A stretch of 64,000 nucleotides of DNA, from NCBI GenBank assembly GCA_945875845.1, contig CAMCMB010000005.1:92026-156025 (forward strand). Direction: 5' to 3'. Positions 1 through 64,000 of the stretch are shown here, piece by piece. Under the pieces are notes generated by a model, which saw nothing but the letters and a program-made list of their open reading frames with translations, was not told where the DNA came from and did not search any database. Made by a program: the position numbers and the translations under genes. Positions within the stretch are counted from its first letter, which is position 1. The number at the start of each line of letters is the position of its first letter. The DNA comes from Pirellula staleyi DSM 6068 (lineage in GTDB: Bacteria; Planctomycetota; Planctomycetia; Pirellulales; Pirellulaceae).

Positions 1-1
1 G

Positions 2-655
2 CCAAAAGAACTTTTCGATCGCCCAAAAGTGGAGTTGATCCGTCAGAAGTTGCTTTTTTTGAGAAAGAATGATTCCAACTTTGGAGAAAATCATCCGAGC
101 AAGAAATCGACGCAGTTGCAGATCCGTGAAAACGAAATCGCCTTGAACGACATTCTTGAACAGGAACTCCTGAAATCCCAAAAATCCGCCGTCGCCACGA
201 ACCTGGTGAACATCGAAGACTCTGTGTCGCAAGAGCTTCGAAAAAGAGAGGATGTGAACTCAATGGTTCGGCAGTTACTTTACTTGAGAATCAACTTGAC
301 TAGCTTTCGAGAAAATCACCCGGACCGAAAAGCGATTCAAGAACAAATACAAAAACAAGAATCAGCCTTGCTCGCCATTACCGGAAATCCCGCGACTCGA
401 ATGCGTTCGAGCAAGGGTGAAACTTCTCTAATGCGGGCACTTGAAGATCGCAAGGAAGTACAAGTCCTTGTCCATAAACTCACGATATTGAGGTTAAGCG
501 AAGCAACTTATGGCGAGGAAGATTCGAAAATGAAAAGCATCAAGACGGAAATTCGAAAACACGAAGCTAGCCTCATCGAAATCATTGAGCTGGATCAACC
601 GGCAACCAAGAGATCCAATCCTTTTCCACGCGCGAGAGACAACGAATCGCGATGA
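2..655 (+). CDS. Repeat-built coiled-coil-like protein, 5' end outside the window
   Basis: The reading frame is open to the left edge, so the true start is probably upstream; a GTG at 29 is the first possible start inside the window. The visible part is three copies of a helical unit of about 45 residues separated by roughly 25-30 residue linkers. Each copy follows the pattern V..L..KLL.LR......F.EnHP..K.IQ.QI...E.AL..I (copies near residues 2-46, 76-119 and 143-188 counted from 29). The charged, heptad-like composition suggests antiparallel helical hairpins. The (F/Y)GENHP-like turn resembles the helical-hairpin tip of chain-length-determinant type proteins, but that is a weak resemblance. 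No signal peptide, membrane segment or catalytic motif is visible in this fragment. Function unknown. Confidence 0.7.
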   Translation, partial: PKELFDRPKVELIRQKLLFLRKNDSNFGENHPSKKSTQLQIRENEIALNDILEQELLKSQKSAVATNLVNIEDSVSQELRKREDVNSMVRQLLYLRINLTSFRENHPDRKAIQEQIQKQESALLAITGNPATRMRSSKGETSLMRALEDRKEVQVLVHKLTILRLSEATYGEEDSKMKSIKTEIRKHEASLIEIIELDQPATKRSNPFPRARDNESR

Positions 656-739
656 GAACCTTCGATTGGCATCATTTCCTTTGTTGTCTTTGTGCCTGTG
701 CATGATTTTTCCAACAGAGTCACGGAGACACACGTTTGC

Positions 740-2116
740 CTACTTGAGCTCAGCGTTTTGGCGAAGCACTTCGTCCATAATGTTCTCTTCGACTTTTTCG
801 GCCCAGATCGAAGGTAGGCCGTAATAGATCATCGCCCCACCTCCTTCGTAGCCCCCTTCTTTCAGCACGCGAACGCTTGGTATATAAGCCATCACGTCGT
901 GTGCATAGCCTGCGACAAAGGTCGTTTGAGGCATTTTGCCTTTGATGCGCAAAGAGTAATCCACAACGACTTCGCCACCCAGCGCCACGAAGTTCAAATC
1001 AGCTCCGATGCGCCAGAGCGAGATCGGATACGGGTAAGACGTTGGCAATGGCTTGCCTGCGTCGATGTTCTCCAGCAACTGTTTGGCTCGAAGCGACTCG
1101 TAGAGGGAGCCGGATGCGGCTTCGTTACGAAGTTCTTCGGTGGTAGGCAGTTTGTCAAAGGCGAGATCGATTTCGCGATACTTGCATAACAGCGATGGGG
1201 CGGCGATCTTCATCTCAGTGGTAAGCAACGTTTGATCCACAGCCGATGCCAGCTGTCTACCGTAGTGACTGGCCAGTTCAACGGTTCGCCGGGGGATTGG
1301 ATTTTGATCGGCTCCGCAGCCTGCGAAGAACAACGCGATACAGCCTGGATGCCGTGTCTCCAATTCCATTTGGGCATAGCCCGGGTAGTCGCCGGACCAT
1401 TGGAAATCGGACAAAACGGTCGCGTGGCAGGCGTATCCGAACAGAATCGATGTTAAGTCACCCATGGTGTTGCGGACCGCAAGGACAGGGACGTCATGGT
1501 CCGATGGACCGACCAATTGCCCGAGCGTTCGCAATTTGCGCCCGTCTGCTTCTTTGTTGCTTCGGCGATTCACCGCAAAGTTGGTTTGGCCAACACCCCA
1601 GGCAAGTGAGCTGGGCTCCATACGACCTATGGCTTGTCCAACAACTTGAACGATGGTATCTCGCAATTGATCTGCATAGCGTTCGATCTGAGAACGTTGT
1701 GCTTGATCTAATCGATAGAAGTGAAGGGGTCCAAGATTGCGTTTTACTACGGGCCCGGAATGAGTGTGCGAGCAGCACAACAGAACTTGCCCCTTCGGGA
1801 TAGAAAAACGAGTTTCAATCAAATCACGCACTTCGTTGGCCAACTCTCGGTCAATGCCAACGAGGTCCAAGGTAACGATAACCGCTCTTGTATTATTGGC
1901 GGACTCGAGAACGAGCGCTTTGGAATAGAGTTCGGTCACTTTTCCATCGGCGGGTCGATCGCGAGTCGCGTAACCCGCCATCCAAATGAATTCGTCGGGA
2001 GTGATCCGTGCAGACGCTGAGCCCGCGCGCCACGTTTCTGCGGGTACGTTTTCCATGAGGCCAAGGAAAGTCCCGAGGAAAACAACAGCACTGAATAGTC
2101 GTTGCATGATTGGCAC
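740..2116 (-). CDS. Secreted neutral/alkaline ceramidase-like hydrolase
   Basis: 458 residues with an N-terminal signal peptide (hydrophobic stretch LFSAVVFLGTFLGL, cleavage near VPAET). The body matches the N-terminal catalytic domain of the neutral ceramidase family: an early RITPDEFIWMAGYATRDRPA block, the zinc-ligand motif CCSHTHSGP around residue 115, and a later YACHATVLS block supplying another histidine. Family members are zinc amidases that split ceramide into sphingosine and fatty acid. This protein is much shorter than the roughly 700-residue eukaryotic and Pseudomonas enzymes and lacks their C-terminal immunoglobulin-like domain, so the substrate could differ. Short secreted members of this family are common in planctomycetes. 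The nearest downstream neighbour is convergent, so it is probably transcribed alone. Confidence 0.85.
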   Translation of the reverse strand: MPIMQRLFSAVVFLGTFLGLMENVPAETWRAGSASARITPDEFIWMAGYATRDRPADGKVTELYSKALVLESANNTRAVIVTLDLVGIDRELANEVRDLIETRFSIPKGQVLLCCSHTHSGPVVKRNLGPLHFYRLDQAQRSQIERYADQLRDTIVQVVGQAIGRMEPSSLAWGVGQTNFAVNRRSNKEADGRKLRTLGQLVGPSDHDVPVLAVRNTMGDLTSILFGYACHATVLSDFQWSGDYPGYAQMELETRHPGCIALFFAGCGADQNPIPRRTVELASHYGRQLASAVDQTLLTTEMKIAAPSLLCKYREIDLAFDKLPTTEELRNEAASGSLYESLRAKQLLENIDAGKPLPTSYPYPISLWRIGADLNFVALGGEVVVDYSLRIKGKMPQTTFVAGYAHDVMAYIPSVRVLKEGGYEGGGAMIYYGLPSIWAEKVEENIMDEVLRQNAELK

Positions 2117-2230
2117 TCAATCCATTGGCGAGATAGAGAAACGGGTTGCGGAAACAATGGACTGGGTTACTGTGAGGGACATAACGTAGAGCATATCTCT
2201 GGCTATCTGCTGACCCCGCTTATCCCTCGT

Positions 2231-2274
2231 GGCGGATTCATTTGGCATACCTGGCGGATTCACTTGGCATATCC
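2231..2274. repeat. 22-bp unit repeated twice in tandem
   Basis: Two adjacent 22-bp units beginning GGCGGATTCA, differing at two or three bases. They lie in the 260-bp gap between the ceramidase-like gene and thymidine phosphorylase. No function is evident. Confidence 0.8.
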
Positions 2275-2377
2275 TCTGAGACCTTGGAGTGATTAGATTG
2301 GACGGGCTTCGATTTGTAAACCTGGTCAGCCTCATAACCCACGATTCCCACCCGTCGCCTTTTGTCCGTCAGCCTTG

Positions 2378-3676
2378 CTAGGGGATGTAGTCGCGCCAGA
2401 GAGCTGGCGCGGTGTTGTCCGTCGCAGGTTTATCCGATCTCGAAATCACAATCGCTTGTTCGATCAAACGAAGAGCCTGTCCCGATGCGATTTCGTCATC
2501 ACACATGATTTCCAGCAACGGTTGCCCTGTCGCAACCGCTTCGCCCATTTTGCAATGCATCTTGATGCCGACGGTAAAATCGATGGCTTCGCCCGCGATT
2601 TTCCTACCGCCACCCATCGCGATGATGGCTTGCCCGAGCAACTGACCATCCAAGGAACGGACGAGTCCGCTATGGCTGGCAAGAAATGGACGACTATTCC
2701 CCAACGGTCTGCTTGAGGATAGCGAACCGCCTTGGGCATGCACCATCCTTTCGAATCGTTCCATGGCAGCCCCATTATCCAACAATCGGCTCAATCGCAG
2801 GCGAGCATCGTCCAAGCTCGTTTCGCGTTGCGTGCTAATCAGCAATCGAGCAGCAAGTTCGATGGTTAGCTCTCGCACGTCGGACGGCCCTCCGCCTTGC
2901 AGTACTTCGATCGATTCGTCCACTTCGCATGCGTTTCCAATCATCGCGCCCAAAGGTTGGGTCATATCCGTGATAAGGGCCGTTGTGTGAACTCCAGCGT
3001 TCTTGCCAACCCGTATGAGCGAAGCGGCCAATTGCTCTGCTAAGGCTTCGGTAGGGAGAAAAGCACCGCTCCCAAACTTGACATCCAAGACTAATGCATC
3101 GAGTGTTTCTGCAATTTTTTTGGACATGATACTAGCGGTTATTAGGGGTATGGACGGTACCGTTGCAGTCACATCTCGTAGACCATAGAGTTTTTTGTCG
3201 GCAGGAACGAGCGTATCCGTGGCACCCGTAATCACGCATCCCACGCTTCGCAATTGGGCCTCGATTTCGGATTCCGAGAGGTGGGTCTTATATCCGGATA
3301 TGGACTCGAGTTTATCGAGCGTTCCGCCTGTAATACCCAGCCCTCTGCCACTGATCATCGGGACCTGCAGTTCGCAGCAAGCCAGTAGTGGAGCCAGTAT
3401 GAGAGATGTTTTGTCGCCAAGACCGCCGGTTGAGTGTTTGTCGACTCGCGGCGTATCATCGACTTTTGCAAGTCTTGAGCCGCTCGCTATCATCGCATCG
3501 GTCAAGCATGCGATTTCGTGTTCGCTCATCCCGTTGAGAAAAATGGCCATTGCAAGAGCAGACATTTGATAGTCTGGAATAGTGCCTCGAGCATACCCTT
3601 GGATCATGAACTCGATCTCGTCGTTCGAAAGTTGCTCTCGATCACGCTTTTTGGAAATGACGACGGCTGGGATCAT
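2378..3676 (-). CDS. deoA: Thymidine (pyrimidine-nucleoside) phosphorylase
   Basis: Catalyses the reversible phosphorolysis of thymidine or uridine to base and (deoxy)ribose-1-phosphate in pyrimidine salvage; cytosolic. The 432-residue length matches the family (about 430-440). The N-terminal helical block (NDEIEFMIQGYARGTIPDYQ) and the phosphate/nucleoside signature KHSTGGLGDKTS followed by SGRGLGITGGTLDKLES are diagnostic, and DVKFGSGAF completes the active site. The start is the ATG giving MIPAVVISKKRD, directly before the conserved helices. Residues alone do not separate strict DeoA from the broader pyrimidine-nucleoside phosphorylase Pdp, so substrate range is open. There are no other salvage genes next to it, so it does not sit in a deo operon. 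Confidence 0.92.
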   Translation of the reverse strand: MIPAVVISKKRDREQLSNDEIEFMIQGYARGTIPDYQMSALAMAIFLNGMSEHEIACLTDAMIASGSRLAKVDDTPRVDKHSTGGLGDKTSLILAPLLACCELQVPMISGRGLGITGGTLDKLESISGYKTHLSESEIEAQLRSVGCVITGATDTLVPADKKLYGLRDVTATVPSIPLITASIMSKKIAETLDALVLDVKFGSGAFLPTEALAEQLAASLIRVGKNAGVHTTALITDMTQPLGAMIGNACEVDESIEVLQGGGPSDVRELTIELAARLLISTQRETSLDDARLRLSRLLDNGAAMERFERMVHAQGGSLSSSRPLGNSRPFLASHSGLVRSLDGQLLGQAIIAMGGGRKIAGEAIDFTVGIKMHCKMGEAVATGQPLLEIMCDDEIASGQALRLIEQAIVISRSDKPATDNTAPALWRDYIP

Positions 3677-3803
3677 GAATGGTTTGACCGAGGGAATGAA
3701 ATGGAGTTAGACTAGTGCGAGCATTCGTATTGTGTATGCAGGGAGGGAGAGGTCAGCCCTGTAAACATCTTTTCATAGGCATTGCCTAACGAATTCCTTT
3801 CTC

Positions 3804-3864
3804 GGGAGGGTGAGGCTCCTGCCGAACCATTGCGTCGCTAGCTCGGCAAGAGCCTCGCCCTCCC
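3804..3864. repeat. Dispersed palindrome, family A, copy 1
   Basis: Inverted repeat with arms GGGAGGGTGAGGCTCCTGCC and GGCAAGAGCCTCGCCCTCCC (one arm slightly decayed). Related copies lie at 22511-22568 and 44046-44106, always between genes. Here it lies just upstream of the HtrA-like gene and would fold as a strong hairpin in either transcript. Confidence 0.88.
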
Positions 3865-3890
3865 AAGGTTTTACAACTCGGATTAACATT

Positions 3891-5069
3891 ATGATAACCG
3901 ATACCAACGCGTCACTGTCAACGACGTTGAAAATCGAGATGGACGCAAACATGGAAATTGAGAACACGATGACGAATGCGAATCAGCAACATGGATGGCT
4001 TGTAAGACTGGCTACAACGCTTGCAATGACAGTAGGTTTCGCTTGGTCGGCTCTCCTGTTAAACGCACAAGATGCCACCGATTTGAATCGCCTGAACATG
4101 GCAAAGGCACAAGCTCGTGGGATGGCGTTCGCGTTTAAGGAGGCGTCAGCCAAAATGATGCCAAGCGTCGTAACCGTGTTAGCGAAACGGCAAAATGTCG
4201 ACGAAACAGAGGACACGCTTGATTTGTTGAACGAAGACTCCAGCCGAGATTTTGAGCTCGGGTCCGGTGTCGTTATCTCTGCGGATGGACTTTGCGTCAC
4301 GAACCACCACGTCATCAAAAATGCAAAGAGCATTCGCGTTCGCATGGCGGATGGCCGTTCGTTCGCTGGAAAAGACGTTCGTTCGGATGCGTCGAGTGAT
4401 GTCGCTGTTTTTCGGATCGTCAGCAAGGAGCCTTTGCCTGCAGCGACCATCGGCAACTCCGAAGCCATCTCGATTGGTGATTGGGTGTTGGCGATCGGCA
4501 GCCCCTTTGCATTGGATCAAACCGTGAGCGTTGGGGTCATCAGCAACAGCTCCGGACGAACGATGAATTTATTGCAAGGTCTACTTCTGCAAACCGACGC
4601 AACCATCAATCCCGGGAATTCGGGTGGTGCCTTATTGGACATAGATGGCGAATTAATCGGAATCAATACCGCGATCGCGACGACCAGTGGGCAGTTTCAG
4701 GGAGTTGGATTTGCGATTCCTATCCGTCGCGTTCAATGGATCACCAAAGAGCTGCTCGAAAATGGCAAGGTCCGAAGGGCACGGCTTGGAGTCCGTGTCG
4801 ATCCCATTCCTCAGAGCTTGGCCGAAGAACTTAATATCGCGGTTCGAAGTGGAGTGTACGTCAGCCGAGTGTCACCCGATTTACCCGCTGAAAAGTGTGG
4901 CATGGAACAAGGTGATATTATTATTCAACTGGGCGAGCACAGAATTTTCTCAGCAGAGTACTTCAGGAGTGTTGTAGAACAACTTCCGGCGGATCGCTCG
5001 TATCCAGTCAAGGTCCTGCGGGAAGGCAAGCCATTATCACTGGATATTCAGCCCGTTTTTCGCGACTAG
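3891..5069 (+). CDS. HtrA/DegP-type serine protease with one PDZ domain
   Basis: Envelope protein-quality-control protease. A hydrophobic segment near residues 36-55 (LATTLAMTVGFAWSALLL) acts as signal peptide or anchor. The trypsin-like domain shows the full triad: His in VTNHHVIKN, Asp in DASSDVAVF and Ser in NPGNSGGALL. A single C-terminal PDZ domain follows (about residues 295-390, with GVYVSRVSPDLPAEKCGM and a GDII..LG core). One PDZ makes it DegS- or HtrA-like rather than the two-PDZ DegP. Several in-frame ATGs (3891, 3939, 3951, 3969) precede the membrane segment and none has a clear ribosome-binding site, so the start is uncertain; anything before 3891 runs through the dispersed palindrome and is unlikely to be translated. 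Confidence 0.9.
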   Translation: MITDTNASLSTTLKIEMDANMEIENTMTNANQQHGWLVRLATTLAMTVGFAWSALLLNAQDATDLNRLNMAKAQARGMAFAFKEASAKMMPSVVTVLAKRQNVDETEDTLDLLNEDSSRDFELGSGVVISADGLCVTNHHVIKNAKSIRVRMADGRSFAGKDVRSDASSDVAVFRIVSKEPLPAATIGNSEAISIGDWVLAIGSPFALDQTVSVGVISNSSGRTMNLLQGLLLQTDATINPGNSGGALLDIDGELIGINTAIATTSGQFQGVGFAIPIRRVQWITKELLENGKVRRARLGVRVDPIPQSLAEELNIAVRSGVYVSRVSPDLPAEKCGMEQGDIIIQLGEHRIFSAEYFRSVVEQLPADRSYPVKVLREGKPLSLDIQPVFRD

Positions 5070-5097
5070 GTTGTGAATTTATTGAATCGCTGTGAAA

Positions 5098-5179
5098 GTA
5101 GCAGGCACACTCCGTGTGCCGTAGCCTCAAAAACCAAAGGTTTTTGCATTGCGGACGGCACATGGAATGTGCCTGCTAC
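5098..5179. repeat. Intergenic inverted repeat (GTAGCAGGCACA type)
   Basis: Outer arms GTAGCAGGCACA and TGTGCCTGCTAC are perfect complements over 12 bp and enclose further partially complementary sequence. It lies just downstream of the protease gene in the roughly 500-bp gap before the YTV gene. The rest of that gap (5180-5518) shows no coding sequence that I can support. Confidence 0.85.
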
Positions 5180-5518
5180 GATAAATTCACAGCCCAAGAA
5201 ATCCTTTGTTAGCCCAGTCGTGACTCAGGGCGTTCCAAACCATTTACGGGAAGAATTCGAGCTGCCATTCGGGGTCCTTGGGCAGTCAACACGTCTTTGA
5301 ATTCCGAAAGGCGGAAAAAAAAAGAAATTTTTGCATCAAGCGCTTCCATAACGTCTAACAGAAGCTAAACTCTGTTGCTTGGGTAAGGTATGAGGGCAAA
5401 AGAATTGTCCTCTGCTTGGTATTTTTCTTTTGGTGCCAAGCGTCCTGATCCAGCAATGATAGACAACTTTTGATTTACAGCCGTTGCATCTTGTTTGCAG
5501 TGGAATGAGTAAGTGTTA

Positions 5519-5547
5519 TTGACTGGCCTTCTGTATGGTGGCCTAAT
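5519..5547 (+). promoter_or_regulatory. Candidate promoter of the YTV gene
   Basis: TTGACT, a 17-bp spacer and CCTAAT resemble a housekeeping promoter (5/6 and 4/6 matches). Transcription would start about 16 bp before the ATG at 5570, leaving room for the GAGGAG ribosome-binding site at 5558-5563. Confidence 0.4.
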
Positions 5548-5569
5548 TTTTTTCTTCGAGGAGACTACG

Positions 5570-7513
5570 ATGAAGTTTCGCCCAGGTTTTGCCCTTGGGC
5601 TGGCCGCCATATTGTTTGGTGCCAGTAATGTTGTTGCCGATTGTGGTTGCGGTAGCGGTGGATCCACCGTTGTTGCTTCTGGCAGCGTGATGAGCGGTAC
5701 GGTTGTAGGTGGTGGGGATGCTGGTGGTATGGGTTGCGGGGCACAAGTGAGCTACGTCGAAAAGACGATCATGGTGCCAACTCAAGTCACCGAAATGCGA
5801 ACTGTCACTAAAAACGCTTCCAGAATGGAAGCTCGCACACGCACGTACACAGTGACCAAGCAGGTTCCACGCACTGAAACCAAGACCAGCACGACTACGG
5901 TCATGGTTCCAAAGCAAGAAACCAAGCAAGTTAGCTACACAGTTAATGTGCCTGTCACAACCCAAGTTGAAGAGTCGTACCAAGTCAATGTACCAAGCAC
6001 TGTCAACGAAGAAGTGCCATACACCGTCAACGAAACTGTCTACAACGACAAAGTTGAGACCTACACGGTTCAAGTTCCATCGACTGTTGTCGATCAAGTT
6101 TCCTACCAAGTTGCTGTAAGCAAGTCGGTACCTGAAGTTCAAAACTACACGGTTTCTGTTCCGTCGACTGTTATGGAAACTGTCGACTACACCGTTCAGG
6201 TTCCAAGCTACGTTGACGTTGTTCAAACCTACAACGTGACCGTTCCTGTCACAACTCAAGAACAAGTTCCTTACACGGTTCAAGTTCCTGTTTACTCAGA
6301 CGAACAAGTTCCTTACACCGTTCAAGTTCCTGTGTATTCGGACGAAGTTCAATCATACACTGTCAAGGTCCCTTACACCGAACAACGTACTGGAACACGA
6401 CAAGTTTGCCGTTCGTACCCTGTTACGACAATGTCGACTTCCACCAAGGACATGGGTTCGTACCAAACGGTAACGGAAGAAGTTGCTGTTGGTTGTGGTA
6501 CATCTTCGGCCGGTTACGGTTCTGCGTCGGCCGGTTGTGGCTGTGCAACACCTGCACCAAACTGCGGTTGCGGAACACCTGCACCTGCCGCTAACGGTTG
6601 TGGATGTGCTCCTGCGATGACAACGCGGACCGTTTGCAAAAAGGTTTGGGTTCCAAACGTCGTAACTCAAGAAGTTCCCGTAACAACGATGCAACGTCAA
6701 ATGGTTGACGAACCGTACACCTACAATGTATCGCTCTGCCGTGACGAAGTTCGCCAAAGAACAGTTAAGAAGGTTAGCTACACAACTGAGACACGTACGC
6801 GTACTGTCAAGAAGTGCACCATGACCACTGAAACTCGGACTCGTACAGTCAACAAGGTTTCGTACACAACCGAAGCTCGTCAACGCACTGTCAAGCAATG
6901 CCAGATGAACACGGAAACCCGTCAACGCCAAGTTGCAAAGACTGTCTACAACACGGAAACCCGTCAACGTACTGTCAATAAGACCGTAACCGAAATGGAA
7001 ACCCGTACACGTGACGTCAGCAGGACCGTTTACAACGCCGAGACACGAACACGAACCGTTAAGGTCGCAAGCGTTGTTCCAAAGCAAATGACTCGCACCG
7101 TCAGCAAAGTTGTCTACACACCAGAAACTCGCACCCGGATGAAGTCCGTTACCAACATGACAACCGAGACCAAGGTTCGAGATGTTGTGACGACAGTCAT
7201 GGTTCCAGAACAACGTACCAATACCTACAACGTAACGGTTTACGACGCGGTCAACGAAGAAAAAACGGACACTTACAACGTTTCTGTGCCTTACACAACA
7301 ACCGAAGAAGTTGCAGTGACCGTTTGCAAGATGGTTCCACAAACCGTGACGGTTCCTGTAATGACCAATGGTTACGGAGTTACCGGAGCAATCAGCGGCG
7401 GAGCAATCAGCGGCGATGCGATCGGCGGCGGATCGTACAACGGCGGAGCCATGGGCAACGGTTGCGGTTGCGGAACACCTGCACCTGTAGCTTCTGGTTG
7501 CGGTTGCAACTAG
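5570..7513 (+). CDS. YTV-repeat cell-surface protein
   Basis: 647 residues starting at the ATG that follows GAGGAG with a 6-base spacer. A signal peptide (LGLAAILFGASNVVAD) is followed by a Cys/Gly-rich stretch (CGCGSGG). The body is almost entirely short repeats. The first half is built of YTVQVPVYSDEQVP-like units of 16-20 residues. A central Cys-rich insert (GCGCATPAPNCGCG) follows, then units of the form ETRTRTVKKVSYTT, ending in another YNVTV segment and a C-terminal CGCGTPAP tail. The many valines and threonines alternating with polar residues point to beta structure, and the Cys clusters to disulfide cross-linking. Established knowledge: proteins with such YTV repeats are planctomycete-specific and have been linked to the cell wall of Rhodopirellula baltica. 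A terminator follows, so it is a single-gene unit, plausibly highly expressed. Confidence 0.85.
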   Translation: MKFRPGFALGLAAILFGASNVVADCGCGSGGSTVVASGSVMSGTVVGGGDAGGMGCGAQVSYVEKTIMVPTQVTEMRTVTKNASRMEARTRTYTVTKQVPRTETKTSTTTVMVPKQETKQVSYTVNVPVTTQVEESYQVNVPSTVNEEVPYTVNETVYNDKVETYTVQVPSTVVDQVSYQVAVSKSVPEVQNYTVSVPSTVMETVDYTVQVPSYVDVVQTYNVTVPVTTQEQVPYTVQVPVYSDEQVPYTVQVPVYSDEVQSYTVKVPYTEQRTGTRQVCRSYPVTTMSTSTKDMGSYQTVTEEVAVGCGTSSAGYGSASAGCGCATPAPNCGCGTPAPAANGCGCAPAMTTRTVCKKVWVPNVVTQEVPVTTMQRQMVDEPYTYNVSLCRDEVRQRTVKKVSYTTETRTRTVKKCTMTTETRTRTVNKVSYTTEARQRTVKQCQMNTETRQRQVAKTVYNTETRQRTVNKTVTEMETRTRDVSRTVYNAETRTRTVKVASVVPKQMTRTVSKVVYTPETRTRMKSVTNMTTETKVRDVVTTVMVPEQRTNTYNVTVYDAVNEEKTDTYNVSVPYTTTEEVAVTVCKMVPQTVTVPVMTNGYGVTGAISGGAISGDAIGGGSYNGGAMGNGCGCGTPAPVASGCGCN

Positions 7514-7532
7514 TCGTTGACAAAATTAGTTG

Positions 7533-7551
7533 AACGACGCTCCGCGTCGTT
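7533..7551. repeat. Dispersed palindrome, family B (ACGACGC-GCGTCGT), copy 1
   Basis: Near-perfect palindrome AACGACGCTCCGCGTCGTT just after the YTV stop codon. Other copies are at 36344-36362, 36378-36396 and 39155-39171, all intergenic. Confidence 0.85.
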
Positions 7552-7595
7552 TCAAATCTGAAAATCGTGCGGCAAGGCACGACGAAAAAAACGAA

Positions 7596-7636
7596 ACGGT
7601 CCGCGCAAGCTATCTTGCACGGGCCGTTTTTCTTTT
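7596..7636 (+). terminator. Rho-independent terminator of the YTV gene
   Basis: A long GC-rich stem with arms ACGGTCCGCGCAAG and CTTGCACGGGCCGT (two mismatches) and a 4-base loop is followed by a T-rich run TTTTTCTTTT. It ends the YTV transcript before the aconitase gene. Confidence 0.85.
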
Positions 7637-7700
7637 GGCATCCCAAGGTACAATGAGGCTCTGCAACTTCCTCACTTCCCTACTTGTTTGATTGCAAGCC

Positions 7701-10421
7701 ATGCCAACCCCACAGAGACTGACCGATCCGTTCGGTGCCCGCGATACATTTCGTGCTCCCCAAGGCCAATTGGGTATCTACCGACTGAGCAAACTCGAGA
7801 AAGATGGCATCGCACCCGTCTCAAAGCTACCCTTCTCCATACGCGTTTTGCTGGAAGCTGTCCTTAGAAACTGCGATGGATACCAGGTTACCGAAGCCGA
7901 TGTCCGAAACCTTGCAAACTGGAATGCAGCCAAGCCCGCCGAGCTGGAAGTGCCATTCAAGCCGGCTCGCGTGGTCCTGCAAGACTTCACAGGGGTGCCT
8001 GCCGTCGTAGACCTAGCAGCTATGCGGGACGCCATGAAACTCCTTGGGGGCGACCCCAAGAAGATCAACCCACTCATTCCTGTCGATTTGGTGATCGACC
8101 ACTCCGTACAGGTGGACTATTTTGGGGCAGCGGACTCGCTGGCAAGAAATGTGGAAGTTGAATTCGAACGCAACAAAGAGCGGTATGAGTTTTTGCGATG
8201 GGGACAACAAGCGTTCGATAATTTCCGAGTCGTTCCGCCGAACACAGGTATTGTTCACCAAGTCAATTTAGAATTCCTGGCCAAAACAGTCTTCTTGGGC
8301 AAGGATTATGGTGGAGCGGTCGCGTACCCGGATACGCTCGTTGGTACCGATTCCCACACCACGATGATTAACGGATTGGGAGTATTGGGCTGGGGAGTTG
8401 GGGGAATCGAGGCCGAAGCAACCATGCTTGGCCAACCACTGTATATGTTGATGCCCGAAGTGGTCGGGATGAAACTCGTGGGTAAACTCGCGGCTGGCTC
8501 CACAGCCACCGACTTGGTTCTGCGCGTCACCGAGATTTTGCGCAAAGAAGGTGTCGTTAATAAATTTGTCGAATTCTTTGGCGAAGGCGTATCGCGAATG
8601 TCGCTTGCCGACAGAGCGACCATTGCTAACATGGCTCCAGAGTATGGAGCGACGATGGGGTTCTTTCCGGTCGACAGCGAAACGCTTGTGTACATGCACC
8701 GCACCGGTCGAACATCGGATGAGATTGAATTGGTAGAACGCTATTGCAAAGAACAGGGACTCTTTCGCGTCGATGGTAGTCCTGAATTAACCTACACCAA
8801 AATCTTAACCCTGGATCTTGAATCCATCGAGCCATCGATGGCAGGTCCCAAACGACCACAAGATCGGGTTCCGCTGAAGTCGATTAAAACGTCCTTCGCC
8901 AAGGCGCTATCGGCGCCCATCGCGGAGCGAGGCTTCGGACTTTCAGCGGAGCAGATCGGTTCGACCGCCGCTGTCGCGAATAACGGTCATTCGGCCACCA
9001 TCGGCCATGGGTCGGTCGTGATCGCATCCATCACATCGTGCACCAACACCAGCAATCCCTCTGTCATGCTCGGGGCAGGCCTATTGGCCAAGAAAGCGGT
9101 TGCGCGCGGGCTCAAGGTGAAATCGTTTGTCAAGACAAGCCTCGCACCCGGCTCACGTGTTGTCACCGATTATCTTACCAAAGCCGATGTGCTCGGTTCG
9201 TTAGAGCAGCTTGGCTTCTTTGTTGTAGGCTATGGCTGTACGACGTGCATTGGCAACAGTGGTCCGTTGCCCGAAGCAGTTTCCAACGCCATCATGGAGG
9301 GCAATCTGGTGGCAGCCGCCGTGCTAAGCGGCAACCGAAACTTCGAGGGACGCGTCAATCCCCACACGCGTGCAAACTACCTTGCAAGCCCGGCCTTGGT
9401 TGTCGCCTATGCCATCGCCGGAACCATTGAAATCGATTTTGAAACGGAGCCTATCGGCCATGACGACAACGGCATGCCGGTTTTCTTCCGCGAAATTTGG
9501 CCATCGCATGAAGAGATTGTTAAGGCGATGGAAGAGAGTGTTCAACCTGAGATGTTTGTTAAACAATACTCAAGCGCTTTCACAGACAATGCAACCTGGA
9601 ATGCCATTCCAATCACACCTGGCGATCTCTACAAGTGGGATGAGAAGAGCACCTACATTCAGCGGCCCCCATTTTTGGAAGGGATCAAGCACGGTAAGTG
9701 CACTATTTCGCCGATTCGCGGAGCGAGTGTTCTCGCCCTGCTCGGAGACTCGGTGACGACAGACCACATTTCGCCCGCGGGTTCGATCACTCAAGATGGC
9801 CCCGCAGGGCGATTCTTGGTAGCCAGCGGAGTGCATCCGCGCGACTTCAATAGTTACGGAGCTCGCCGAGGAAACGATCGAGTGATGGTGCGAGGTACGT
9901 TCGCCAACATCCGAATTCGCAACGGACTCACCCCCGGCATCGAGGGAGGCGTCACGAACTATATTCCGACAGGCGAACGGATGAGTATCTACGACGCGTC
10001 CATGTTGTACCAAGCCTCGAAGACTCCACTGATTATCTTGGCAGGTTCGGAATATGGGACTGGCTCGTCCCGCGATTGGGCTGCCAAGGGAACGCTCCAG
10101 CTTGGTATTCGGGCCGTGATTGCTGTCTCGTACGAGCGCATTCACCGGAGCAACTTGGTGGGCATGGGCGTGTTGCCCTTGCAATTCCTGGAAGGACAGA
10201 GTGCAACAAGTCTTGGGTTGACTGGCCACGAAACTTTCGACATCCCTTCGCTGGGGGATGACCTCCAGCCCCGCAGTCAAATTGCGGTTGTGGCAACGAA
10301 GCCCGACGGAACCCAGAAGACGTTTGAAGCACTTGTTCGCATCGATACGCCGGTCGAGATCGACTACTATCGCAATGGCGGTATTTTGCCGACTGTACTA
10401 CGCAAGCTAGCGGAAAGTTGA
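7701..10421 (+). CDS. acnA: Aconitate hydratase A
   Basis: Interconverts citrate and isocitrate in the TCA cycle using a [4Fe-4S] cluster; cytosolic. The 906-residue length is typical of the AcnA/IRP type. Cluster ligands are visible: Cys in [11 protein letters not shown] and the pair in [13 protein letters not shown]. Substrate-binding blocks include [21 protein letters not shown] and the C-terminal swivel-domain motif [13 protein letters not shown]. The ATG at 7701 ([11 protein letters not shown]) is preferred over a TTG nine bases upstream. Upstream, the YTV terminator isolates it; the downstream gene starts 72 bp later on the same strand. Confidence 0.97.
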
Positions 10422-10493
10422 GCGTGAGCGACCAATGAACCCATCCTTGTACGATCATGGTACTCGTCGTGCGCTTTGCGTCATCGTGGAACT

Positions 10494-12005
10494 ATGGCCG
10501 CAATAGCAACCGGCAAGGTATTCCTCATCGGAGCAGGGCCAGGCGATCCAGGTTTAATCACCGTTCGCGGCGCGGAACTGATTGGTAGGGCGGATGTCGT
10601 TCTGTACGATGGGCTGGCCAACGATGCCTTGCTAGCTTACGCAGCAGAGAATGCCGAAATTGTTTGTGTAGGCAAACATGGCCACGGCGGCATGTGGAGT
10701 CAGAGGCAAATCGATGACGTGGTCGTTGGATATGCTCAGGCGGGCAAGTCGGTCGCTAGGCTCAAAGGCGGAGATACCGCTATCTTCGCGCGCACCGCAG
10801 AAGAAGTGGATCGGCTCGTCGAGGAAGGAATCCAGTACGAGATTGTTCCGGGTATCACGGCCGCCTTAGCGGCAAGCGCATTTACCGGGATCCCGATTAC
10901 ACACCGCGATTGGTCTTCCGCAGTTGCATTGATCACAGGACAGTTGCAACCGGCAGATGGCAGCATTGAAGCAGAAGAGTCGCAAGACTGGAATGCATTG
11001 GCAATTTTCCCTGGCACGCTAGTGCTCTACATGGGAGTCACCACGGCTGCTCACTGGAGCAGCAAACTGATCGAGGCAGGCAAGGCTCCGTCGACTCCAG
11101 TGGTTATGGTCCGACGGTGTTCCTGGCCTGACCAAGAAGTGATTCGCTGCGAACTGGGAACGGTCGCTGCGACCATTGCATCCATGCCGCGTTGGAGGCC
11201 ACCGATCATCAGTATTGTCGGTGACGTGATTCGAATGGAAAAAGCGATGGACTGGTTTTCCATCAGGCCGTGGTTTGGGAAACAAGTCTGGGTAACAAGT
11301 CCGGATCATACCGGAAGACTATTAAGTAAAAAATTTGCCGAACTAGGCGCACAAGTTATTCATCAACCGGTTATGAGGTTCGAACCTCCGGAAGACTGGC
11401 ATGACATCGATATCAAAATCCGATCCTTGGACCAATTCGATTGGGTCGTATTTAGCAGCACTTATGGAGTCGATAGGTTCTTCGATCGGTTGTTTACGCT
11501 TGGAAAAGATGGCCGTTCGCTTTGTCGTACGAAAATTGCGGCAGTCGGCAGCGGTACGGCGGCAGCAATCGCCAAGCACTCACTGATTTGTGATGTGTTT
11601 CCACAAGCCCACGGCTCCGAAACTTTGGTGGATCTCCTTGTTCCAGAGTGTGTGGGTAAACGATTCCTGTTCGTTCGTAATCCGGACGGTGAAACAAACG
11701 CGATGAGCCGGCTTTCGAGTTTGGGAGCGATAGTAGAAACCTTAGATGTCTATCGCCAAAGCCTCGTGCAGCAATTGCCTCTTAAAATCGCGGAGAGTAT
11801 TCGATTGGGAAAACTGGATGCCATCACCGCAACCAGCAAAAACATTTCAAGGCAAACGGTAGCATTGCTTGGCAAGGAAAGCCGAACGCAAACGTGGCTA
11901 AGTCTTTCGCCATCCATCACCTCGCTCCTGGTCGACCTTGGGTGCGAAAGGGTCATAACTGCCAGCGAGCCAAGTTTCGATGCCCTAGTTGCTCTCACCT
12001 CTTGA
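10494..12005 (+). CDS. Fused uroporphyrinogen-III methyltransferase / uroporphyrinogen-III synthase
   Basis: Two tetrapyrrole enzymes in one chain of about 503 residues. Residues 1-245 are a SUMT/CobA methyltransferase (VFLIGAGPGDPGLIT at the N-terminus, GGDTAIFARTAEEV, and VPGITAALAASAFTGIP), which adds two SAM methyls to uroporphyrinogen III towards precorrin-2 and sirohaem. Residues 258-500 are a HemD-type synthase that closes hydroxymethylbilane to uroporphyrinogen III (VWVTSPDHTGRLLSKKF at its start; FDWVVFSSTYGVDRFF). Fusion channels product directly into the methylated branch. The ATG at 10494 fits the CobA N-terminus; a TTG at 10476 is possible. The 3' end overlaps the convergent membrane-protein gene by 11 bp. 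Confidence 0.93.
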   Translation: MAAIATGKVFLIGAGPGDPGLITVRGAELIGRADVVLYDGLANDALLAYAAENAEIVCVGKHGHGGMWSQRQIDDVVVGYAQAGKSVARLKGGDTAIFARTAEEVDRLVEEGIQYEIVPGITAALAASAFTGIPITHRDWSSAVALITGQLQPADGSIEAEESQDWNALAIFPGTLVLYMGVTTAAHWSSKLIEAGKAPSTPVVMVRRCSWPDQEVIRCELGTVAATIASMPRWRPPIISIVGDVIRMEKAMDWFSIRPWFGKQVWVTSPDHTGRLLSKKFAELGAQVIHQPVMRFEPPEDWHDIDIKIRSLDQFDWVVFSSTYGVDRFFDRLFTLGKDGRSLCRTKIAAVGSGTAAAIAKHSLICDVFPQAHGSETLVDLLVPECVGKRFLFVRNPDGETNAMSRLSSLGAIVETLDVYRQSLVQQLPLKIAESIRLGKLDAITATSKNISRQTVALLGKESRTQTWLSLSPSITSLLVDLGCERVITASEPSFDALVALTS

Positions 12006-12765
12006 TTCGCTGCCGAACAATTCTTCGCATGTCCGGGTACTGGAGTCGTACCGAAATACAACGCAAGTACATTTTCTTCTGCGGAGTCGTTTTTCGCCGC
12101 CAGCCAAACTCGTTGACCACCACGATCAATCCGATCACGATCACGATCAAAAGCGGACCAGGCCATAGCACTTGCTTGTTGGTCAATGACCATTGGAGCC
12201 ATGCGTTTGTGTTTGTCGTCCAAGGCTGATTGAATAGTAACGCAATCGCCAGCAGAACGACACAAACGCACTTTAAGGCGAACTCGATTCCATTTTGCAT
12301 CGTGAGTATGACCTTTGCCTTCGACGCATCGTGGCTCTGGCTCTCACGATTCCGTTTGCAAAAATCAAAAGCCATCTCACAAACGGTTCTACGTATCGAT
12401 TGGTAACGGATCATCCAGTACAGCAACCCCAACGATATCAAAACGGTGATGGCGCTGACGTATAAATCGAAGCTCTTGAGCTGGGTTGATTCCCGCAATA
12501 TCAAGCTGGTTATCATTAAGCCTAGTAAGACCACGATGTTCGAATGGAGGACCAATCCCAGCAGCAAAATAACAAATACAATTCGGATGATTCTGGGAAT
12601 GGGCGCCGAGCCGAGATAAACAAAATCGATTACGCAGCCCATCCCCAACAGCAACATCAAACTACACCAAAGTACGATGGTGTTGCGCATCGGATCCGTG
12701 CTCGAAACAACCACCTTTGGCTGTTCGGAGCTACCACTTACGGATTGGTTCGATGTTTTGCTCAT
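11995..12765 (-). CDS. Hydrophobic membrane protein, last gene of the MoxR/DUF58 operon
   Basis: 256 residues with about five to six transmembrane helices: around residues 30-50 (IVLWCSLMLLLGMGCVIDFV), 57-75, 77-95, 105-122, 168-186 and 208-228. A basic cytoplasmic tail follows. No enzymatic motif is recognised. Its ATG overlaps the stop of the upstream DUF58 gene by 4 bp, the usual sign of translational coupling, so it belongs to the same MoxR operon. Its stop overlaps the convergent CobA-HemD gene by 11 bp. Function unknown. Confidence 0.8.
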   Translation of the reverse strand: MSKTSNQSVSGSSEQPKVVVSSTDPMRNTIVLWCSLMLLLGMGCVIDFVYLGSAPIPRIIRIVFVILLLGLVLHSNIVVLLGLMITSLILRESTQLKSFDLYVSAITVLISLGLLYWMIRYQSIRRTVCEMAFDFCKRNRESQSHDASKAKVILTMQNGIEFALKCVCVVLLAIALLFNQPWTTNTNAWLQWSLTNKQVLWPGPLLIVIVIGLIVVVNEFGWRRKTTPQKKMYLRCISVRLQYPDMRRIVRQRIKR

Positions 12766-14573
12766 CGGCCGGATCCTTGCGTCGTCAGCCGACCCGATCT
12801 GGCAATGGCGATTTCCGACAAAACCAACCCGGTCGCCTTAGGCTCTCCGGCGATCGACATGGGTACTCCGAGTTTGGTTAAGCTGCGTTTTAACGGCAGA
12901 GCTAGTTCCCTCAGCCGGATACCTTCCGCTAACAAACGAAGCTCAGCAACGGTATTGGCTTGGAGAGTTGACGACTTGGTTTTCGGTCGATTCAGCGTCG
13001 GCGAAGGACAAATCACGGCAACGCGATGATGCTTGGACTTCGCGATTTTGATGGCACTCAAAAGCTCGTCCGTCGATGATTTGTCACCCAGTAGCTCTGC
13101 CACGAGAACGAAGATTTCGTTGTCGTGCGCATGCGAGATTGCAGCCGTTAAGGCCCTTGTCAATAAACGCATTCGAACTGGGGAATCCTGGCTCTCGACG
13201 TTAGAAATAGATACGATTGGGGCCATCCATGGCATCCCCGATTCGCACAAGAATTTCAACAGATATTTGGCCAGCTCGTTCTCATCCATTACCATTTCGA
13301 CATGGGTCGTCACCGAGAGGTTATAGAGTTCAGCCATGACTGCCGCCAACTGGATGCGTTGCCGACCTTTTTGGGTGCTAAACAACGCAAATGGGGCGAG
13401 CGAAAACGGATTGACCTGAGGATCAAGCAACTCCGGATAGCGTTCGCTGCAAACGGCATAGGCGGTCTCCAGCATTCGCGGCGAGAATCGCGTGGTTCCG
13501 GTGGACCGATTTACGCAGAAGGCTCCCATGGCTCGCAGCTGCGAGTAGAAGCCAATCGTGCCAGATGCTGCGATTGTCCGCTTGGTCGCTTCTTCGTCGA
13601 TCAAATAGCTACCGATGGCGTCACCGGCGGACGTCACCGAATGAGCGATACTGGCGCCAACGTGTGTCATTTGGTCGATCAACCGGCGCCCAAAGCCACC
13701 CATACGCGTGCTTGCCGTTCCATCGATTATCAGTTGAACACGAATAGGCACTTCGGATTCATACTGCCTCGTCATCAGCTTGTCGCGTCTCGCGGACGCT
13801 TTCCAGGCTATCGTTTTTGGCGGATCGCCATCGACATATTCTCGCAGTTCAAGCAATTCGAAACCGATACCGGGCCGTTGCTGTCGATGAATTCCCTGCC
13901 TCGGAATCGCGTTCATTCGTTTCAACAGCGGACTCGCATCCGCCGATTCGGTGAAAGTGGGTAGCACGCGAAGGGTTTGGCGGAGCGCTACGAACCTGTC
14001 AAGCCGAAAGAGGTCGCACGTATCACGAAACTCCATTCGAATCCCTGGAAAGACAACCTCGCCTGCAGCCCGAACACGAGCCGTGTAGTTTATCTCAACC
14101 ACCTGCTGAGGCGTCCGAACCGCCACTTGATTGCTTGGGCAAATCTCGTCGACCATCTTGAAAACGGATATCAAGCGTCCCATCTGCTGCCGAAGCCAAG
14201 ACGAAGAATGGATTGCAGAAATCGGTGAAGACGATGGAATCGTGGAATAGATAATCTCAAGGTTTTCCGGTACTACATCCCGAAAGAGTCGATATGGAAA
14301 AACTCGGTTGGATTTGCAGAAGATGCGAACGCGTATGTCGAGTGTTCGACCAGCCCACAGGACGCCTGTTGCATCCTTTCGTCCGTTGATCCATCGTTCC
14401 AACTGAAATCGCGCTAGCTCGCGTTGGCTGCAAATCGAAAACTGGACCCATTCCCAAAGCATCCACAACAACCAGGCGAGACAGAGAATCGCAACACTCA
14501 TTTGGCCGCGCGTGACCCCTACGATGAGTCCGATGAGTCCTATGAGAGCTAGCTGTCGCGACCGACTCGTCAT
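12762..14573 (-). CDS. DUF58 / vWA-like partner of MoxR
   Basis: 603 residues. Two closely spaced N-terminal transmembrane helices (LALIGLIGLIVGV and VAILCLAWLLWMLW) are followed by a beta-rich region, then the DUF58 signature LREYVDGDPPKTIAWKASAR near residue 245 and KLMTRQYESE. A vWA-type metal-site segment follows, IIDGTASTRMGG, with the DxTxS form expected of the fold. Established knowledge: DUF58 proteins are encoded beside MoxR ATPases and are thought to be remodelled by them at the membrane. It overlaps MoxR upstream and the membrane protein downstream by 4 bp each. At 603 residues it is longer than common DUF58 proteins (about 300-450) because of a C-terminal extension. Confidence 0.88.
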   Translation of the reverse strand: MTSRSRQLALIGLIGLIVGVTRGQMSVAILCLAWLLWMLWEWVQFSICSQRELARFQLERWINGRKDATGVLWAGRTLDIRVRIFCKSNRVFPYRLFRDVVPENLEIIYSTIPSSSPISAIHSSSWLRQQMGRLISVFKMVDEICPSNQVAVRTPQQVVEINYTARVRAAGEVVFPGIRMEFRDTCDLFRLDRFVALRQTLRVLPTFTESADASPLLKRMNAIPRQGIHRQQRPGIGFELLELREYVDGDPPKTIAWKASARRDKLMTRQYESEVPIRVQLIIDGTASTRMGGFGRRLIDQMTHVGASIAHSVTSAGDAIGSYLIDEEATKRTIAASGTIGFYSQLRAMGAFCVNRSTGTTRFSPRMLETAYAVCSERYPELLDPQVNPFSLAPFALFSTQKGRQRIQLAAVMAELYNLSVTTHVEMVMDENELAKYLLKFLCESGMPWMAPIVSISNVESQDSPVRMRLLTRALTAAISHAHDNEIFVLVAELLGDKSSTDELLSAIKIAKSKHHRVAVICPSPTLNRPKTKSSTLQANTVAELRLLAEGIRLRELALPLKRSLTKLGVPMSIAGEPKATGLVLSEIAIARSGRLTTQGSGR

Positions 14574-15538
14574 GGCTGAGCGTCCACAACCACAGGAACC
14601 ATTTTGATGAGCTGCTGGACAACCGTTTCCACCGTTTGGCCATCCATTTCCGATTCAGGCCGCATGATCAAGCGATGTCCGAGCACAGGCAAAGCGATCG
14701 ATTGAACATCTTCGTGGGTCATGTACTCACGGCCCCGCAACAGCGCATGGGCTCGACCGGCTTTCATCAAATAGATGGCGGCTCGGGGGCTTGCTCCCAG
14801 GGCGAGATCCGCATGCAGTCGGCTTCTTCGAGCCAAGTCGACGATATATCCCTTGAGCTCTTGTGAACAAAACACCAAGTCTACTTGTCGCTGGATCGAT
14901 AGGATCTCCTCTGGACTACTGGTCGCTTCAATTTTAGCGGGAGGCCTACTATGCAAATCCAGCATTGCGACCTCATGCTCGCGCTCGGGGTACCCAACTT
15001 GAATTCGAAAGAGAAACCGGTCTAACTGGGCTTCCGGCAAGCGATAGACGCCTTCTTGTTCGATAGGGTTTTGGGTAGCGAGCACCATGAAAGGTTCGGG
15101 TAGGGGAAGTGTCTTGCCTTCAATCGTAACCTGCCGTTCCTGCATCGCTTCCAACAAAGAAGACTGTGTTCGCGCCGGCGCTCGATTGAGTTCATCGGCT
15201 AGCATCAGTTGACAAAAAATGGGTCCTTTTCGCATCACAAAGTTACTTGTCTGACGATCCAGCACTTGAGTGCCGGTTACGTCGGACGGCAACAGGTCCG
15301 GCGTGAATTGAACGCGTTCGAAATGGATACCGAGAACCGTTGAGAAAGTTCGACACATCGTCGTCTTCGCGGTTCCAGGCACGCCTTCAAGTAGCACATG
15401 TCCACCTGCAAGAAGTGCGATGAGCAATTGATCCGTAACGCCACTGAGACCAACAACTACTTTTTCGATTGCTTGCTGGGCGCGGTTGCGAAGCTCTTTG
15501 ACACGCAGGGCAATCTCGCCGGTGGATACTGGATGCAC
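14570..15538 (-). CDS. MoxR family AAA+ ATPase
   Basis: 322 residues from a GTG start (VHPVSTGEIALR...). The frame is open much further upstream, but that part overlaps the preceding gene and lacks family similarity. The Walker A GVPGTAKTT, Walker B LMLADELNRAPA, sensor 1 VLATQNPIEQEG and the arginine-containing LPEAQLDRFLF block are all present, and the C-terminal helical lid ends in MVPVVVDAQP. MoxR ATPases act as chaperones for partner proteins with vWA-like folds, here the overlapping DUF58 gene. No convincing ribosome-binding site precedes the GTG, so the exact start is moderately sure. Confidence 0.93.
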   Translation of the reverse strand: MHPVSTGEIALRVKELRNRAQQAIEKVVVGLSGVTDQLLIALLAGGHVLLEGVPGTAKTTMCRTFSTVLGIHFERVQFTPDLLPSDVTGTQVLDRQTSNFVMRKGPIFCQLMLADELNRAPARTQSSLLEAMQERQVTIEGKTLPLPEPFMVLATQNPIEQEGVYRLPEAQLDRFLFRIQVGYPEREHEVAMLDLHSRPPAKIEATSSPEEILSIQRQVDLVFCSQELKGYIVDLARRSRLHADLALGASPRAAIYLMKAGRAHALLRGREYMTHEDVQSIALPVLGHRLIMRPESEMDGQTVETVVQQLIKMVPVVVDAQP

Positions 15539-15591
15539 GTATAATTTTTTTCTGTTGTAGAGTTGGTGCGTAGATGCTCGTTGACAGGTTC

Positions 15592-17019
15592 CTAGGTCGA
15601 AGCAATCGCTAATTTTAGGAGCAAACGATTTATTGCGACACCAAGATTTTGAAGTTGTTCGTCCGAGAACATGGATTTCTTTCCGTAGACGGCTAGTTCG
15701 ACAATGGTTCGTACGGTCACTCTGTCTTGTTTCGACATGGCGACAGGTCGGGATTCGAGATCCAAATCCTGTAGATAACGCTGCCAATCTGGAACAAAGT
15801 CTTTGCCAATCCATTTTCTGCAAAAATCCCGAGCAAGACACTCTGCTGCAAAACTGTTTTGATCTAAAGAATGAATTGCATTGGTCTGTAGTTCATGCCA
15901 AGATCGCATTCGCCTTGGACCAAGGAATGGTAGCAACACCGACCTTCTTCGCATCCAGAGTAAAACAAGCAAGCTGATAAGCAGGGCTGCCAACACGCCC
16001 CAAATCAAGCGAAAGTAGCTTGCCGGAGACAGATTTCTCGGTTGATTTCGGAGTGCTTCATTGACAATATTCGATTCCGCCACTCGCTGGATCGCCAGGT
16101 TCGCAAACCGCAGCAACGATTCGGACGTTGGTTGATTCGCGGCCACCTGACTTGGCGTCTTCGAGGTTCCCTGCTCACTCTTGCTCTTATGGTCAACAAC
16201 CGTCTGATAGCCTGGCAACGCCACACCGTCGACCACGTAGACTAGCCGATTTCTATTCCTGTTGCACAAGGCATCAGCAATGCGAATAGAAAGCAACCCA
16301 TTGTCGGCATGCCATAGCATTCCGTTGGTAAAGAGGCTCGCATCTGCTACGAGGAGGGCTGTTCCGGATCGTGGTGTCGCGTCGCGAAAAACGGCAATCA
16401 ATGGTTTCGGTCGAGCCAGGTTCCGACCGCTCAGTTTCGTACTAGGTTGACTATCCTCGGGCAACGACGCGATGACCTGCCATTGAGACAAGTCGCTACG
16501 AGACGGGGTCCGCCTCGACAGCCATCCAGAGCGGTTGGTCACAATCTCGCTTAGTCCCTTAGTTATGGGATGCGATGAGTCGAGGTTTCGAACTCGCAGG
16601 CAATCCGAAAAGCCTTCGTAATGGTCCTCTTGAGTAGAGGACAACAGCGGTCCGGCATTCACTGTGCCGATATCCAGTATCTCCATACCCAAGGCGATTG
16701 GCGTACGATCCGTGGCGATCAGCAGATTACCGCCGCGCAAGAAAAACCCGCGCAAGTTGCCCCATGTCACGTGCGAAATTTTTTGAAGGTCGCCCAGAAG
16801 TACGACTACGGATTCTTCCGGCTGTGCAGCCGCTTCATTCAAAACGGTCGACGCTTTCAGTCCGCGTTTTTCGAGGAGAGATTGAAAGAGCTCATAACGA
16901 AAATGCCAGTCTGGATCGGTTGGCACCATGGAAGGTTCTTGAGCGAAACTTGAGTGCACAACCAGCCCGCACATCGCGGCTAACAGGAATGCAACGAATT
17001 GAAAACCCTTCTTGCTCAT
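15592..17019 (-). CDS. DUF4350-like exported membrane protein of the MoxR operon
   Basis: 475 residues from the ATG giving MSKKGFQF, which directly precedes a signal peptide (VAFLLAAMCGLVVHSSFAQE). An upstream in-frame start would place 26 charged residues before the signal and is less likely. The periplasmic part has the layout of DUF4350 domains: strand VVVLLGDL, then a FFLRGGNLLIATD turn, as in glutamine-amidotransferase-like folds. A single transmembrane helix near residues 340-360 (LIWGVLAALLISLLVLLWM) is followed by a cytoplasmic tail of about 110 residues. Such genes recur in MoxR/DUF58/DUF4129 clusters. It lies 94 bp downstream of the operon's first gene and 53 bp before moxR. Confidence 0.82.
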   Translation of the reverse strand: MSKKGFQFVAFLLAAMCGLVVHSSFAQEPSMVPTDPDWHFRYELFQSLLEKRGLKASTVLNEAAAQPEESVVVLLGDLQKISHVTWGNLRGFFLRGGNLLIATDRTPIALGMEILDIGTVNAGPLLSSTQEDHYEGFSDCLRVRNLDSSHPITKGLSEIVTNRSGWLSRRTPSRSDLSQWQVIASLPEDSQPSTKLSGRNLARPKPLIAVFRDATPRSGTALLVADASLFTNGMLWHADNGLLSIRIADALCNRNRNRLVYVVDGVALPGYQTVVDHKSKSEQGTSKTPSQVAANQPTSESLLRFANLAIQRVAESNIVNEALRNQPRNLSPASYFRLIWGVLAALLISLLVLLWMRRRSVLLPFLGPRRMRSWHELQTNAIHSLDQNSFAAECLARDFCRKWIGKDFVPDWQRYLQDLDLESRPVAMSKQDRVTVRTIVELAVYGKKSMFSDEQLQNLGVAINRLLLKLAIAST

Positions 17020-17113
17020 TACGATTGCTCGCTCATCGCCCGTGCGTGAAAATATTTTGTATTCGGGATCGCGAGGCTCCTGTAAACATCGCTGCAATAT
17101 TGAATGAATCCGA

Positions 17114-18730
17114 TCAATTCTTGGATATCTCGCATTCCTTCAAGGCCCGACGCACCTCGTCGATTTGAGTGTCAGTCAGCCTTACTTCCGACGGCAGGTA
17201 GCGGGCTTGTTCGTAGATGTCCACGACAACGTTCATGGGGGACTGAGCGGAGGGCTTTGTCCGACATACTTGACGCGCGATATTACGATGCGTCCACCAC
17301 GACTCCATGGGATGCACAATTCGATACGCAAGTTGATGAAAAGCTAGAATCACATCGGCCCGCGTTTGAATGCTGCTAGGCGTTTTCAACAGGTCGATCT
17401 GGTTCTTGAAAGGATCTCGATGGGCCGTGGCTTGAACACGACTGCGACGGGAATAGAGAATCAAGCCAATCAACGCTAAACCAACCAAAGCGGTTGGTAG
17501 AAGTAACCAAGGACTGGGAAGAGCTATTTCGAGCGAAGGCGTTGGATTGACACCCAATTCGGGACTCGGTGATTGCGATGGCTTTGCAGCAGTGGTTGCA
17601 TCGATCTCTTTGACGAACTTCGCAAACCAATTGCTCCACGCATTAACGCTGTTGTTGTTGGAATTGGAGGTTGGAGGTGAAGATGGTTTCAAAGGATTCG
17701 TCGATGGACTTGATGAACTCGAGCGATTGGCTGACTCCGCAGGTGGGAGTCCTTTCGATTTGGGGAGCTGAGAAGGCGCTTTGACTTCGCCCGACCTGGA
17801 GGGGTCGCTTTTTCCGTCCTTGGGTTGTGACCCTGAGGCGGGCCTCGCATTGGATTCCTTTCGGCTAGCTTGGTTGGCTTCTTCGAGGATGCGTTGGAGG
17901 GTTGGGCGAAATCCTTTCTCATCCAATTGTTTCTTAATGTCCTCCGATGCGTTTCGGCTGGTTGGTGGGCCGGGGGTTGCCTCTTTCGATTTCTCGCGCG
18001 CTTTCAACTCCGATTCATCGACTTGTTTTAAAAAATCTTCAATGGACTGAGCCATTTCACGCTGCTGTAGTAATCGATTGGTTTTTTGATTTGTGTTTTC
18101 ATTCGTTGGCTGAGCTAACGATTGAAAGGGATCCTCGGTTTGCTCGGGATCGGTTGGTGCATCCCCTGCTGGATTGTCGGAGGACTCTTCCTTCTTTTCG
18201 GGCTGAGTTGGTGAACGAGGTGGGTTTTTTGGCTTTTGGCTTGGGGTCGACTGAGGTGGTGTTTTGCGCGATGAGGAAGGTGTTGTTGCGGAGGGTTTCG
18301 ATTGATCTTCGTTGTTACGAGCGTACTGCTCGATCAGTTGCTCGGCCTTCTCACGCACTTCAGGATCCGCCATGGCTTTCGCCAGCGTCTCCGCCGAAAG
18401 TCCGTTCAAATCCGGAGCCTTGAAATCCGGAGGCAATTGATCTCCGAATTGTTTGATCAATTCCTGTAATTGTTTGACGTCCAATTCACTGACGTTCGGC
18501 CATTGTGCTTGAGGGTTAGGCGATTGCTGCAAAGCCTCTGCAAACGGGGAATTTTGATTCGCTCGATTCGCTGGAATTGGAAGCCAACGTTGAAATCGCG
18601 TTTCCGGTTGATCCGTTGCTGGCTTAGGCTGGGCGTTGAGGCGAACCGCAGGCATGCATAGGCACACGAACATGAGGCAACGAAACGTCCACCTATGGCT
18701 TCGATACGGTTTTCTGAGTGGATCTAACAT
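17114..18730 (-). CDS. DUF4129-like exported protein with a long low-complexity region
   Basis: 538 residues, first gene of the MoxR operon. It has an N-terminal signal-like segment (WTFRCLMFVCLCMPAVRLNAQ) and a helical segment of about 100 residues. A Ser/Pro/Lys/Asn-rich, probably disordered stretch spans roughly residues 140-380. One transmembrane helix near residues 405-425 (LLLPTALVGLALIGLILY) is followed by a cytoplasmic domain of about 110 residues of the kind seen at the end of DUF4129 proteins (AFHQLAYRI, then PSEVRLTDTQIDEVRRALKE). Together with DUF4350, MoxR and DUF58 this forms a familiar but biochemically unassigned envelope operon. The disordered region is unusually long. Confidence 0.78.
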   Translation of the reverse strand: MLDPLRKPYRSHRWTFRCLMFVCLCMPAVRLNAQPKPATDQPETRFQRWLPIPANRANQNSPFAEALQQSPNPQAQWPNVSELDVKQLQELIKQFGDQLPPDFKAPDLNGLSAETLAKAMADPEVREKAEQLIEQYARNNEDQSKPSATTPSSSRKTPPQSTPSQKPKNPPRSPTQPEKKEESSDNPAGDAPTDPEQTEDPFQSLAQPTNENTNQKTNRLLQQREMAQSIEDFLKQVDESELKAREKSKEATPGPPTSRNASEDIKKQLDEKGFRPTLQRILEEANQASRKESNARPASGSQPKDGKSDPSRSGEVKAPSQLPKSKGLPPAESANRSSSSSPSTNPLKPSSPPTSNSNNNSVNAWSNWFAKFVKEIDATTAAKPSQSPSPELGVNPTPSLEIALPSPWLLLPTALVGLALIGLILYSRRSRVQATAHRDPFKNQIDLLKTPSSIQTRADVILAFHQLAYRIVHPMESWWTHRNIARQVCRTKPSAQSPMNVVVDIYEQARYLPSEVRLTDTQIDEVRRALKECEISKN

Positions 18731-18816
18731 GACCGGCCCTATTTTTCACTGGGATTATTGCCCTATTCTATTCTCTTTGCATGGTCCAATGTAGAGGATA
18801 GGTCGGGATGGGTCTC

Positions 18817-18845
18817 TTGCATATTTCGAGCGCGGGACCCATAAT
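18817..18845 (+). promoter_or_regulatory. Candidate promoter of the DAHP-synthase leader
   Basis: CATAAT at 18840-18845 (5/6 match to the -10 consensus) lies 17 bp after TTGCAT (weak -35). The predicted start point, about 18852, falls at or next to the leader-peptide ATG at 18853. A leaderless transcript would explain why no ribosome-binding site precedes it. Confidence 0.4.
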
Positions 18846-18852
18846 CTTGCAC

Positions 18853-18936
18853 ATGAATCGATATCGAAGGGCAAACTTTCCGTTTTATTACTTTACCGGG
18901 CCAGACTCGGGCTGTGGGGGTTTTTCCGTTCGCTAA
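18853..18936 (+). CDS. Phe/Tyr-rich leader peptide of the DAHP synthase attenuator
   Basis: A 27-codon open frame with seven aromatic residues, four Phe and three Tyr, and no Trp. The core NFPFYYFTGP (codons at 18874-18903) has five aromatic codons within six, in the style of the E. coli pheL leader. It ends at TAA 18934-18936, 25 bases before the terminator hairpin that precedes the DAHP synthase start. The second half of the frame overlaps the sequence that can form the antiterminator. No strong ribosome-binding site is seen; a leaderless start is possible. The function is inferred from composition and position. Confidence 0.78.
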   Translation: MNRYRRANFPFYYFTGPDSGCGGFSVR

Positions 18937-18993
18937 TCGAATCGAATAACAAGTTTTCCAACCTCAAGGCCCGCCGCCTTGAGGTTTTTTTTT
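18908..18993 (+). promoter_or_regulatory. Transcription attenuator: antiterminator and terminator upstream of DAHP synthase
   Basis: The terminator is a perfect 9-bp stem (CCTCAAGGC 18962-18970, GCCTTGAGG 18976-18984) followed by nine Ts. Bases 18908-18919 (CGGGCTGTGGGG) can pair with 18962-18973 (CCTCAAGGCCCG) at 11 of 12 positions counting two G-U pairs, which would block the terminator. The antiterminator strand starts 14 bases after the last aromatic codon of the main cluster, so a ribosome stalled there would leave it free. A ribosome moving on to the stop codon would cover or have passed it. A second small hairpin (18999-19017, GAACGAG/CTCGTTC) lies between the terminator and the gene. 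Confidence 0.78.
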
Positions 18994-19042
18994 GCACCGA
19001 ACGAGCTCACCTCGTTCTCCTTCCTTTGGAGAAGTCAGTCCC

Positions 19043-20059
19043 ATGATCATCGTGATGGAAAAATCGTCGTTGGATCCACAAATTGAGTATATCGCTAACC
19101 AAATCACTGAGTTGGGGCTCAAGGCGCACGTCATCCGGGGTACAGAACGGACCGTCATCGCTGCCGTGGGAGACGAACGCAAAATCAAAGTAGAATCCTT
19201 TGAAAGCTACCCGGGCGTCGCGGAAGTCCTACCGATCTTGGCCCCCTACAAGATGGCCTCGCGAGAAGTTCGCACGGACCAAACACAAGTTCAAGTATTG
19301 AATTTCAAGGCAGGCAACGGGGCCGTGGGTGTGATGGGCGGACCCTGCTCGGTAGAAAGCGAGGAGCAAATCGTGTCGTGCGCGAGGGCGGTCAAGGCGA
19401 GCGGCGCAACCGCTTTGCGAGGAGGGGCCTACAAGCCTCGAACGAGCCCCTATGCGTTCCAAGGAATGAAAGAAGAGGGCTTGAAGCTACTGGCCTTGGC
19501 TCGCCAAGAAACCGGCTTGGCCGTCGTCACCGAAGTCATGAGCCCCGAAGATGTGGAACTGGTCGCGAAGTATGCCGACATCCTGCAGATCGGTGCGAGG
19601 AATATGCAAAACTATCGATTGCTGGAAGCCGTCGGGCGTTCAGGACGAGCTGTCCTACTCAAACGAGGGCCCAGCGCCACGATTGAGGAATGGCTTCTTG
19701 CAGCGGAATACATTCTCAATGAAGGTAATCCTGACGTGATGCTATGCGAGCGCGGCATTCGCACCTTCGAATCGCACACACGATTCACATTGCCGCTTGC
19801 AACCGTGCCTTATTTGCATCGTAAGACGCATTTGCCTGTGATCGTAGACCCAAGTCACGGGACGGGGCATTCGTATTTGGTGACCGACATGGCGGCGGCC
19901 AGCGTTGCAGTCGGCGCAGATGGCTTAATCGTGGAGATGCATCCGAATCCCGAGAAGGCATTAAGCGATGGTTATCAGTCCCTGGACTTTACCCAATTCG
20001 ACACCATGATGAAACGCTGCAAGGTTATCGCCGACGCGATGGGAAAACAGTTCGGTTAA
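19043..20059 (+). CDS. aroF: 3-deoxy-7-phosphoheptulonate (DAHP) synthase, type I-beta
   Basis: First step of the shikimate pathway: condenses phosphoenolpyruvate with erythrose-4-phosphate. 338 residues from the ATG following TTTGGAGAAG. Residues 1-75 form the ferredoxin-like regulatory domain of the I-beta class ([21 protein letters not shown]). The barrel follows, with the signatures [58 protein letters not shown] and VDPSHGTGH. The long leader with Phe/Tyr-rich peptide and terminator indicates control by aromatic amino acid supply. It reads away from the divergent MoxR operon and appears monocistronic. Confidence 0.96.
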
Positions 20060-20123
20060 AGCGCGTCGACTGTCTCCGGTATTTCTGGCCATAGCAGATC
20101 GGACAGATCAGACGGATCAATTG

Positions 20124-21083
20124 TCACTTTTGCAGGGTGTACTTCTCGATGAATTCCACCACGGGTGTGGGATCATCGAGTCCATGCGGATGGTGGCCCA
20201 CTCCTGGCTTGTGGATGACCTCAAAAACCCCACCGAACTCCTTGTAGAGCTTCTCGGCCACCGCGGTGTTCTCCTCGACTGGGACGACATCGTCGCTGTC
20301 CCCGACGACCGAAAGGATCGCGATCTTGTGCTTGGCTAAAAGTCCTAGTGTTTTCAAAGGTGTGTGAGGGTAGTCTGCGGCCTGCTGGTCGGAGTCAAAC
20401 CCGTACCATCTTCGGAGCTCTCGCCAATCGCCAGGGCTCCCCTTTCCTTTCCCTTTGCCGCCTGGCCAACTTTGGTAGTCCAGCACGGCCGCGTCGTCAT
20501 AGATCACGCTGACGCGATCTGGATAGGTCGCTGCGTAGCGATGCGCATAGAGCCCTCCACGGCTGATCCCAATCAATGCGGCTTGGGGATGGAATCCGCG
20601 CTCAGCCAGCATCTTGTGAAATGCACCGAGCTTTTCGATGGCTTTGGGAGCACCGAAACTATTGCCGACCGAGAGAAACACATGGTAGTAGCCACGGCGG
20701 ACGAGCATCGGCGCTGCACATCGATCGGTGAACGCATCCGGAAACATCATGCACCAGGAGAATCGACCATCGGCTCGTGGGTTTTCTGGTTCGACCACCC
20801 AAGCTTCTTGGCCATCGAAAGAGAATTTATGGCGTTTGAAGCCGTGCCATGAATCGATCGTTTCTGCGTCAAAAGCCAAGTCGATCTTCTGCGACGCAAG
20901 CTCGATGCACACGGCCTCGCTGTCATCGCGTAGGTAACCGCAACCATTCGCGATCGAGAGAGTCTGTCCGTTTTTGCCGATCAGTGTCGCACGACTGAGT
21001 TCTTGGAACCCACTCGCATCATTGCAGCAAACCGCGAAAGGCATCAGGATCATTGCAAGCTTGGAAACAAAAGAGTAACGCAT
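20124..21083 (-). CDS. Secreted alpha/beta hydrolase
   Basis: 319 residues from the ATG preceded by AGGGAA, at the head of a signal peptide (YSFVSKLAMILMPFAVCC). The alpha/beta-hydrolase triad is visible: nucleophile Ser in GISRGGLYAHRYA, Asp in VVGDSDDVVPVEEN and His in GVGHHPHGL near the C-terminus. The fold resembles prolyl-oligopeptidase or dienelactone-hydrolase type enzymes of planctomycetes. Substrate unknown; an ester or peptide is equally possible. It lies 80 bp downstream of the Tat-exported protein gene on the same strand and may share its transcript. Confidence 0.82.
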   Translation of the reverse strand: MRYSFVSKLAMILMPFAVCCNDASGFQELSRATLIGKNGQTLSIANGCGYLRDDSEAVCIELASQKIDLAFDAETIDSWHGFKRHKFSFDGQEAWVVEPENPRADGRFSWCMMFPDAFTDRCAAPMLVRRGYYHVFLSVGNSFGAPKAIEKLGAFHKMLAERGFHPQAALIGISRGGLYAHRYAATYPDRVSVIYDDAAVLDYQSWPGGKGKGKGSPGDWRELRRWYGFDSDQQAADYPHTPLKTLGLLAKHKIAILSVVGDSDDVVPVEENTAVAEKLYKEFGGVFEVIHKPGVGHHPHGLDDPTPVVEFIEKYTLQK

Positions 21084-21163
21084 GGGAAGTTCCCTAATTT
21101 TTGTGAGCCGCTTGTTGTTAGAGGCGTGTTTATCGAACAGCACGGATCGTCGTGCAGTCGTTC

Positions 21164-22438
21164 TTAGTAACGATCGAGGTCGATGTGAGGCGCGAAGCTA
21201 AAATTGCTTGGAATGTAATGAATGTTGAGTTCCGGCGTTTCGATGCGATGGTTCCCCAAGTGCTTCGAAGTCAACGCCCTATCTAAAATGCCGCTAGTTA
21301 GAATCGATCGCTCTACCGGATACGTTGGTTTTCCCGTATGAATCATTTGCTCGATCGCTTTTAACAAGTACGCGAAGTGTGGATATCGCGGCTCCGGTCG
21401 TTCTTCGGTTCGAGTTACAAACGACTTTGAATTGCCAAGTCTGCAGGCCGCTGATATCCCAGTAGCGATACCAGGTACCATGATGACCGGCGCCAAAAGA
21501 CCATCTTGGTACTGAATCAAAAAAACGCTGCTCTCGGACTCCTTTTCCGTTGAGGCTAATACGGACTTGAGTGATGTACCGCTGCTGGCCAGGCCTGCTT
21601 CCAACAAATCACGATCGATCTTTTTTTGTTCCAACAACTCAGGTATGGACGAAACAGGATAGGCCTGCACCCACTCGACACCCGTGGTGGGGCTGGCGCG
21701 TTTCTCAATAAGGCTCTGAAGAAACTCAAGGGTGTGAAATCCGTAGATATCCAGACCCGAATATCCGATTCCAACGCATGCTTCCAGAGTCTCTCCTTTG
21801 GGGAAATCGATGTCGGGATCTCGGTAACTAACCGGCAGCGACGAACCAGCCATCCATGGGATGTTGAGCTGGCGTGCACGATCGGCCATCCACTTGGCAT
21901 CTTCCCAAACTGGGCCTGGATGCTTGTCATTGAAGACAGGAACAACCTTTCCAAACTTTTCGAATGTCGATGCAATCTCGTCGAAAAACCTGCGGCGAGG
22001 ATAAAGCTGTTGTCCTTTCTCATTGCGAGGATAGTCACCATGCTCACCGATACTCAAAACCCCTTCGACGGCAACGGTTCCAGAGTCGAGTTCGATAGCC
22101 TCTCGAATCGATTTGCAAAGGCGAAATCCATGCTTCGCAGCCAAGGCGACCGACATGTCATCGGCGGGGAACTGATCCACGTAGAGCGACGACAACTTTA
22201 ACGCTGGGCCCGTGCCACCGTCTTGTTTCCAGCCCTCGAGAATCTTTCCGACAAGAACATCGGCATGAGAATTCTTCCGATAAATGGTGACGATGGCCGC
22301 GACGGACTTGGGCTCGGGTTTTGTTTTCGAAGGATGCGTTGCAAAAGATGTATTCCAGCTGCCCAACCCCAACCCAAGAGCCGCCGAAGATGTGGCCAGA
22401 AACTGTCGTCGAGCGATGGAATGGGTGGTTGTTTTCAC
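21164..22438 (-). CDS. Tat-exported protein of unknown function
   Basis: 424 residues with a twin-arginine signal: SIARRQFLATSSAALGLGLG, RR at positions 10-11 followed by a hydrophobic stretch. The body lacks a motif that I can name with confidence. It contains strands such as VAAIVTIYRKNSHADV near the start, a VEGVLSIGEHGDYP segment near residue 125, and VPVFNDKHPGPVW around residue 165, which look like a Rossmann-type or amidohydrolase-like core with conserved acidic and His residues. Tat export implies folding, and often metal or cofactor binding, before secretion. It could be an oxidoreductase-like or metal-dependent enzyme; this is inference. Confidence 0.8.
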   Translation of the reverse strand: MKTTTHSIARRQFLATSSAALGLGLGSWNTSFATHPSKTKPEPKSVAAIVTIYRKNSHADVLVGKILEGWKQDGGTGPALKLSSLYVDQFPADDMSVALAAKHGFRLCKSIREAIELDSGTVAVEGVLSIGEHGDYPRNEKGQQLYPRRRFFDEIASTFEKFGKVVPVFNDKHPGPVWEDAKWMADRARQLNIPWMAGSSLPVSYRDPDIDFPKGETLEACVGIGYSGLDIYGFHTLEFLQSLIEKRASPTTGVEWVQAYPVSSIPELLEQKKIDRDLLEAGLASSGTSLKSVLASTEKESESSVFLIQYQDGLLAPVIMVPGIATGISAACRLGNSKSFVTRTEERPEPRYPHFAYLLKAIEQMIHTGKPTYPVERSILTSGILDRALTSKHLGNHRIETPELNIHYIPSNFSFAPHIDLDRY

Positions 22439-22510
22439 GGTGCCTGCAGCTAAGCCGAAAAAGGTAGGTTCCTGAACTTAATCATTGTAGCAACATCGAT
22501 GCTGATGGAA

Positions 22511-22568
22511 GATGAGGCTCCTACCGAAGTTCAATGTCTTAAGCTCGGCAGGAGCCTCGCTCTCCCAG
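22511..22568. repeat. Dispersed palindrome, family A, copy 2
   Basis: Arms GATGAGGCTCCTACCGA and TCGGCAGGAGCCTCGCTCTC, related to the copies at 3804-3864 and 44046-44106. It lies between the SMUG1-type gene and the Tat-exported protein gene. Confidence 0.88.
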
Positions 22569-22599
22569 GGTTCTTCAATGCATTCGACAGTGCCAGCCG

Positions 22600-23334
22600 C
22601 TACCAAATTCCTGCATCCTGCAGTTGTTTGGTGGCCTGCCCCGACCAGTCGCGGTTTGCCGCAGGCGAAGCTGGACTCGGATGCAATATTTTGCAAACCG
22701 TCGTATCCTTTAATTGTTGGTGAGAGTCGCAAACGCGTTTCAAGCAAGCTTGGGCATAGGCGCCAACCCCAACAGCGAACTCGGGCTTTATCAATAGCAA
22801 CGACTGTTGCAAGTGGCGATCGCAAGACGCATCCAAGAGGGCAGTTTCGTTCGCCGAGAGTTTGTCAGGAGTCACGTTTCTCGCCCCTTCGTCCATGAAG
22901 ACAAGCGGGCAGTAATTCGAAACGAAATGCTCTGCGAAGAAGTCGACAGGGTTGGGATAACGATGTGAAAAGAGCCCCCAAAGACGCTTGCCGGAGACCT
23001 CACTCCGTTGGCACGCAAAGCCCTCAATGGGCCTTTTGGGATGTTCCACAGACGGCTTATCGATTCGGGTTTCGATTTTTAGATAGTTTCGAACGGCATC
23101 GATTTCGCCGAACGGCACACCGGTTTGAGCCATCCCCCAAGGGCCTGGGTTCATGCCCAAAAGGAAGACGCGACAAGGGCTTTGCGCGTAGGTGCTCAAG
23201 TATTTTTCATGAGCCGACCAAGCGTAATGCAACGGATTGTAGACATGAGCGACCGGTGTCGTGAAGTTGAGCAGATCGAGCTCAGCTCGGAGTTGTCGTG
23301 CGGCTGCAATGAGCCCTTTCGCGGTTTTGTTCAT
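22600..23334 (-). CDS. SMUG1-type uracil-DNA glycosylase
   Basis: Removes uracil and related lesions from DNA to start base excision repair. 244 residues from the ATG giving MNKTAKGL; an upstream ATG at 23397 adds 21 residues without family similarity. Family motifs: the active-site loop LLGMNPGPWGMAQTGVPFG near residue 60, with Asn as in SMUG1 enzymes, and the second motif HPSPASPAAN near the C-terminus that inserts into the DNA. A GLFSHRYPNPVDFF block lies between them. SMUG1-type enzymes are mostly known from animals, with bacterial members in planctomycetes and some proteobacteria. Confidence 0.9.
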   Translation of the reverse strand: MNKTAKGLIAAARQLRAELDLLNFTTPVAHVYNPLHYAWSAHEKYLSTYAQSPCRVFLLGMNPGPWGMAQTGVPFGEIDAVRNYLKIETRIDKPSVEHPKRPIEGFACQRSEVSGKRLWGLFSHRYPNPVDFFAEHFVSNYCPLVFMDEGARNVTPDKLSANETALLDASCDRHLQQSLLLIKPEFAVGVGAYAQACLKRVCDSHQQLKDTTVCKILHPSPASPAANRDWSGQATKQLQDAGIW

Positions 23335-23435
23335 GGAGGAATTGTAAAACACCACGGCTACTTTGGCGAAAGGCAAAGATAATAAATTGATAGCCACACG
23401 GGCATGTGGGACCTATAGCAGTCTGCTGGCAATCG

Positions 23436-23513
23436 AAACGCAGAGAACGCGGAGGGCGCAGAGCGAGCTCTCACCCAGCCGCTGTCTCCGCGATCACTGC
23501 GTCCTCTGCGTTT
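23436..23513. repeat. Inverted repeat AAACGCAGAG...CTCTGCGTTT
   Basis: Ten-base perfect arms with additional partial complementarity inside (CGCGGAGGGCGCAGAG against the facing arm). It lies between the glycosylase and porin genes. No coding sequence is supported in this gap. Confidence 0.7.
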
Positions 23514-23550
23514 TAGAAACCATCCGCAAGATAGGGGATACTCAACCACC

Positions 23551-23581
23551 AAACAAAAACACCCTGCCAATTGACAGGGTG
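23551..23581 (-). terminator. Rho-independent terminator of the porin gene
   Basis: On the minus strand a CACCCTGTC/GGCAGGGTG hairpin with a short loop is followed by a T-rich run (TTTTTGTTT). It starts 36 bp after the porin stop codon. Confidence 0.85.
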
Positions 23582-23617
23582 CTTTCTGTGTTTAGATCCG
23601 CCTATCTCTCTTCCGAA

Positions 23618-25024
23618 CTAGAACGTAAAGACCATGTCACCACCGCATGCGACTTGGCTCGATTCTCCGTTTTCATTGAATCCGTAGCGTTGACGATCCC
23701 AGACCCAACGGGCTTCTGGGCGTAGCATCAAGTTCGAATTCACTCTGTAGTTGATGCCAGCTGTGTAGTTGAAATTGTCGTCGTTCTTGACGTTGTTAAA
23801 CGCAGCACCGCTGAAATTGAACCACTCAAAACGATTTCCAATCGAAACACAATCGTTTACCTTGTAGATCAGGTAATTAATATTTCCATACGTATTACGA
23901 TACGTAGTACGGTCGTTCGTGTGGGTGTACAGAACGTCTGTTTGCGAGATGTAAGTCAGCTTCTCGGTCAGATTGGCTGTCAAAATCAGGTTATGAACTC
24001 CTCCATTTTCGCCAACGGCACCCGCATTGCGGTCACCGAACCGGCCAAGAACCGTTGTGTACAACACGGTGAATGTGTCGTTCAGCTTCTTCTTGAAACC
24101 GCCGATGTAAGCATCGCCGTTATCGTCAAAGCCGCTGTCCCAACCCATGACGTATCCATTGTACAACTGAGTGTCAGCGTCAACATTGTAGGTCGACAAG
24201 GCACCCGTATGGGTGAACGGCTCAGCGTTGTAGAAGGTGAATTGACGACTGTAGAAGAAGTTGCCAGTGGATTGGACGACTTCGTTACCAACGATGGTAA
24301 AGAAGTGCCCGACCTTGACCGACAAATCCCCTGCTGCAACTTCGCCGTACAACTGCGGAATCGCATGCCCGTACGCTCCGCCATTGTCCCATGATCTGTC
24401 CCAGTGATTTGGGTTAGTGTCAATGCCGAACGCTTGCGTGTCGGGAGCATCGGTACCGTACACGTAATCGATGCGTCCACCGAACCCCAGGCCATTGCTA
24501 CCGTCAGCTACCTTTTCCGCATAGAGCCATTGTTGGCTGAGTTGTACGTTACCATCATAGTTATTGAAATTGAAATTAGTGTTGCGATCGTGGTATCCAA
24601 CACTTGTCCATCCGCCGACATTGAGTCCAGCGATTCCATCGGGTGCAAGCTTCCATGGATCTCCCAAGTTGCAATCCCCACCTAGCAAGCCGAGTCCGAG
24701 CAAACCGCCCGCACCGCAACCGCCCTTGCAGCCCATTCCGCCACAACCGCAGCTGGCCATACTATCGCAACTGCTGCCTTTCCCGTCGCAAATCGCAGCG
24801 ACGTCGCAAGCTGGACCGTTGTCAGAGCATCCGGAAGCCGATGTTGCGGCGCCACTGGCTGTTGCAATGGGTGCTGGAGCTTGTGAGGCCGCACCATCTT
24901 GGTAATAGCTGTAGTAAGATGCTGGATAATATCTTGGGTTGGATCGGTTTGATTGACCGAAGGCCGTTCCCGCGAAGCAAGCGCTTGCAATCATTGCACT
25001 TAGCGCAAATTTGCTCATTTTCAT
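23618..25024 (-). CDS. Outer-membrane beta-barrel protein (BBP2-like porin)
   Basis: 468 residues from the ATG at 25024, with AGGAG 11 bases upstream. A signal peptide (FALSAMIASACFAGTAFGQ) precedes a low-complexity segment and a striking Cys/Gly-rich region near residues 70-110 (CDSMASCGCGGMGCKGGCGAGG). The barrel then runs to the C-terminus as alternating strands (NVGGWTSVGYHDRNTNFNF, LGFGGRIDYVYG, YTAGINYRVNSNLMLRPEAR) and ends in Phe (GGDMVFTF), as outer-membrane proteins do. The layout fits the planctomycete BBP2 or porin-like family. The Cys-rich plug before the barrel is unusual and may bind metal or cross-link. Confidence 0.85.
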   Translation of the reverse strand: MKMSKFALSAMIASACFAGTAFGQSNRSNPRYYPASYYSYYQDGAASQAPAPIATASGAATSASGCSDNGPACDVAAICDGKGSSCDSMASCGCGGMGCKGGCGAGGLLGLGLLGGDCNLGDPWKLAPDGIAGLNVGGWTSVGYHDRNTNFNFNNYDGNVQLSQQWLYAEKVADGSNGLGFGGRIDYVYGTDAPDTQAFGIDTNPNHWDRSWDNGGAYGHAIPQLYGEVAAGDLSVKVGHFFTIVGNEVVQSTGNFFYSRQFTFYNAEPFTHTGALSTYNVDADTQLYNGYVMGWDSGFDDNGDAYIGGFKKKLNDTFTVLYTTVLGRFGDRNAGAVGENGGVHNLILTANLTEKLTYISQTDVLYTHTNDRTTYRNTYGNINYLIYKVNDCVSIGNRFEWFNFSGAAFNNVKNDDNFNYTAGINYRVNSNLMLRPEARWVWDRQRYGFNENGESSQVACGGDMVFTF

Positions 25025-25381
25025 AGTTCTGGAACTCCTATCCTGAACGAGGTTGAAACGCATTAGCGTTTTTGTGACGGCCTAAACACAAAGGCCCATT
25101 TTTCATTTGTGTTGCGGCCACGGACTTGGCAGACAGGCATCTTGCCCCTCTTTTGAGAGTGTTTTCTGGTTCATCCATGAACGCTACACAACCGAGTTTA
25201 TCGGAGGAGAGATTGTAAGAAATTCACGTTAAGTAAGATTGCCCCGAATACCGGTGCAATCGAATTGAAGGAAACTGGTAAACTGTTCCGAATACGCTGA
25301 GATTGTCGCGGCCGGTTGCCGGGGGTGGATAATCACACCAGACGCAAATGTGATGCTGTTCAAAATGAAAACAATAAATCT
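25025..25381. other. Divergent intergenic region between porin and alcohol dehydrogenase
   Basis: About 357 bp that must hold the promoters of both genes. No palindrome of the dispersed families, RNA gene or extra coding sequence was seen. Confidence 0.5.
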
Positions 25382-26575
25382 ATGCAGGAATTTGACTATC
25401 AACTTCGTCCAAGAATCATCTTTGGTCCACACACGGTGCAACGCCTCGGGAGCCTAGCAAAAGAACTAGGTTGTGCGCGTGCATTGGTCGTCAGCGACCC
25501 TGGCGTAGTGAATGCAGGCATTTATTCCTTCGGCATGGAAAGTCTGCGCAGTGTCGGAGTCGAAGTCCTAGGGTTTCATGATTTAGCCGAGAATCCAAAT
25601 ACCCATCATGTGGACTTAGGTGTGCAACGTGCTAGAGAATTTCAACCTGACTTGCTGGTTGGACTCGGCGGTGGTTCGAGCATGGATTGTGCGAAAGGAA
25701 TTAATTTCCTTTACTCGTGCGGTGGCCGCATGAGCGACTATTGGGGGGTCGGCAAAGCAACACACCCGATGCTTCCGATGATAGCAATCCCTACGACTTC
25801 GGGGACTGGGAGTGAGACTCAGTCCTTTGCATTGATCAGCGATTCGGAAACGCACGTCAAGATGGCGTGCGGAGATCCCAAAGCGGCCTGTCGGGTCGCA
25901 ATTCTAGACCCTGCGTTAACCCTCACGCAACCCAACTCGGTAACGGCATTGACTGGGATTGATGCTATGACGCACGCTTTGGAAACGTTTGTCTGCAACA
26001 AGCGCACGCCAATCTCGGAATGCTATTCGCGTGAGGCTTGGCAATTGCTGTCGCGCAGCTTTTCGTACGTTCTTGAAACAGGGGACGATGTCAACGCACG
26101 AGGACGAATGCAATTGGGAGCGTGCTTCGCCGGAATGGCCATCGAAGCGTCGATGTTGGGTGCAGCTCACGCACTTGCTAACCCGCTAACCGCCATGCTG
26201 GGTGTTGCACACGGGCAAGCGGTCGGCTTGATGATGCCGCACGTCATTCGTTTCAACAGTGCGGTCGTCGAAAAACGATATGCCGAACTTGCGTCTTTAC
26301 TGCCACATGACAAGTCCAGGACGACACAAAAGGCTTCGGATCGAGTGGCTGATGTGTTCAAGGGTTGGATGCAAGAAGCCGAGTTAGCAACGTCGTTGGA
26401 GAGATTACCTCAGTGGCCGAGCCAATCCAAAGCAAACTCAGAGGATACGCACTTGCTTTTGGGACAACTTGCGGACTCCGCTTCAAAACAGTGGACCGCT
26501 GCGTTTAATCCCCGGCCAGCCTCGCAGCCGGAGATGTTGCAAATTTACCAAGCTGCGTTGAAGTCCGAGACGTGA
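25382..26575 (+). CDS. Iron-containing alcohol dehydrogenase
   Basis: 397 residues from ATG 25382 (MQEFDYQLRPRIIFG); a further upstream start would add residues with no family similarity. NAD(P)-dependent group III alcohol dehydrogenase. The cofactor-binding motif GLGGGSSMDCAKG and the IPTTSGTGSE block are present. Metal ligands are intact: Asp and His in TGIDAMTHALE, His in GAAHALANPL and His in GVAHGQAVGL. Substrate cannot be told from sequence; close family members oxidise or reduce butanol, lactaldehyde or propanediol. It faces the sialate-esterase gene convergently across a strong hairpin. Confidence 0.93.
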   Translation: MQEFDYQLRPRIIFGPHTVQRLGSLAKELGCARALVVSDPGVVNAGIYSFGMESLRSVGVEVLGFHDLAENPNTHHVDLGVQRAREFQPDLLVGLGGGSSMDCAKGINFLYSCGGRMSDYWGVGKATHPMLPMIAIPTTSGTGSETQSFALISDSETHVKMACGDPKAACRVAILDPALTLTQPNSVTALTGIDAMTHALETFVCNKRTPISECYSREAWQLLSRSFSYVLETGDDVNARGRMQLGACFAGMAIEASMLGAAHALANPLTAMLGVAHGQAVGLMMPHVIRFNSAVVEKRYAELASLLPHDKSRTTQKASDRVADVFKGWMQEAELATSLERLPQWPSQSKANSEDTHLLLGQLADSASKQWTAAFNPRPASQPEMLQIYQAALKSET

Positions 26576-26598
26576 CTCCCAAGTGATACTCATTTTGT

Positions 26599-26626
26599 TA
26601 GCGGAACAGCGCAAGCTGTCCGGTGA
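26599..26626. repeat. Dispersed repeat, family C (TAGCGGAAC...GTCCGGTGA), copy 1
   Basis: Imperfect palindrome TAGCGGAACAGCGCAAGCTG followed by TCCGGTGA. A related copy is in the larger palindrome at 42461-42522, and an inverted partial copy is at 36421-36442. Confidence 0.75.
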
Positions 26627-26663
26627 GGATTGGAATACCACTTGGCAAATCACCGCACCGGGA

Positions 26664-26695
26664 GGCACGCCCAGCGCGATAGCGCTGGGCGTGCC
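26664..26695. repeat. Perfect 14-bp hairpin between convergent genes
   Basis: GGCACGCCCAGCGC, loop GATA, then GCGCTGGGCGTGCC. It lies between the convergent alcohol dehydrogenase and sialate esterase genes. It could end both transcripts, but no T-run follows, so it is probably a palindromic repeat. Confidence 0.85.
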
Positions 26696-26732
26696 ACTCA
26701 AGGTACAGCTAGAATTCAAACTGCCACTCACA

Positions 26733-28271
26733 TCAATCCTTGCCGGCGGTAATACCAGTCCAATCATCAGTTCGAAACGGTGTTAGCGGCAAGCCGTTTT
26801 GACTGAACATGTTGCAGATCGGATTTTGTGCCCATGCATAGCGAACCGAAACGGGTGCAGGTACGCTTGCGGACTTAACCTCAATACGACCGTCAGGCAG
26901 GATTTTTGCGTCTGCGTTGTAGAATTTCTTGTCTTCGCCAGCGATCGTGAAGCCTCTGGGTTCGTTCACATCAAACGGACGCCAGCCTTTGCCGACATGG
27001 GCAAACTTAAGCGCGATTCCCCCCTCGATTTTTTCCATCGATTCGTATCGTGGGCTTTGAAATTCGATTGCCTGGTCGTACTGTTTCGCAAGTGCCCACC
27101 TCGCCAACCGTCGTGCAACATCCACCTTATTCTTGGGGTGAATATCTTTTCCCTCACCGATATCGATAATCACTGCTTGGCCACTATTGGCTAACTTATC
27201 CATTGTCATGGTTTGCGCCTCTCGCAATTCGGACCAATCGCTATCGCCCGGCTCGGTGCGTTCTGGCTGGAAGTCCGCGAGTTGAACCCAATAAAATGGA
27301 AAATCACCTTGTCCCCATTCTTTGCGCCAGTTGTCGATCATGAAAGGGAACAGGTCACGGTACTGATACGCTCGCCCAGCGTTCGATTCGCCTTGATACC
27401 AAATGGCTCCTTTGATTCCGTAACCTAAGTGCGACTTGAGTACGCCGTTGTAGATGTTGCCTGGTCTGGCGTTCCCTCTCATCTGTCCTTGAAGTCCGTT
27501 CAGCTCCTTGTTTTCGGCTTCCGTGCGATCTGTCTTGGCGGACAAGGCCGCAAATCTCTCTTCGACTCCTGTCCATCGCTTCAAAAGTCCTGCAAAGCGA
27601 ACGTCCGATTTCATCCAATCTCGATTGACCCATGCTTCGGCGGCCGAGCCACCCCAGGCGTTGTTGATCATGCCGATCGGTGTACCCGTCGTTTGATGAA
27701 TTTGTCTCGCAAAGAAATAACCCACTGCCGAAAATCCTGACACAGTGCTTGGCCCACTGACCATCCATTTGCGATCATCGTGACTCCAGATCGGGTCCTG
27801 TGTTCCGATTTGAGGGAAGTTGATCATGCGGATGTTGGGGAAGTTGGACGTCAGTTTCTCGAGGTCGGCGTCGTTCGAGGACGCTACCGTCCATTGCATG
27901 TTGGATTGGCCAGAGCAGATCCAAACTTCGCCAACCAAGACATCGTTGATTTCAACGACGCTCGAGCCTTTGACCGTAAGCTTGATCGGATTGCCACTGG
28001 CCTTCATGGATGGGAGCTTCGTCTCCCAGTTACCTTTGGTATCCGCTTTGGTTTCGAGGGTTTTGTCGGCGATCGAGATCGAAAGGCTTTCGCCGGCTGT
28101 GGCAGTACCCCAAATGCGATTCTCTTGGCCTTGTTGCAAAACCATATGGTCCGAGAAAATATTCGGCAACTTGACATCTGCATGCACTGGCACAAATCCA
28201 GATGAAACGCAACAAGAAAATGCTGTGATCGCAAGCAAGCGCATCGAAGATCGATGAAACGTAATTTTCAT
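26733..28271 (-). CDS. Secreted sialate O-acetylesterase-like SGNH hydrolase
   Basis: 512 residues with an N-terminal signal (MRLLAITAFSCCVSSGFVPVHA). SGNH blocks are recognisable: nucleophile Ser in WICSGQSNMQW near residue 118, IWYQGESNAGRAYQYRDLF near residue 290, and the C-terminal Asp/His block GKDIHPKNKVDVARRL. The N-terminal beta-domain (FSDHMVLQQGQENRIWG) and the C-terminal sandwich are those of SIAE family proteins, which remove acetyl groups from sialic acids or other glycans. In planctomycetes such enzymes accompany sulfatases in algal or mucin polysaccharide use; a decayed sulfatase remnant lies 4 kb away. Confidence 0.9.
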   Translation of the reverse strand: MKITFHRSSMRLLAITAFSCCVSSGFVPVHADVKLPNIFSDHMVLQQGQENRIWGTATAGESLSISIADKTLETKADTKGNWETKLPSMKASGNPIKLTVKGSSVVEINDVLVGEVWICSGQSNMQWTVASSNDADLEKLTSNFPNIRMINFPQIGTQDPIWSHDDRKWMVSGPSTVSGFSAVGYFFARQIHQTTGTPIGMINNAWGGSAAEAWVNRDWMKSDVRFAGLLKRWTGVEERFAALSAKTDRTEAENKELNGLQGQMRGNARPGNIYNGVLKSHLGYGIKGAIWYQGESNAGRAYQYRDLFPFMIDNWRKEWGQGDFPFYWVQLADFQPERTEPGDSDWSELREAQTMTMDKLANSGQAVIIDIGEGKDIHPKNKVDVARRLARWALAKQYDQAIEFQSPRYESMEKIEGGIALKFAHVGKGWRPFDVNEPRGFTIAGEDKKFYNADAKILPDGRIEVKSASVPAPVSVRYAWAQNPICNMFSQNGLPLTPFRTDDWTGITAGKD

Positions 28272-28329
28272 AACAGGCGGGTCCTATACTAAGAAAGGGA
28301 GGAAATGGGTTGGCATCGTAAAGACGCGT

Positions 28330-29553
28330 CTAAACGACACCAAAAAGGTAGGCTATTTGCCGCCACAAGGAATGGTGCAATATGCAAATCCCGATAAGGC
28401 AAATGCTAGGCACAAACGCTTCGACGGACTTAAAGCTTTGAGTGGAAACCGAGCGAGACGACCAGATGGCTCGTATCATTCCGTAGACAATCAAACTACA
28501 CAATACGATAGTCACAACGCTTTGCCAACCTAGTACCGATCCAATTAAAAAACATTGGAGGATCCAGTGCCGCTGCACAACGGTGTCGTCGCTTTTCACA
28601 ATCAGCAACGAAGAAACCCAACCCAAACCCAATCCTGACAAACCGCCCAACAGAATGGAGACCAGCGGATTTGCGATCGGCCCGAGTTTTCCAATCAGGC
28701 TGCGTTGGAATGGTTCGCTCCAAGTTACGAAATCCAGCGAAGGATTGATGATTTTCGGGCAAGCAATCGCGGTTGCGATCACGAGAAACGGCAAAATGGG
28801 GAACGGTTTTCGGCCTTCGTTCGCAACGCCAAGCATGATCAGAACGGCAAACATGCCGGCATGAGAAAGGGCTGCAGCAATCAGGTGCCATTGCGTAAAA
28901 AGGACCAGAGACGTCAGCCCGCTTCGCCCTGACGAATCCCAATGGGGTAAGTTCGATCCTGCGGAGACCAATTCCCAAAGACCAATCCACACAAAAATCG
29001 CACCAATGACCACCTCGATGATGAGGTAGCGAGGCGCAATCGGTAACCGGCACGTGCGACATTTGCCTTGGACAAGCAACCAACCAAGAACGGGCGTATT
29101 GTCGAGAAAGCTCAGGCGCGTGTTGCAATATGGACATTTCGAACCGCCAAAAACGATCGTTCTGCCCTCAGGCATTCGCCCCGCCACGACGTTCAAGAAA
29201 CTGCCTATGCTCGCACCGAGATAAAAGAACCATCCAACGAACAAAAACTCGCACGTTCTCAACAAGTTTCTCGTGGACCACTTGAGGGCGAGCTCCGGTG
29301 GGAGCATTTTTTTGGGAAATCGCGATCGAAAAAGTCCAACTTGAAACTCCGGCAGGACGAAAACGTAAAAGACGTAAACGCAAAATAGACAGATCGCAAT
29401 GGTGAGCAACGGCCAATTCGTGCGTTTCCGCTTCGGCCGCTTTCGCCTCGACAAGGGTTGCGGGGCCTCGCTGGTAAACTCGACATGGACGGGTGCATTT
29501 TCGGATAGCTCGAACGGCGTTTCATTTGCCATCGGCTGGGTTGTATCGCTCAA
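28330..29553 (-). CDS. Prepilin peptidase-like membrane protein lacking catalytic aspartates
   Basis: 407 residues. After a cytoplasmic N-terminus and one helix, the DiS_P_DiS domain of type IV prepilin peptidases is clear: GASIGSFLNVVAGRMPEG, then CPYC and CRTC 22 residues apart (zinc-type cysteines). Several transmembrane helices follow. The two aspartates that define A24 peptidases are not found where expected: the first-Asp region reads MLGVANEGRKPFP, and the GxGD motif is replaced by GLGLGW. It may therefore keep only binding or methyltransferase function, or be a decayed paralogue. Its ATG overlaps the preceding exported-protein gene by 4 bp. Confidence 0.75.
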   Translation of the reverse strand: MSDTTQPMANETPFELSENAPVHVEFTSEAPQPLSRRKRPKRKRTNWPLLTIAICLFCVYVFYVFVLPEFQVGLFRSRFPKKMLPPELALKWSTRNLLRTCEFLFVGWFFYLGASIGSFLNVVAGRMPEGRTIVFGGSKCPYCNTRLSFLDNTPVLGWLLVQGKCRTCRLPIAPRYLIIEVVIGAIFVWIGLWELVSAGSNLPHWDSSGRSGLTSLVLFTQWHLIAAALSHAGMFAVLIMLGVANEGRKPFPILPFLVIATAIACPKIINPSLDFVTWSEPFQRSLIGKLGPIANPLVSILLGGLSGLGLGWVSSLLIVKSDDTVVQRHWILQCFLIGSVLGWQSVVTIVLCSLIVYGMIRAIWSSRSVSTQSFKSVEAFVPSICLIGICILHHSLWRQIAYLFGVV

Positions 29554-31127
29554 AACGCTCCCCGTTGTTTCTGGAATTGTTTCAGTAAGTCTTTGAGTGG
29601 ATCCGTCGTCGCTGGTGCAGGGCTGTTGCGTTCCAAGTCTCGCTGACTGAGCTTGCGCACGGCACCGGGATTGCGTGCATCCTCCGCAATTCGGTAGGCA
29701 TCGATGTCTGCTTGCGCTGGCAAATCGTCACCAGGCGGTACTAGAAAAAAGCCGACCGCACGGGGTTGGTAGTTGATGTCTTCGATTGGATTGGGACTTT
29801 TCCCTGTTCGATCGATTGCGATCGATTGCAAGAATTCTTCGTAGACGCTGATATCATATAAAACGCTCGATGGAATGGCTGTTTTGAATTGCTGCTGTTG
29901 CCAGTTTCCGAATGCATCCAACGTCTCCACCGTTTCGACAATGGTCGCACCAGCGTCGCGATCCAACTGGATACGCTCACTGCCGCGCGAAGGGATTCGC
30001 AATTTTTGAAGTTGCTGCGGATTGCGGCGGTCGGCAACCAAAACCAGCAACGTATCGCTGTGGGAATTGACGATTTGCACGGTTGTCGAACCCAGCGGTT
30101 GGTTCGGCACGACTTGATGTTGAGTTGTTCTGAACTGAGGCTGCGGCAACACAAACGTAGGGGTCTGTGGCCACCAAACTTGCCAAGGGTTATAGGTGAT
30201 CGGCTGCAGAAACAGCCCTTGGTTTGGAACGCAAGTAAGCCCCATGCCTTGGTACATCACGTTTTCGAAACAATAGCCTCCACCAGAGATGTTTTGGATA
30301 CGCCAGAGTTGGTCGGCTCCATTGTGGATCGGAAGCAGCGAAAGTGGCAATGAGCCTGTCGCCCCACCCAGTCTGCGGTTGCCGAGTCGGGTATACATGA
30401 GATTTGCGTTGGGAACATTTCCCAATCCGATCGCGAACCAGTCATTCTGAAAGCGTTGTTGAAGGCGTACGACATTGGTCGACACAGGTGCGATGTACCA
30501 GGCGGCGTCGACACCGGTCGCTTGATTGACGAAGCCGAGCTGATTGCCCCCCTGCATGGACAGAAATTGTCGCTCGTTGATGTTGCCAGAGGCCAACGAC
30601 ATGGCCGTCATTTGGGGCAAGTTCAACAGGTTGCCGGCAGAGCCAGAAGTTGCTCCCTGGCTTTGGTTATTCCTCATTCGACCGAGCAGACCCACATCCT
30701 CTAGCCCAGGTGGAAGGACATCGGCGGACGGGTTCGACAGAGCAATCTGCTGCGATGCAACGATGTTCATCTTGCTCCATACAAATTGCACCTGGCCATT
30801 CTGAAGCGTTCCAATTTGCATTCGGCCAGAGTTGTTGGCCGGCCATCGGATGACTTGTTGTGCTTGTCTAGAACTATAACCCAGCAACAATTGATCCGTT
30901 GTGTCGTAGCGTGGAGCACGCTGGTATCGTGTGACAGAACCAGTCGGGTCTTGCACGGAAAGTTCGTTGGGAGTTATTCTAGCTATCGACGGATCGGCGA
31001 GTCCTTGCGCAGAAAGCTCAAACGTCCCCGACTCGAGCGGGTTCTGGGCTTCCATGGGACCGGCCTGCAACCCAATGAGAAGGAAAGCGAACAGCCCGGT
31101 GAATCGGACCGTTTTCCTTTTGGACAT
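29550..31127 (-). CDS. Exported protein of unknown function
   Basis: 525 residues from the ATG giving MSKRKTVRFTG (another ATG lies 15 bases upstream). A signal peptide (LFAFLLIGLQAGPMEAQ) is followed by a Gln/Asn/Pro-rich, largely beta-looking protein. Segments include TRYQRAPRYDTTDQLLLGYSS near residue 70, and a later stretch beginning VPNQPLGSTTVQIVNSHSDTL that looks like a beta-sandwich. Its stop codon overlaps the start of the peptidase-like membrane protein, so the two are co-translated; a role in the same surface or secretion process is likely. No family could be named. Confidence 0.8.
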   Translation of the reverse strand: MSKRKTVRFTGLFAFLLIGLQAGPMEAQNPLESGTFELSAQGLADPSIARITPNELSVQDPTGSVTRYQRAPRYDTTDQLLLGYSSRQAQQVIRWPANNSGRMQIGTLQNGQVQFVWSKMNIVASQQIALSNPSADVLPPGLEDVGLLGRMRNNQSQGATSGSAGNLLNLPQMTAMSLASGNINERQFLSMQGGNQLGFVNQATGVDAAWYIAPVSTNVVRLQQRFQNDWFAIGLGNVPNANLMYTRLGNRRLGGATGSLPLSLLPIHNGADQLWRIQNISGGGYCFENVMYQGMGLTCVPNQGLFLQPITYNPWQVWWPQTPTFVLPQPQFRTTQHQVVPNQPLGSTTVQIVNSHSDTLLVLVADRRNPQQLQKLRIPSRGSERIQLDRDAGATIVETVETLDAFGNWQQQQFKTAIPSSVLYDISVYEEFLQSIAIDRTGKSPNPIEDINYQPRAVGFFLVPPGDDLPAQADIDAYRIAEDARNPGAVRKLSQRDLERNSPAPATTDPLKDLLKQFQKQRGAF

Positions 31128-31160
31128 GCAACGCACCAACATGCTCCAACTCCAGTACGA

Positions 31161-31208
31161 ATAGACGAGTAGACGAGTAGACGAGTAGACGAGTAGACGA
31201 ATAGACTA
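31161..31208. repeat. 8-bp tandem repeat (GTAGACGA), six units
   Basis: Four exact GTAGACGA units flanked by ATAGACGA and ATAGACTA fill most of the 78-bp gap between holA and the downstream exported-protein gene. The last unit runs into the holA stop codon. Eight-base period, so copy changes would not conserve a reading frame. Confidence 0.9.
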
Positions 31209-32267
31209 ACCCAATTTCATGATCAACGCTTCGAGAGCCAGTCGTGCACGAGGATCGCTGCTGTGACTCCCCTTGAGCTTGAGGTCAAGATCCACCAACC
31301 CTGCGAGCATCGCTTTGGCGCGAGGTCGACCAATTCGCTTCAATCGCGATTCGGCCTTGGCCACCTCGTAAGGTTTGAATCCAGCTCGCTCCAAAGCCGC
31401 CGACAACGGTATTCTACTATCAACTCGCTCCGATTGCTCCACGAGTTGTGCGGCTAACCCAAATCTTCTGAGCGACCAAGAAAGCTGGGCCATCAATCCG
31501 ATCGCATTTTGGCCCGCCATTAGCAATTTGTCCAACTGTTCGATCGCCAACGCAACACGACCGTCGGCGATGGCATCCGCCAATTCCCAAGCAGTCTGGG
31601 TCCGCCAGCCACCGACCAATTCCGCAACGCGTCCGTCGGGCACGTCCCCCGAGCTATTGGCAAACAAAGCCAGTTTTGCCAGTTCGCAATCGATTAAACC
31701 GCAAATGGCCCCAATTCGTTCCATGATGAGCGAACTTTGTCTCGGTGACAATTGAAGGCCATGTTTGGATTTGGCCCATCCGATGATCCATTTCTGCATG
31801 GCTTTTTCGTCGGGAGGGGTGCAGTTTACCAAAAAACCGTTTTTGGCGATCAATTTGTACAGTTTGGTATTGGCAGCGAGCGTCTGCAACTCAAGCACCA
31901 AACTTGAGTCCGGAGCGAAGTTTTCAGCCCAGCGTTCGAGTGCCTCGCGGTTCTTGGTAACAAATTTGTCCGCCCCGCGTACGATCGCAAGTCGTCCGCC
32001 CCCGGAATCGAACAAGGAGCGAGTCGCAAGCTCATCGTGCACATCTCGCCAACTATCCTCGTCGCCGTCGTACGCGCGAATCGTTTCTGAATCGAGTTTG
32101 GAGCTCTCGATCCAGTGATGAATGGCCATTCGCCGCAAAAAGTCATCCGATCCAAAGCACGCGATGATGGGAGGCATTGGAGTTGCGGGATTCGACTCCA
32201 TGAAATCAAAGGCATGGATCGCGGTCGGTTTGGAAGCAGTTTTTTCCGATGCTGTCTTGGCAGCCAT
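31206..32267 (-). CDS. holA: DNA polymerase III subunit delta
   Basis: Clamp-loader subunit that opens the beta clamp during replication. About 353 residues if started at the ATG giving MAAKTASEKT; the frame extends to an ATG at 32345 but overlaps the sulfatase remnant. Family features: the N-terminal IIACFGSDDFLRRMAIHHW, the central LVLELQTLAANTKLYK and FLVNCTPPDEKAMQKWI, and the helical C-terminus (GGWRTQTAWELADAIADGRVALAIEQLDKLL). The N-terminal 30 residues before IIACFG are poorly conserved, so the start is uncertain. Confidence 0.92.
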   Translation of the reverse strand: MAAKTASEKTASKPTAIHAFDFMESNPATPMPPIIACFGSDDFLRRMAIHHWIESSKLDSETIRAYDGDEDSWRDVHDELATRSLFDSGGGRLAIVRGADKFVTKNREALERWAENFAPDSSLVLELQTLAANTKLYKLIAKNGFLVNCTPPDEKAMQKWIIGWAKSKHGLQLSPRQSSLIMERIGAICGLIDCELAKLALFANSSGDVPDGRVAELVGGWRTQTAWELADAIADGRVALAIEQLDKLLMAGQNAIGLMAQLSWSLRRFGLAAQLVEQSERVDSRIPLSAALERAGFKPYEVAKAESRLKRIGRPRAKAMLAGLVDLDLKLKGSHSSDPRARLALEALIMKLG

Positions 32268-32379
32268 ATTCAATGCATTCGAAAGCGAGAACCGAATTGC
32301 AAAACAAGTCGATGGTTTATCACAGTCCATCGCGAATTGCAACAAACAGTAGAACCTTTGCCAAGCTTTCCACGCCTAT

Positions 32380-32632
32380 AGCCTTCACGCTGGGCGTGCT
32401 GCGCCGGGAGCGGACCGCCTAGGTCTTCGATGCCGAAGCGATGCTGATAGCGACAGCTCATCAGCGCCGCTCGGGTCGGCGTGCAGAACGATCCGTTCGC
32501 ATACGCATCGGTGAATCGCACCCCTCGCACCGCGATGCTGTCGATGTTGGGCTTGGAGGCAGGCGAGTCCGCGGCTTGCAACGCGGCCAGCGGCAAGTGC
32601 AGCAGGGCAAGGAATGCAATGGCTTGTTTCAC
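32380..32632 (-). pseudogene. Remnant of a secreted sulfatase
   Basis: About 85 residues of a sulfatase N-terminus survive. A signal peptide (AIAFLALLHLPLAALQA) is followed by SKPNI, which in intact enzymes leads to the first metal-binding Asp pair; here that part is missing. The sequence jumps directly to DSIAVRGVRFTDAYANGSFC and TPTRAALMSCRYQHRFGIE. The latter holds the formylglycine-type signature (C-T-P-T-R). The frame then runs into unrelated sequence. An internal deletion of about 35-40 residues and loss of roughly 350 C-terminal residues make it non-functional. It lies immediately upstream of holA on the same strand. Confidence 0.85.
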
Positions 32633-32803
32633 GGTGTCGGATGGATCGGTTGTGGTTTGGGAAAATAGAATAATATGGAATATAGATGAATCGCAATTCC
32701 ATCGGTTACGATTTCTTTAGGGCTTGTTTGGATTTTTCCGATGCGTTGTCGGTACCATCGAACCAATTCTTGACCACGTTTCTAAAATGACTGCGAATCT
32801 TGG

Positions 32804-34540
32804 ATGCACGACTTGGACCTGTTGATGACCATCGCCGGTGGATTGGGGGCAGCTCTCATCCTGGGCTATTTCTCGCACCGTCTGGGGTTGTCTCCCATTG
32901 TGGGTTACCTGCTCGCCGGAGTTGTGGTTGGCCCATTCACTCCTGGATTTGTTGCCAATGCTGAAATCGCGGACCAACTGGCAGAGTTTGGGGTGATTTT
33001 ATTGATGTTCGGGGTGGGACTTCACTTGGATGTCCAGGAGTTGATGCGTGTTCGGCGCATTGCCGTACCAGGCGCAATCATTCAATGTGCCATTTCTTTC
33101 TCCGCAGGGCTGATTGTCGCGAAAATGTTTGGCTGGGATTGGAATGCCTCGATTGTTTTTGCCCTCGCCCTTTCGCTTGCTAGTACGGTGGTTGTCACTC
33201 GAGTTCTCGCGAACGCCAACGAACTGCAGACACAGGTTGGCAATATCGCGATTGGCTGGCTCATCGTTCAGGATGTATTGGCAGTCCTGAGTCTTGTACT
33301 TCTCCCCTCCTTTGCAGGCAATCAACCATTCAACCTGTTGAGCGTCACGATGGCCCTCTTTTGGGCTGCCATTAAAATGGCGGTGGTTGTGGTTGCAATA
33401 ACTTTGCTTGGAGGCCAACTCATACCTCGTATACTTCAACATGTTGCGGCAACCAAATCGAGAGAGCTGTTTACGTTGACGATCTTGGTCCTCGTCCTCG
33501 GAATCGCCTTGACATCCGCCAGGTTATTCGGGATTTCGATGGCATTGGGTGCATTTCTTGCAGGGGTCGTCGTGGGGCGTTCTGATTTTAGTCTCCGGGC
33601 CGCATCCGATGCGTTACCGATGCAAGATGCTTTTGCGGTACTCTTCTTTGTCTCCGTGGGAATGCTCTTTGACCCAATCGTTTTGGTTCAGTCCAAGTTA
33701 TTGCTCGTTTCGACGTTGATGATTGTCATGATCGTTACACCTCTCTCGTGCGTGTTGATCATGCTGGTTCTTGGTCAGCCTATGCGATTGTCATTGCGGG
33801 TTGCAACGTCGTTCACTCAAATCGGCGAATTCTCATTTATCATTGCGACTCTTGCGCGACAAATGGACATTCTGCCCGCCGAAGCGATGAATGTACTGGT
33901 GACCGTTTCGATCCTTTCCATTTCCTGCTCACCCATGTTTCAAACGTTGGTGCATCCCATCCAAACCGGACTGCGGCGTTATGCTCGATGGAGTGCCTTG
34001 GAAACGGTGAGAGTGCCCTTTTCGATGCGTCCCGCAATCGCCGAAATTCCTATTACCGATAGCCTGGATGCATTGCATAGAACCGTCATTGTAGGATTTG
34101 GGCCTGTGGGGAAAACGCTTGCTAAGTTGTTGACGGGAAATTCCATTGCCACAACCATCATTGAAATGAACCATAACAGCATTCAAGGAATTCGGGATGC
34201 GGGCTATGGTGCCGTACTCGGAGATGCCAATCATCCAGAAACGCTCAAAAAGGCCGGGATTGAATCAAGCCTAAGCTTGATCTTAAGCGCATCCACATTC
34301 CAAAGCCCTGAGCAAATGATCAAGATTGCTCGGGAACTCAACCCCAAGATCAAAGTCATTGTCCGCTCTTCCTACCTGTTTGAGCGTTCGAATCTCATTC
34401 GTATGGGTGCCGATACCGTCTTCTCGGACGAGGGTGAAGTCGCGATGGCGTTGGCGGAGTACTTGATCAAAGACTTGGGGGCCACTCCCGAACAAATCGA
34501 TCGAGAGCGAGACCGGTTGCGATCGGAGATTTTTGGATGA
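32804..34540 (+). CDS. CPA2-family cation/proton antiporter with TrkA-N domain (KefB/YbaL-like)
   Basis: 578 residues. About twelve transmembrane helices fill residues 1-385, opening with HRLGLSPIVGYLLAGVVVGP and containing the ion-site helix ALALSLASTVVVTRVL and the acidic WLIVQDVLAVLSLVLLPS. A cytoplasmic TrkA-N (RCK) domain follows at about 410-530 with the nucleotide motif VIVGFGPVGKTLAKLL and a later GDANHPETLKKAGIE. The combination matches YbaL/KefB-type K+ or Na+/H+ exchangers gated by NAD(H) or other nucleotides. No ancillary KefF-like gene is adjacent, and the precise ion is unknown. Confidence 0.92.
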   Translation: MHDLDLLMTIAGGLGAALILGYFSHRLGLSPIVGYLLAGVVVGPFTPGFVANAEIADQLAEFGVILLMFGVGLHLDVQELMRVRRIAVPGAIIQCAISFSAGLIVAKMFGWDWNASIVFALALSLASTVVVTRVLANANELQTQVGNIAIGWLIVQDVLAVLSLVLLPSFAGNQPFNLLSVTMALFWAAIKMAVVVVAITLLGGQLIPRILQHVAATKSRELFTLTILVLVLGIALTSARLFGISMALGAFLAGVVVGRSDFSLRAASDALPMQDAFAVLFFVSVGMLFDPIVLVQSKLLLVSTLMIVMIVTPLSCVLIMLVLGQPMRLSLRVATSFTQIGEFSFIIATLARQMDILPAEAMNVLVTVSILSISCSPMFQTLVHPIQTGLRRYARWSALETVRVPFSMRPAIAEIPITDSLDALHRTVIVGFGPVGKTLAKLLTGNSIATTIIEMNHNSIQGIRDAGYGAVLGDANHPETLKKAGIESSLSLILSASTFQSPEQMIKIARELNPKIKVIVRSSYLFERSNLIRMGADTVFSDEGEVAMALAEYLIKDLGATPEQIDRERDRLRSEIFG

Positions 34541-34743
34541 GGCGAGGTCGAACTTTCGATCTGTACTCAAAATCTCCTTGAAAATTCTTGACAAAAGGAA
34601 CTTGGTACCCCTAGTGCGGGTTTGCAATGTTACAATAGCGAGCATCGAATGGGTTCTTGCGTGGAAATCCAAACCATTCCGTCGCATTTTCCCGTTCCAA
34701 GTTCATATCGTTTTTTGTTTTTCTCTTCATAAAGGGTTTTCTC

Positions 34744-35706
34744 ATGCGTCGTAGTACCATTCGGCCCCGGCTTGCGTTTACGCTGGTCGAACTTCTCGTG
34801 GTGATTGCAATCATTGGAATTTTAGTAGGGCTTCTTCTTCCTGCCGTTCAGGCGGCTCGCGAAGCTGCTCGACGGATGCAATGCTCCAACAATGTGAAGC
34901 AGCTTGGGCTTGCGTTTCACAACTACCATGACACGTTCAGGGTATTTCCGATCAATAGTGCCAATCGAGGCGCGCTCGGTGGACCAGGTATTGCCAATAC
35001 CGGCAAGAGTTGGATGCAGATGATCCTGCCGCAAATCGAGCAATCCACAATGTTTAATAACATTGACTTCAAGGTGGGGCTCCAGGGCACAACGCCCAAT
35101 TTTTTGATGAACCAGACAATCGCAAACACAGTCGTTCCAGCTTACCTTTGCCCCTCCGATAACGAAAACAACAACGGCCGCCTCGGCAACCGTTCCGACG
35201 TCAACATAAACCCCCCGGGGACATGGGCAGTCACCAATTACAAAGCGTGTGCAGGAAGCAACTGGGCGTGGGGAGTTTTCTCACCGATTTCTACGCCAGG
35301 TGGACGAAATGCCGGCAACACGGATGGCCTGAATATGGGCAACGGGATCCTTTGTTCCAATCAAAACGGAACGAATCCGGTCACGCGTATGAGGGACCTC
35401 ACGGATGGCACGTCAAATACTTACGCGATTGGTGAGGCTCTGCCGGGCTGGAGCCAATGGAACTGGTGGTACAATCCAAACGCCGTCACCGCAACCTGTT
35501 CCATGCCACTCAACGGAGTGTTGAAGCGACCAAAGAATATCGGTAACTGGCCGAACAACTACTCCTTCGCCAGTAGGCATACGGGCGGTGGTAACTTCGG
35601 CCTGGGTGATGCCAGTGTTCGATTCGTAAGCGAGAGCATCGATATCGGAATTTACCGTGCCTATGCCACGATCAGCAGTGGTGAAGTCGCTAGCGACGAC
35701 CAATAG
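34744..35706 (+). CDS. DUF1559 type II pseudopilin-like protein
   Basis: 320 residues from the ATG at 34744. The N-terminus is a textbook prepilin signal: basic residues, then LAFTLVELLVVIAIIGILVG with the invariant Glu at position +5 of the cleaved form, followed by LLPAVQAAREAARRMQCSNN, the DUF1559 signature. The C-terminus carries the SRHTGGGNFGLGDASVRFVS block typical of this planctomycete-expanded family. Its role is unproven, but a pilin-like surface filament or pseudopilus is likely. It is followed 168 bp downstream by a small lipoprotein gene, the usual partner. Confidence 0.93.
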   Translation: MRRSTIRPRLAFTLVELLVVIAIIGILVGLLLPAVQAAREAARRMQCSNNVKQLGLAFHNYHDTFRVFPINSANRGALGGPGIANTGKSWMQMILPQIEQSTMFNNIDFKVGLQGTTPNFLMNQTIANTVVPAYLCPSDNENNNGRLGNRSDVNINPPGTWAVTNYKACAGSNWAWGVFSPISTPGGRNAGNTDGLNMGNGILCSNQNGTNPVTRMRDLTDGTSNTYAIGEALPGWSQWNWWYNPNAVTATCSMPLNGVLKRPKNIGNWPNNYSFASRHTGGGNFGLGDASVRFVSESIDIGIYRAYATISSGEVASDDQ

Positions 35707-35874
35707 TTTTGGACTATTTGGACGAGCCGTCGGGTGAAATACACCGGACGAAACGGAAGTAAGGGCGGGACCATCGGTCCCGCCCAAGTATGCCAAGAAG
35801 CTATCGTTTCTACGCTTCTTTCTTTTTAATGTTACTGAAGTTTGTCCCATATCTATCTTCTTGGAGATAATGTT

Positions 35875-36306
35875 TTGTTAGTTCGTCGCATCCATCGTTT
35901 GTGTCTCGTTCTTTGCGTATCCGGCTTGCTAACGGGCTGTGGGGGGAGCGACAGTCCTGTGCCTGCCGGAGGAGTCGTCACCTACCAAGGAACTCCGATT
36001 GCAAAAATCGCCGTCGTGTTCAACCCAGCAGATGGCAAGGGACAGATTGCAGAAGGGATCACCGACGCGAATGGAAGTTTCAAGCTTCAAACAAATTCAC
36101 CGGGCGACGGTGCCATGGTGGGAAGCTACAACGTCGCCTTGAAGTTCGTTCCGGATGTGGTTCCCGAAATGCCAGGCTTCCCCGGAGCCAAGAAAGAAGT
36201 GTCACCGATACCCGAAAAGTACGGCGACTCAACCAAGTCTGGGTTCACCGCTACGGTCGATGCCAGCTCGTCGAAAAACGTATACAAGTTCGACCTGACA
36301 AAGTGA
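35875..36306 (+). CDS. Small lipoprotein with carboxypeptidase-regulatory-like fold
   Basis: 143 residues. A TTG start at 35875 is chosen because GGAG precedes it by 9 bases and it opens the signal; the ATG at 35870 is out of frame and reads into a stop. The lipobox LLTGC gives a mature N-terminal Cys. The rest is a beta-sandwich domain (GGVVTYQGTPIAKIAVVFNP, then a GITDANGSFKLQTN turn) typical of the lipoproteins encoded next to DUF1559 genes. It is probably an outer-membrane-anchored accessory. Confidence 0.82.
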   Translation: MLVRRIHRLCLVLCVSGLLTGCGGSDSPVPAGGVVTYQGTPIAKIAVVFNPADGKGQIAEGITDANGSFKLQTNSPGDGAMVGSYNVALKFVPDVVPEMPGFPGAKKEVSPIPEKYGDSTKSGFTATVDASSSKNVYKFDLTK

Positions 36307-36334
36307 CGTCCCTGAGAGGAAGATAGGTTGGCAA

Positions 36335-36402
36335 ACTTAGTTGCACGACGCTCCGCGTCGTGATCCTTACTTAGTTGCACGACGCTCCGCGTCGTGATTC
36401 CT
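36335..36402. repeat. Family B palindrome, two copies in a 34-bp tandem array
   Basis: CACGACGCTCCGCGTCGTG appears at 36344-36362 and 36378-36396 within nearly identical 34-bp units (ACTTAGTTG... to ...TGATNCTT). Same core as at 7533-7551 and, inverted, at 39155-39171. Confidence 0.88.
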
Positions 36403-36420
36403 ACTTTAAGAATCTTCACG

Positions 36421-36442
36421 GGACAGCCTGCGCTGTTCCGCT
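36421..36442. repeat. Family C repeat, inverted partial copy
   Basis: GGACAGCCTGCGCTGTTCCG matches the reverse complement of the repeat at 26599-26626 with a few changes. It lies just downstream of the alpha/beta hydrolase stop codon. Confidence 0.65.
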
Positions 36443-36449
36443 GCTCAAG

Positions 36450-37385
36450 TTACGCGGCCTGGGGGGTTAACGGCCTCGCCATCTTGAACGAGGTAATGCA
36501 GTGCTGCTTCATCCAATGCGTCATGAAGGCGAAGACTCGTTCACGCTGAATATCATCATGCAAGTCATGACGGCAGCCACTCCAGCTCTTGAAGGTTGCA
36601 ATCGAGCCAGCAGATTCCGCAAACATTTTGGTCGCCACCGGGCATGTCAACGTGTCGTCCGATCCGTGCATTAGGAGGCTTGGCGTCTGCAACAGCGCCG
36701 CGCGTTCTAAAGCCCAAAGGCCGGAATCGATCAAGTTGGCTGCCAGGCGCAAGGACATACTGCGATGCACTAATCGATCCATGAGGTAAGCGTCCTGGGC
36801 CCGTCGATCACTGCTCAATTTCGCGACTTCGACCGGAGCTTTGATCCGCCAATTGGGAAGCTTTTCGGCTAGCCATCTGCCAGCGTCCATGATTCTTTCC
36901 TTGGGCATAGCACCGGATTTCAGCATCGGTGATCCAGCGATAATACCTTGAACGTTCAACATCGATTCTGGTCGACGAAGAGCAAGGTTTAGAACTAAGT
37001 TCCCTCCCATGCTTTGGCCAAAGAGGAAATGCGGCATGCGCGGACATAGTGAATGGGAATGCTGAACACTCAATCGTACTTCTTCCAGAAGCTGGTCATA
37101 CGATTTGATGCATCCCTGCTTGCCCGGACTGCGACCGTGACCGACCAAGTCCGTGGCGTGAACGCGAACGCCTAAGCTTGCTAGCGAAGTTCCCATGCCA
37201 GCAAATCGTCCACTATGATCTCCAAATCCATGCACAATCGTCAGAATCGCCCATGGCTTCGATGTTTCAGGCATCCAACTATGCTGGAAACGAGGTTGCC
37301 CGTCCAGTTGCACGATGCCGCAATTGCTATCAACGGATGAAGGGTATGCTTGCACTCGATTGTTGGCTCCAGATCGGGGATGCAT
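36450..37385 (-). CDS. Alpha/beta hydrolase, monoacylglycerol-lipase-like
   Basis: 311 residues from ATG 37385 (another ATG at 37412). The fold is that of the lysophospholipase/monoacylglycerol lipase group: oxyanion strand ILTIVHGFGDHSGRF near residue 50, GVRVHATDLVGHGRS, nucleophile Ser in FLFGQSMGGNLVLNLAL, Asp in LLMHGSDDTLTC, and His in CRHDLHDD. There is no signal peptide, so it is likely cytoplasmic and acts on lipid esters. Apparently monocistronic; palindromic repeats lie just beyond its stop. Confidence 0.85.
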   Translation of the reverse strand: MHPRSGANNRVQAYPSSVDSNCGIVQLDGQPRFQHSWMPETSKPWAILTIVHGFGDHSGRFAGMGTSLASLGVRVHATDLVGHGRSPGKQGCIKSYDQLLEEVRLSVQHSHSLCPRMPHFLFGQSMGGNLVLNLALRRPESMLNVQGIIAGSPMLKSGAMPKERIMDAGRWLAEKLPNWRIKAPVEVAKLSSDRRAQDAYLMDRLVHRSMSLRLAANLIDSGLWALERAALLQTPSLLMHGSDDTLTCPVATKMFAESAGSIATFKSWSGCRHDLHDDIQRERVFAFMTHWMKQHCITSFKMARPLTPQAA

Positions 37386-37595
37386 TGTCAGTCTTGCTTG
37401 ACCAATCCGCAAAGGCGAAAGAGTCGTCTCGACATCTTTGACATCGGTCGCTCCGAGCGGAAAAGTTAGCCATTCATACCAATACTTGCTTTCAATCGTT
37501 TTACGTATTCAAAGTAATCTGTAGGGTCTGTGCCGAATTAGCTCGTAAAGGCAGGCAGTCGCTGCCGATAGATCGCGTGACGAACAACAACTCGA

Positions 37596-37901
37596 ATGGA
37601 CCCATCTGACCCCATGCCGACCAACATTGCCGACTCAATTCGCAGTTCATTGCACGCTTTTGTTGCTCACGAGACAGGCTCTGACAGTTCTCAGACCGCA
37701 ATCCACGAGACCACTCTCATTCGCAACGGTTCGTACTGCGGGCGTCGATTCGGACTCATGGGTTTTAGCCTGGTTTGGTTTCAGGAAGAGGGGCAAATTA
37801 AGCTCTATGCCCCGAATGGAACGCTTGAACTATCATGCTCCCTGTCCCATTTCCGCAGCCTTGCCGCAGGTCCCGTCAACGAACAACGTCGGGCTGCATA
37901 A
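37596..37901 (+). CDS. Small uncharacterised protein
   Basis: 101 residues from ATG 37596 (or 37614, MPTNIADS). No recognised domain. The middle reads like a compact beta-rich domain: LIRNGSYCGRRFGLMGFSLVWFQEEGQIKLYA. This is a plausible globular sequence with codon use like its neighbours, which argues for a real gene. It stands alone between a convergent-facing hydrolase and a repeat-rich gap. Confidence 0.6.
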   Translation: MDPSDPMPTNIADSIRSSLHAFVAHETGSDSSQTAIHETTLIRNGSYCGRRFGLMGFSLVWFQEEGQIKLYAPNGTLELSCSLSHFRSLAAGPVNEQRRAA

Positions 37902-38344
37902 GAAATCAATGCAGATAGCATTCACGGCGAGGAGCCGACTGCAATTCCTCGCTTACCGACTTGTTGATTGAATGGTACTACGGACTTCCAAGTCCGTCGA
38001 ATTCCCCATTGACGGACTTGGAAGTCCGTCATACCGGACTTAACCAATAACGACTTCACTAAATCAACAAGCCGTTAGCCATCGGGTTACCATAGCCTAT
38101 CCGATCGAGAACGCGTACTTTTGTGGAGCGAAAGGCGACGACAATCATTCACAGCCTCGGCGTTCGCCTACTTTTGAAGGCAAAGTGAGGATTTGAGGAT
38201 TTTACAGTCGTTTTAGCCTTGGACGAATCGCGGTGTGCCGGTAAACTTGGATCCCCACGATTTTAGAAACTTACTGACTCGGCGGCGCATCGCATCCATT
38301 AGTTACGCTTATAGGCCCATTTAATAGAACTTCGTAGCACTTAA
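37902..38344. other. Repeat-containing gap upstream of the rpmI-pheT cluster
   Basis: Holds the palindromic repeat at 37980-38029 and otherwise no gene that I can support. The last 200 bp should contain the promoter of the ribosomal cluster. infC, the usual neighbour of rpmI, is not here. Confidence 0.5.
37980..38029. repeat. Double palindrome (ACGGACTTCCAAGTCCGT)
   Basis: Two self-complementary elements, ACGGACTTCCAAGTCCGT at 37980-37997 and ACGGACTTGGAAGTCCGT at 38012-38029, are themselves inverted copies of each other. They can fold as two small hairpins or one long one. Confidence 0.9.
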
Positions 38345-38548
38345 ATGAGTAAACAAAAGACACACAAGGGCACCAAGAAGCGATTTCGACTGACTGCATC
38401 AGGCAAGGTCAAGCATCGAAAGGCTGGCACAAGTCACTTGGCCATTAGCAAATCGGCCAAGAAGATTCGGCAATTGCGGGGCACCAAGGTATTGGAGCCT
38501 CAATACGTTCGGCACATCGTCGACGCATTGCGTGGCTATAGCTACTAA
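38345..38548 (+). CDS. rpmI: 50S ribosomal protein L35
   Basis: 67 residues, basic throughout, beginning MSKQKTHKGTKKRFRLTASG and containing GKVKHRKAGTSHL as in all L35 proteins. Structural component of the large subunit. First gene of a cluster with rplT, pheS and pheT. The gap to rplT (174 bp) is longer than usual, leaving room for a control element. Confidence 0.95.
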   Translation: MSKQKTHKGTKKRFRLTASGKVKHRKAGTSHLAISKSAKKIRQLRGTKVLEPQYVRHIVDALRGYSY

Positions 38549-38722
38549 GACAACGCACGCGTCCTTCTAGGATTGCGAAAGAACAACTGGCCCTATTTTT
38601 TGAAACCAGGTGTTTGGGTACAACGATCGCGAGAGAATTCATTACAGGGCCTTCGTTGCTGAACTTTCGGCAACCATCGCGATGACCTGAGACGCCACAT
38701 GCAACGATAAGGTTGCTCATCC

Positions 38723-39100
38723 ATGAGAACGAGAAAAGGTGCTGCCAGACGGCAGGCCAAACGCAAGTTATTTCAACGAGCAGAGGGTTACGTTGGCGGA
38801 CGCCGCCGACTTTACCGGACAGCGAAAGAAAACCTGATTCGAGCAGGTAGATTCGCGTATCGCGATCGTCGCCGCAAGCGTCGTGATTTCCGACGCCTTT
38901 GGATTATTCGCGTCAATGCGGCTGCTCGCATGCACGGACTGCGTTACAGCCAGTTCATTGCAGGGTTGGTGTTGGCTCAAATCGAGCTGGATCGAAAGAC
39001 CTTGTCCGAGATGGCGATCAATGACGCACCGGGTTTTGAAGTTGTGGTGGCTGCGGTCAAGAAGGCTCTTGCTGCCCCGCGTGCTCCAAAGGCTGCTTAG
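38723..39100 (+). CDS. rplT: 50S ribosomal protein L20
   Basis: 125 residues with the L20 hallmarks: MRTRKGAARRQAKRKLFQRA, the arginine-rich AYRDRRRKRRDFRRLWIIRV helix and SQFIAGL. It binds 23S rRNA early in large-subunit assembly and in several bacteria represses its own operon. A stem-loop with a T-run lies between it and pheS. Confidence 0.96.
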   Translation: MRTRKGAARRQAKRKLFQRAEGYVGGRRRLYRTAKENLIRAGRFAYRDRRRKRRDFRRLWIIRVNAAARMHGLRYSQFIAGLVLAQIELDRKTLSEMAINDAPGFEVVVAAVKKALAAPRAPKAA

Positions 39101-39154
39101 TTTACGATCGGCTGCGCGACGCCCAGCTCAGCGAACGGTTAAGCGAAGATTCGA

Positions 39155-39171
39155 ACGACGCGGAGCGTCGT
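39155..39171. repeat. Family B palindrome, copy 4 (opposite orientation)
   Basis: ACGACGCGGAGCGTCGT, the inverted-centre version of the copies at 7533 and 36344, lies 54 bp after the rplT stop. Confidence 0.85.
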
Positions 39172-39178
39172 AAAACAA

Positions 39179-39213
39179 TGAGCCTGCGACTATCCGTCGT
39201 GGGCTCACTTTTT
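39179..39213 (+). terminator. Terminator-like stem-loop between rplT and pheS
   Basis: TGAGCCTGCGAC pairs with GTCGTGGGCTCA (12 bp, two G-U pairs) around a TATCC loop and is followed by CTTTTT. It would separate ribosomal-protein from tRNA-synthetase expression or act as a partial terminator. No Phe-rich leader peptide precedes it. Confidence 0.7.
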
Positions 39214-39258
39214 ACTGTGAGTTTGGTGTTTCGTTCCAAGACGCTCTGAGAGCCAAGC

Positions 39259-40299
39259 ATGTCCCTCAAGAATTTTATCGAATCGCTCGATGGTCTTCTC
39301 GGTGAAGCCAAGCAGTCGCTCGACTCCGTGACGTCGAGCGATCAGTTGGAGGCGCTGCGCGTTCGCTTTGTGGGTGCTAAGAGTGGAGCCATCAAAGCGG
39401 TCCAAAAACTGATGGGTTCCATTGAATCCGAGCATCGGCCAGTTGCTGGCAAGCGGTTCAATGAAGTTCGAGAAGCGATTCAGTCGGCGCTCGATGCAGC
39501 CACAGATCGACTGGGCGGGGGTGTTTCTCAGTTGTCCGGCGGACCACAAATCGATCCAACCTTGCCGGGCATCCGTCCAACGCTTGGACAGCTTCATCCG
39601 ATCACGCAAACGATTGAGCATCTCAAGGACATTATGGGCCGGTTGGGTTTCAACGTCACCGAGGGCCCAGAGATTGAAGACACTTGGCATAACTTCGTGG
39701 CGCTCAATATTCCCGAGGACCATCCTGCTCGCGACCCGCTAGATAACTTCTATTTGGCCACCGCAAAGAAACAAGGTCCCAACTCGGCGGATCGCGATGC
39801 GATGTTGTTGCGAAGCCAGACGAGCACGGTTCAGATCCGAGTGATGGAGACACAGCCATTACCCTTGCGGATTATTTCGCTTGGACGCGTTTATCGACCC
39901 GATGCTCCGGACGCGACGCACTTTCCCATGTTCCATCAGATGGAAGGTCTTTGGGTCGATAAAAAGGTGACCATGGCGCAACTCAAAAGTGTGCTGCGAT
40001 TGTTTGCCACGAGCTATTTGGGAAGCGATGTTCATGTTCGCTTTCGCCCATCGTTTTTTCCGTTTACGGAACCGAGCGTCGAAGTTGATTATTGGTGGAA
40101 CGGGAATTGGGTCGAGTTTGGCGGCGCGGGAATGGTCGATCCGAATGTCTTCCAAGCCTTGGGGATCGATTCGGAAGAATGGAGTGGTTTCGCATTTGGG
40201 CTCGGAGTAGAGCGCCTATGCATGAGACGATTTGGAATCGTCGATATTCGAGATCTCTATCGGAGCGATGTTCGATTCCTCCGTCAATTTGCATCTTAG
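39259..40299 (+). CDS. pheS: Phenylalanyl-tRNA synthetase alpha subunit
   Basis: 346 residues. Charges tRNA-Phe together with PheT as an alpha2-beta2 enzyme. The N-terminal coiled coil (SLKNFIESLDGLLGEAKQSL) is followed by the class II catalytic core: motif 1 near MGRLGFNVTEGPEIE, motif 2 with RTSQTSTVQIR-like HPARDPLDNFY..LLRSQTST and GRVYRPDAPDATHFPMFHQ, and motif 3 GLGVERLCMRRFGI. It ends 13 bp before the pheT start codon. Confidence 0.96.
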   Translation: MSLKNFIESLDGLLGEAKQSLDSVTSSDQLEALRVRFVGAKSGAIKAVQKLMGSIESEHRPVAGKRFNEVREAIQSALDAATDRLGGGVSQLSGGPQIDPTLPGIRPTLGQLHPITQTIEHLKDIMGRLGFNVTEGPEIEDTWHNFVALNIPEDHPARDPLDNFYLATAKKQGPNSADRDAMLLRSQTSTVQIRVMETQPLPLRIISLGRVYRPDAPDATHFPMFHQMEGLWVDKKVTMAQLKSVLRLFATSYLGSDVHVRFRPSFFPFTEPSVEVDYWWNGNWVEFGGAGMVDPNVFQALGIDSEEWSGFAFGLGVERLCMRRFGIVDIRDLYRSDVRFLRQFAS

Positions 40300-40312
40300 G
40301 TCGGGAGAGAGC

Positions 40313-42367
40313 ATGTTAGTCTCTTGGGAATGGTTGTCGGACTACGTTGATATCAGCATTAGCCACGAAGAAATGGCTACGCGTTGGGCGTTGACGGGAC
40401 TCAATCATGAAAGCACGGAAATCGTAGACGGTGATCCGATCATCGATTTGGAAATCACAAGCAACCGAGGCGATTGCCTGGGGCACATTGGCATCGCCCG
40501 CGAAGCATCTGTTTTGCTGAATTCCGAGCTTCGATATCCCTCGCCTCAACTGCAGACCATTGATGAGTCGGTTGCCAAATCCCTGGTCATCGAGAACCAT
40601 TTTGAAACGGCATGTCCTCGCTATATTGGTCGGGTGATTCGCAACGTCAAGATAGGCCCAAGCCCAGATTGGCTTCGCAAAAGGCTCGAATCCATAGGCG
40701 TTAAGTCGATCAACAATGTTGTCGACGCCACCAATTACGTCATGTTCGAATGCGGGCAGCCACTGCATGCATTTGACTTTGCTAAGATCCGTGGCGGAAA
40801 GATCGTGGTTAGACCGGCGCAGGACAAGGAGAGTTTTCTTGCCATCGATCACCGCACCTATCAACTCGATCCTCAAATGGTGGTCATCGCCGATGCGGAA
40901 CGTGCGGTCGCCATAGGAGGCGTTATGGGAGGCGCGGATAGCGAAGTTTCACCAAGTACGGTCGACGTGCTGATTGAGGCGGCCGAGTTCGTACCTCTCT
41001 CGATTCGTCGCACAGCCCGCAAATTAAAACTTCATTCGCCGTCGTCGTATCGTTACGAACGCCGTGTGGATGGAGCTCAACTCGATTGGGCTTCACGACG
41101 ATGCTGCGAAGTGATTTTGCAAATCGCAGGTGGCCAATTATTGGCGGGTGCGGTCGACACGGGAGAGGGTGCAACTGTTCGAATGTCGATTGGTTTGAGA
41201 GAAAACAAGATCATCAGCGTTCTGGGGATCGAACTCCCATGGGAACGATCGCTGGACATCTTGTCGCGATTGGGGTGCGAGATTTCGAATGGTGACGAGG
41301 GCCACGAAGCAACCGTAATACCGCCAACGTATCGTTCGGATTTGACTCGTGAAATCGATTTGATCGAGGAGATCGCTCGGATCTACGGCTACGATCAGAT
41401 TCCGGAGGACGCGCCTGTTCCACTGGTGTCGTCGGCCAAGCGGCCCAAGGATGTCGTCATGCAAACGGTTCGGTCGGTTGCCTGCGCGGCTGGCTTCGAT
41501 GAGACACTCACTCCGAGTTTGATTGGCCGGTCACCTGCTTCGGTCATTTCACCTTGGACCGCAGAAGACGCGATGACGACACTGGTTCCGTTGCTCGAGG
41601 GAGCAAGCCAATTGAGGCGATCGCTGATCCCAAGTTTGATCGCAGCTCGATTGTACAACCAATCGCAAACGAATCGCGATTCGATGTTGTTTGAAACGGC
41701 CAACGTCTATATCTCACAACCTTCGGGAAAGCCCTGCGAGCAGTTCAACTTGGGCATCATCGGTCCGTCTGATATTCGAGTCGTATTGGGTGCCTTTGAA
41801 GAGATACTCGACCGTATTTGCGGCCCGGAATTTATCCCATTGCATGTGACCAAACACGTCGTGAAATGGGACTGTCTGGCTCCGAACAGTGGTGTCGTTT
41901 GGCAAGTCGGCGGTCATCCGATCGCGTGGGTCGGGCAAATCCATCGTTCGATTGTGGATGCGGTCAAGCTTGACATAGCCAACGCAGTAGGTGAGATGAA
42001 TTTGGATATGCTCCTCTCGCACGCACGCATGGTTCCTCAGTTGCAACCGATCGTTCCGTTTCCAACCATCGAGCGAGACTTGAATTTCATCGTGGACGAG
42101 CCGTTGCAATGGCAGACTCTTTCTTCGGTGATTCAAAAAGCGGCTGGATCCTTATGTATCAACGTCTTGTTCCGCGAGATTTATCGAGACACCAAAAAGG
42201 ACGGCGAGGGTAAAAAGCGAGTATTGCTCAGTCTCCACTTGCGCAGTTCGTCAGAAACGTTGACCAGTGAACGAGCGGATGCCGTTATTCAAAAAGTATT
42301 GACCGCCTGCGAGACTGAGTTCCAAGCAAGGTTGTTACCCGTAGGGCCTTCTGCTCCTAAGATGTGA
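40313..42367 (+). CDS. pheT: Phenylalanyl-tRNA synthetase beta subunit, short form
   Basis: 684 residues from ATG 40313. The N-terminal MLVSWEWLSDYVDISIS and the ALTGLNHES turn run straight into DLEITSNRGDCLGHIGIARE. The roughly 100-residue OB-fold tRNA-binding insertion (EMAP-II like, domain B2) that sits at this point in typical beta subunits of about 795 residues is absent. The remaining parts are present: editing domain B3/B4 (INNVVDATNYVMFECGQPLHAFD), B5 (IPPTYRSDLTREIDLIEEIARIYGYD), and the C-terminal anticodon-binding B8 domain (FPTIERDLNFIVDE). Confidence 0.95.
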   Translation: MLVSWEWLSDYVDISISHEEMATRWALTGLNHESTEIVDGDPIIDLEITSNRGDCLGHIGIAREASVLLNSELRYPSPQLQTIDESVAKSLVIENHFETACPRYIGRVIRNVKIGPSPDWLRKRLESIGVKSINNVVDATNYVMFECGQPLHAFDFAKIRGGKIVVRPAQDKESFLAIDHRTYQLDPQMVVIADAERAVAIGGVMGGADSEVSPSTVDVLIEAAEFVPLSIRRTARKLKLHSPSSYRYERRVDGAQLDWASRRCCEVILQIAGGQLLAGAVDTGEGATVRMSIGLRENKIISVLGIELPWERSLDILSRLGCEISNGDEGHEATVIPPTYRSDLTREIDLIEEIARIYGYDQIPEDAPVPLVSSAKRPKDVVMQTVRSVACAAGFDETLTPSLIGRSPASVISPWTAEDAMTTLVPLLEGASQLRRSLIPSLIAARLYNQSQTNRDSMLFETANVYISQPSGKPCEQFNLGIIGPSDIRVVLGAFEEILDRICGPEFIPLHVTKHVVKWDCLAPNSGVVWQVGGHPIAWVGQIHRSIVDAVKLDIANAVGEMNLDMLLSHARMVPQLQPIVPFPTIERDLNFIVDEPLQWQTLSSVIQKAAGSLCINVLFREIYRDTKKDGEGKKRVLLSLHLRSSSETLTSERADAVIQKVLTACETEFQARLLPVGPSAPKM

Positions 42368-42460
42368 TTGGATCATCGTCGCTGGCGACCGTTTGAAAAC
42401 CTGAGAGCGTCAACGCGAGATGGCTGTCGCTGCTGGGCGGTCAAGAAAGGCTTGGGCCAT

Positions 42461-42522
42461 CACCGGAGGGCTTGCGCCCTACCGCTATCATTTGGTAGCG
42501 GAACGGCGCGAGCCGTCCGGTG
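42461..42522. repeat. Compound palindrome, family C
   Basis: CACCGGA at the left end pairs with TCCGGTG at the right. Inside are GGGCTTGCGCCC, CCGCTA/TAGCGG and ACGGCGCGAGCCGT hairpins, so the 62 bp can fold as a branched cruciform. Its right half is the family C repeat also present at 26599. Confidence 0.85.
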
Positions 42523-42585
42523 ATTCAAACCGAGTAGAATACCGTGCGGACCGGCAGTGGACAGTTGAAACAATAGGAGTGAACG

Positions 42586-44010
42586 ATGAAGATTTCAGAT
42601 CAAATTTGGTTCGTCGCGATGAGTTGCGTGTTTTCCTCGATGGGACTTTCCCAAGAGTTATCCTACTTCCGACACGATCACGGAGTTGCGATAGGAAACC
42701 GCGAGCTACCAGCAGATTTCGAAAAAGGTGCGAAGCAGTTGTGGCGAACGCCCATTGAAAAAGGGCATTCGACACCGTGTGTTTGTGGTGACTCGATTTT
42801 TCTCACCACGTTTCAAGCCGAGGAAAAAGAGTTGGCAACGATTGCAATTGACCGAGCTAGCGGTCGCATTCGATGGAAACAAATAGTACCCACAAAAACG
42901 TTGGAGGCCTTTCATGTCACCGGCAGCCCGGCTTCGTCGACGCCAGCATGCAATGGCAGCCAAGTCTTTTCGTTCTTTGGAAGCTATGGAATGTTGTGTT
43001 ACGATCTCGATGGAAAATTGCTCTGGGAACGCCGTATGGGACCGTTTCAGGATGAGTTCGGAGCCTGCAGTTCACCCATCTTGGTTGACGACAATGTCAT
43101 CCTGAACGAAGACCATGACTTAGGCAGTTTTATCATTGCGCTAGATCAACGGACGGGCGAGACGAAGTGGGAAATACCACGCGAAGAAGCAACCAGGAGC
43201 TACTCCACTCCCATCTTGCTCGAACGCGATGGCGCCAAAGAAATACTGGTTGCCGGCTCGCTTCAACTGTTGGCATATGACGCGGCGACGGGCAAGAAAC
43301 GATGGTGGTACAACGGGCTGTCGCGAATCATGGATTCAACACCCTTGATTCATGATGGCGTTATTTACATTGCATCATGGACTCCAGGAGGTGATCCGGG
43401 TGAACGCATCGCCATGGAACCTTTTCAGGATGCGATTGGCAAGTACGATATCGATCAAGACAAAATGATTTCGAAGAACGAACTGCCCGCTGGAAGTCCG
43501 GTGTTGGATCGTTTCTTTCGCATCGACTTAAACCAAAATGAAAAACTCGAAGAGAGCGAATGGACTCGTCATGCTCTCGTCTTCGAAAGGGCTCAAAACA
43601 TGGCCGTTGCAATTGAGCCTGGCTCCAGTGGTGAATTAACAAGTCGATTCGTGAAGTGGACTTATACGCGTGGGTTGCCAACAGTGCCTAGCTCGGTAGT
43701 TTATGAAGGTGTGCTGACGATGGTAAAGGACAGCGGTATCATCACCACCATCGATATCACCAATGGCCAGATGCTGCACCAGGGGCGCGCCGAAGGTCGA
43801 GGAAATTACTATTCCTCGTTGGTTGCCGGGGATGGCAAAGTATACCTTACGAGCGAGAGTGGCGTGATGACCATTATGAAGGCCGGGAAAGAGTGGGAAA
43901 TCATTTCTTCCCACGACTTCGGTGAGCGAATCATGGCCACACCCGTCATTTCCGAAGGTGTCTTTTTCATTCGCACCGACGACGCACTTTACAGCTTTGT
44001 GAAGTCCTGA
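42586..44010 (+). CDS. Secreted PQQ-type beta-propeller protein with EF-hand insert
   Basis: 474 residues. A short signal (FVAMSCVFSSMGLSQE) is followed by blades of the PQQ-like propeller, each with an A.D..TG...W pattern, e.g. ALDQRTGETKWEIPRE and YDAATGKKRWWYNG. Between blades lies an insert with two EF-hand-like loops, DIDQDKMISKNE near residue 287 and DLNQNEKLEESE near residue 313, suggesting calcium binding. The C-terminal blades resume with TIDITNGQMLHQGR. Propellers of this kind act as scaffolds or sugar dehydrogenases; no catalytic Asp/Asn pair for bound PQQ is evident. It is followed by a family A palindrome. Confidence 0.88.
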   Translation: MKISDQIWFVAMSCVFSSMGLSQELSYFRHDHGVAIGNRELPADFEKGAKQLWRTPIEKGHSTPCVCGDSIFLTTFQAEEKELATIAIDRASGRIRWKQIVPTKTLEAFHVTGSPASSTPACNGSQVFSFFGSYGMLCYDLDGKLLWERRMGPFQDEFGACSSPILVDDNVILNEDHDLGSFIIALDQRTGETKWEIPREEATRSYSTPILLERDGAKEILVAGSLQLLAYDAATGKKRWWYNGLSRIMDSTPLIHDGVIYIASWTPGGDPGERIAMEPFQDAIGKYDIDQDKMISKNELPAGSPVLDRFFRIDLNQNEKLEESEWTRHALVFERAQNMAVAIEPGSSGELTSRFVKWTYTRGLPTVPSSVVYEGVLTMVKDSGIITTIDITNGQMLHQGRAEGRGNYYSSLVAGDGKVYLTSESGVMTIMKAGKEWEIISSHDFGERIMATPVISEGVFFIRTDDALYSFVKS

Positions 44011-44045
44011 TTCGCCAAGTTTAGAACATCTTTGCAATAATCAAT

Positions 44046-44106
44046 GGGAGGGCGAGGCTCCTGCCGAGCTTAATACGCCACGGTTCGGCAGGAGCCTCAC
44101 CCTCCC
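44046..44106. repeat. Dispersed palindrome, family A, copy 3
   Basis: Best-preserved copy: arms GGGAGGGCGAGGCTCCTGCC and GGCAGGAGCCTCACCCTCCC with a short AT-rich centre. It lies downstream of the propeller gene. Confidence 0.92.
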
Positions 44107-44213
44107 AGGCAATGAATAGATTGGGCAAAGTCCAGGAAAACATGTTTGCAGGGGTGGCCCCACCCCACCCGAGTACTCCAGGGATTCGGTAAAACCTTGG
44201 AACTCGTCACACG

Positions 44214-47200
44214 TTAACGCGTTCGAAAGCCGCGTCGGAAACCGTTCGAGATGGGATTGGAGCTAACAGTTGCGCTTGCGGGTTGCGAAGGCAACGGGTT
44301 GGATTCGGTTCGTTTGGTCGAATCCGACGCATTGCTGGATGCGATCATCCGCTGCGGTGGTGCCTTTACTTGCTGAATCACTTGATCCACCAGTGCAGGA
44401 TTGAGCGAAACGCTTTCCCGCCGGTCGTTGGCGACTGGAGGGGTAGCGGATCCCTGCTCCCCTTCGCCCGAGCCGCTCGAATTGTTCGTAGCGTTCGTCG
44501 AAGTCGACGAAGACGACGTCGAAGTCGCCGGGGTGAAGGTCAGTTCGGACGGATGTGCCTGGATACGGTACAAGGATGCATCCCCCTCTTTGCCTCGCAT
44601 GACGACTTTGGGATCGCTAACAGGCAACGTCGCTTGAACGTTTTGATTCGATGGATTCGTTGCATGGAGGGTCAATTGATCGCCGGCCGTATTCAAAGAG
44701 ACTTTAATGTTCTTGAAGTTCCTCCAATCACCTTGACCATCCGTCCAGGCAGATTCCTTGTTTGCTGCGACTGCAGAGGTGATACCTCGCTTCAGGTTTT
44801 GACCCATGAAATCGCGAATGTCAACGAAGCGAGCCACTCTGGTACCCTCGTTGAAGGCAGGGGTGATCGAACTTGGATCACTGAATGCCGAAGTGACAAC
44901 TACGGACTGAGCGCCACCGGAGACGAATGGCAAATCAGGTATGGAGAACCGATAACTTCCAGGTCCGACGTTCTCGATCTCGACCCCAGCTTCGGTCGGT
45001 ACGATCGGAATCGCAGTTGACACGTAACCGCTGCCCGATGCGTCTAGAATTTCTACCGTTACGGGTAAGTCTCTGAAGAACGGAGGATACACAAGTTCAA
45101 GATCGCGGGGCTTAAAGTTTTGTACGGTGAGGGTTACCGTAGCTGTATCCGTTAATGTCCCGTCACTGATCGTGTAGGTGAACACCACTGCACCACTGAA
45201 GTCGATGTTAGGCGCACTGTAAAGAAGGCTTTTGCCATTGGGCCCTATCTGCACAGTCCCTTTGCCCGTTTCCGGTTGGGTGATTGCCGTGATCGTGTAG
45301 ACATCGCCAGTGTCCACAAGCGGATCGTTTGCTAGCACATCCAACGATTGATTTGGAGAAGACAAGGGACTCAAAGTATCATCGACAGCATTAGGCGGAT
45401 CGTTGACGCCCGTTACCGTAAAGGTTGCGGTGCCGTTTGCTAAACCTCCATTGCTGCTGCGAACGGTATAGACCACAAGCGATTGACCTGAGAAGTTCGC
45501 ATTCGGAGCAAAGGTAAGCCGCGTTCCATTCGATGTGATGGTTGCCGTTCCATTGGGTGCCCTGACATCCGTGATCGAAAGCGTATCGCCAGTTTGGGCT
45601 GGCAGATCGTTGGACAGTACGTCGAACTCAGCCGCTGCGGCATCTTCGACGATGGTAAACGACTCGCCGACCACGGTCGGTGGTGGAACCGCAGGGGACA
45701 CCGTGACAGTGACCGAGGCCGTGGATGTTCCTCCATTGCCATCGCTGATTGTGTAAGTAAAGGTTTCGTTGCCGGTAAAACCCGAGCGTGGAGTATAGAT
45801 GACGCCATTTCCACCCGTACCCAACCGAACCGTACCACCTTGATTGGGCGTCCCGACTTGAATGACCGTGAGAGTCTCACCGGTATCCGGACCAAGTGTA
45901 TCGTTGATTAAGACAGGGATAAATACATCCTTGTCGGTTGTTTTGACTGTATCGAGCGAGTCGTTGACGGCGACCGGGTTATCGTTGACGGCACGGAGTT
46001 GGACAGTGACGGTGGCCGACGCCGTGGCACCGGTTTGGTCTTGCACGGTGTAAGTGAAAATCTCTTGGCCATTGAGATTGGCCGGGGGCGTATAGATAAT
46101 TCGCCTGAGGTCGGATGCGATTGAGACCGTTCCACCTTGGGATGGAGTGCCTAGCGATTGCAAAGTCAGGACTGTATTTGAGCCTGAGACGATGGTGTCG
46201 TTCTCTAAAACCGCGAGTGAGTTGTTCGACGAATCTTCATCGAAGTTGAACGTATCATCGGCTGCGATAAAGTTTTGGCCGATGGGAAGATTCAAGGAGA
46301 CAAACGAAACGAGAGCTGGTGGAACTGCCGTGTCTTCTTCGAAGACTGCAAAACCGCGACTGTCACTCTCGGCAGGGTTGGTGCTAAACACGGCTTGGCC
46401 GGCTGCTTTCACTCGCATGCGGAGAGTTGCAAGCAACTGGGGATCGCGACCCGGCCCAACGTTAAAACTGGAGAATGCACCTAGCTCATCAACGATACCT
46501 GGCACACTTATGTCCGGAACGCTTCTACCGTTTCCGAATAACGAGGAATAGGTCAGCGGGTTGCTTCCGACCAATTCCATTTTGTCTGCGTCATACAACA
46601 AGTCCATATAAGCTGAGAAGACGCCGTCTCCCTCGGGATTGCCCCCTACACGAAGATCGTTGACGACGATTCGCAAAACGATTTCTTGACCGATCGAGGC
46701 CGACGTCAAGGCCGTGGTATTGGTGGAGTCAAAGGCTTGCAGCGTCACACTTACTTTCGCAGTATCCGCAACCGAAATCACAAACGCTTGCGTCTGAGAG
46801 TTACCTGCGGCATCCGTTAGGCGAAGGTTCGCGGTTTGAGAACCGACTTGACTCGCAATGGGTGTCCAAGTCATTAGGCCTGTTGTGGCATTGATGGCTA
46901 GACCGGCGGGACCATTTTCAAGTGAATAACGCAATCCTTGGCCTTCTTCTGGACTGGCTAAGTCAACGTTCAATGCATTGCCCACGTTCGCGGTCGTAGG
47001 CAAGGCGGATGATGGTATGGCGGCCGGAACGGTCGAGTCATAAACCACAGCTAAAGCCGGTGAAGCATTGCTTGTTTGGCCGTCTTGCGTTTGTCTCGCA
47101 ACAACGCTTTGAGTGCCGTTTCCGATCTGCGAAACCAACGTAGTCGTGATGGTAGTGGTTGCACCTGTAGCCACTGCCGTCCCGACAACTTGAGAACCGA

Positions 47201-48965
47201 CAAGCAAGTTCACCGTCGCTCCAGCAGTTGTACCGCTTACGATGAACTGCATGCTGGCCGCATTGGTGATGTTGTCCGAATCGCTTGTTCCGGTATCGCT
47301 CACGGCTGCTAAGTCCACTGCCGTTGGTGCCGAAATAGAAGCAGCCACATTGAACCGGAGAATCTGACTATCCGTTTTATCTCCTGTCGTGACCGTCGAT
47401 AGGTCTGTGGCCTGAACGCTTACTCTCAAATCGAACGAACCCGTATAGTTTTGCGGGGCGGTTACGCTCAGCAATCCCGTCGTTGGATTCACATTGAACT
47501 GGTAATCAACAGAACCACTTTTGGTGGCTCCGTAAGTCACAGCCTGGCCTTCGGCGTCTTGAGACGAGAGCTGGATCGTGACTGTCTGACCAGGTGCGAT
47601 TGCCGGGACCGTAATGTCATTCAGGAAGGGTGCCCCGTTCGCCGTGTCGGATGCAGCGGTAGCCGTAAACGTCCGAGAGAATTGATTGCCATTCACATCC
47701 GCAACTTGAACGGTAATGGTCGCCGTGCCCGATGCCGCCAGCGCCTTGAGTCTAATCAGTCCATTCTCAGTGTCATTGAAGATCGATGCGGAATTGATCG
47801 ATATTTCCGATATAGGTTTATCGCTACTACCGACTGTTGTCCGAGAAATGCCTTCGCGTACGGCGTCCCCTTCGATCAACTGACCGAAGATAGAATGGTT
47901 GAAGTCGAGATGGCGTTGGGGTCCCTCGGTGATAAAGAACTGAGAGTCGTTGGTATCATCAGAGGACTTGGCATAGGAGAGAATACCGGTTCGATTGTGC
48001 TGTAGGTTGACGTTGAATTGATCGTCGAAATTATCAAGCGTCGAACCACCGCTGCCGGTGCCCGTCGGGTCGCCGGCCTGAAGTACAAAATTGTCGATCA
48101 CCCTGTGAAAAATGATCTTGTTCGTCGCGGTTTGATTGTAAAAACCGTTGTTGGTCAACGTCTCGATGCGGTTGACTGGGCGCGGGGTTTCGTCCGCAAA
48201 CAATCGGTAGACCATGTCCCCATAACCATTGACCGAGATCTTCCATGCCTTGTTATTGGTAATCATTTCTGCGCTGATTACCGATGGATTGCTGCTTGAC
48301 ACCGTGATCGTCAATGGACCACCGTTCGGATCGTATGCGTCCACCGGGACATGCAAGGGCGAACCGTTGAGGACGGTTTGGTTTGGAATGGCAGTAAACG
48401 TTGGACTGCTTCCAAGCGGGATCGCAACGCCGGACAAGGTTGACAACTGCTGCAGGGTTTGCAGACCCGTGACACGCTGACCGCCACTGAATTCCCATGT
48501 TGGGTATTGTGTTACTCCTTCGCTGATCGCGGTCGCGTTGCGCGTACGATCCGGATTCGTCATCTCAATGAAAGGTAGGAAATGGGCTCCATCCTCGAAC
48601 AATTTCTTCTGTTCGGTGCAAACGGAACACCAGTCGGCGCCAAAAAATCGAACCCCAGCCTGCTGAAGGGCTTTTGCAAATTCAACCAAGTTTTGCGCAT
48701 CTTCTCCCTCGCCGACCATCCCAGATGTGCTCATGGGAGCACTGTTGACCAGGGCGGGAATGTTCGTCCCTGCAACAGTCGAATTCGCAGCCGTTGATGC
48801 TGCATCGTAAAAGTCGCCGGCCATCAATTGTCGCGTTTCTAGTGGCTCAAAGTGGATAGGACGCGATTTGCGGGTGGTCAATACTGGCAAAGCACCCTGG
48901 AGGACGGCCTTAAAAAATCGTCTAGCACCTTGCTTGATTGACTGGCTGCGTTGCATATTTTTCAT
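44214..48965 (-). CDS. Giant surface protein: thioredoxin-like, cyclophilin and cadherin-like repeats
   Basis: 1583 residues. The N-terminus has a basic stretch and FEPLETRQLMAG (residues 39-50), the planctomycete signal related to LEPR-type motifs. Residues 95-180 are a thioredoxin-like domain with FFGADWCSVCTEQKKLF (CSVC at 113-116) and YPTWEFSGGQRVTGLQTL, matching the thioredoxin part of VKOR-thioredoxin fusions but without the VKOR helices. Residues 242-395 are a cyclophilin-type peptidyl-prolyl isomerase (IIFHRVIDNFVLQAGDP, SQFFIT). Then come Ig-like and cohesin-like domains (He-PIG near GLMTWTP; VVNDLRVGGNPEG), then four cadherin-like/tandem-95 units with YTPxxxFxGxxxFTYTI..G cores. The tail is a Ser/Thr-rich low-complexity stretch ending in RRGFRTR. 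Probably exported; the oxidoreductase-plus-isomerase front end could help fold the protein itself or its partners. Confidence 0.88.
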   Translation of the reverse strand: MKNMQRSQSIKQGARRFFKAVLQGALPVLTTRKSRPIHFEPLETRQLMAGDFYDAASTAANSTVAGTNIPALVNSAPMSTSGMVGEGEDAQNLVEFAKALQQAGVRFFGADWCSVCTEQKKLFEDGAHFLPFIEMTNPDRTRNATAISEGVTQYPTWEFSGGQRVTGLQTLQQLSTLSGVAIPLGSSPTFTAIPNQTVLNGSPLHVPVDAYDPNGGPLTITVSSSNPSVISAEMITNNKAWKISVNGYGDMVYRLFADETPRPVNRIETLTNNGFYNQTATNKIIFHRVIDNFVLQAGDPTGTGSGGSTLDNFDDQFNVNLQHNRTGILSYAKSSDDTNDSQFFITEGPQRHLDFNHSIFGQLIEGDAVREGISRTTVGSSDKPISEISINSASIFNDTENGLIRLKALAASGTATITVQVADVNGNQFSRTFTATAASDTANGAPFLNDITVPAIAPGQTVTIQLSSQDAEGQAVTYGATKSGSVDYQFNVNPTTGLLSVTAPQNYTGSFDLRVSVQATDLSTVTTGDKTDSQILRFNVAASISAPTAVDLAAVSDTGTSDSDNITNAASMQFIVSGTTAGATVNLLVGSQVVGTAVATGATTTITTTLVSQIGNGTQSVVARQTQDGQTSNASPALAVVYDSTVPAAIPSSALPTTANVGNALNVDLASPEEGQGLRYSLENGPAGLAINATTGLMTWTPIASQVGSQTANLRLTDAAGNSQTQAFVISVADTAKVSVTLQAFDSTNTTALTSASIGQEIVLRIVVNDLRVGGNPEGDGVFSAYMDLLYDADKMELVGSNPLTYSSLFGNGRSVPDISVPGIVDELGAFSSFNVGPGRDPQLLATLRMRVKAAGQAVFSTNPAESDSRGFAVFEEDTAVPPALVSFVSLNLPIGQNFIAADDTFNFDEDSSNNSLAVLENDTIVSGSNTVLTLQSLGTPSQGGTVSIASDLRRIIYTPPANLNGQEIFTYTVQDQTGATASATVTVQLRAVNDNPVAVNDSLDTVKTTDKDVFIPVLINDTLGPDTGETLTVIQVGTPNQGGTVRLGTGGNGVIYTPRSGFTGNETFTYTISDGNGGTSTASVTVTVSPAVPPPTVVGESFTIVEDAAAAEFDVLSNDLPAQTGDTLSITDVRAPNGTATITSNGTRLTFAPNANFSGQSLVVYTVRSSNGGLANGTATFTVTGVNDPPNAVDDTLSPLSSPNQSLDVLANDPLVDTGDVYTITAITQPETGKGTVQIGPNGKSLLYSAPNIDFSGAVVFTYTISDGTLTDTATVTLTVQNFKPRDLELVYPPFFRDLPVTVEILDASGSGYVSTAIPIVPTEAGVEIENVGPGSYRFSIPDLPFVSGGAQSVVVTSAFSDPSSITPAFNEGTRVARFVDIRDFMGQNLKRGITSAVAANKESAWTDGQGDWRNFKNIKVSLNTAGDQLTLHATNPSNQNVQATLPVSDPKVVMRGKEGDASLYRIQAHPSELTFTPATSTSSSSTSTNATNNSSGSGEGEQGSATPPVANDRRESVSLNPALVDQVIQQVKAPPQRMIASSNASDSTKRTESNPLPSQPASATVSSNPISNGFRRGFRTR

Positions 48966-49375
48966 TTCGAAACCCTGGTCTGCGACCCACTACGGATCGC
49001 ACCATCATTGTGTGACTACCGACAAAAGCAGAAAAACTAATTCAAAAAACCTGGATTCCTGCCGGACAAGTGCTTGTCGGACAGGGATAGGATCCAAACT
49101 CAGTCCTATTCGACTGAATCCGCCTAACCCCCCGTTTCAAATCACCTTACAATTCAATCTCGGAAACGTTGGCGTCCGAATCTGAGGGTTAGGTGAGATA
49201 TTTGGACAAGTTTTCAAGTGGGGAATCCGTTTTGGATGTAGGGATAGTTGGCTTGGTTCCCAATTCTTGAACCCCTAAAGAGCTCAATTGAACTAGCCAG
49301 AATCCACGCAATCTCCATAATACGCGTTCCGAAGTGTCCAAAACCGCAGTTTTGTTGAAGGTAAGTTCGAAGAAT
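48966..49375. other. Divergent intergenic region between the giant surface protein and L33
   Basis: Contains an imperfect 13-bp hairpin at 49058-49085 (CCTGCCGGACAAG, loop TG, CTTGTCGGACAGG). The rest shows no gene that I can support; promoters of both flanking genes should lie here. Confidence 0.5.
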
Positions 49376-49540
49376 ATGGCAAAAAGCAAAAAGAAAAAGG
49401 AAACGACATTCCTCGTTTGTCAGGAAACAGGCGACATTAATTACGTGTTGCTACGCAAGCCCGGAGGAGAAAAACTCCAGCTCAAGAAATACAGTCCGCG
49501 GCTTCGTCGAGTTACGCTCCATCTCGAGAAACGCAAGTAA
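49376..49540 (+). CDS. rpmG: 50S ribosomal protein L33
   Basis: 54 residues starting MAKSKKKKETTFLVCQETGD and ending LKKYSPRLRRVTLHLEKRK. An upstream in-frame start (49334) adds non-conserved residues. Only one cysteine is present, so it is the zinc-free (C-minus) form. No secE/nusG or tRNA gene is adjacent. Confidence 0.93.
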   Translation: MAKSKKKKETTFLVCQETGDINYVLLRKPGGEKLQLKKYSPRLRRVTLHLEKRK

Positions 49541-49857
49541 TCTCGGTAACTCATTAACGTGAAATACGGGGATAGAGTCCCAGCGGAATGGCTTTAAACA
49601 ATGGCATTCCTGTTGTAGTGAAACTGCGCAGTTGTCGGACGTGAATTCGTACATCACTTCGGAATTCACCGTGCGGCTCGCGAAGCTCCGCTGAGAGGCG
49701 AGAAGCATAGTTAAAGATGCGGGGTGTAGGACGGGACCATTGTCTCGTCCGAACAACAGATCGGGTCATTGGTCCCAATCTCCTTTTGGTAGTTTCCAAT
49801 CTGCCGCTCGTCTAAGAGCACGTGTTCGTACCGAGCCATCATCACGGAGGGCTGTCT

Positions 49858-51672
49858 ATGGCCAAACAATGGCTTTTTAAAGGTCATGACTCGACTGCTA
49901 TTGCGCACCTTTCTCAGCGATCGAATATTGAGCCGGTTGTAGCCCAGTTGCTTCTCAACCGCGGAATCACTGAAAAGGACTCCGTCGATCGATTCTTAGA
50001 GGCTCGCTTCGGAGACCTCCGCGAACCCGACCTTTTACCGGGAATGTTGGTTGCTTCCGAACGCATCTATTCGGCGATCGAAACCAAAACTCCCATCACG
50101 GTTTACGGGGATTATGATGCCGATGGAATGACCGGTACGTCGATTTTGTTTAGTTGCTTGCGAATGCTTCAAGCGGAAGTTCAGTACTACGTGCCCAATC
50201 GCCTCGAAGACAGCTACGGATTGAGTTGTGACGCGATTCGGAAGCTATCGCAGCGAGGACGCAAGATGATCATTAGCGTCGATTGTGGTATCGGTTCGAT
50301 CCAGGAAGCTGAGTTGTGCCGCGAGCTCGCCATGGAACTCATCATCACCGATCACCACCGCATGGGCGAACAACTCCCGTGCGCAAGCTCGATCGTCCAT
50401 CCGGCTTTGCCTGGTTTTGACTACCCCTTTCATGGACTATGTGGCGCAGGCGTCGCATTCAAGTTGGCATGGGCGATTTGCCAGCATGCGAGCCAAGCCA
50501 AAAAGGTCACCGCTGCCTACCGAGATTTTTTGTTTCAAGCAACCACGCTTGCAGCGATGGGGACGGTCGCCGATGTCGTACCTCTCTTGGACGAAAACCG
50601 CATCATTGTTCGGCATGCGCTCAAGCTCATGCACGAACATGCTCCGCTTGGACTCAAAGCCCTTATGAAGCAAACCAAGCTCGATAAAAAAAGTACTCTT
50701 TCGGCTGAAGACATCGCCTTCACCCTTGCCCCACGATTGAATGCCGCTGGCCGACTGGGGCAAGCCCAACTGGGGGTCGAGTTGCTCACGACCCAAGATC
50801 CTAAGCGAGCCGAAGCGCTAGCGGAATACATCGAACGACTCAACGCGGATCGCGAGTCGCTCGAGCGCAGCATGGTAATCGCAGCAAACAAGCAAGCCAA
50901 AGAGCAGTTCGATATCGAGAACGACTCGGCCTTTGTGTTGAATGGCGCGGGCTGGCATCTCGGGGTCATCGGAGTTGTCGCTAGTCGTCTTTCCGAAAAG
51001 TTCCATCGACCCGTGGTGATCATCGGGATGGATTCGATGGGCCAAAAGCCAGCGACTGGCTCAGCTCGCTCGCAGGGCATTATCGATTTGCATGCAACCT
51101 TGCAGCAATGCAGCGATCATCTCATTTCATGTGGAGGTCACGCGGCCGCTGCTGGAATGCGCATCGAGGAAAAGAATATCGCGGCTTTTCGCGATGCGTT
51201 TTGCGAATTGGTTGCAACGCATCTCAACGGCAATAAGCCCGTGGCCAAATTGGAAATCGACGCCGAAGCAACTTTTAAGCAGATGAACCTCAACACCGTA
51301 TCGATCCTAGAAAAACTAGCCCCATTCGGTGCCGCCAATCCTCGACCCATTCTCGTTGCGAGCAACGTTGAGTTGGTAGACGCAGCCAAAGCCATGGGGA
51401 GCGGAGACCGACACATGAGTGGCCGATTTGTTCAGTACGGTTCCGTCATGCGCGGCGTTGCGTTTGGACAAGCCGAATGGATCGAACCTTTGAACAAGCA
51501 CAAGGGTCAAATAGACATCGCGTTTCGCCCAAACATCAATGAGTTCAATGGAATGAAACGAGTTGAACTACAATTGCTGGATTGGCGCGTCGCCAAAATA
51601 CCCGCCAATCCACCACACTCGCAAAAGGCAAGTGTCGCCGTTCCATCCATTGCAGAGAAAATACACCCGTAG
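49858..51672 (+). CDS. recJ: Single-stranded-DNA-specific exonuclease RecJ
   Basis: 604 residues from ATG 49858 (MAKQWLFKGHD). A 5'-3' exonuclease of the DHH family acting in recombination and mismatch repair. Motifs: VYGDYDADGMTGTSIL (DHH motif I), SVDCGIGS (II), LIITDHHRMG (III, the DHH), ALPGFDYPFHGLCGAGVAFKL (IV), the DHHA1 domain (APRLNAAGRLGQAQLGV, ISCGGHAAAAGM) and a C-terminal OB fold (LEKLAPFGAANPRP). All metal ligands appear intact. The next gene begins 16 bp downstream, so the two are probably co-transcribed. Confidence 0.95.
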   Translation: MAKQWLFKGHDSTAIAHLSQRSNIEPVVAQLLLNRGITEKDSVDRFLEARFGDLREPDLLPGMLVASERIYSAIETKTPITVYGDYDADGMTGTSILFSCLRMLQAEVQYYVPNRLEDSYGLSCDAIRKLSQRGRKMIISVDCGIGSIQEAELCRELAMELIITDHHRMGEQLPCASSIVHPALPGFDYPFHGLCGAGVAFKLAWAICQHASQAKKVTAAYRDFLFQATTLAAMGTVADVVPLLDENRIIVRHALKLMHEHAPLGLKALMKQTKLDKKSTLSAEDIAFTLAPRLNAAGRLGQAQLGVELLTTQDPKRAEALAEYIERLNADRESLERSMVIAANKQAKEQFDIENDSAFVLNGAGWHLGVIGVVASRLSEKFHRPVVIIGMDSMGQKPATGSARSQGIIDLHATLQQCSDHLISCGGHAAAAGMRIEEKNIAAFRDAFCELVATHLNGNKPVAKLEIDAEATFKQMNLNTVSILEKLAPFGAANPRPILVASNVELVDAAKAMGSGDRHMSGRFVQYGSVMRGVAFGQAEWIEPLNKHKGQIDIAFRPNINEFNGMKRVELQLLDWRVAKIPANPPHSQKASVAVPSIAEKIHP

Positions 51673-51688
51673 TTATCTAAGGTTTATC

Positions 51689-52624
51689 GTGTCCGAAAAA
51701 AAAGCTGTTGATCCAGCAGCGTCTGTTCCGCGAGCCTCGTCCTCGTCCCAGCGTATCGATTCGCAATTGGCCGAGACCATCGGCTCCATCGACAACGCTC
51801 CCACGCTCAGCATGACGCATGATTCGCTGACCATCGATGGCTACTCGCGGGCTGCCGTTCAAACCTATTGGCGAATTGCCGAGATGAAGCTCGGATTTGA
51901 TCTCGGGGCACAACCCTGGGACTTTATGGCACTCCCTCGCATTATGGTTTCGCATGCGCACTTGGATCACATTGCCGCCTTACCAGCCTATGTAGCCCGG
52001 AGACGCATGATGAAGATGGAGAAGCCGACCATCTACATGCCCGAGTCAGCCGTCTCGTCCGTCGATGCCATGCTTAAATGCTTTTCAAGGCTCGATCGCG
52101 GCCGCTTGCCTTGCGATTTGATTCCCCTAACCCCTAACCAAGAGATCGAACTATCTCGCGAGCTTGTCGTGACCACCAGTGCAACTAGACACTCGATTCC
52201 ATCGCTTGGCTTTATCGTTTGGGATCGCCGCAAAAAATTGCGACCCGAGTTTGCCGACCTGACAGGTGAGCAAATCCGAGATATCAAGCTTTCCGGAGTC
52301 GACGTAACGCGTGAAGTCCGCATTCCATTGATTGCCTACACGGGAGACACCGCTCCCGAGGGACTCGACGCTTGCCCCGACATGTATCGAGCCAAAATCC
52401 TAATCACCGAAATGACCTTCGTCGCTCCCGATCATCGAAAGGAGAAGATCCACAAACACGGCCATACCCATCTGGATGACATCGTCGCTCGTCGAAACGA
52501 TTTCAAAAACGAAATCGTTATTTGCGGACACTTTAGCACTCGCTATAACGATGCTCAGATTCGCCGCTGGGTAGACAAAGCGTTACCCGATCGTCTCGAT
52601 GGTCGCCTCCGATTGTGGCTATGA
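51689..52624 (+). CDS. Metallo-beta-lactamase-fold hydrolase, RNase Z-like
   Basis: 311 residues from a GTG start (VSEKKAVDP) 16 bp after recJ, with TAAGG upstream; an earlier start would overlap recJ. Metal motif HxHxDH is in VSHAHLDHIAALP near residue 90, further ligands are His in ATRHSIPS and Asp in YTGDTAPEGLDA, and the final His in IVICGHFSTRYND. The long linker before the first motif (YWRIAEMKLGFDLGAQPW) replaces the usual first strands. The layout resembles RNase Z and related nucleases, but this one lacks the characteristic flexible arm, so tRNA 3'-end processing is only a possibility. Its last codons overlap the next gene. Confidence 0.88.
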   Translation: MSEKKAVDPAASVPRASSSSQRIDSQLAETIGSIDNAPTLSMTHDSLTIDGYSRAAVQTYWRIAEMKLGFDLGAQPWDFMALPRIMVSHAHLDHIAALPAYVARRRMMKMEKPTIYMPESAVSSVDAMLKCFSRLDRGRLPCDLIPLTPNQEIELSRELVVTTSATRHSIPSLGFIVWDRRKKLRPEFADLTGEQIRDIKLSGVDVTREVRIPLIAYTGDTAPEGLDACPDMYRAKILITEMTFVAPDHRKEKIHKHGHTHLDDIVARRNDFKNEIVICGHFSTRYNDAQIRRWVDKALPDRLDGRLRLWL

Positions 52625-54426
52625 TCATGTCACCGACCCAACCCGACATCATCGTCAACATTGCAGCCTACAAGTTCTTTCGTTGGGATCGGCTTGAGTC
52701 TCGGCGGGACGAACTCAAGAGTTTGTGCAAACGCCTCGCTCTTCGCGGCACGGTGATGCTGAGCGGTGAGGGCATCAATCTTTTTTTGGCTGGCTCACGA
52801 GAATCGATCGACGCATTTTTGGCTCATATTCGCAATACACCTGAACTGGCGGATCTCCCGATCAAAGAAAGCATCACCGACTACCAGCCGTTCAACCGAA
52901 TGCTGGTCAAGATCAAACGCGAGATCATTCCCGTCGGCATCGAAAACATACAACCGGTGGAAGACGCTTCGCCTAAGATCTCGCCTAAGCAGCTCAAGCA
53001 ATGGCTGGACGAGAAACGACCATTCGCTCTGCTCGATACACGCAATGACTACGAAGTCGAGTTGGGAACATTCGAAAACGCGATCGCTCTCAACCTCAAG
53101 AACTTTCGCGAATTTCCAAAGGCCGCCGCCGCGTTGCCCGACGAAGTGAAACAACAGCCGGTCGTTATGTTTTGCACCGGCGGCATACGATGTGAAAAGA
53201 TTGGGCCCTACATGAAGGGGCTCGGTTTCAATGATATCTACCAGCTTGACGGCGGCATCCTAAAATACTTCGAGCAGTGTCAACACTCACATTACCAAGG
53301 CGACTGCTTTGTATTCGATCAACGTGTGGCCGTCGACCCGACACTCGAAGCGTCCGATATCTGCGAATGTTTCGCTTGCAAGCATGCATTGACTCCAGAC
53401 GACATGCTTTCCGAGAAGTATATTCCGTCTCAATCGTGCCCGTATTGCTACAAGACACCGGAGGAGCAACAACGACTGCGGCTCGCGAAACGGCAAGCGA
53501 CCATTCGCAAGATTGCCTCGGAACAACGCGGCTCAACGCCCTACGAAAACAAACGCTGGATATCGATCCCAAAACGATCTGCAGGCCTGCCCTTGATCGA
53601 TGCCTTGTGCGATTTCTATCCAGGCTACAGCCGAGAACAATGGCTCGAAGCCATTGCGACTGGTGAAATACAATCCCCGATCGCGATCAAGGACTCGTTG
53701 CAATCCCGCCCTGTGAGCGCCGAGCAAAAGGTTCGCGAGGGGGAGCGATTCTTGCAGAGGATGCAGAACTATGTCGAACCGAAGATTAACCCGGAAATCG
53801 AACTGGTTTACGAAGACGCGGCCATTGTGGTTTTGAACAAATGCGCACCGCTCCCCATGCATCCGTCGGGCCGATTCAACCTCAATACGTTAGAGAGCAT
53901 TCTCGACGCAGCCTATTATCCAGATAAACTCAGATCCGCCCATCGATTGGACGCCAACACCACCGGGCTCGTGGTTTATGCGCGCAAGTATTCGTATTCG
54001 CAATTCTTGCAATCACAGTTCACGGAAGGGACTGTGGACAAGGTTTATCTCGCAACGGTGGCTGGCCATCCAGACTGGGATGAGATCGAATGCGATTTAG
54101 CGATTAGCAAGGAGCCCGCACCAGGTGGCGGTCGATGTATTGACGTGAACGGTTCACCGGCATCGACTCGGTTTCGTGTTCGTAGCCGACAGGACAACAT
54201 CACAACATGGATCGAAGCGAGACCGTTGACAGGTCGAACGCATCAGATTCGGTTGCACTTGTCATCGCTTGGGTTCCCGATCGTCAACGACCCGCTTTAC
54301 CTGCCAGGTGGTGTGGCTCGCGCTGAACCGGATCCTGACCTTCAGAATAAACCGATGGGTTTGCATTCCCACCGATTGTCCTTTGTTCATCCCGTAACGA
54401 AGCTTCGGGTTGTTTTTGAGCGATAG
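52621..54426 (+). CDS. TrhO-RluA fusion: tRNA uridine hydroxylase and pseudouridine synthase
   Basis: About 601 residues from the ATG at 52621, which overlaps the preceding stop. Residues 1-300 are TrhO (YceA): the N-terminal acylphosphatase-like IIVNIAAYKFFRW and LSGEGINLFLAG, then a rhodanese domain with FALLDTRNDYEVELGTF and the active-site Cys in FCTGGIRCEK. A Cys-rich zinc-type segment follows (CECFACKHAL, SCPYCYKTPEEQ). TrhO makes 5-hydroxyuridine at U34 of tRNAs. Residues 305-600 are an RluA-type pseudouridine synthase with catalytic Asp in HRLDANTTGLVVYA and the RPLTGRTHQIRLHL block. One chain would therefore modify uridines in two ways. Its final 24 codons are duplicated 9.2 kb away. 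Confidence 0.9.
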   Translation: MIMSPTQPDIIVNIAAYKFFRWDRLESRRDELKSLCKRLALRGTVMLSGEGINLFLAGSRESIDAFLAHIRNTPELADLPIKESITDYQPFNRMLVKIKREIIPVGIENIQPVEDASPKISPKQLKQWLDEKRPFALLDTRNDYEVELGTFENAIALNLKNFREFPKAAAALPDEVKQQPVVMFCTGGIRCEKIGPYMKGLGFNDIYQLDGGILKYFEQCQHSHYQGDCFVFDQRVAVDPTLEASDICECFACKHALTPDDMLSEKYIPSQSCPYCYKTPEEQQRLRLAKRQATIRKIASEQRGSTPYENKRWISIPKRSAGLPLIDALCDFYPGYSREQWLEAIATGEIQSPIAIKDSLQSRPVSAEQKVREGERFLQRMQNYVEPKINPEIELVYEDAAIVVLNKCAPLPMHPSGRFNLNTLESILDAAYYPDKLRSAHRLDANTTGLVVYARKYSYSQFLQSQFTEGTVDKVYLATVAGHPDWDEIECDLAISKEPAPGGGRCIDVNGSPASTRFRVRSRQDNITTWIEARPLTGRTHQIRLHLSSLGFPIVNDPLYLPGGVARAEPDPDLQNKPMGLHSHRLSFVHPVTKLRVVFER

Positions 54427-54435
54427 CTGGGTACC
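54352..54435 (+). repeat. 84-bp direct repeat, left copy (3' end of the TrhO-RluA gene)
   Basis: Begins CCGATGGGTTTGCATTCCCA and ends GATAGCTGGGTACC. It covers the last 24 codons plus stop of the gene. The copy at 63587-63670 differs at only two bases. Repeats of a gene's 3' end at both edges of a segment are what site-specific integration leaves behind, so this may be an attachment-site half; an integrase was not found. Confidence 0.95.
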
Positions 54436-54511
54436 TGAAATCCCGCAGCCTTGGGCTGCGGTTGGACTATACCGGTCACTGCAGCCGACCACGTTGTGCA
54501 TCTGCCAGAAA

Positions 54512-55558
54512 TCAGCTCCAGACAAACGGTCGGTTGAGAGCATCCACGTAAACACCATGATCGCGGTCCCGTGCGGCAAAGCAGCGACGCAACCATCGTG
54601 CGGAACGCAAATCCCCGGCATCAAAAAACTTTCTTCGGTGAAGAACTCGATAGTTATCAAAAACCAGAACGCTCCCGGGTTCAACGTTGATTGAAACGAT
54701 CTCGTCGTCGAGCGACTCAACCAATTCTGCTAGTTCGATAATCGTTCGCTTCGAGTTGTCGGTCGTGCCCACCGTTTGCCCCTCGTTGGCATTGAATCGG
54801 AGCCAGGGCTCGCCGGACAGCTCGCAATACTCCAACAAAGGCATGCGTCCAAGAGACGAACGGTCATTTGACTGCCCGGGCTTGATTTCGAAGATGCGCT
54901 TTTGCATTGCATTCAACAAACGATTGGACGCCGCCGCAATAATAGACGTGACCGGCAACAGTTCGGTCGCCACCGGTAGTCCAGTCGCGTCCTTGTTCCG
55001 GATACCTGCAAAACACAGGAAATGCGGAGAAGGAGACGCGGATCTCGAGCGTCCCTCAAACTCATATGCGTTGTCCGTATGCCATTCCAACGGCAACTTT
55101 GAGCCGTGTGACGACACGGACTCAGCCGCCGATTTGACCGGGCAAACGTTGCGAATCAAGCGTCCGAAGTTCTCGTATTCCACTGCAATCGGCTCCAGTC
55201 GAGCCAGTCGAATGCATCCCAAGAGAAGTGCATCCGTGAAGGCCACCGTCGCATCGTCGTGAAACGCTTGTGGTGTCGGTGGAATGTTGTCTTGAACGGG
55301 CAAGCCATCAATCACCAGAAACGGTTCTCCATTTCCATTGCCAATTCGACGGAAGGCAAATCGATCTTGGGTGTCCAGATACGGTGCGATTGCAGCCGCG
55401 CCCATGTCAGCCATGGTGTCCGCAGCGAAGTCGATTTGAAACGATCGGTCACCGATCTGATTCAGCAGAGAATAGCGAATCTGTTCTGCGGCCGAGGCCC
55501 GCAGGGCAACTCGTTCGCCTTGTGTTTTGATCTTATCGTTGGATGTTCGTTGAATCAT
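54512..55558 (-). CDS. TauD/TfdA (clavaminate-synthase-like) Fe(II)/2-oxoglutarate dioxygenase
   Basis: 348 residues. The iron-binding HxD is in LEWHTDNAYEFEG near residue 159, and the distal His lies in SVLVFDNYRVLHRRKFF near residue 313, followed by the Arg of RSARWLRRCF that binds 2-oxoglutarate. The order and spacing fit the clavaminate synthase, arginine- and asparagine-hydroxylase branch rather than taurine dioxygenase. Such enzymes often hydroxylate free or carrier-bound amino acids. The gene lies between the left 84-bp repeat and a cysteine-dioxygenase-like gene, on the same strand as the latter. Substrate unknown. Confidence 0.88.
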   Translation of the reverse strand: MIQRTSNDKIKTQGERVALRASAAEQIRYSLLNQIGDRSFQIDFAADTMADMGAAAIAPYLDTQDRFAFRRIGNGNGEPFLVIDGLPVQDNIPPTPQAFHDDATVAFTDALLLGCIRLARLEPIAVEYENFGRLIRNVCPVKSAAESVSSHGSKLPLEWHTDNAYEFEGRSRSASPSPHFLCFAGIRNKDATGLPVATELLPVTSIIAAASNRLLNAMQKRIFEIKPGQSNDRSSLGRMPLLEYCELSGEPWLRFNANEGQTVGTTDNSKRTIIELAELVESLDDEIVSINVEPGSVLVFDNYRVLHRRKFFDAGDLRSARWLRRCFAARDRDHGVYVDALNRPFVWS

Positions 55559-55907
55559 CGCTTGGTTCCTAAATAAAGTTTTTTTCGATCAAGTTTTAAA
55601 ACACGCTTTGGCCAAAAGCTGTCACCATTCTTTGGCAGTCCATGCGTGTTGAGAAGTTTCCAAACCGGTTTTAAACCTATCGCCGCTTCACAAATGAACA
55701 TTGATAGATCGGATCGACGATCATCCTGTCTATCCTGTCTATCCATGCTCGTTTCTTCAATTGTTTCGAGCATTCAGAATAAAGTTGCCTCCGTTTAGTA
55801 AGGCCCGGAAACGTATATGCGGGTACTTACCGCAAATCAGGCGCGGAAAATTGTTCGCGACGAATGGGCGTCGCGAACAATTTGATAACAGCACACCAAG
55901 CGTCAGC
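55559..55907. other. Gap between the two dioxygenase genes
   Basis: Contains the perfect hairpin at 55849-55884 and a CCTGTCTATCCTGTCTATCC direct duplication near 55727-55746. The remainder shows no gene that I can support. Confidence 0.5.
55849..55884 (-). terminator. Hairpin after the cysteine-dioxygenase-like gene
   Basis: Perfect 15-bp arms, AAATTGTTCGCGACG and CGTCGCGAACAATTT, with a 6-base loop, 24 bp past the stop codon at 55908. On the minus strand only a short T-run (TTTTCC) overlaps and follows the stem, so it may be a terminator or a palindromic repeat. Confidence 0.6.
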
Positions 55908-56375
55908 CTACGGGCGTATCACCAAGGGAGGTGAATACACATGCAGCGTGATCAAGTCGGAGTCTTCGGCATTCTCGATCTTGTGCACGAATGAGCCGGG
56001 CGCACTGACCACGTCCCCAGCACGTAGCTTTTGTTGCTGAACAGCGACTGGACCTGCCTCACTTGGGTCATAGATCGTTTCTGTCGCGACGCCGGTCAGC
56101 ACCCGAACTCCACAACTGGATTGCGAGTGGGAATGGATGCTTGACATCTGTTGAGGACGCCAACACAATACGATGACTTGAAATTTTGGTCCGTCGAAAA
56201 CAAAGTTTCGAGCATACGTGGACTCGGAAAACAAAACATGCTGAACTACGTCTTCATAAACCACAGGATTTTCACTTAAAATCTCGTGGATGCGATCAGG
56301 GGTGAGCGTAGCACTACCTAACAGCTCATCTACAAGCTGCTTCAATTTTGGATGGACAAACGTTGACGAAAACAT
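55908..56375 (-). CDS. Cysteine dioxygenase-like cupin enzyme
   Basis: 155 residues from the ATG at 56375, which follows AGGGAAG. The cupin signature CWRPQQMSSIHSHSQSSCGV near residue 71 supplies two iron-binding His and the Cys that in cysteine dioxygenase cross-links to Tyr. The second cupin motif, GDVVSAPGSFVHKIEN, gives the third His. These are the marks of thiol dioxygenases, which turn cysteine (or 3-mercaptopropionate or cysteamine) into the sulfinate. It is shorter than mammalian CDO (about 200 residues) but usual for bacterial ones. It is divergent from the HTH gene and on the same strand as the TauD-like dioxygenase. Confidence 0.88.
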   Translation of the reverse strand: MFSSTFVHPKLKQLVDELLGSATLTPDRIHEILSENPVVYEDVVQHVLFSESTYARNFVFDGPKFQVIVLCWRPQQMSSIHSHSQSSCGVRVLTGVATETIYDPSEAGPVAVQQQKLRAGDVVSAPGSFVHKIENAEDSDLITLHVYSPPLVIRP

Positions 56376-56502
56376 AGGACTTCCCTTCGAACCAAAGTTG
56401 GTGAAAAAGGAGTCCGGCGCCGAACTCGTACGATGAATGAATCGTATTCGGCATCTGATAGCGGAACAGAGTTTGAAACCGGTTTGAAACCGGGGGACAT
56501 CG

Positions 56503-57558
56503 ATGGGAAGACTACCGAAACATAGAGGAGGCATAGATGAAGAAACGAAATGGGTATCCTTTGGCGATGAGATAAAACGATTGATGGACGAAAAGGGATT
56601 GAAATCCACTACCCTTGCACATGATGCGTTAGTTCCACCTAGCGTGGTTAAGGATGCGAGACAAAGCCGCAACGTCTCATTAGAACACCTAACAAATATC
56701 GCTCGAGTACTGAATGTAAACGTCAGTAATATTGGCAAACCAATTCCAGAGCCCTCAATCACATCGACGTCCGTGTTAAACGCCGCAGAAGAGTTTCTAA
56801 CCAAGAACGGGGATGCATCCGATGTTCTTGCTCTCATCACCGCTCAACGCGGGAATAAACTGATCGCGGAATTTATTCTTCTGGAAAAGGATCCATTAAA
56901 GAAGTACTTCGATCTCATCCTCGCGTACCTGTATCCAAACGAATCCACAAAACTGTCAGAAAATGCGAGACGCGGACTACGTGCATTCAAGGATTTCGCC
57001 ACCATGCTCTCGGTGCCACGTGACGATCTGGAACAGGTACACGCGGATCTCGCACGGGAGTGTGTGCGAGTTGACGCTAAGTGCAATGAGACGCTCGTTA
57101 GCTACTTGGTCATTGCACGGGCGCTCGCGGAAAAAGAGCCTGAGGCAGCGCAAAGCCGCTCCATCCAATCGCTTGCCAATGACGATTGTTCTCTTTCGAT
57201 CACTGACCGGAATCATCAATGGCTCATCCCAGTCATCGTCGGAATACCTCAGCTTGCCGATGCTGGCGAGTTTGACGGCTCCATTCGCCCGTTTACCGAA
57301 GGATTGGCAAGGCTATTTCCAATTCCGATTACGACAGCAGACCAAGTCAAAGAGATCAAAAGGAGACTGGGGGACTATCGGAAACAACACCGATTTGTCG
57401 CTGCCATTCTTCGCGAAAATCAAAAAGATCCAATCCCAACCATTCATAGGACGTTTCCGGACTTGATTGTGATCGTGTTACCGAAAACTGACGACAAGCG
57501 TTACACTGAAATTTTGGGTTGGCGTCAAGATATTGAATCACGGATCAACAAAGCCTAA
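56503..57558 (+). CDS. XRE-type HTH protein of the MoxR-vWA-FGE module
   Basis: 351 residues. Residues 15-80 look like a Cro/C1 helix-turn-helix (FGDEIKRLMDEKGLKSTTLA, then VVKDARQSRNVSLEHLTNIA, ARVLNVNVSNIG). Residues 100-351 match no family that I can name. They comprise a helical part rich in acidic residues, then alternating strands and helices ending in FPDLIVIVLPKTDDKRYTEIL, which could be a small alpha/beta nuclease- or effector-like domain; this is speculative. The MoxR gene starts 2 bp after its stop, and the vWA-FGE gene overlaps MoxR, so the three form one operon. It may be the regulator of the module or its effector. Confidence 0.8.
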   Translation: MGRLPKHRGGIDEETKWVSFGDEIKRLMDEKGLKSTTLAHDALVPPSVVKDARQSRNVSLEHLTNIARVLNVNVSNIGKPIPEPSITSTSVLNAAEEFLTKNGDASDVLALITAQRGNKLIAEFILLEKDPLKKYFDLILAYLYPNESTKLSENARRGLRAFKDFATMLSVPRDDLEQVHADLARECVRVDAKCNETLVSYLVIARALAEKEPEAAQSRSIQSLANDDCSLSITDRNHQWLIPVIVGIPQLADAGEFDGSIRPFTEGLARLFPIPITTADQVKEIKRRLGDYRKQHRFVAAILRENQKDPIPTIHRTFPDLIVIVLPKTDDKRYTEILGWRQDIESRINKA

Positions 57559-57559
57559 C

Positions 57560-58594
57560 ATGCCGCAACCAACTAGACTTATCCCCATCGCCAAAGATGA
57601 TTTCGAATGTATTGATCACCTGATGGATCACGATCAGTATTGGGCCATCGAAGGAGCACTGGCCGCTAATCGACCGTTGCTCGTACGTGGTGAACCGGGG
57701 CTTGGCAAAACGCAACTCGCCTACGCCGCAGCCGCGATGCTCAATCGTCCTATCAAGCACTTCACCATCGATTCTGCCACCGAAGCTCGCGATCTGCTCT
57801 GGACCTTCGATGCAATTCAACGACTGGCGGATGCCCAGGTCGCCAGCCACCTCTACGCAGATCGCGAACTGCTGCGAAACGAACTCGCTGTGACAAAGTA
57901 CGTCCGACCCGGGCCGCTCTGGTGGGCTATTCATTGGGAGTCGGCTTTCAACATCGATCCAAACTCCGCTCCCAACCAACCTACCGGCTGGACCAAAGAC
58001 AAAGGTATCGTCATCCTCATCGACGAAATCGATAAAGCGGAATCCAACGTCCCCAACGGTTTGCTCGAAGTCCTAGGATCCAGACAGTTCACACCCTATG
58101 GTTGGAGCCATGCGATTCGTTCGGAACAGTCAAACGATAAAAAGTCAAATGATCCACCGCTGATCATCATTACGACCAATGAGGAACGAACGCTGCCGGA
58201 CCCGTTCCTTCGGCGTTGCTGCGTTTTGAATTTGACGTTGCCCGATTGCGTACAAGACAACGGAGCTGACTTGGAAGAGCGAGACCGGATCAAGTTTGTC
58301 GAATACTTTGTCGAACTCGGAAAGGCTCACTTTCCAAAAGTGATTCTCGAAGAGCAAATTCGAGCGTGTGCGGAGTTACTGCTGGAGGATCGCAAATATG
58401 CGGTCCTCAATCAAGTGTCTCCAAAGCCAGGACCGGCCGAGTTTCTCGACTTTCTTCGGGCGATGATCTCTCTGGTCAAAAAACAACTGGGTGATGGCAA
58501 ACATTCCAAATCCGTGGTCGAAAACGCCTACAACGAGATCAGCCAGAATATTCGCCAATTTGTATTTAGCAAATCCAAGAAGCCGGATGAATGA
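57560..58594 (+). CDS. MoxR-type AAA+ ATPase of the FGE module
   Basis: 344 residues from ATG 57560 (MPQPTRLIPIAKDDFECIDH). AAA+ motifs: Walker A VRGEPGLGKTQLA near residue 47, Walker B GIVILIDEIDKAE, sensor 1 IIITTNEERTLPDPFLRRC with the arginine finger region, and a helical lid beyond residue 260. An insertion (TGWTKDK, then a loop around SEQSNDKKSNDPP) is not found in the housekeeping MoxR at 14570. Established knowledge: MoxR ATPases paired with vWA proteins act as energy-dependent switches, also in conflict systems. It overlaps the following vWA-FGE gene by 4 bp. Confidence 0.9.
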   Translation: MPQPTRLIPIAKDDFECIDHLMDHDQYWAIEGALAANRPLLVRGEPGLGKTQLAYAAAAMLNRPIKHFTIDSATEARDLLWTFDAIQRLADAQVASHLYADRELLRNELAVTKYVRPGPLWWAIHWESAFNIDPNSAPNQPTGWTKDKGIVILIDEIDKAESNVPNGLLEVLGSRQFTPYGWSHAIRSEQSNDKKSNDPPLIIITTNEERTLPDPFLRRCCVLNLTLPDCVQDNGADLEERDRIKFVEYFVELGKAHFPKVILEEQIRACAELLLEDRKYAVLNQVSPKPGPAEFLDFLRAMISLVKKQLGDGKHSKSVVENAYNEISQNIRQFVFSKSKKPDE

Positions 58595-61500
58595 TGTCTC
58601 ATCCAGTCTGTCGGACCAATAGCATCCTCGGGCGTGCCGATTTGTTGAGAGCCATGGCTTGCGATTCGAGCGTGGATTCGGCAGAAATTGTGTCGGCCAT
58701 GGCCTCGCTCATCGGCATGAGTGTTCGAAAAAAAGCCGAATCCGTCGCAAAGACATTACCGGAATCCATCGAGATCGCAATCCCGAATTCCCGCGTCGAG
58801 CAACCCATTTCTATTGGGTATCCCGACAATCTCGAGAACATCGCATGTTGGCTGCCAACACAATACGAACGTATGCCATCCGCCTCGGGCACTTTGCCCG
58901 AGAAAGAGAAACAAGAGGCCCGCTTGGCGTGGACCAACCCACCCAAAAAGCGACCAAAGCATCAGCCACTCATGCCGTGGAAAAGTCTTCGCTCGCTGCT
59001 CAAGGACACTACGCACCCGATATCGACTAGCCATTCGATTCACATCGGCAAACTCACACGTCAGATCGCCCATGGAGAGTTCATTCGAAGCATTCCGAAG
59101 CGGTCACAAAGACGATCAACTCAGCGGCTCAATTTGGTCATCGATCGAAGTTCTCGATTAATTCCCTTTACGCATGATCAAGATCTGGTGTGGCGTCAAC
59201 TACAGCAAGCATTGCCGAATGGCCGACTCCGGCTTTTTGAATGTCACAACCCCTTTCAGATGGTCACCGCGACCTCGGAAGGAAATACCGAGGATGCGAG
59301 TTACATCGAACGTCAATTCCTGGATGGGTCCGTGTTGATCCTCGGAGACTTGGGGGTTTTAGAAAAGAATCAACCCATCGAAAAACAATGGTTGGCATGG
59401 GTCCGTAGATTGCATCAGCGAGGCGTTCGCATCTCGGCCCTCGTACCGTATTCATTGGATCGAGTTCCTAACGCCTTCACATCCTACCTGCAAGCAATTC
59501 CCTGGCAAGGTTCAGCCGTCTCCAGCGTTCGTGATGCGGAAGCAAGAAATAAGTTGGTCGATGATTTGCTAACCCTAGCTGCACCAACCTTTCGATTGGA
59601 ACCGTCGCTGTTACGTGACTTGAGGTTGCTTTCGCCAAACGCATGCGATGCATCGATTGAATCGGACGTATGGCAAAGCACGCACCTCGCAAGCAACCAT
59701 CCAGAAGCGGCAAAAAATGATCGACCAGCAAGCAAGCGGCTTTTTGTGGAAAAGTTTCAACGGTTGCCCCCTGAAGTTCGCAAACGTGCTTTGGAAACCA
59801 TTCGGAATTGGAGAGTCTGTCTGCCGTCCGCGCAGCTATATTTCAGCGAACTACTGAATCTTGAAGAATCGAGCCGTAAATTGGTCGAGAAGTCCGATAC
59901 CGAAGATGCGCGAAACTACATTCGATTGTTAAAGGAATCTATTGAATCTGGATTAGGTGGTCTGGCACGCAGAGAGTTTTTTGACCGCGTGACGGGACGG
60001 TCGACCGACGCAGCCTTAACCGACCCAGAAGTAGGTGAAATCTATCGGAATTATCGTTATTTGTTCCATCGCCACCTGGGGCTGCATTCAGCCACAAAAC
60101 CTACGGATATCGACGGGAGCCATGATGAAAGGATGGTTTCGATTGAGGTTTCCGACCGAGTGGTTCGGCTAGGTGTGAGTCCCGCACGCAGTCTGGCTGC
60201 TGTTCCGATTCGAACGACCAATGGCATCATCACGATCGCATCCGAAAGCGATGAGTCTCGATTTTGGAAGGGTGGAAAGAAACCGGACTATGTTTCGGAC
60301 TTTGGTCGTGACGAATATGGGGCGTGGTTTGAGTTCCAATTACCACATCACGACGGGCAAGGGGTGGTTACGCAACGAATGCGATGGATCGCGCCGGGTT
60401 CGTTCATGATGGGGTCTCCTGAACAAGAGAAAGGACGGTATTCAGACGAAGGACCACAACATCGTGTGAGCATCACCAAAGGATTTTGGCTGGCTGACAC
60501 GCCTTGTACTCAAGAATTTTGGCTGGCCATGACGGGCAATAAACCAAGTCAATTTGTTGGACCGAAACGACCCGTTGAGAAAGTATCGTGGGATGATGTG
60601 ACGGATGCGCTCGAGGGCTTGAGTCAACGACTCTTTGGCCTCGATCCTGGATTGCCTAGCGAGGCACAGTGGGAATACGCATGTCGGGCAGGGACGACAA
60701 CGGCCTATAACGTCGGAGACACTCTATCGGCCAAAGATGCTAACTTTGCAGGAGAACTCAAAGGGACCAGCGACGTGAAGCGATATCGCCCCAATGCTTG
60801 GGGGTTGTTCGAAACGCATGGCAATGTTCGGGAATGGTGTCGTGATGGAAAGCGAAAATACTCTGAGACTCCGCAGGTTGATCCAACAGGTGACCTTGAG
60901 GGCTCGGGCCGTGTCGTGCGTGGTGGTAGTTGGATCTACTACGCCGCGAGTGTGCGGTCCGCCTGCCGGGATGCGCTCGACCCGGTCCTTCGGGTTGAGT
61001 ACCTGGGCTTCCGCCTCCTGAGTTCAGCCAGTGCGGAGCCGAACGAGATGGTGGAGGTGCCCGTCGCGGAGCAGGGCTCGGAGCCATCTCGTTTCGGCGC
61101 AGCCGAAGTTTTTTCTCATGTTTTTTCCCTCCATGACTTCGACGCCGAACCCATCGAATTCCCGTTAGCCGATTTGGTACCTGAACCAGCCCGGTCGACT
61201 CGAACGAGCACATTGCTCCTCTCGAGCAACCTCGAAAAGATTGGATATGAACGAGTTGAAAAGCCCGAATGGGCGGTTGCATACGGCCAAGATCCGTATG
61301 GAACGTATGCGGACATCCGGGTGGATGGCTTGGGCGTCGACGCTACTCCAGTCCGTCAGCGACTGCGTTGGATACCGCCGGGCCGATTCCAGATGGGCTC
61401 ACCGGATGGCGAGCCAGGACGCGGCGACGACGAAAGCCTGCACGAAGTCACCCTGTCGCATGGCTATTGGATGTTTGACACGCCTTGCACGCAGCGGCTT

Positions 61501-62220
61501 TGGCAGGCGGTCATGTCGAACAATCCGAGTACTTTCAAGGATCCCGATCGACCAGTGGAAAATGTCAGTTGGGACGATGCCAATGAGTTTGCTGCTCAAT
61601 GGAACCTCAAACTAACTCGATTTGCGATTGAGTTTCGGCTCCCCACGGAAGCGGAATGGGAGTATGCCTGCCGAGCGGGAACGGCATCTGCCATCTATAC
61701 GGGCGATTTAGAAATACTAGGAGACGCAAACGCGCCCGCCTTGGACGCGATTGCTTGGTACGGGGGAAACTGTGGACACAAGTACGATTTGGACGTATCC
61801 CAGTCGTTGGAGCATCCCTGGCTCAGCGACCAGCAATACCCAGCGAAACGTGGAGGAACGAGAAAGGTAAAGTGCAAGGCCCCCAACGCATTGGGATTGT
61901 ATGATATGCTAGGGAACGTTTGGGAGTGGTGCTCCGATTGGTACAGTCCATATGGTGGTGACAGTTCGATCGATCCAACAGGTGACCTTGAAGGCTCGAG
62001 CCGTGTCTTGCGTGGTGGTAGTTGGATCGGCGGCGCCGCGTATGTGCGGTCCGCCTACCGGGATGCGTACGACCCGGGCCTTCGGAATGTGCGTGTGGGC
62101 TTCCGCCTCCTGAGTTCAGCGAGGAAAACAAAACAAAACAGTACAGGCGGTGAACGGAGAGAGCGGTTCGAAAGGGAGGCCGAGGGACGAGGCCGAACGA
62201 AGAACAAGCGATCGAAGTGA
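58591..62220 (+). CDS. vWA-like protein with two hypervariable FGE-sulfatase domains
   Basis: 1209 residues. Residues 1-175 are poorly conserved. Residues 178-290 look like a degenerate vWA domain: strand LNLVIDRSSRL (a DxSxS-like metal site reading D185-R-S-S), then LDGSVLILGDLGVL and GVRISALVPYSLDR. A helical linker follows to about 560. FGE domain 1 spans about 563-811 (MRWIAPGSFMMGSPEQEKGR; PSEAQWEYACRAGT; WGLFETHGNVREWCRDG; VVRGGSWIYYAA). After a 70-residue spacer comes FGE domain 2, about 883-1176 (RLRWIPPGRFQMGSPDG; PTEAEWEYACRAGT; GNVWEWCSDWY; VLRGGSWIGGAA). The paired active-site cysteines of real formylglycine-generating enzymes are absent at the WI.. and following positions, so these are C-type-lectin-fold binding domains. 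Both end in a DGR-type variable repeat. A charged tail closes the protein. Confidence 0.88.
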   Translation: MMSHPVCRTNSILGRADLLRAMACDSSVDSAEIVSAMASLIGMSVRKKAESVAKTLPESIEIAIPNSRVEQPISIGYPDNLENIACWLPTQYERMPSASGTLPEKEKQEARLAWTNPPKKRPKHQPLMPWKSLRSLLKDTTHPISTSHSIHIGKLTRQIAHGEFIRSIPKRSQRRSTQRLNLVIDRSSRLIPFTHDQDLVWRQLQQALPNGRLRLFECHNPFQMVTATSEGNTEDASYIERQFLDGSVLILGDLGVLEKNQPIEKQWLAWVRRLHQRGVRISALVPYSLDRVPNAFTSYLQAIPWQGSAVSSVRDAEARNKLVDDLLTLAAPTFRLEPSLLRDLRLLSPNACDASIESDVWQSTHLASNHPEAAKNDRPASKRLFVEKFQRLPPEVRKRALETIRNWRVCLPSAQLYFSELLNLEESSRKLVEKSDTEDARNYIRLLKESIESGLGGLARREFFDRVTGRSTDAALTDPEVGEIYRNYRYLFHRHLGLHSATKPTDIDGSHDERMVSIEVSDRVVRLGVSPARSLAAVPIRTTNGIITIASESDESRFWKGGKKPDYVSDFGRDEYGAWFEFQLPHHDGQGVVTQRMRWIAPGSFMMGSPEQEKGRYSDEGPQHRVSITKGFWLADTPCTQEFWLAMTGNKPSQFVGPKRPVEKVSWDDVTDALEGLSQRLFGLDPGLPSEAQWEYACRAGTTTAYNVGDTLSAKDANFAGELKGTSDVKRYRPNAWGLFETHGNVREWCRDGKRKYSETPQVDPTGDLEGSGRVVRGGSWIYYAASVRSACRDALDPVLRVEYLGFRLLSSASAEPNEMVEVPVAEQGSEPSRFGAAEVFSHVFSLHDFDAEPIEFPLADLVPEPARSTRTSTLLLSSNLEKIGYERVEKPEWAVAYGQDPYGTYADIRVDGLGVDATPVRQRLRWIPPGRFQMGSPDGEPGRGDDESLHEVTLSHGYWMFDTPCTQRLWQAVMSNNPSTFKDPDRPVENVSWDDANEFAAQWNLKLTRFAIEFRLPTEAEWEYACRAGTASAIYTGDLEILGDANAPALDAIAWYGGNCGHKYDLDVSQSLEHPWLSDQQYPAKRGGTRKVKCKAPNALGLYDMLGNVWEWCSDWYSPYGGDSSIDPTGDLEGSSRVLRGGSWIGGAAYVRSAYRDAYDPGLRNVRVGFRLLSSARKTKQNSTGGERRERFEREAEGRGRTKNKRSK
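60907..61028 (+). repeat. DGR variable repeat VR1 (first FGE domain)
   Basis: 122 bp from the codon after GGCTCG to GAGTTCAGC. Aligned without gaps to VR2 and VR3 it shows 24 variable columns in 16 of 36 codons up to the conserved CGC. All but one fall on first or second codon bases, and each can be explained by an adenine in a shared template. It ends in GGGCTTCCGCCTCCTGAGTT, identical in all three. Confidence 0.9.
61038..61098. repeat. Inverted repeat just after VR1
   Basis: GCCGAACGAGATGG at 61038-61051 pairs with CCATCTCGTTTCGGC at 61084-61098 with a single bulged base, 9 bp past the end of VR1 and inside the coding sequence. Hairpins downstream of variable repeats help retargeting in studied DGRs; the long 32-base loop here is atypical. 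Confidence 0.7.
61999..62120 (+). repeat. DGR variable repeat VR2 (second FGE domain)
   Basis: 122 bp aligned to VR1. It carries the most different set of residues at the variable codons (for example GGC GGC where VR1 has TAC TAC, TAT for AGT, CGT for TAC). Synonymous positions of the constant codons are unchanged. The CGT/TAC pair gives the single third-base difference among the three copies. Confidence 0.9.
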
Positions 62221-62273
62221 AGCGCGTCGCGTTTTCTCCCCCTCGCCCAGCTTCGGAGGCTGCTGATTTTGTG

Positions 62274-62343
62274 AGCCGCTGGGCGCTAGCCCCGGTTTAG
62301 TGGCTTCGCCACAGGCGGCAACCGGGGCTAGCGCCCAACGGCT
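62274..62343. repeat. 24-bp inverted repeat after the vWA-FGE gene
   Basis: GGGCGCTAGCCCCGGTT pairs perfectly with AACCGGGGCTAGCGCCC; with the flanking AGCCGCT/AACGGCT the arms reach 24 bp with one mismatch. A small GTGGC-TTC-GCCAC hairpin sits in the loop. It may end the operon transcript, though no T-run follows. Confidence 0.88.
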
Positions 62344-62543
62344 TACCATGAACCAACAAGCAGGTCATAAATCAGCAGTCTCCTTCAGGGAGAGGGGTGA
62401 AGGGGGTAAAGCCCTGAATTGTAAGTCTCCGGTTCAGCGATTTGTTAAGGCTTCGGCAACGAGGCTAGACATGGAATTCACGATCAAAAACATAATCAAA
62501 ACACAGTGCAAAACCCCTCACCCCCAGCCCCTCTCCCCGAAGC

Positions 62544-62679
62544 GGGGCGAGGGGAGCGAGATCAAAAGATTTAGCTCGCAAAGAACGCTCTCCCCGAGTA
62601 CGGGGCGAGGGGAGCAAGAACATAAGATAACCGGGGCGAGGGGAGCGAGATCAAACGGTGTAGCTCGCAGAGAACGCTC
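62544..62679. repeat. 47-bp GC-rich direct repeats between the FGE genes
   Basis: Two 47-bp copies (62544-62590 and 62633-62679) start GGGGCGAGGGGAGCGAGATC and end AGAACGCTC, with about five differences. A third partial GGGGCGAGGGGAGC lies between them. This is low-complexity intergenic sequence; nothing in 62221-62701 looks coding. Confidence 0.8.
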
Positions 62680-62701
62680 ACGATGCGCGTTTTTTTAAAC
62701 C

Positions 62702-63538
62702 ATGACGACAACTTCACGAACTCTAAATCGTTGCCCGTTTCTGTATGGTGAGTCCCCCTTGTGGGCCAGCGGTTTTGGTCAGGACGAGGTTGGCTACTAT
62801 ACCGAGTTCTCTCTTCCTACGGGTGACAACTATTGGGATACGGTGACACAACGCATGCGTTGGATCCCACCCGGTGCGTTCATGATGGGCTCACCTGAAA
62901 CAGAGTTGGGGCGTAGAGAAAACGAAACGTTGCATGAAGTGATCATTAGCCGTGGCTATTGGTTGGCTGAGACGGCTTGTACTCAGCGATTGTGGCGGGC
63001 AGTCATGCAAGAAAATCCGAGTCGCTTCCAGGGCGATGAACGACCCGTGGAAAACGTAAAATATGGTGACGTACAGTCGTTTATCGCAAAGCTCAACGAA
63101 CGGCTTCCAAGTAGCCGATTTGCAATGCCGAGTGAAGCACAGTGGGAATACGCTTGCCGCGCGGGCACAAGTACTCCTTTTTCCTTTGGGGAAACGATCC
63201 GCACGGATCAGTCGAACTTCGATGGCAGGTTTCCATATGGTGACGCACCGGCGGAGCGATACCGCAGTGAGACGGTTGTCGTGAAATCCCTGCCGGCCAA
63301 CGCATGGGGGCTGTACGAAATGCATGGTAACGTGTGGGAGTGGTGCGCCGATTGGTATGGAGCGTATTCCAAGGAGCGTCAGGTTGATCCTACGGGAAAC
63401 AAATCGGGCTCGAACCGTGTCATGCGTGGTGGTGGTTGGGTCCACGACGCCGCGAGTGTGCGGTCCGCCTGCCGGGGTGCGCTCGACCCGGTCTTTCGGA
63501 ATGTGTACCTGGGCTTCCGCCTCCTGAGTTCAGCGTAA
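62702..63538 (+). CDS. Stand-alone FGE-sulfatase-domain protein with a variable repeat
   Basis: 278 residues forming one C-type-lectin-like FGE domain. Signature blocks: MRWIPPGAFMMGSPETELGR near residue 53, RPVENVKYGDVQSFI, PSEAQWEYACRAGTSTPF, WGLYEMHGNVWEWCADWYGAYS and VMRGGGWVHDAASVRSACRG. The FGE active-site cysteine pair is absent. The C-terminal 40 residues are VR3. No signal peptide is visible, so it acts in the cytoplasm like the vWA-FGE protein. It lies 481 bp downstream of that gene across a repeat-rich gap, so it probably has its own promoter and is a second DGR target of the same system. Confidence 0.88.
   Translation: MTTTSRTLNRCPFLYGESPLWASGFGQDEVGYYTEFSLPTGDNYWDTVTQRMRWIPPGAFMMGSPETELGRRENETLHEVIISRGYWLAETACTQRLWRAVMQENPSRFQGDERPVENVKYGDVQSFIAKLNERLPSSRFAMPSEAQWEYACRAGTSTPFSFGETIRTDQSNFDGRFPYGDAPAERYRSETVVVKSLPANAWGLYEMHGNVWEWCADWYGAYSKERQVDPTGNKSGSNRVMRGGGWVHDAASVRSACRGALDPVFRNVYLGFRLLSSA
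63413..63534 (+). repeat. DGR variable repeat VR3 (stand-alone FGE protein)
   Basis: 122 bp aligned gap-free to VR1 and VR2, ending in the same constant GGGCTTCCGCCTCCTGAGTT segment four bases before the stop codon. At the first codon it reads AAC and at the second ATG where VR1 and VR2 have G or T, so it may retain template bases there. Confidence 0.9.
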
Positions 63539-63555
63539 CAAGTCACGGGGGGCTG

Positions 63556-63579
63556 GTCGAACGGAGTGAGCGGTTCGAC
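63556..63579. repeat. Hairpin just downstream of VR3
   Basis: GTCGAAC, 10-base loop GGAGTGAGCG, GTTCGAC, starting 21 bp after VR3. A related stretch (GAACGGAGAGAGCGGTTCGA) follows VR2 at 62152-62171, where the stem is reduced to GAAC/GTTC. The shared position suggests a DGR-associated structure. Confidence 0.75.
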
Positions 63580-63586
63580 AGAGAGG

Positions 63587-63670
63587 CCGATGGGTTTGCA
63601 TTCCCATCAATTGTCCTTTGTTCATCCCGTAACGAAGCTTCGGGTTGTTTTTGAGCGATAGCTGGGTACC
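63587..63670 (+). repeat. 84-bp direct repeat, right copy
   Basis: Same 84 bp as 54352-54435 with two substitutions. It would encode the last 24 residues of the TrhO-RluA protein with one change (HQ for HR) and keeps the stop codon in frame, but has no upstream gene here. It marks the right edge of the 9.2-kb segment. Confidence 0.95.
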
Positions 63671-63721
63671 ACCACCGGCAATCAACCGCCAGCCAGCGGC
63701 TAACCGCCAGAATCCATCAAC

Positions 63722-63823
63722 GCAAGCGCAGCGAGCGGTCACTGCCCGAAAGACCGAAAGCGCAGCGAGCGGTCACTACCCAAACGACCGCAAGCGCAGC
63801 GAGCAGTCACTGCCCCAACGACC
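63722..63823. repeat. 34-bp tandem repeat, three units
   Basis: Units start at 63722, 63756 and 63790, each containing AAGCGCAGCGAGCGGTCACT with one to a few changes. They are directly adjacent without spacers, so not a CRISPR array. Confidence 0.88.
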
Positions 63824-63967
63824 TTGTGTCGTTGGACAGCAAGTTTGGTCTGCTAAACCGAGTCCCACCGCGAAGCGGTCCCGGCCCCCATGTGCTTGCC
63901 ACATGGGTGAGGAAAGTTTCCTGGCCCCGCGGCGTTAGAAACTTCAGCGACCCACGACACAAGGTCG
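63819..63967. repeat. Inverted-repeat-bounded, hairpin-rich element at the right edge
   Basis: Terminal arms CGACCTTGTGTCGT (63819-63832) and ACGACACAAGGTCG (63954-63967) are perfectly complementary over 14 bp. Between them lie CCCATGTG-CTTGC-CACATGGG (63887-63907), CCGC-GAA-GCGG and GTTT/AAAC hairpins. It could be a structured RNA or a miniature mobile element; no open reading frame is supported in 63671-64000. Confidence 0.65.
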
Positions 63968-64000
63968 CGGGGGGCTCAAACCGCCTGACGGCGATTGTTG

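Follow-up and report, generated by a model that had tools for sequence, protein, structure and literature searches.

The row of genes that closes the window (the whole stretch of 64,000 nucleotides analysed here, which forms the right end, positions 92026-156025, of contig C5 in a 7.0 Mb assembly of 149 contigs) contains three segments, VR1 to VR3, that are supported as variable repeats (VRs) of a diversity-generating retroelement (DGR), the origin that a first-pass annotation had proposed for them. The repeats bear an adenine fingerprint and have retained their silent sites, changes in related proteins concentrate on the codons predicted to derive from template adenines, and a complete homologous DGR is present in a congeneric relative. 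From the fingerprint and the relatives, we infer that the repeats were written by mutagenic retrohoming. Very probably this was the work of a MoxR-linked DGR, whose template and reverse transcriptase (RT) would lie in an assembly gap or have been lost, and the diversified proteins would act as ligand sensors.

Gene row and variable repeats

The last genes of the window all lie on the plus strand in one row, in which an HTH gene is followed by a MoxR gene, a long target with two FGE domains and a short FGE target (Table 1). The MoxR protein is 59% identical to a MoxR paralogue on contig C6, where a paralogous cluster carries a fourth copy of the repeat (VR4), and no homology was found between the HTH protein of the window and a 411-aa protein of C6. 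Contig C5 ends 466 bp past VR3, inside a dispersed repeat; window positions 63536-64000 have 53 matches in the genome including itself, mostly to the 63717-64000 part. The completeness of the host assembly is 99.95% and its contamination 3.55%.

Table 1. Features of the gene row, its repeats and the paralogous copy on contig C6 (window positions unless a contig is named)
Feature	Position	Strand	Basis and remarks
HTH (Cro/C1-type) protein, 351 aa	56503..57558	+	PF13443, E 1.8e-6; opens the row; overlaps MoxR at its 3' end
MoxR-type AAA ATPase, 353 aa	57533..58594	+	PF07728, E 4.6e-11; 4-base overlap with the target gene
Long DGR target, 1209 aa: N-terminal extension and two FGE domains	58591..62220	+	PF03781, two stretches; FGE domains at about 60376-61020 and 61369-62112
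Possible cryptic vWA-like domain within the N-terminal extension	58924..59640	+	prediction (AlphaFold core model, Foldseek)
VR1, C-terminal end of the first FGE domain (long target)	60907..61028	+	122-bp gapless alignment
VR2, C-terminal end of the second FGE domain (long target)	61999..62120	+	122-bp gapless alignment
Short FGE-only target, 278 aa	62702..63538	+	PF03781, E 4.9e-44; TvpA 2y3c, E 2.8e-21
VR3, C-terminal end of the short target	63413..63534	+	122-bp gapless alignment
Constant 3' anchor, 23 bases (GGC TTC CGC CTC CTG AGT TCA GC)	VR1 61006..61028; VR2 62098-62120; VR3 63512-63534	+	identical in VR1-VR3
Dispersed repeat, inside which contig C5 ends	63717..64000 (boundary approximate)	+	genome matches to window 63536-64000
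VR4, in the paralogous cluster	contig C6 46705-46826	minus	fourth copy of the VR1-VR3 kind

The gapless alignment of the three 122-bp segments, as first described, was confirmed, and the segments were also found to be in frame with their ORFs. On recounting, the first 36 codons indeed comprise 16 that vary and 20 that are identical at all three bases, and the 24 variable columns, said to be 23 first or second bases and one third base, fall on 12 first, 11 second and 1 third codon base. The 23-base anchor that ends each repeat is, from its sequence, a candidate initiation-of-mutagenic-homing (IMH) site with a putative homing function. For phage BPP-1, PMC3240598 describes a hairpin after the VR. 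In our sequences the z scores of a hairpin 3' of the VR were -2.59 for VR1, +0.70 for VR2, -0.30 for VR3 and -0.91 for G013 (the relative described below); as a general proof the downstream hairpin was set aside, being suggested for VR1 only.

The adenine fingerprint

An adenine is present in at least one copy at 16 of the 24 variable columns, and the other 8 require mutation in all three copies. Over the first 99 columns of VR1-VR3, one of the 75 invariant columns is A, where 18.1 would be expected from the composition of the two ORFs, and with VR4 included there are none in 71 (17.0 expected); in 200,000 simulations, none was as low in A for either set. The 28 variable columns of VR1-VR4 in this stretch are distributed 13/13/2 by codon base, with A in some copy at 19. 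A fifth copy, VR5 on C6, was excluded from these counts, with 18 non-A departures in 99 columns from the common inferred template (template A).

As a control, the FGE region just upstream in the four paralogues has A at 43 of 179 invariant columns (Fisher 1.4e-7), and its variable columns are distributed 95/84/149 by codon base (Fisher 3.4e-5 for third bases). A second control, the four VRs of G013, for which the template is known, has A at 3 of 78 invariant columns. Where two copies encode the same amino acid they also share the codon, in 24/24 to 29/29 cases within the repeat as compared with 26/81 to 52/129 upstream (six pairs), and third-base identity is 95-100% in the repeat and 35-43% in the upstream FGE region. 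Two positions misfit the simplest scheme, namely column 95, a third base at which a single copy among VR1-VR4 deviates, and, in VR4, the third base of codon 1. The inferred template A has 0 or 1 non-A mismatches to each of VR1-VR4, which constitutes no test since it was built from the VRs themselves. Searches with the exact VR pattern gave 0 matches each in collections of genome contigs and of viral contigs, from which records of the genome itself were possibly excluded.

Changes in related proteins

A comparison across strains, suggested at the outset as a check, was run at the protein level on six related proteins (P0001-P0006), possibly from more than one species. The mutable codons, 17 of the first 33, were set beforehand from the within-genome DNA of VR1-VR4. 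Residues 1-560 of the long target, used as query, gave four proteins, P0001 to P0004, and for the short target the two closest of the 120 relatives listed were compared (P0005 and P0006). In the following, differences are given in the order of mutable codons, other VR codons and rest of the protein. Compared with the long target (VR1 and VR2 together), P0001 differs at 30/34, 0/32 and 54/1127 (mutable versus other VR codons, p 8.5e-15), P0002 at 24/34, 4/32 and 81/1104, P0003 at 26/34, 2/32 and 99/1090, and P0004 at 29/34, 5/32 and 215/1107. Compared with the short target, the figures are 15/17, 2/16 and 15/238 for P0005 and 14/17, 2/16 and 35/238 for P0006.

The changes concentrate at the predicted adenine codons, and none of the 7 anchor codons is changed in any of the six proteins. 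In absolute counts most differences lie outside the VRs, and it is the rate that sets the mutable codons apart. Framework changes that misfit template A number 4 in P0002, 2 in P0003, 5 in P0004, 2 in P0005 and 2 in P0006; part of them may stem from another template, and the remainder is without explanation. The VRs of P0001 are almost fully re-randomised, which suggests that VRs have been written recently in this group of related proteins.

A complete DGR in a relative

G013, the assembly Planctomycetota LacPavin_0818_WC50_MAG_55_36, belongs to the same genus as the host and shows the complete order of an HRDC accessory gene, the RT and a template directly after the RT. Its four VRs have 0, 0, 0 and 2 non-A mismatches to its own template. 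Like the window, G013 has a MoxR gene, a long FGE target and VRs with the LLSSA anchor; unlike the window, it possesses the HRDC-RT-template part, and its template differs at 29/122 bases from the inferred window type. With 93/122 bases matching, this template is closer to the inferred one than the other templates scanned (70-82).

Counting G013, 25 loci with relatives of the G013 RT were compared. In 20 of them the RT is followed by a template, in 18 of these 20 together with a VR that shows no more than one non-A mismatch, and the templates of relatives are rich in AAY codons at the corresponding places. Homologues of the target N-terminus were found in 11/25 loci and MoxR in 11/25, several loci being cut by contig ends. 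In an RT tree of 22 of the 25 loci (L172, L183 and L188 were left out), all 11 loci with the N-terminus fall within one clade together with G013 (99/100), and the three RTs of the host fall outside it.

Reverse transcriptases and templates of the host

The wider search for an RT, an accessory gene and a template, proposed in the first-pass annotation, recovered three DGR RTs in the host genome, on contigs C129, C38 and C17 and thus none on the contig of the window, together with HRDC accessory genes (PF00570) adjoining the C129 and C17 RTs; it recovered no template that matches the window VRs. At the window itself neither an Avd nor an HRDC accessory gene was recognised. A complete genome with neither a DGR-type RT nor a template had been named as an observation that would speak against a DGR. 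What was found lies in between, as the assembly lacks a matching template and an RT of the MoxR-linked clade but contains three other DGR RTs, of which two have an intact template.

The C129 and C38 templates show 0 non-A mismatches to the VRs beside them; as sources of the window VRs they were rejected on non-A mismatches, and C17 was rejected as well, the site after its RT being a TR/VR hybrid. Querying the 149 contigs with template A returned the five VRs and short matches only, with no matching template, and the G013 template retrieved the VRs and the C38 template, at 70-73%. No RT of the G013 clade was found in the host assembly, where the DGR RTs are 35-37% identical to the G013 RT. Other RVT_1 matches were seen on C50 (the best match, in a 935-aa frame) and C55, neither of which the C129 RT query matched at E 1e-20; those on C41 and C49 are short, under the curated cut-off and presumably fragments of group II introns. 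No DGR RT label occurred among the NCBIfam matches, the best for the G013 and C129 RTs being group II RT/maturase below the cut-off, and the designation as DGR RT therefore rests on the adjoining template. From its sequence, the RT P0126, labelled Planctomycetota and 86% identical to the G013 RT, is a candidate for the missing RT.

Beyond the window, contig C141 ends in exactly the 89 bases with which C5 closes, a link that is uncertain because these bases lie in the dispersed repeat. An RT just past the end of C5 was rejected for C141, which contains one 1417-aa ORF without a Pfam family and no recognisable RT.

Origin of the window repeats

In the search of the genus, at least 7 of 16 RT matches are situated no more than 750 bases from a contig end (with the lengths of all contigs but one taken into account), and assemblies thus often break there; since C5 itself ends in a repeat, a gap is about as plausible as a loss. 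Loss would mean that a DGR wrote the repeats and then disappeared from the lineage, so that the VRs would be a record of earlier writing and would have ceased to change. We put this at a little under an even chance. It would account for a 99.95%-complete assembly with neither a type-A template nor a G013-type RT, and PMC4891356 offers a precedent in Treponema denticola strains that retain target genes without RT and TR, whereas the frequent breaks near RT genes and the VRs of P0001, re-randomised at 30/34 codons as against 54/1127 elsewhere and hence pointing to recent writing in the group, weigh against it. The account of Thiohalocapsa DGR 7 in PMC10907252 can be read both ways, as its VRs have no perfect template match in the genome and yet long reads gave variants with intact RT and TR.

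Alternatively, a resident DGR (C129, C38 or C17) may have written the window VRs in trans, with its template having changed since. This is improbable, even though the fit of the C129 template to a VR of a C6 protein indicates trans writing elsewhere in the genome: neither the C129 nor the C38 template matches the window VRs, the site at C17 is a TR/VR hybrid, and the RTs concerned stand outside the clade whose loci bear MoxR and the same type of target. Tandem duplication with gene conversion and diversifying selection, with no DGR involved, would fit the paralogous FGE domains in one gene row and their identical silent sites, but we regard it as hardly credible, since it predicts neither A-free invariant columns (0/71 versus 43/179), nor strain changes concentrated on the codons of A columns, nor AAY-rich templates at those places in relatives.

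Fold and predicted role of the targets

By sequence, the targets carry an FGE-sulfatase domain of the C-type-lectin fold, which aligns with TvpA through the VR, and the VR spans the C-terminal segment aligned with TvpA and with catalytic FGEs. Catalytic FGEs have two active-site cysteines in their C-terminal segment. In alignments with 6muj, 2q17, 5nxl and 6s07, neither cysteine of the CHxSYC motif has a counterpart in VR3. Because the VR segment has no counterpart of this cysteine pair, a binding rather than an enzymatic role is favoured and is predicted as likely for the FGE domains of the window.

Pfam gave no match for the N-terminal extension of the window protein. An AlphaFold model of its core (pLDDT 77.5, pTM 0.70) gave as its best Foldseek match, and the sole one at E of 0.001 or below, chain G of the NorQD complex (E 1.5e-4; the protein identity of the chain was not stated), followed at ranks 2-7 by vWA/MIDAS entries, with TM values below 0.5 for ranks 1-7. 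In NorQD, the MoxR-type ATPase NorQ is paired with NorD as its vWA partner. Among the aligned sequences, aspartate 185 is conserved in 16/17 and aspartate 253 in 17/17, both at strand ends, positions which we take to be those where vWA domains carry metal-site residues. By sequence, a vWA domain was found neither with Pfam on the window protein nor in a PDB profile search; Pfam gave VWA_CoxE in 1 of 13 members (E 0.042), together with two families unrelated to it (E 0.081 and 0.33). Judging from the model, the N-terminus of the target may hold a cryptic vWA-like domain.

In the mechanism proposed here, an error-prone RT would copy a template RNA and misread its adenines, and the cDNA would replace the 3' ends of the FGE-type C-type-lectin domains. 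Template A and its RT would belong to the MoxR-linked DGR clade of G013 and would be situated in an assembly gap or have been lost recently. The targets would serve as ligand sensors whose diversified FGE domains bind an invader-derived ligand, the cryptic vWA-like part would couple them to the MoxR ATPase, and MoxR would relay the signal, either to the HTH protein or to a different effector. The putative sensor function follows what Dore et al. 2024 (PMC10907252) and Kaur et al. 2020 (PMC7159879) proposed.

Possible use of two templates in one protein

The paralogous cluster adds a further aspect. In its 1217-aa protein, the last FGE carries VR4, and the middle FGE shows 0 non-A mismatches to the C129 template in 99 columns, with 22 of 32 A mismatches. 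The identity with this template ends within GGCTTTCGCC, and the gene retains the LLSSA anchor. One C6 polypeptide therewith appears, by sequence comparison, to carry VRs of two templates, that of C129 and the missing template A.

The framework changes of related proteins are of interest in this regard. In P0002 (both VRs) and P0005, residue A is replaced by R at codon 13 and by R or G at codon 22, and both the host's own VR5 and the G013 template have R at both codons. P0004 has other residues at codons 13 and 22, and P0006 combines the codon-13 change with a different second change, which speaks against one single template B. As VR5 shows 20 non-A differences from the G013 template and 18 from template A, 'B' denotes a class and not a single template. 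At the same VR sites, framework A is seen in the window VR1-3 and in P0001, and class B in P0002 and P0005. Tentatively, and with rather less than even confidence, we suggest that sensor variation has two layers, adenine-directed hypermutation of the ligand codons and replacement of the framework by template exchange, with DGRs sharing a sensor via the common 3' anchor. Gene conversion between targets, in place of template exchange, is an alternative for both the two-template protein of C6 and the framework changes. Precedents are the trans writing and incomplete loci of Thiohalocapsa (PMC10907252) and, in T. denticola, the two types of template and the targets of strains devoid of RT and TR (PMC4891356).

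Relation to known systems

On gene order and our own RT tree, from which the clade name is taken, the row can be assigned to the published clade-5A / DGR 8 type. As described in PMC10907252, DGR 8 of Thiohalocapsa PB-PSB1 (RT clade 5A) likewise has MoxR directly upstream of the target, an N-terminal target extension without a predicted domain, an HTH gene replacing VMAP, and a long target together with a short CLec-only one, and trans-acting and incomplete DGR loci occur in the same genome. The present row departs from DGR 8 in that its long target comprises two FGE domains with one VR apiece; for Thiohalocapsa, PMC10907252 reports CLec domains in tandem from DGR 4 and 5. Further differences are that the RT and template were not found here, that the host, judging by its relatives, is likely a planctomycete and that the N-terminus may be a cryptic vWA.

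The VMAP/MoxR-vWA ternary conflict systems, as presented in PMC7159879, resemble the row in having MoxR beside an FGS/FGE target, DGR-driven variability and a template that may lie nearby or at another genomic site; in contrast, no VMAP gene was recognised here and no vWA was detected by sequence. With the TvpA DGR of T. denticola (PMC4891356; 2y3c) the system shares the FGE-type fold, a VR aligning with the C-terminal end of TvpA, an HRDC accessory, recognised here at the C129, C17 and G013 RTs, targets in strains devoid of RT and TR and, on the tentative reading above, two template types among strains. There, 62% of the targets are reported to have lipoprotein signals (PMC4891356), whereas here the targets share a gene row with a MoxR ATPase.

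To the MoxR conflict systems diversified by DGRs, the row adds a case in which a single protein has VRs in tandem and related proteins vary strongly. With three VRs in one row and a close relative whose VRs are nearly fully re-randomised, it also offers a clean setting for the question of the ligand. If the cryptic vWA is true, targets 'without predicted domain' would join the ordinary MoxR-vWA scheme, and if the two templates in one protein are true, DGRs would be able to exchange targets. The machine predicted here is a DGR that would retune the cell's sensors of threat.

Variable repeats and template copies in the host genome

Amongst the FGE domains of the paralogous FGE/MoxR cluster on contig C6, the middle one of a 1217-aa protein carries a variable repeat (VR; L018:9779-9901, minus strand) which equals the template on C129, one of the three contigs with a DGR reverse transcriptase (RT), at every non-A position (99 columns); the 3' anchors of the two differ. 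By sequence, this is apparently a case of trans writing across DGR families. The C129 template has a second copy, 5'-truncated and with 146 bases identical, on contig C1 (C1:223620-223765; L204:7621-7766), where the RVT_1 search gave no RT match. On C17, the place expected for a template directly after the RT (L157:8147-8269, minus strand) is occupied by a hybrid. Its 5' part resembles the G016 template, its 3' part looks like a VR, and a tail similar to that of a target gene comes next; the hybrid is either a recombination product or an assembly chimera.

Neighbouring genes and the contig end

Both C6 peptidase-containing proteins listed below look like conflict-system effectors. The two small ORFs adjoining FGE/DGR genes are alike in look, and their appearance suggests REP-associated transposases; the C6 one had no Pfam match. 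The listed start of the cysteine dioxygenase ORF overlaps the HTH gene of the VR-bearing row. Contig C5 breaks inside a dispersed repeat (window 63717-64000) that matches dozens of sites across the genome.

Genes observed near FGE/DGR loci on C6 and C38 and in the window
Feature	Position	Setting
Trypsin-like peptidase with a weak, sub-threshold EAD1 match (E 0.0065)	L018:14529-15701	C6 paralogous cluster
Trypsin + DNA/RNA endonuclease protein	L018:16068-18001	C6 paralogous cluster
Small ORF	L018:7984-8508	C6
Small ORF	L005:606-1061	C38
1583-aa protein, cyclophilin domain + several bacterial Ig/cadherin-like domains	44214-48965 (minus)	Window
TauD-family dioxygenase and cysteine dioxygenase ORFs	54512-56840 (minus)	Window, upstream of row

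Tandem repeats beside an intact element

In the genus relative G013, a second two-FGE protein with a VR in each FGE (L079:14526-16262) lies directly upstream of the HRDC-RT-template set, and tandem VRs are thus present beside an intact DGR too.
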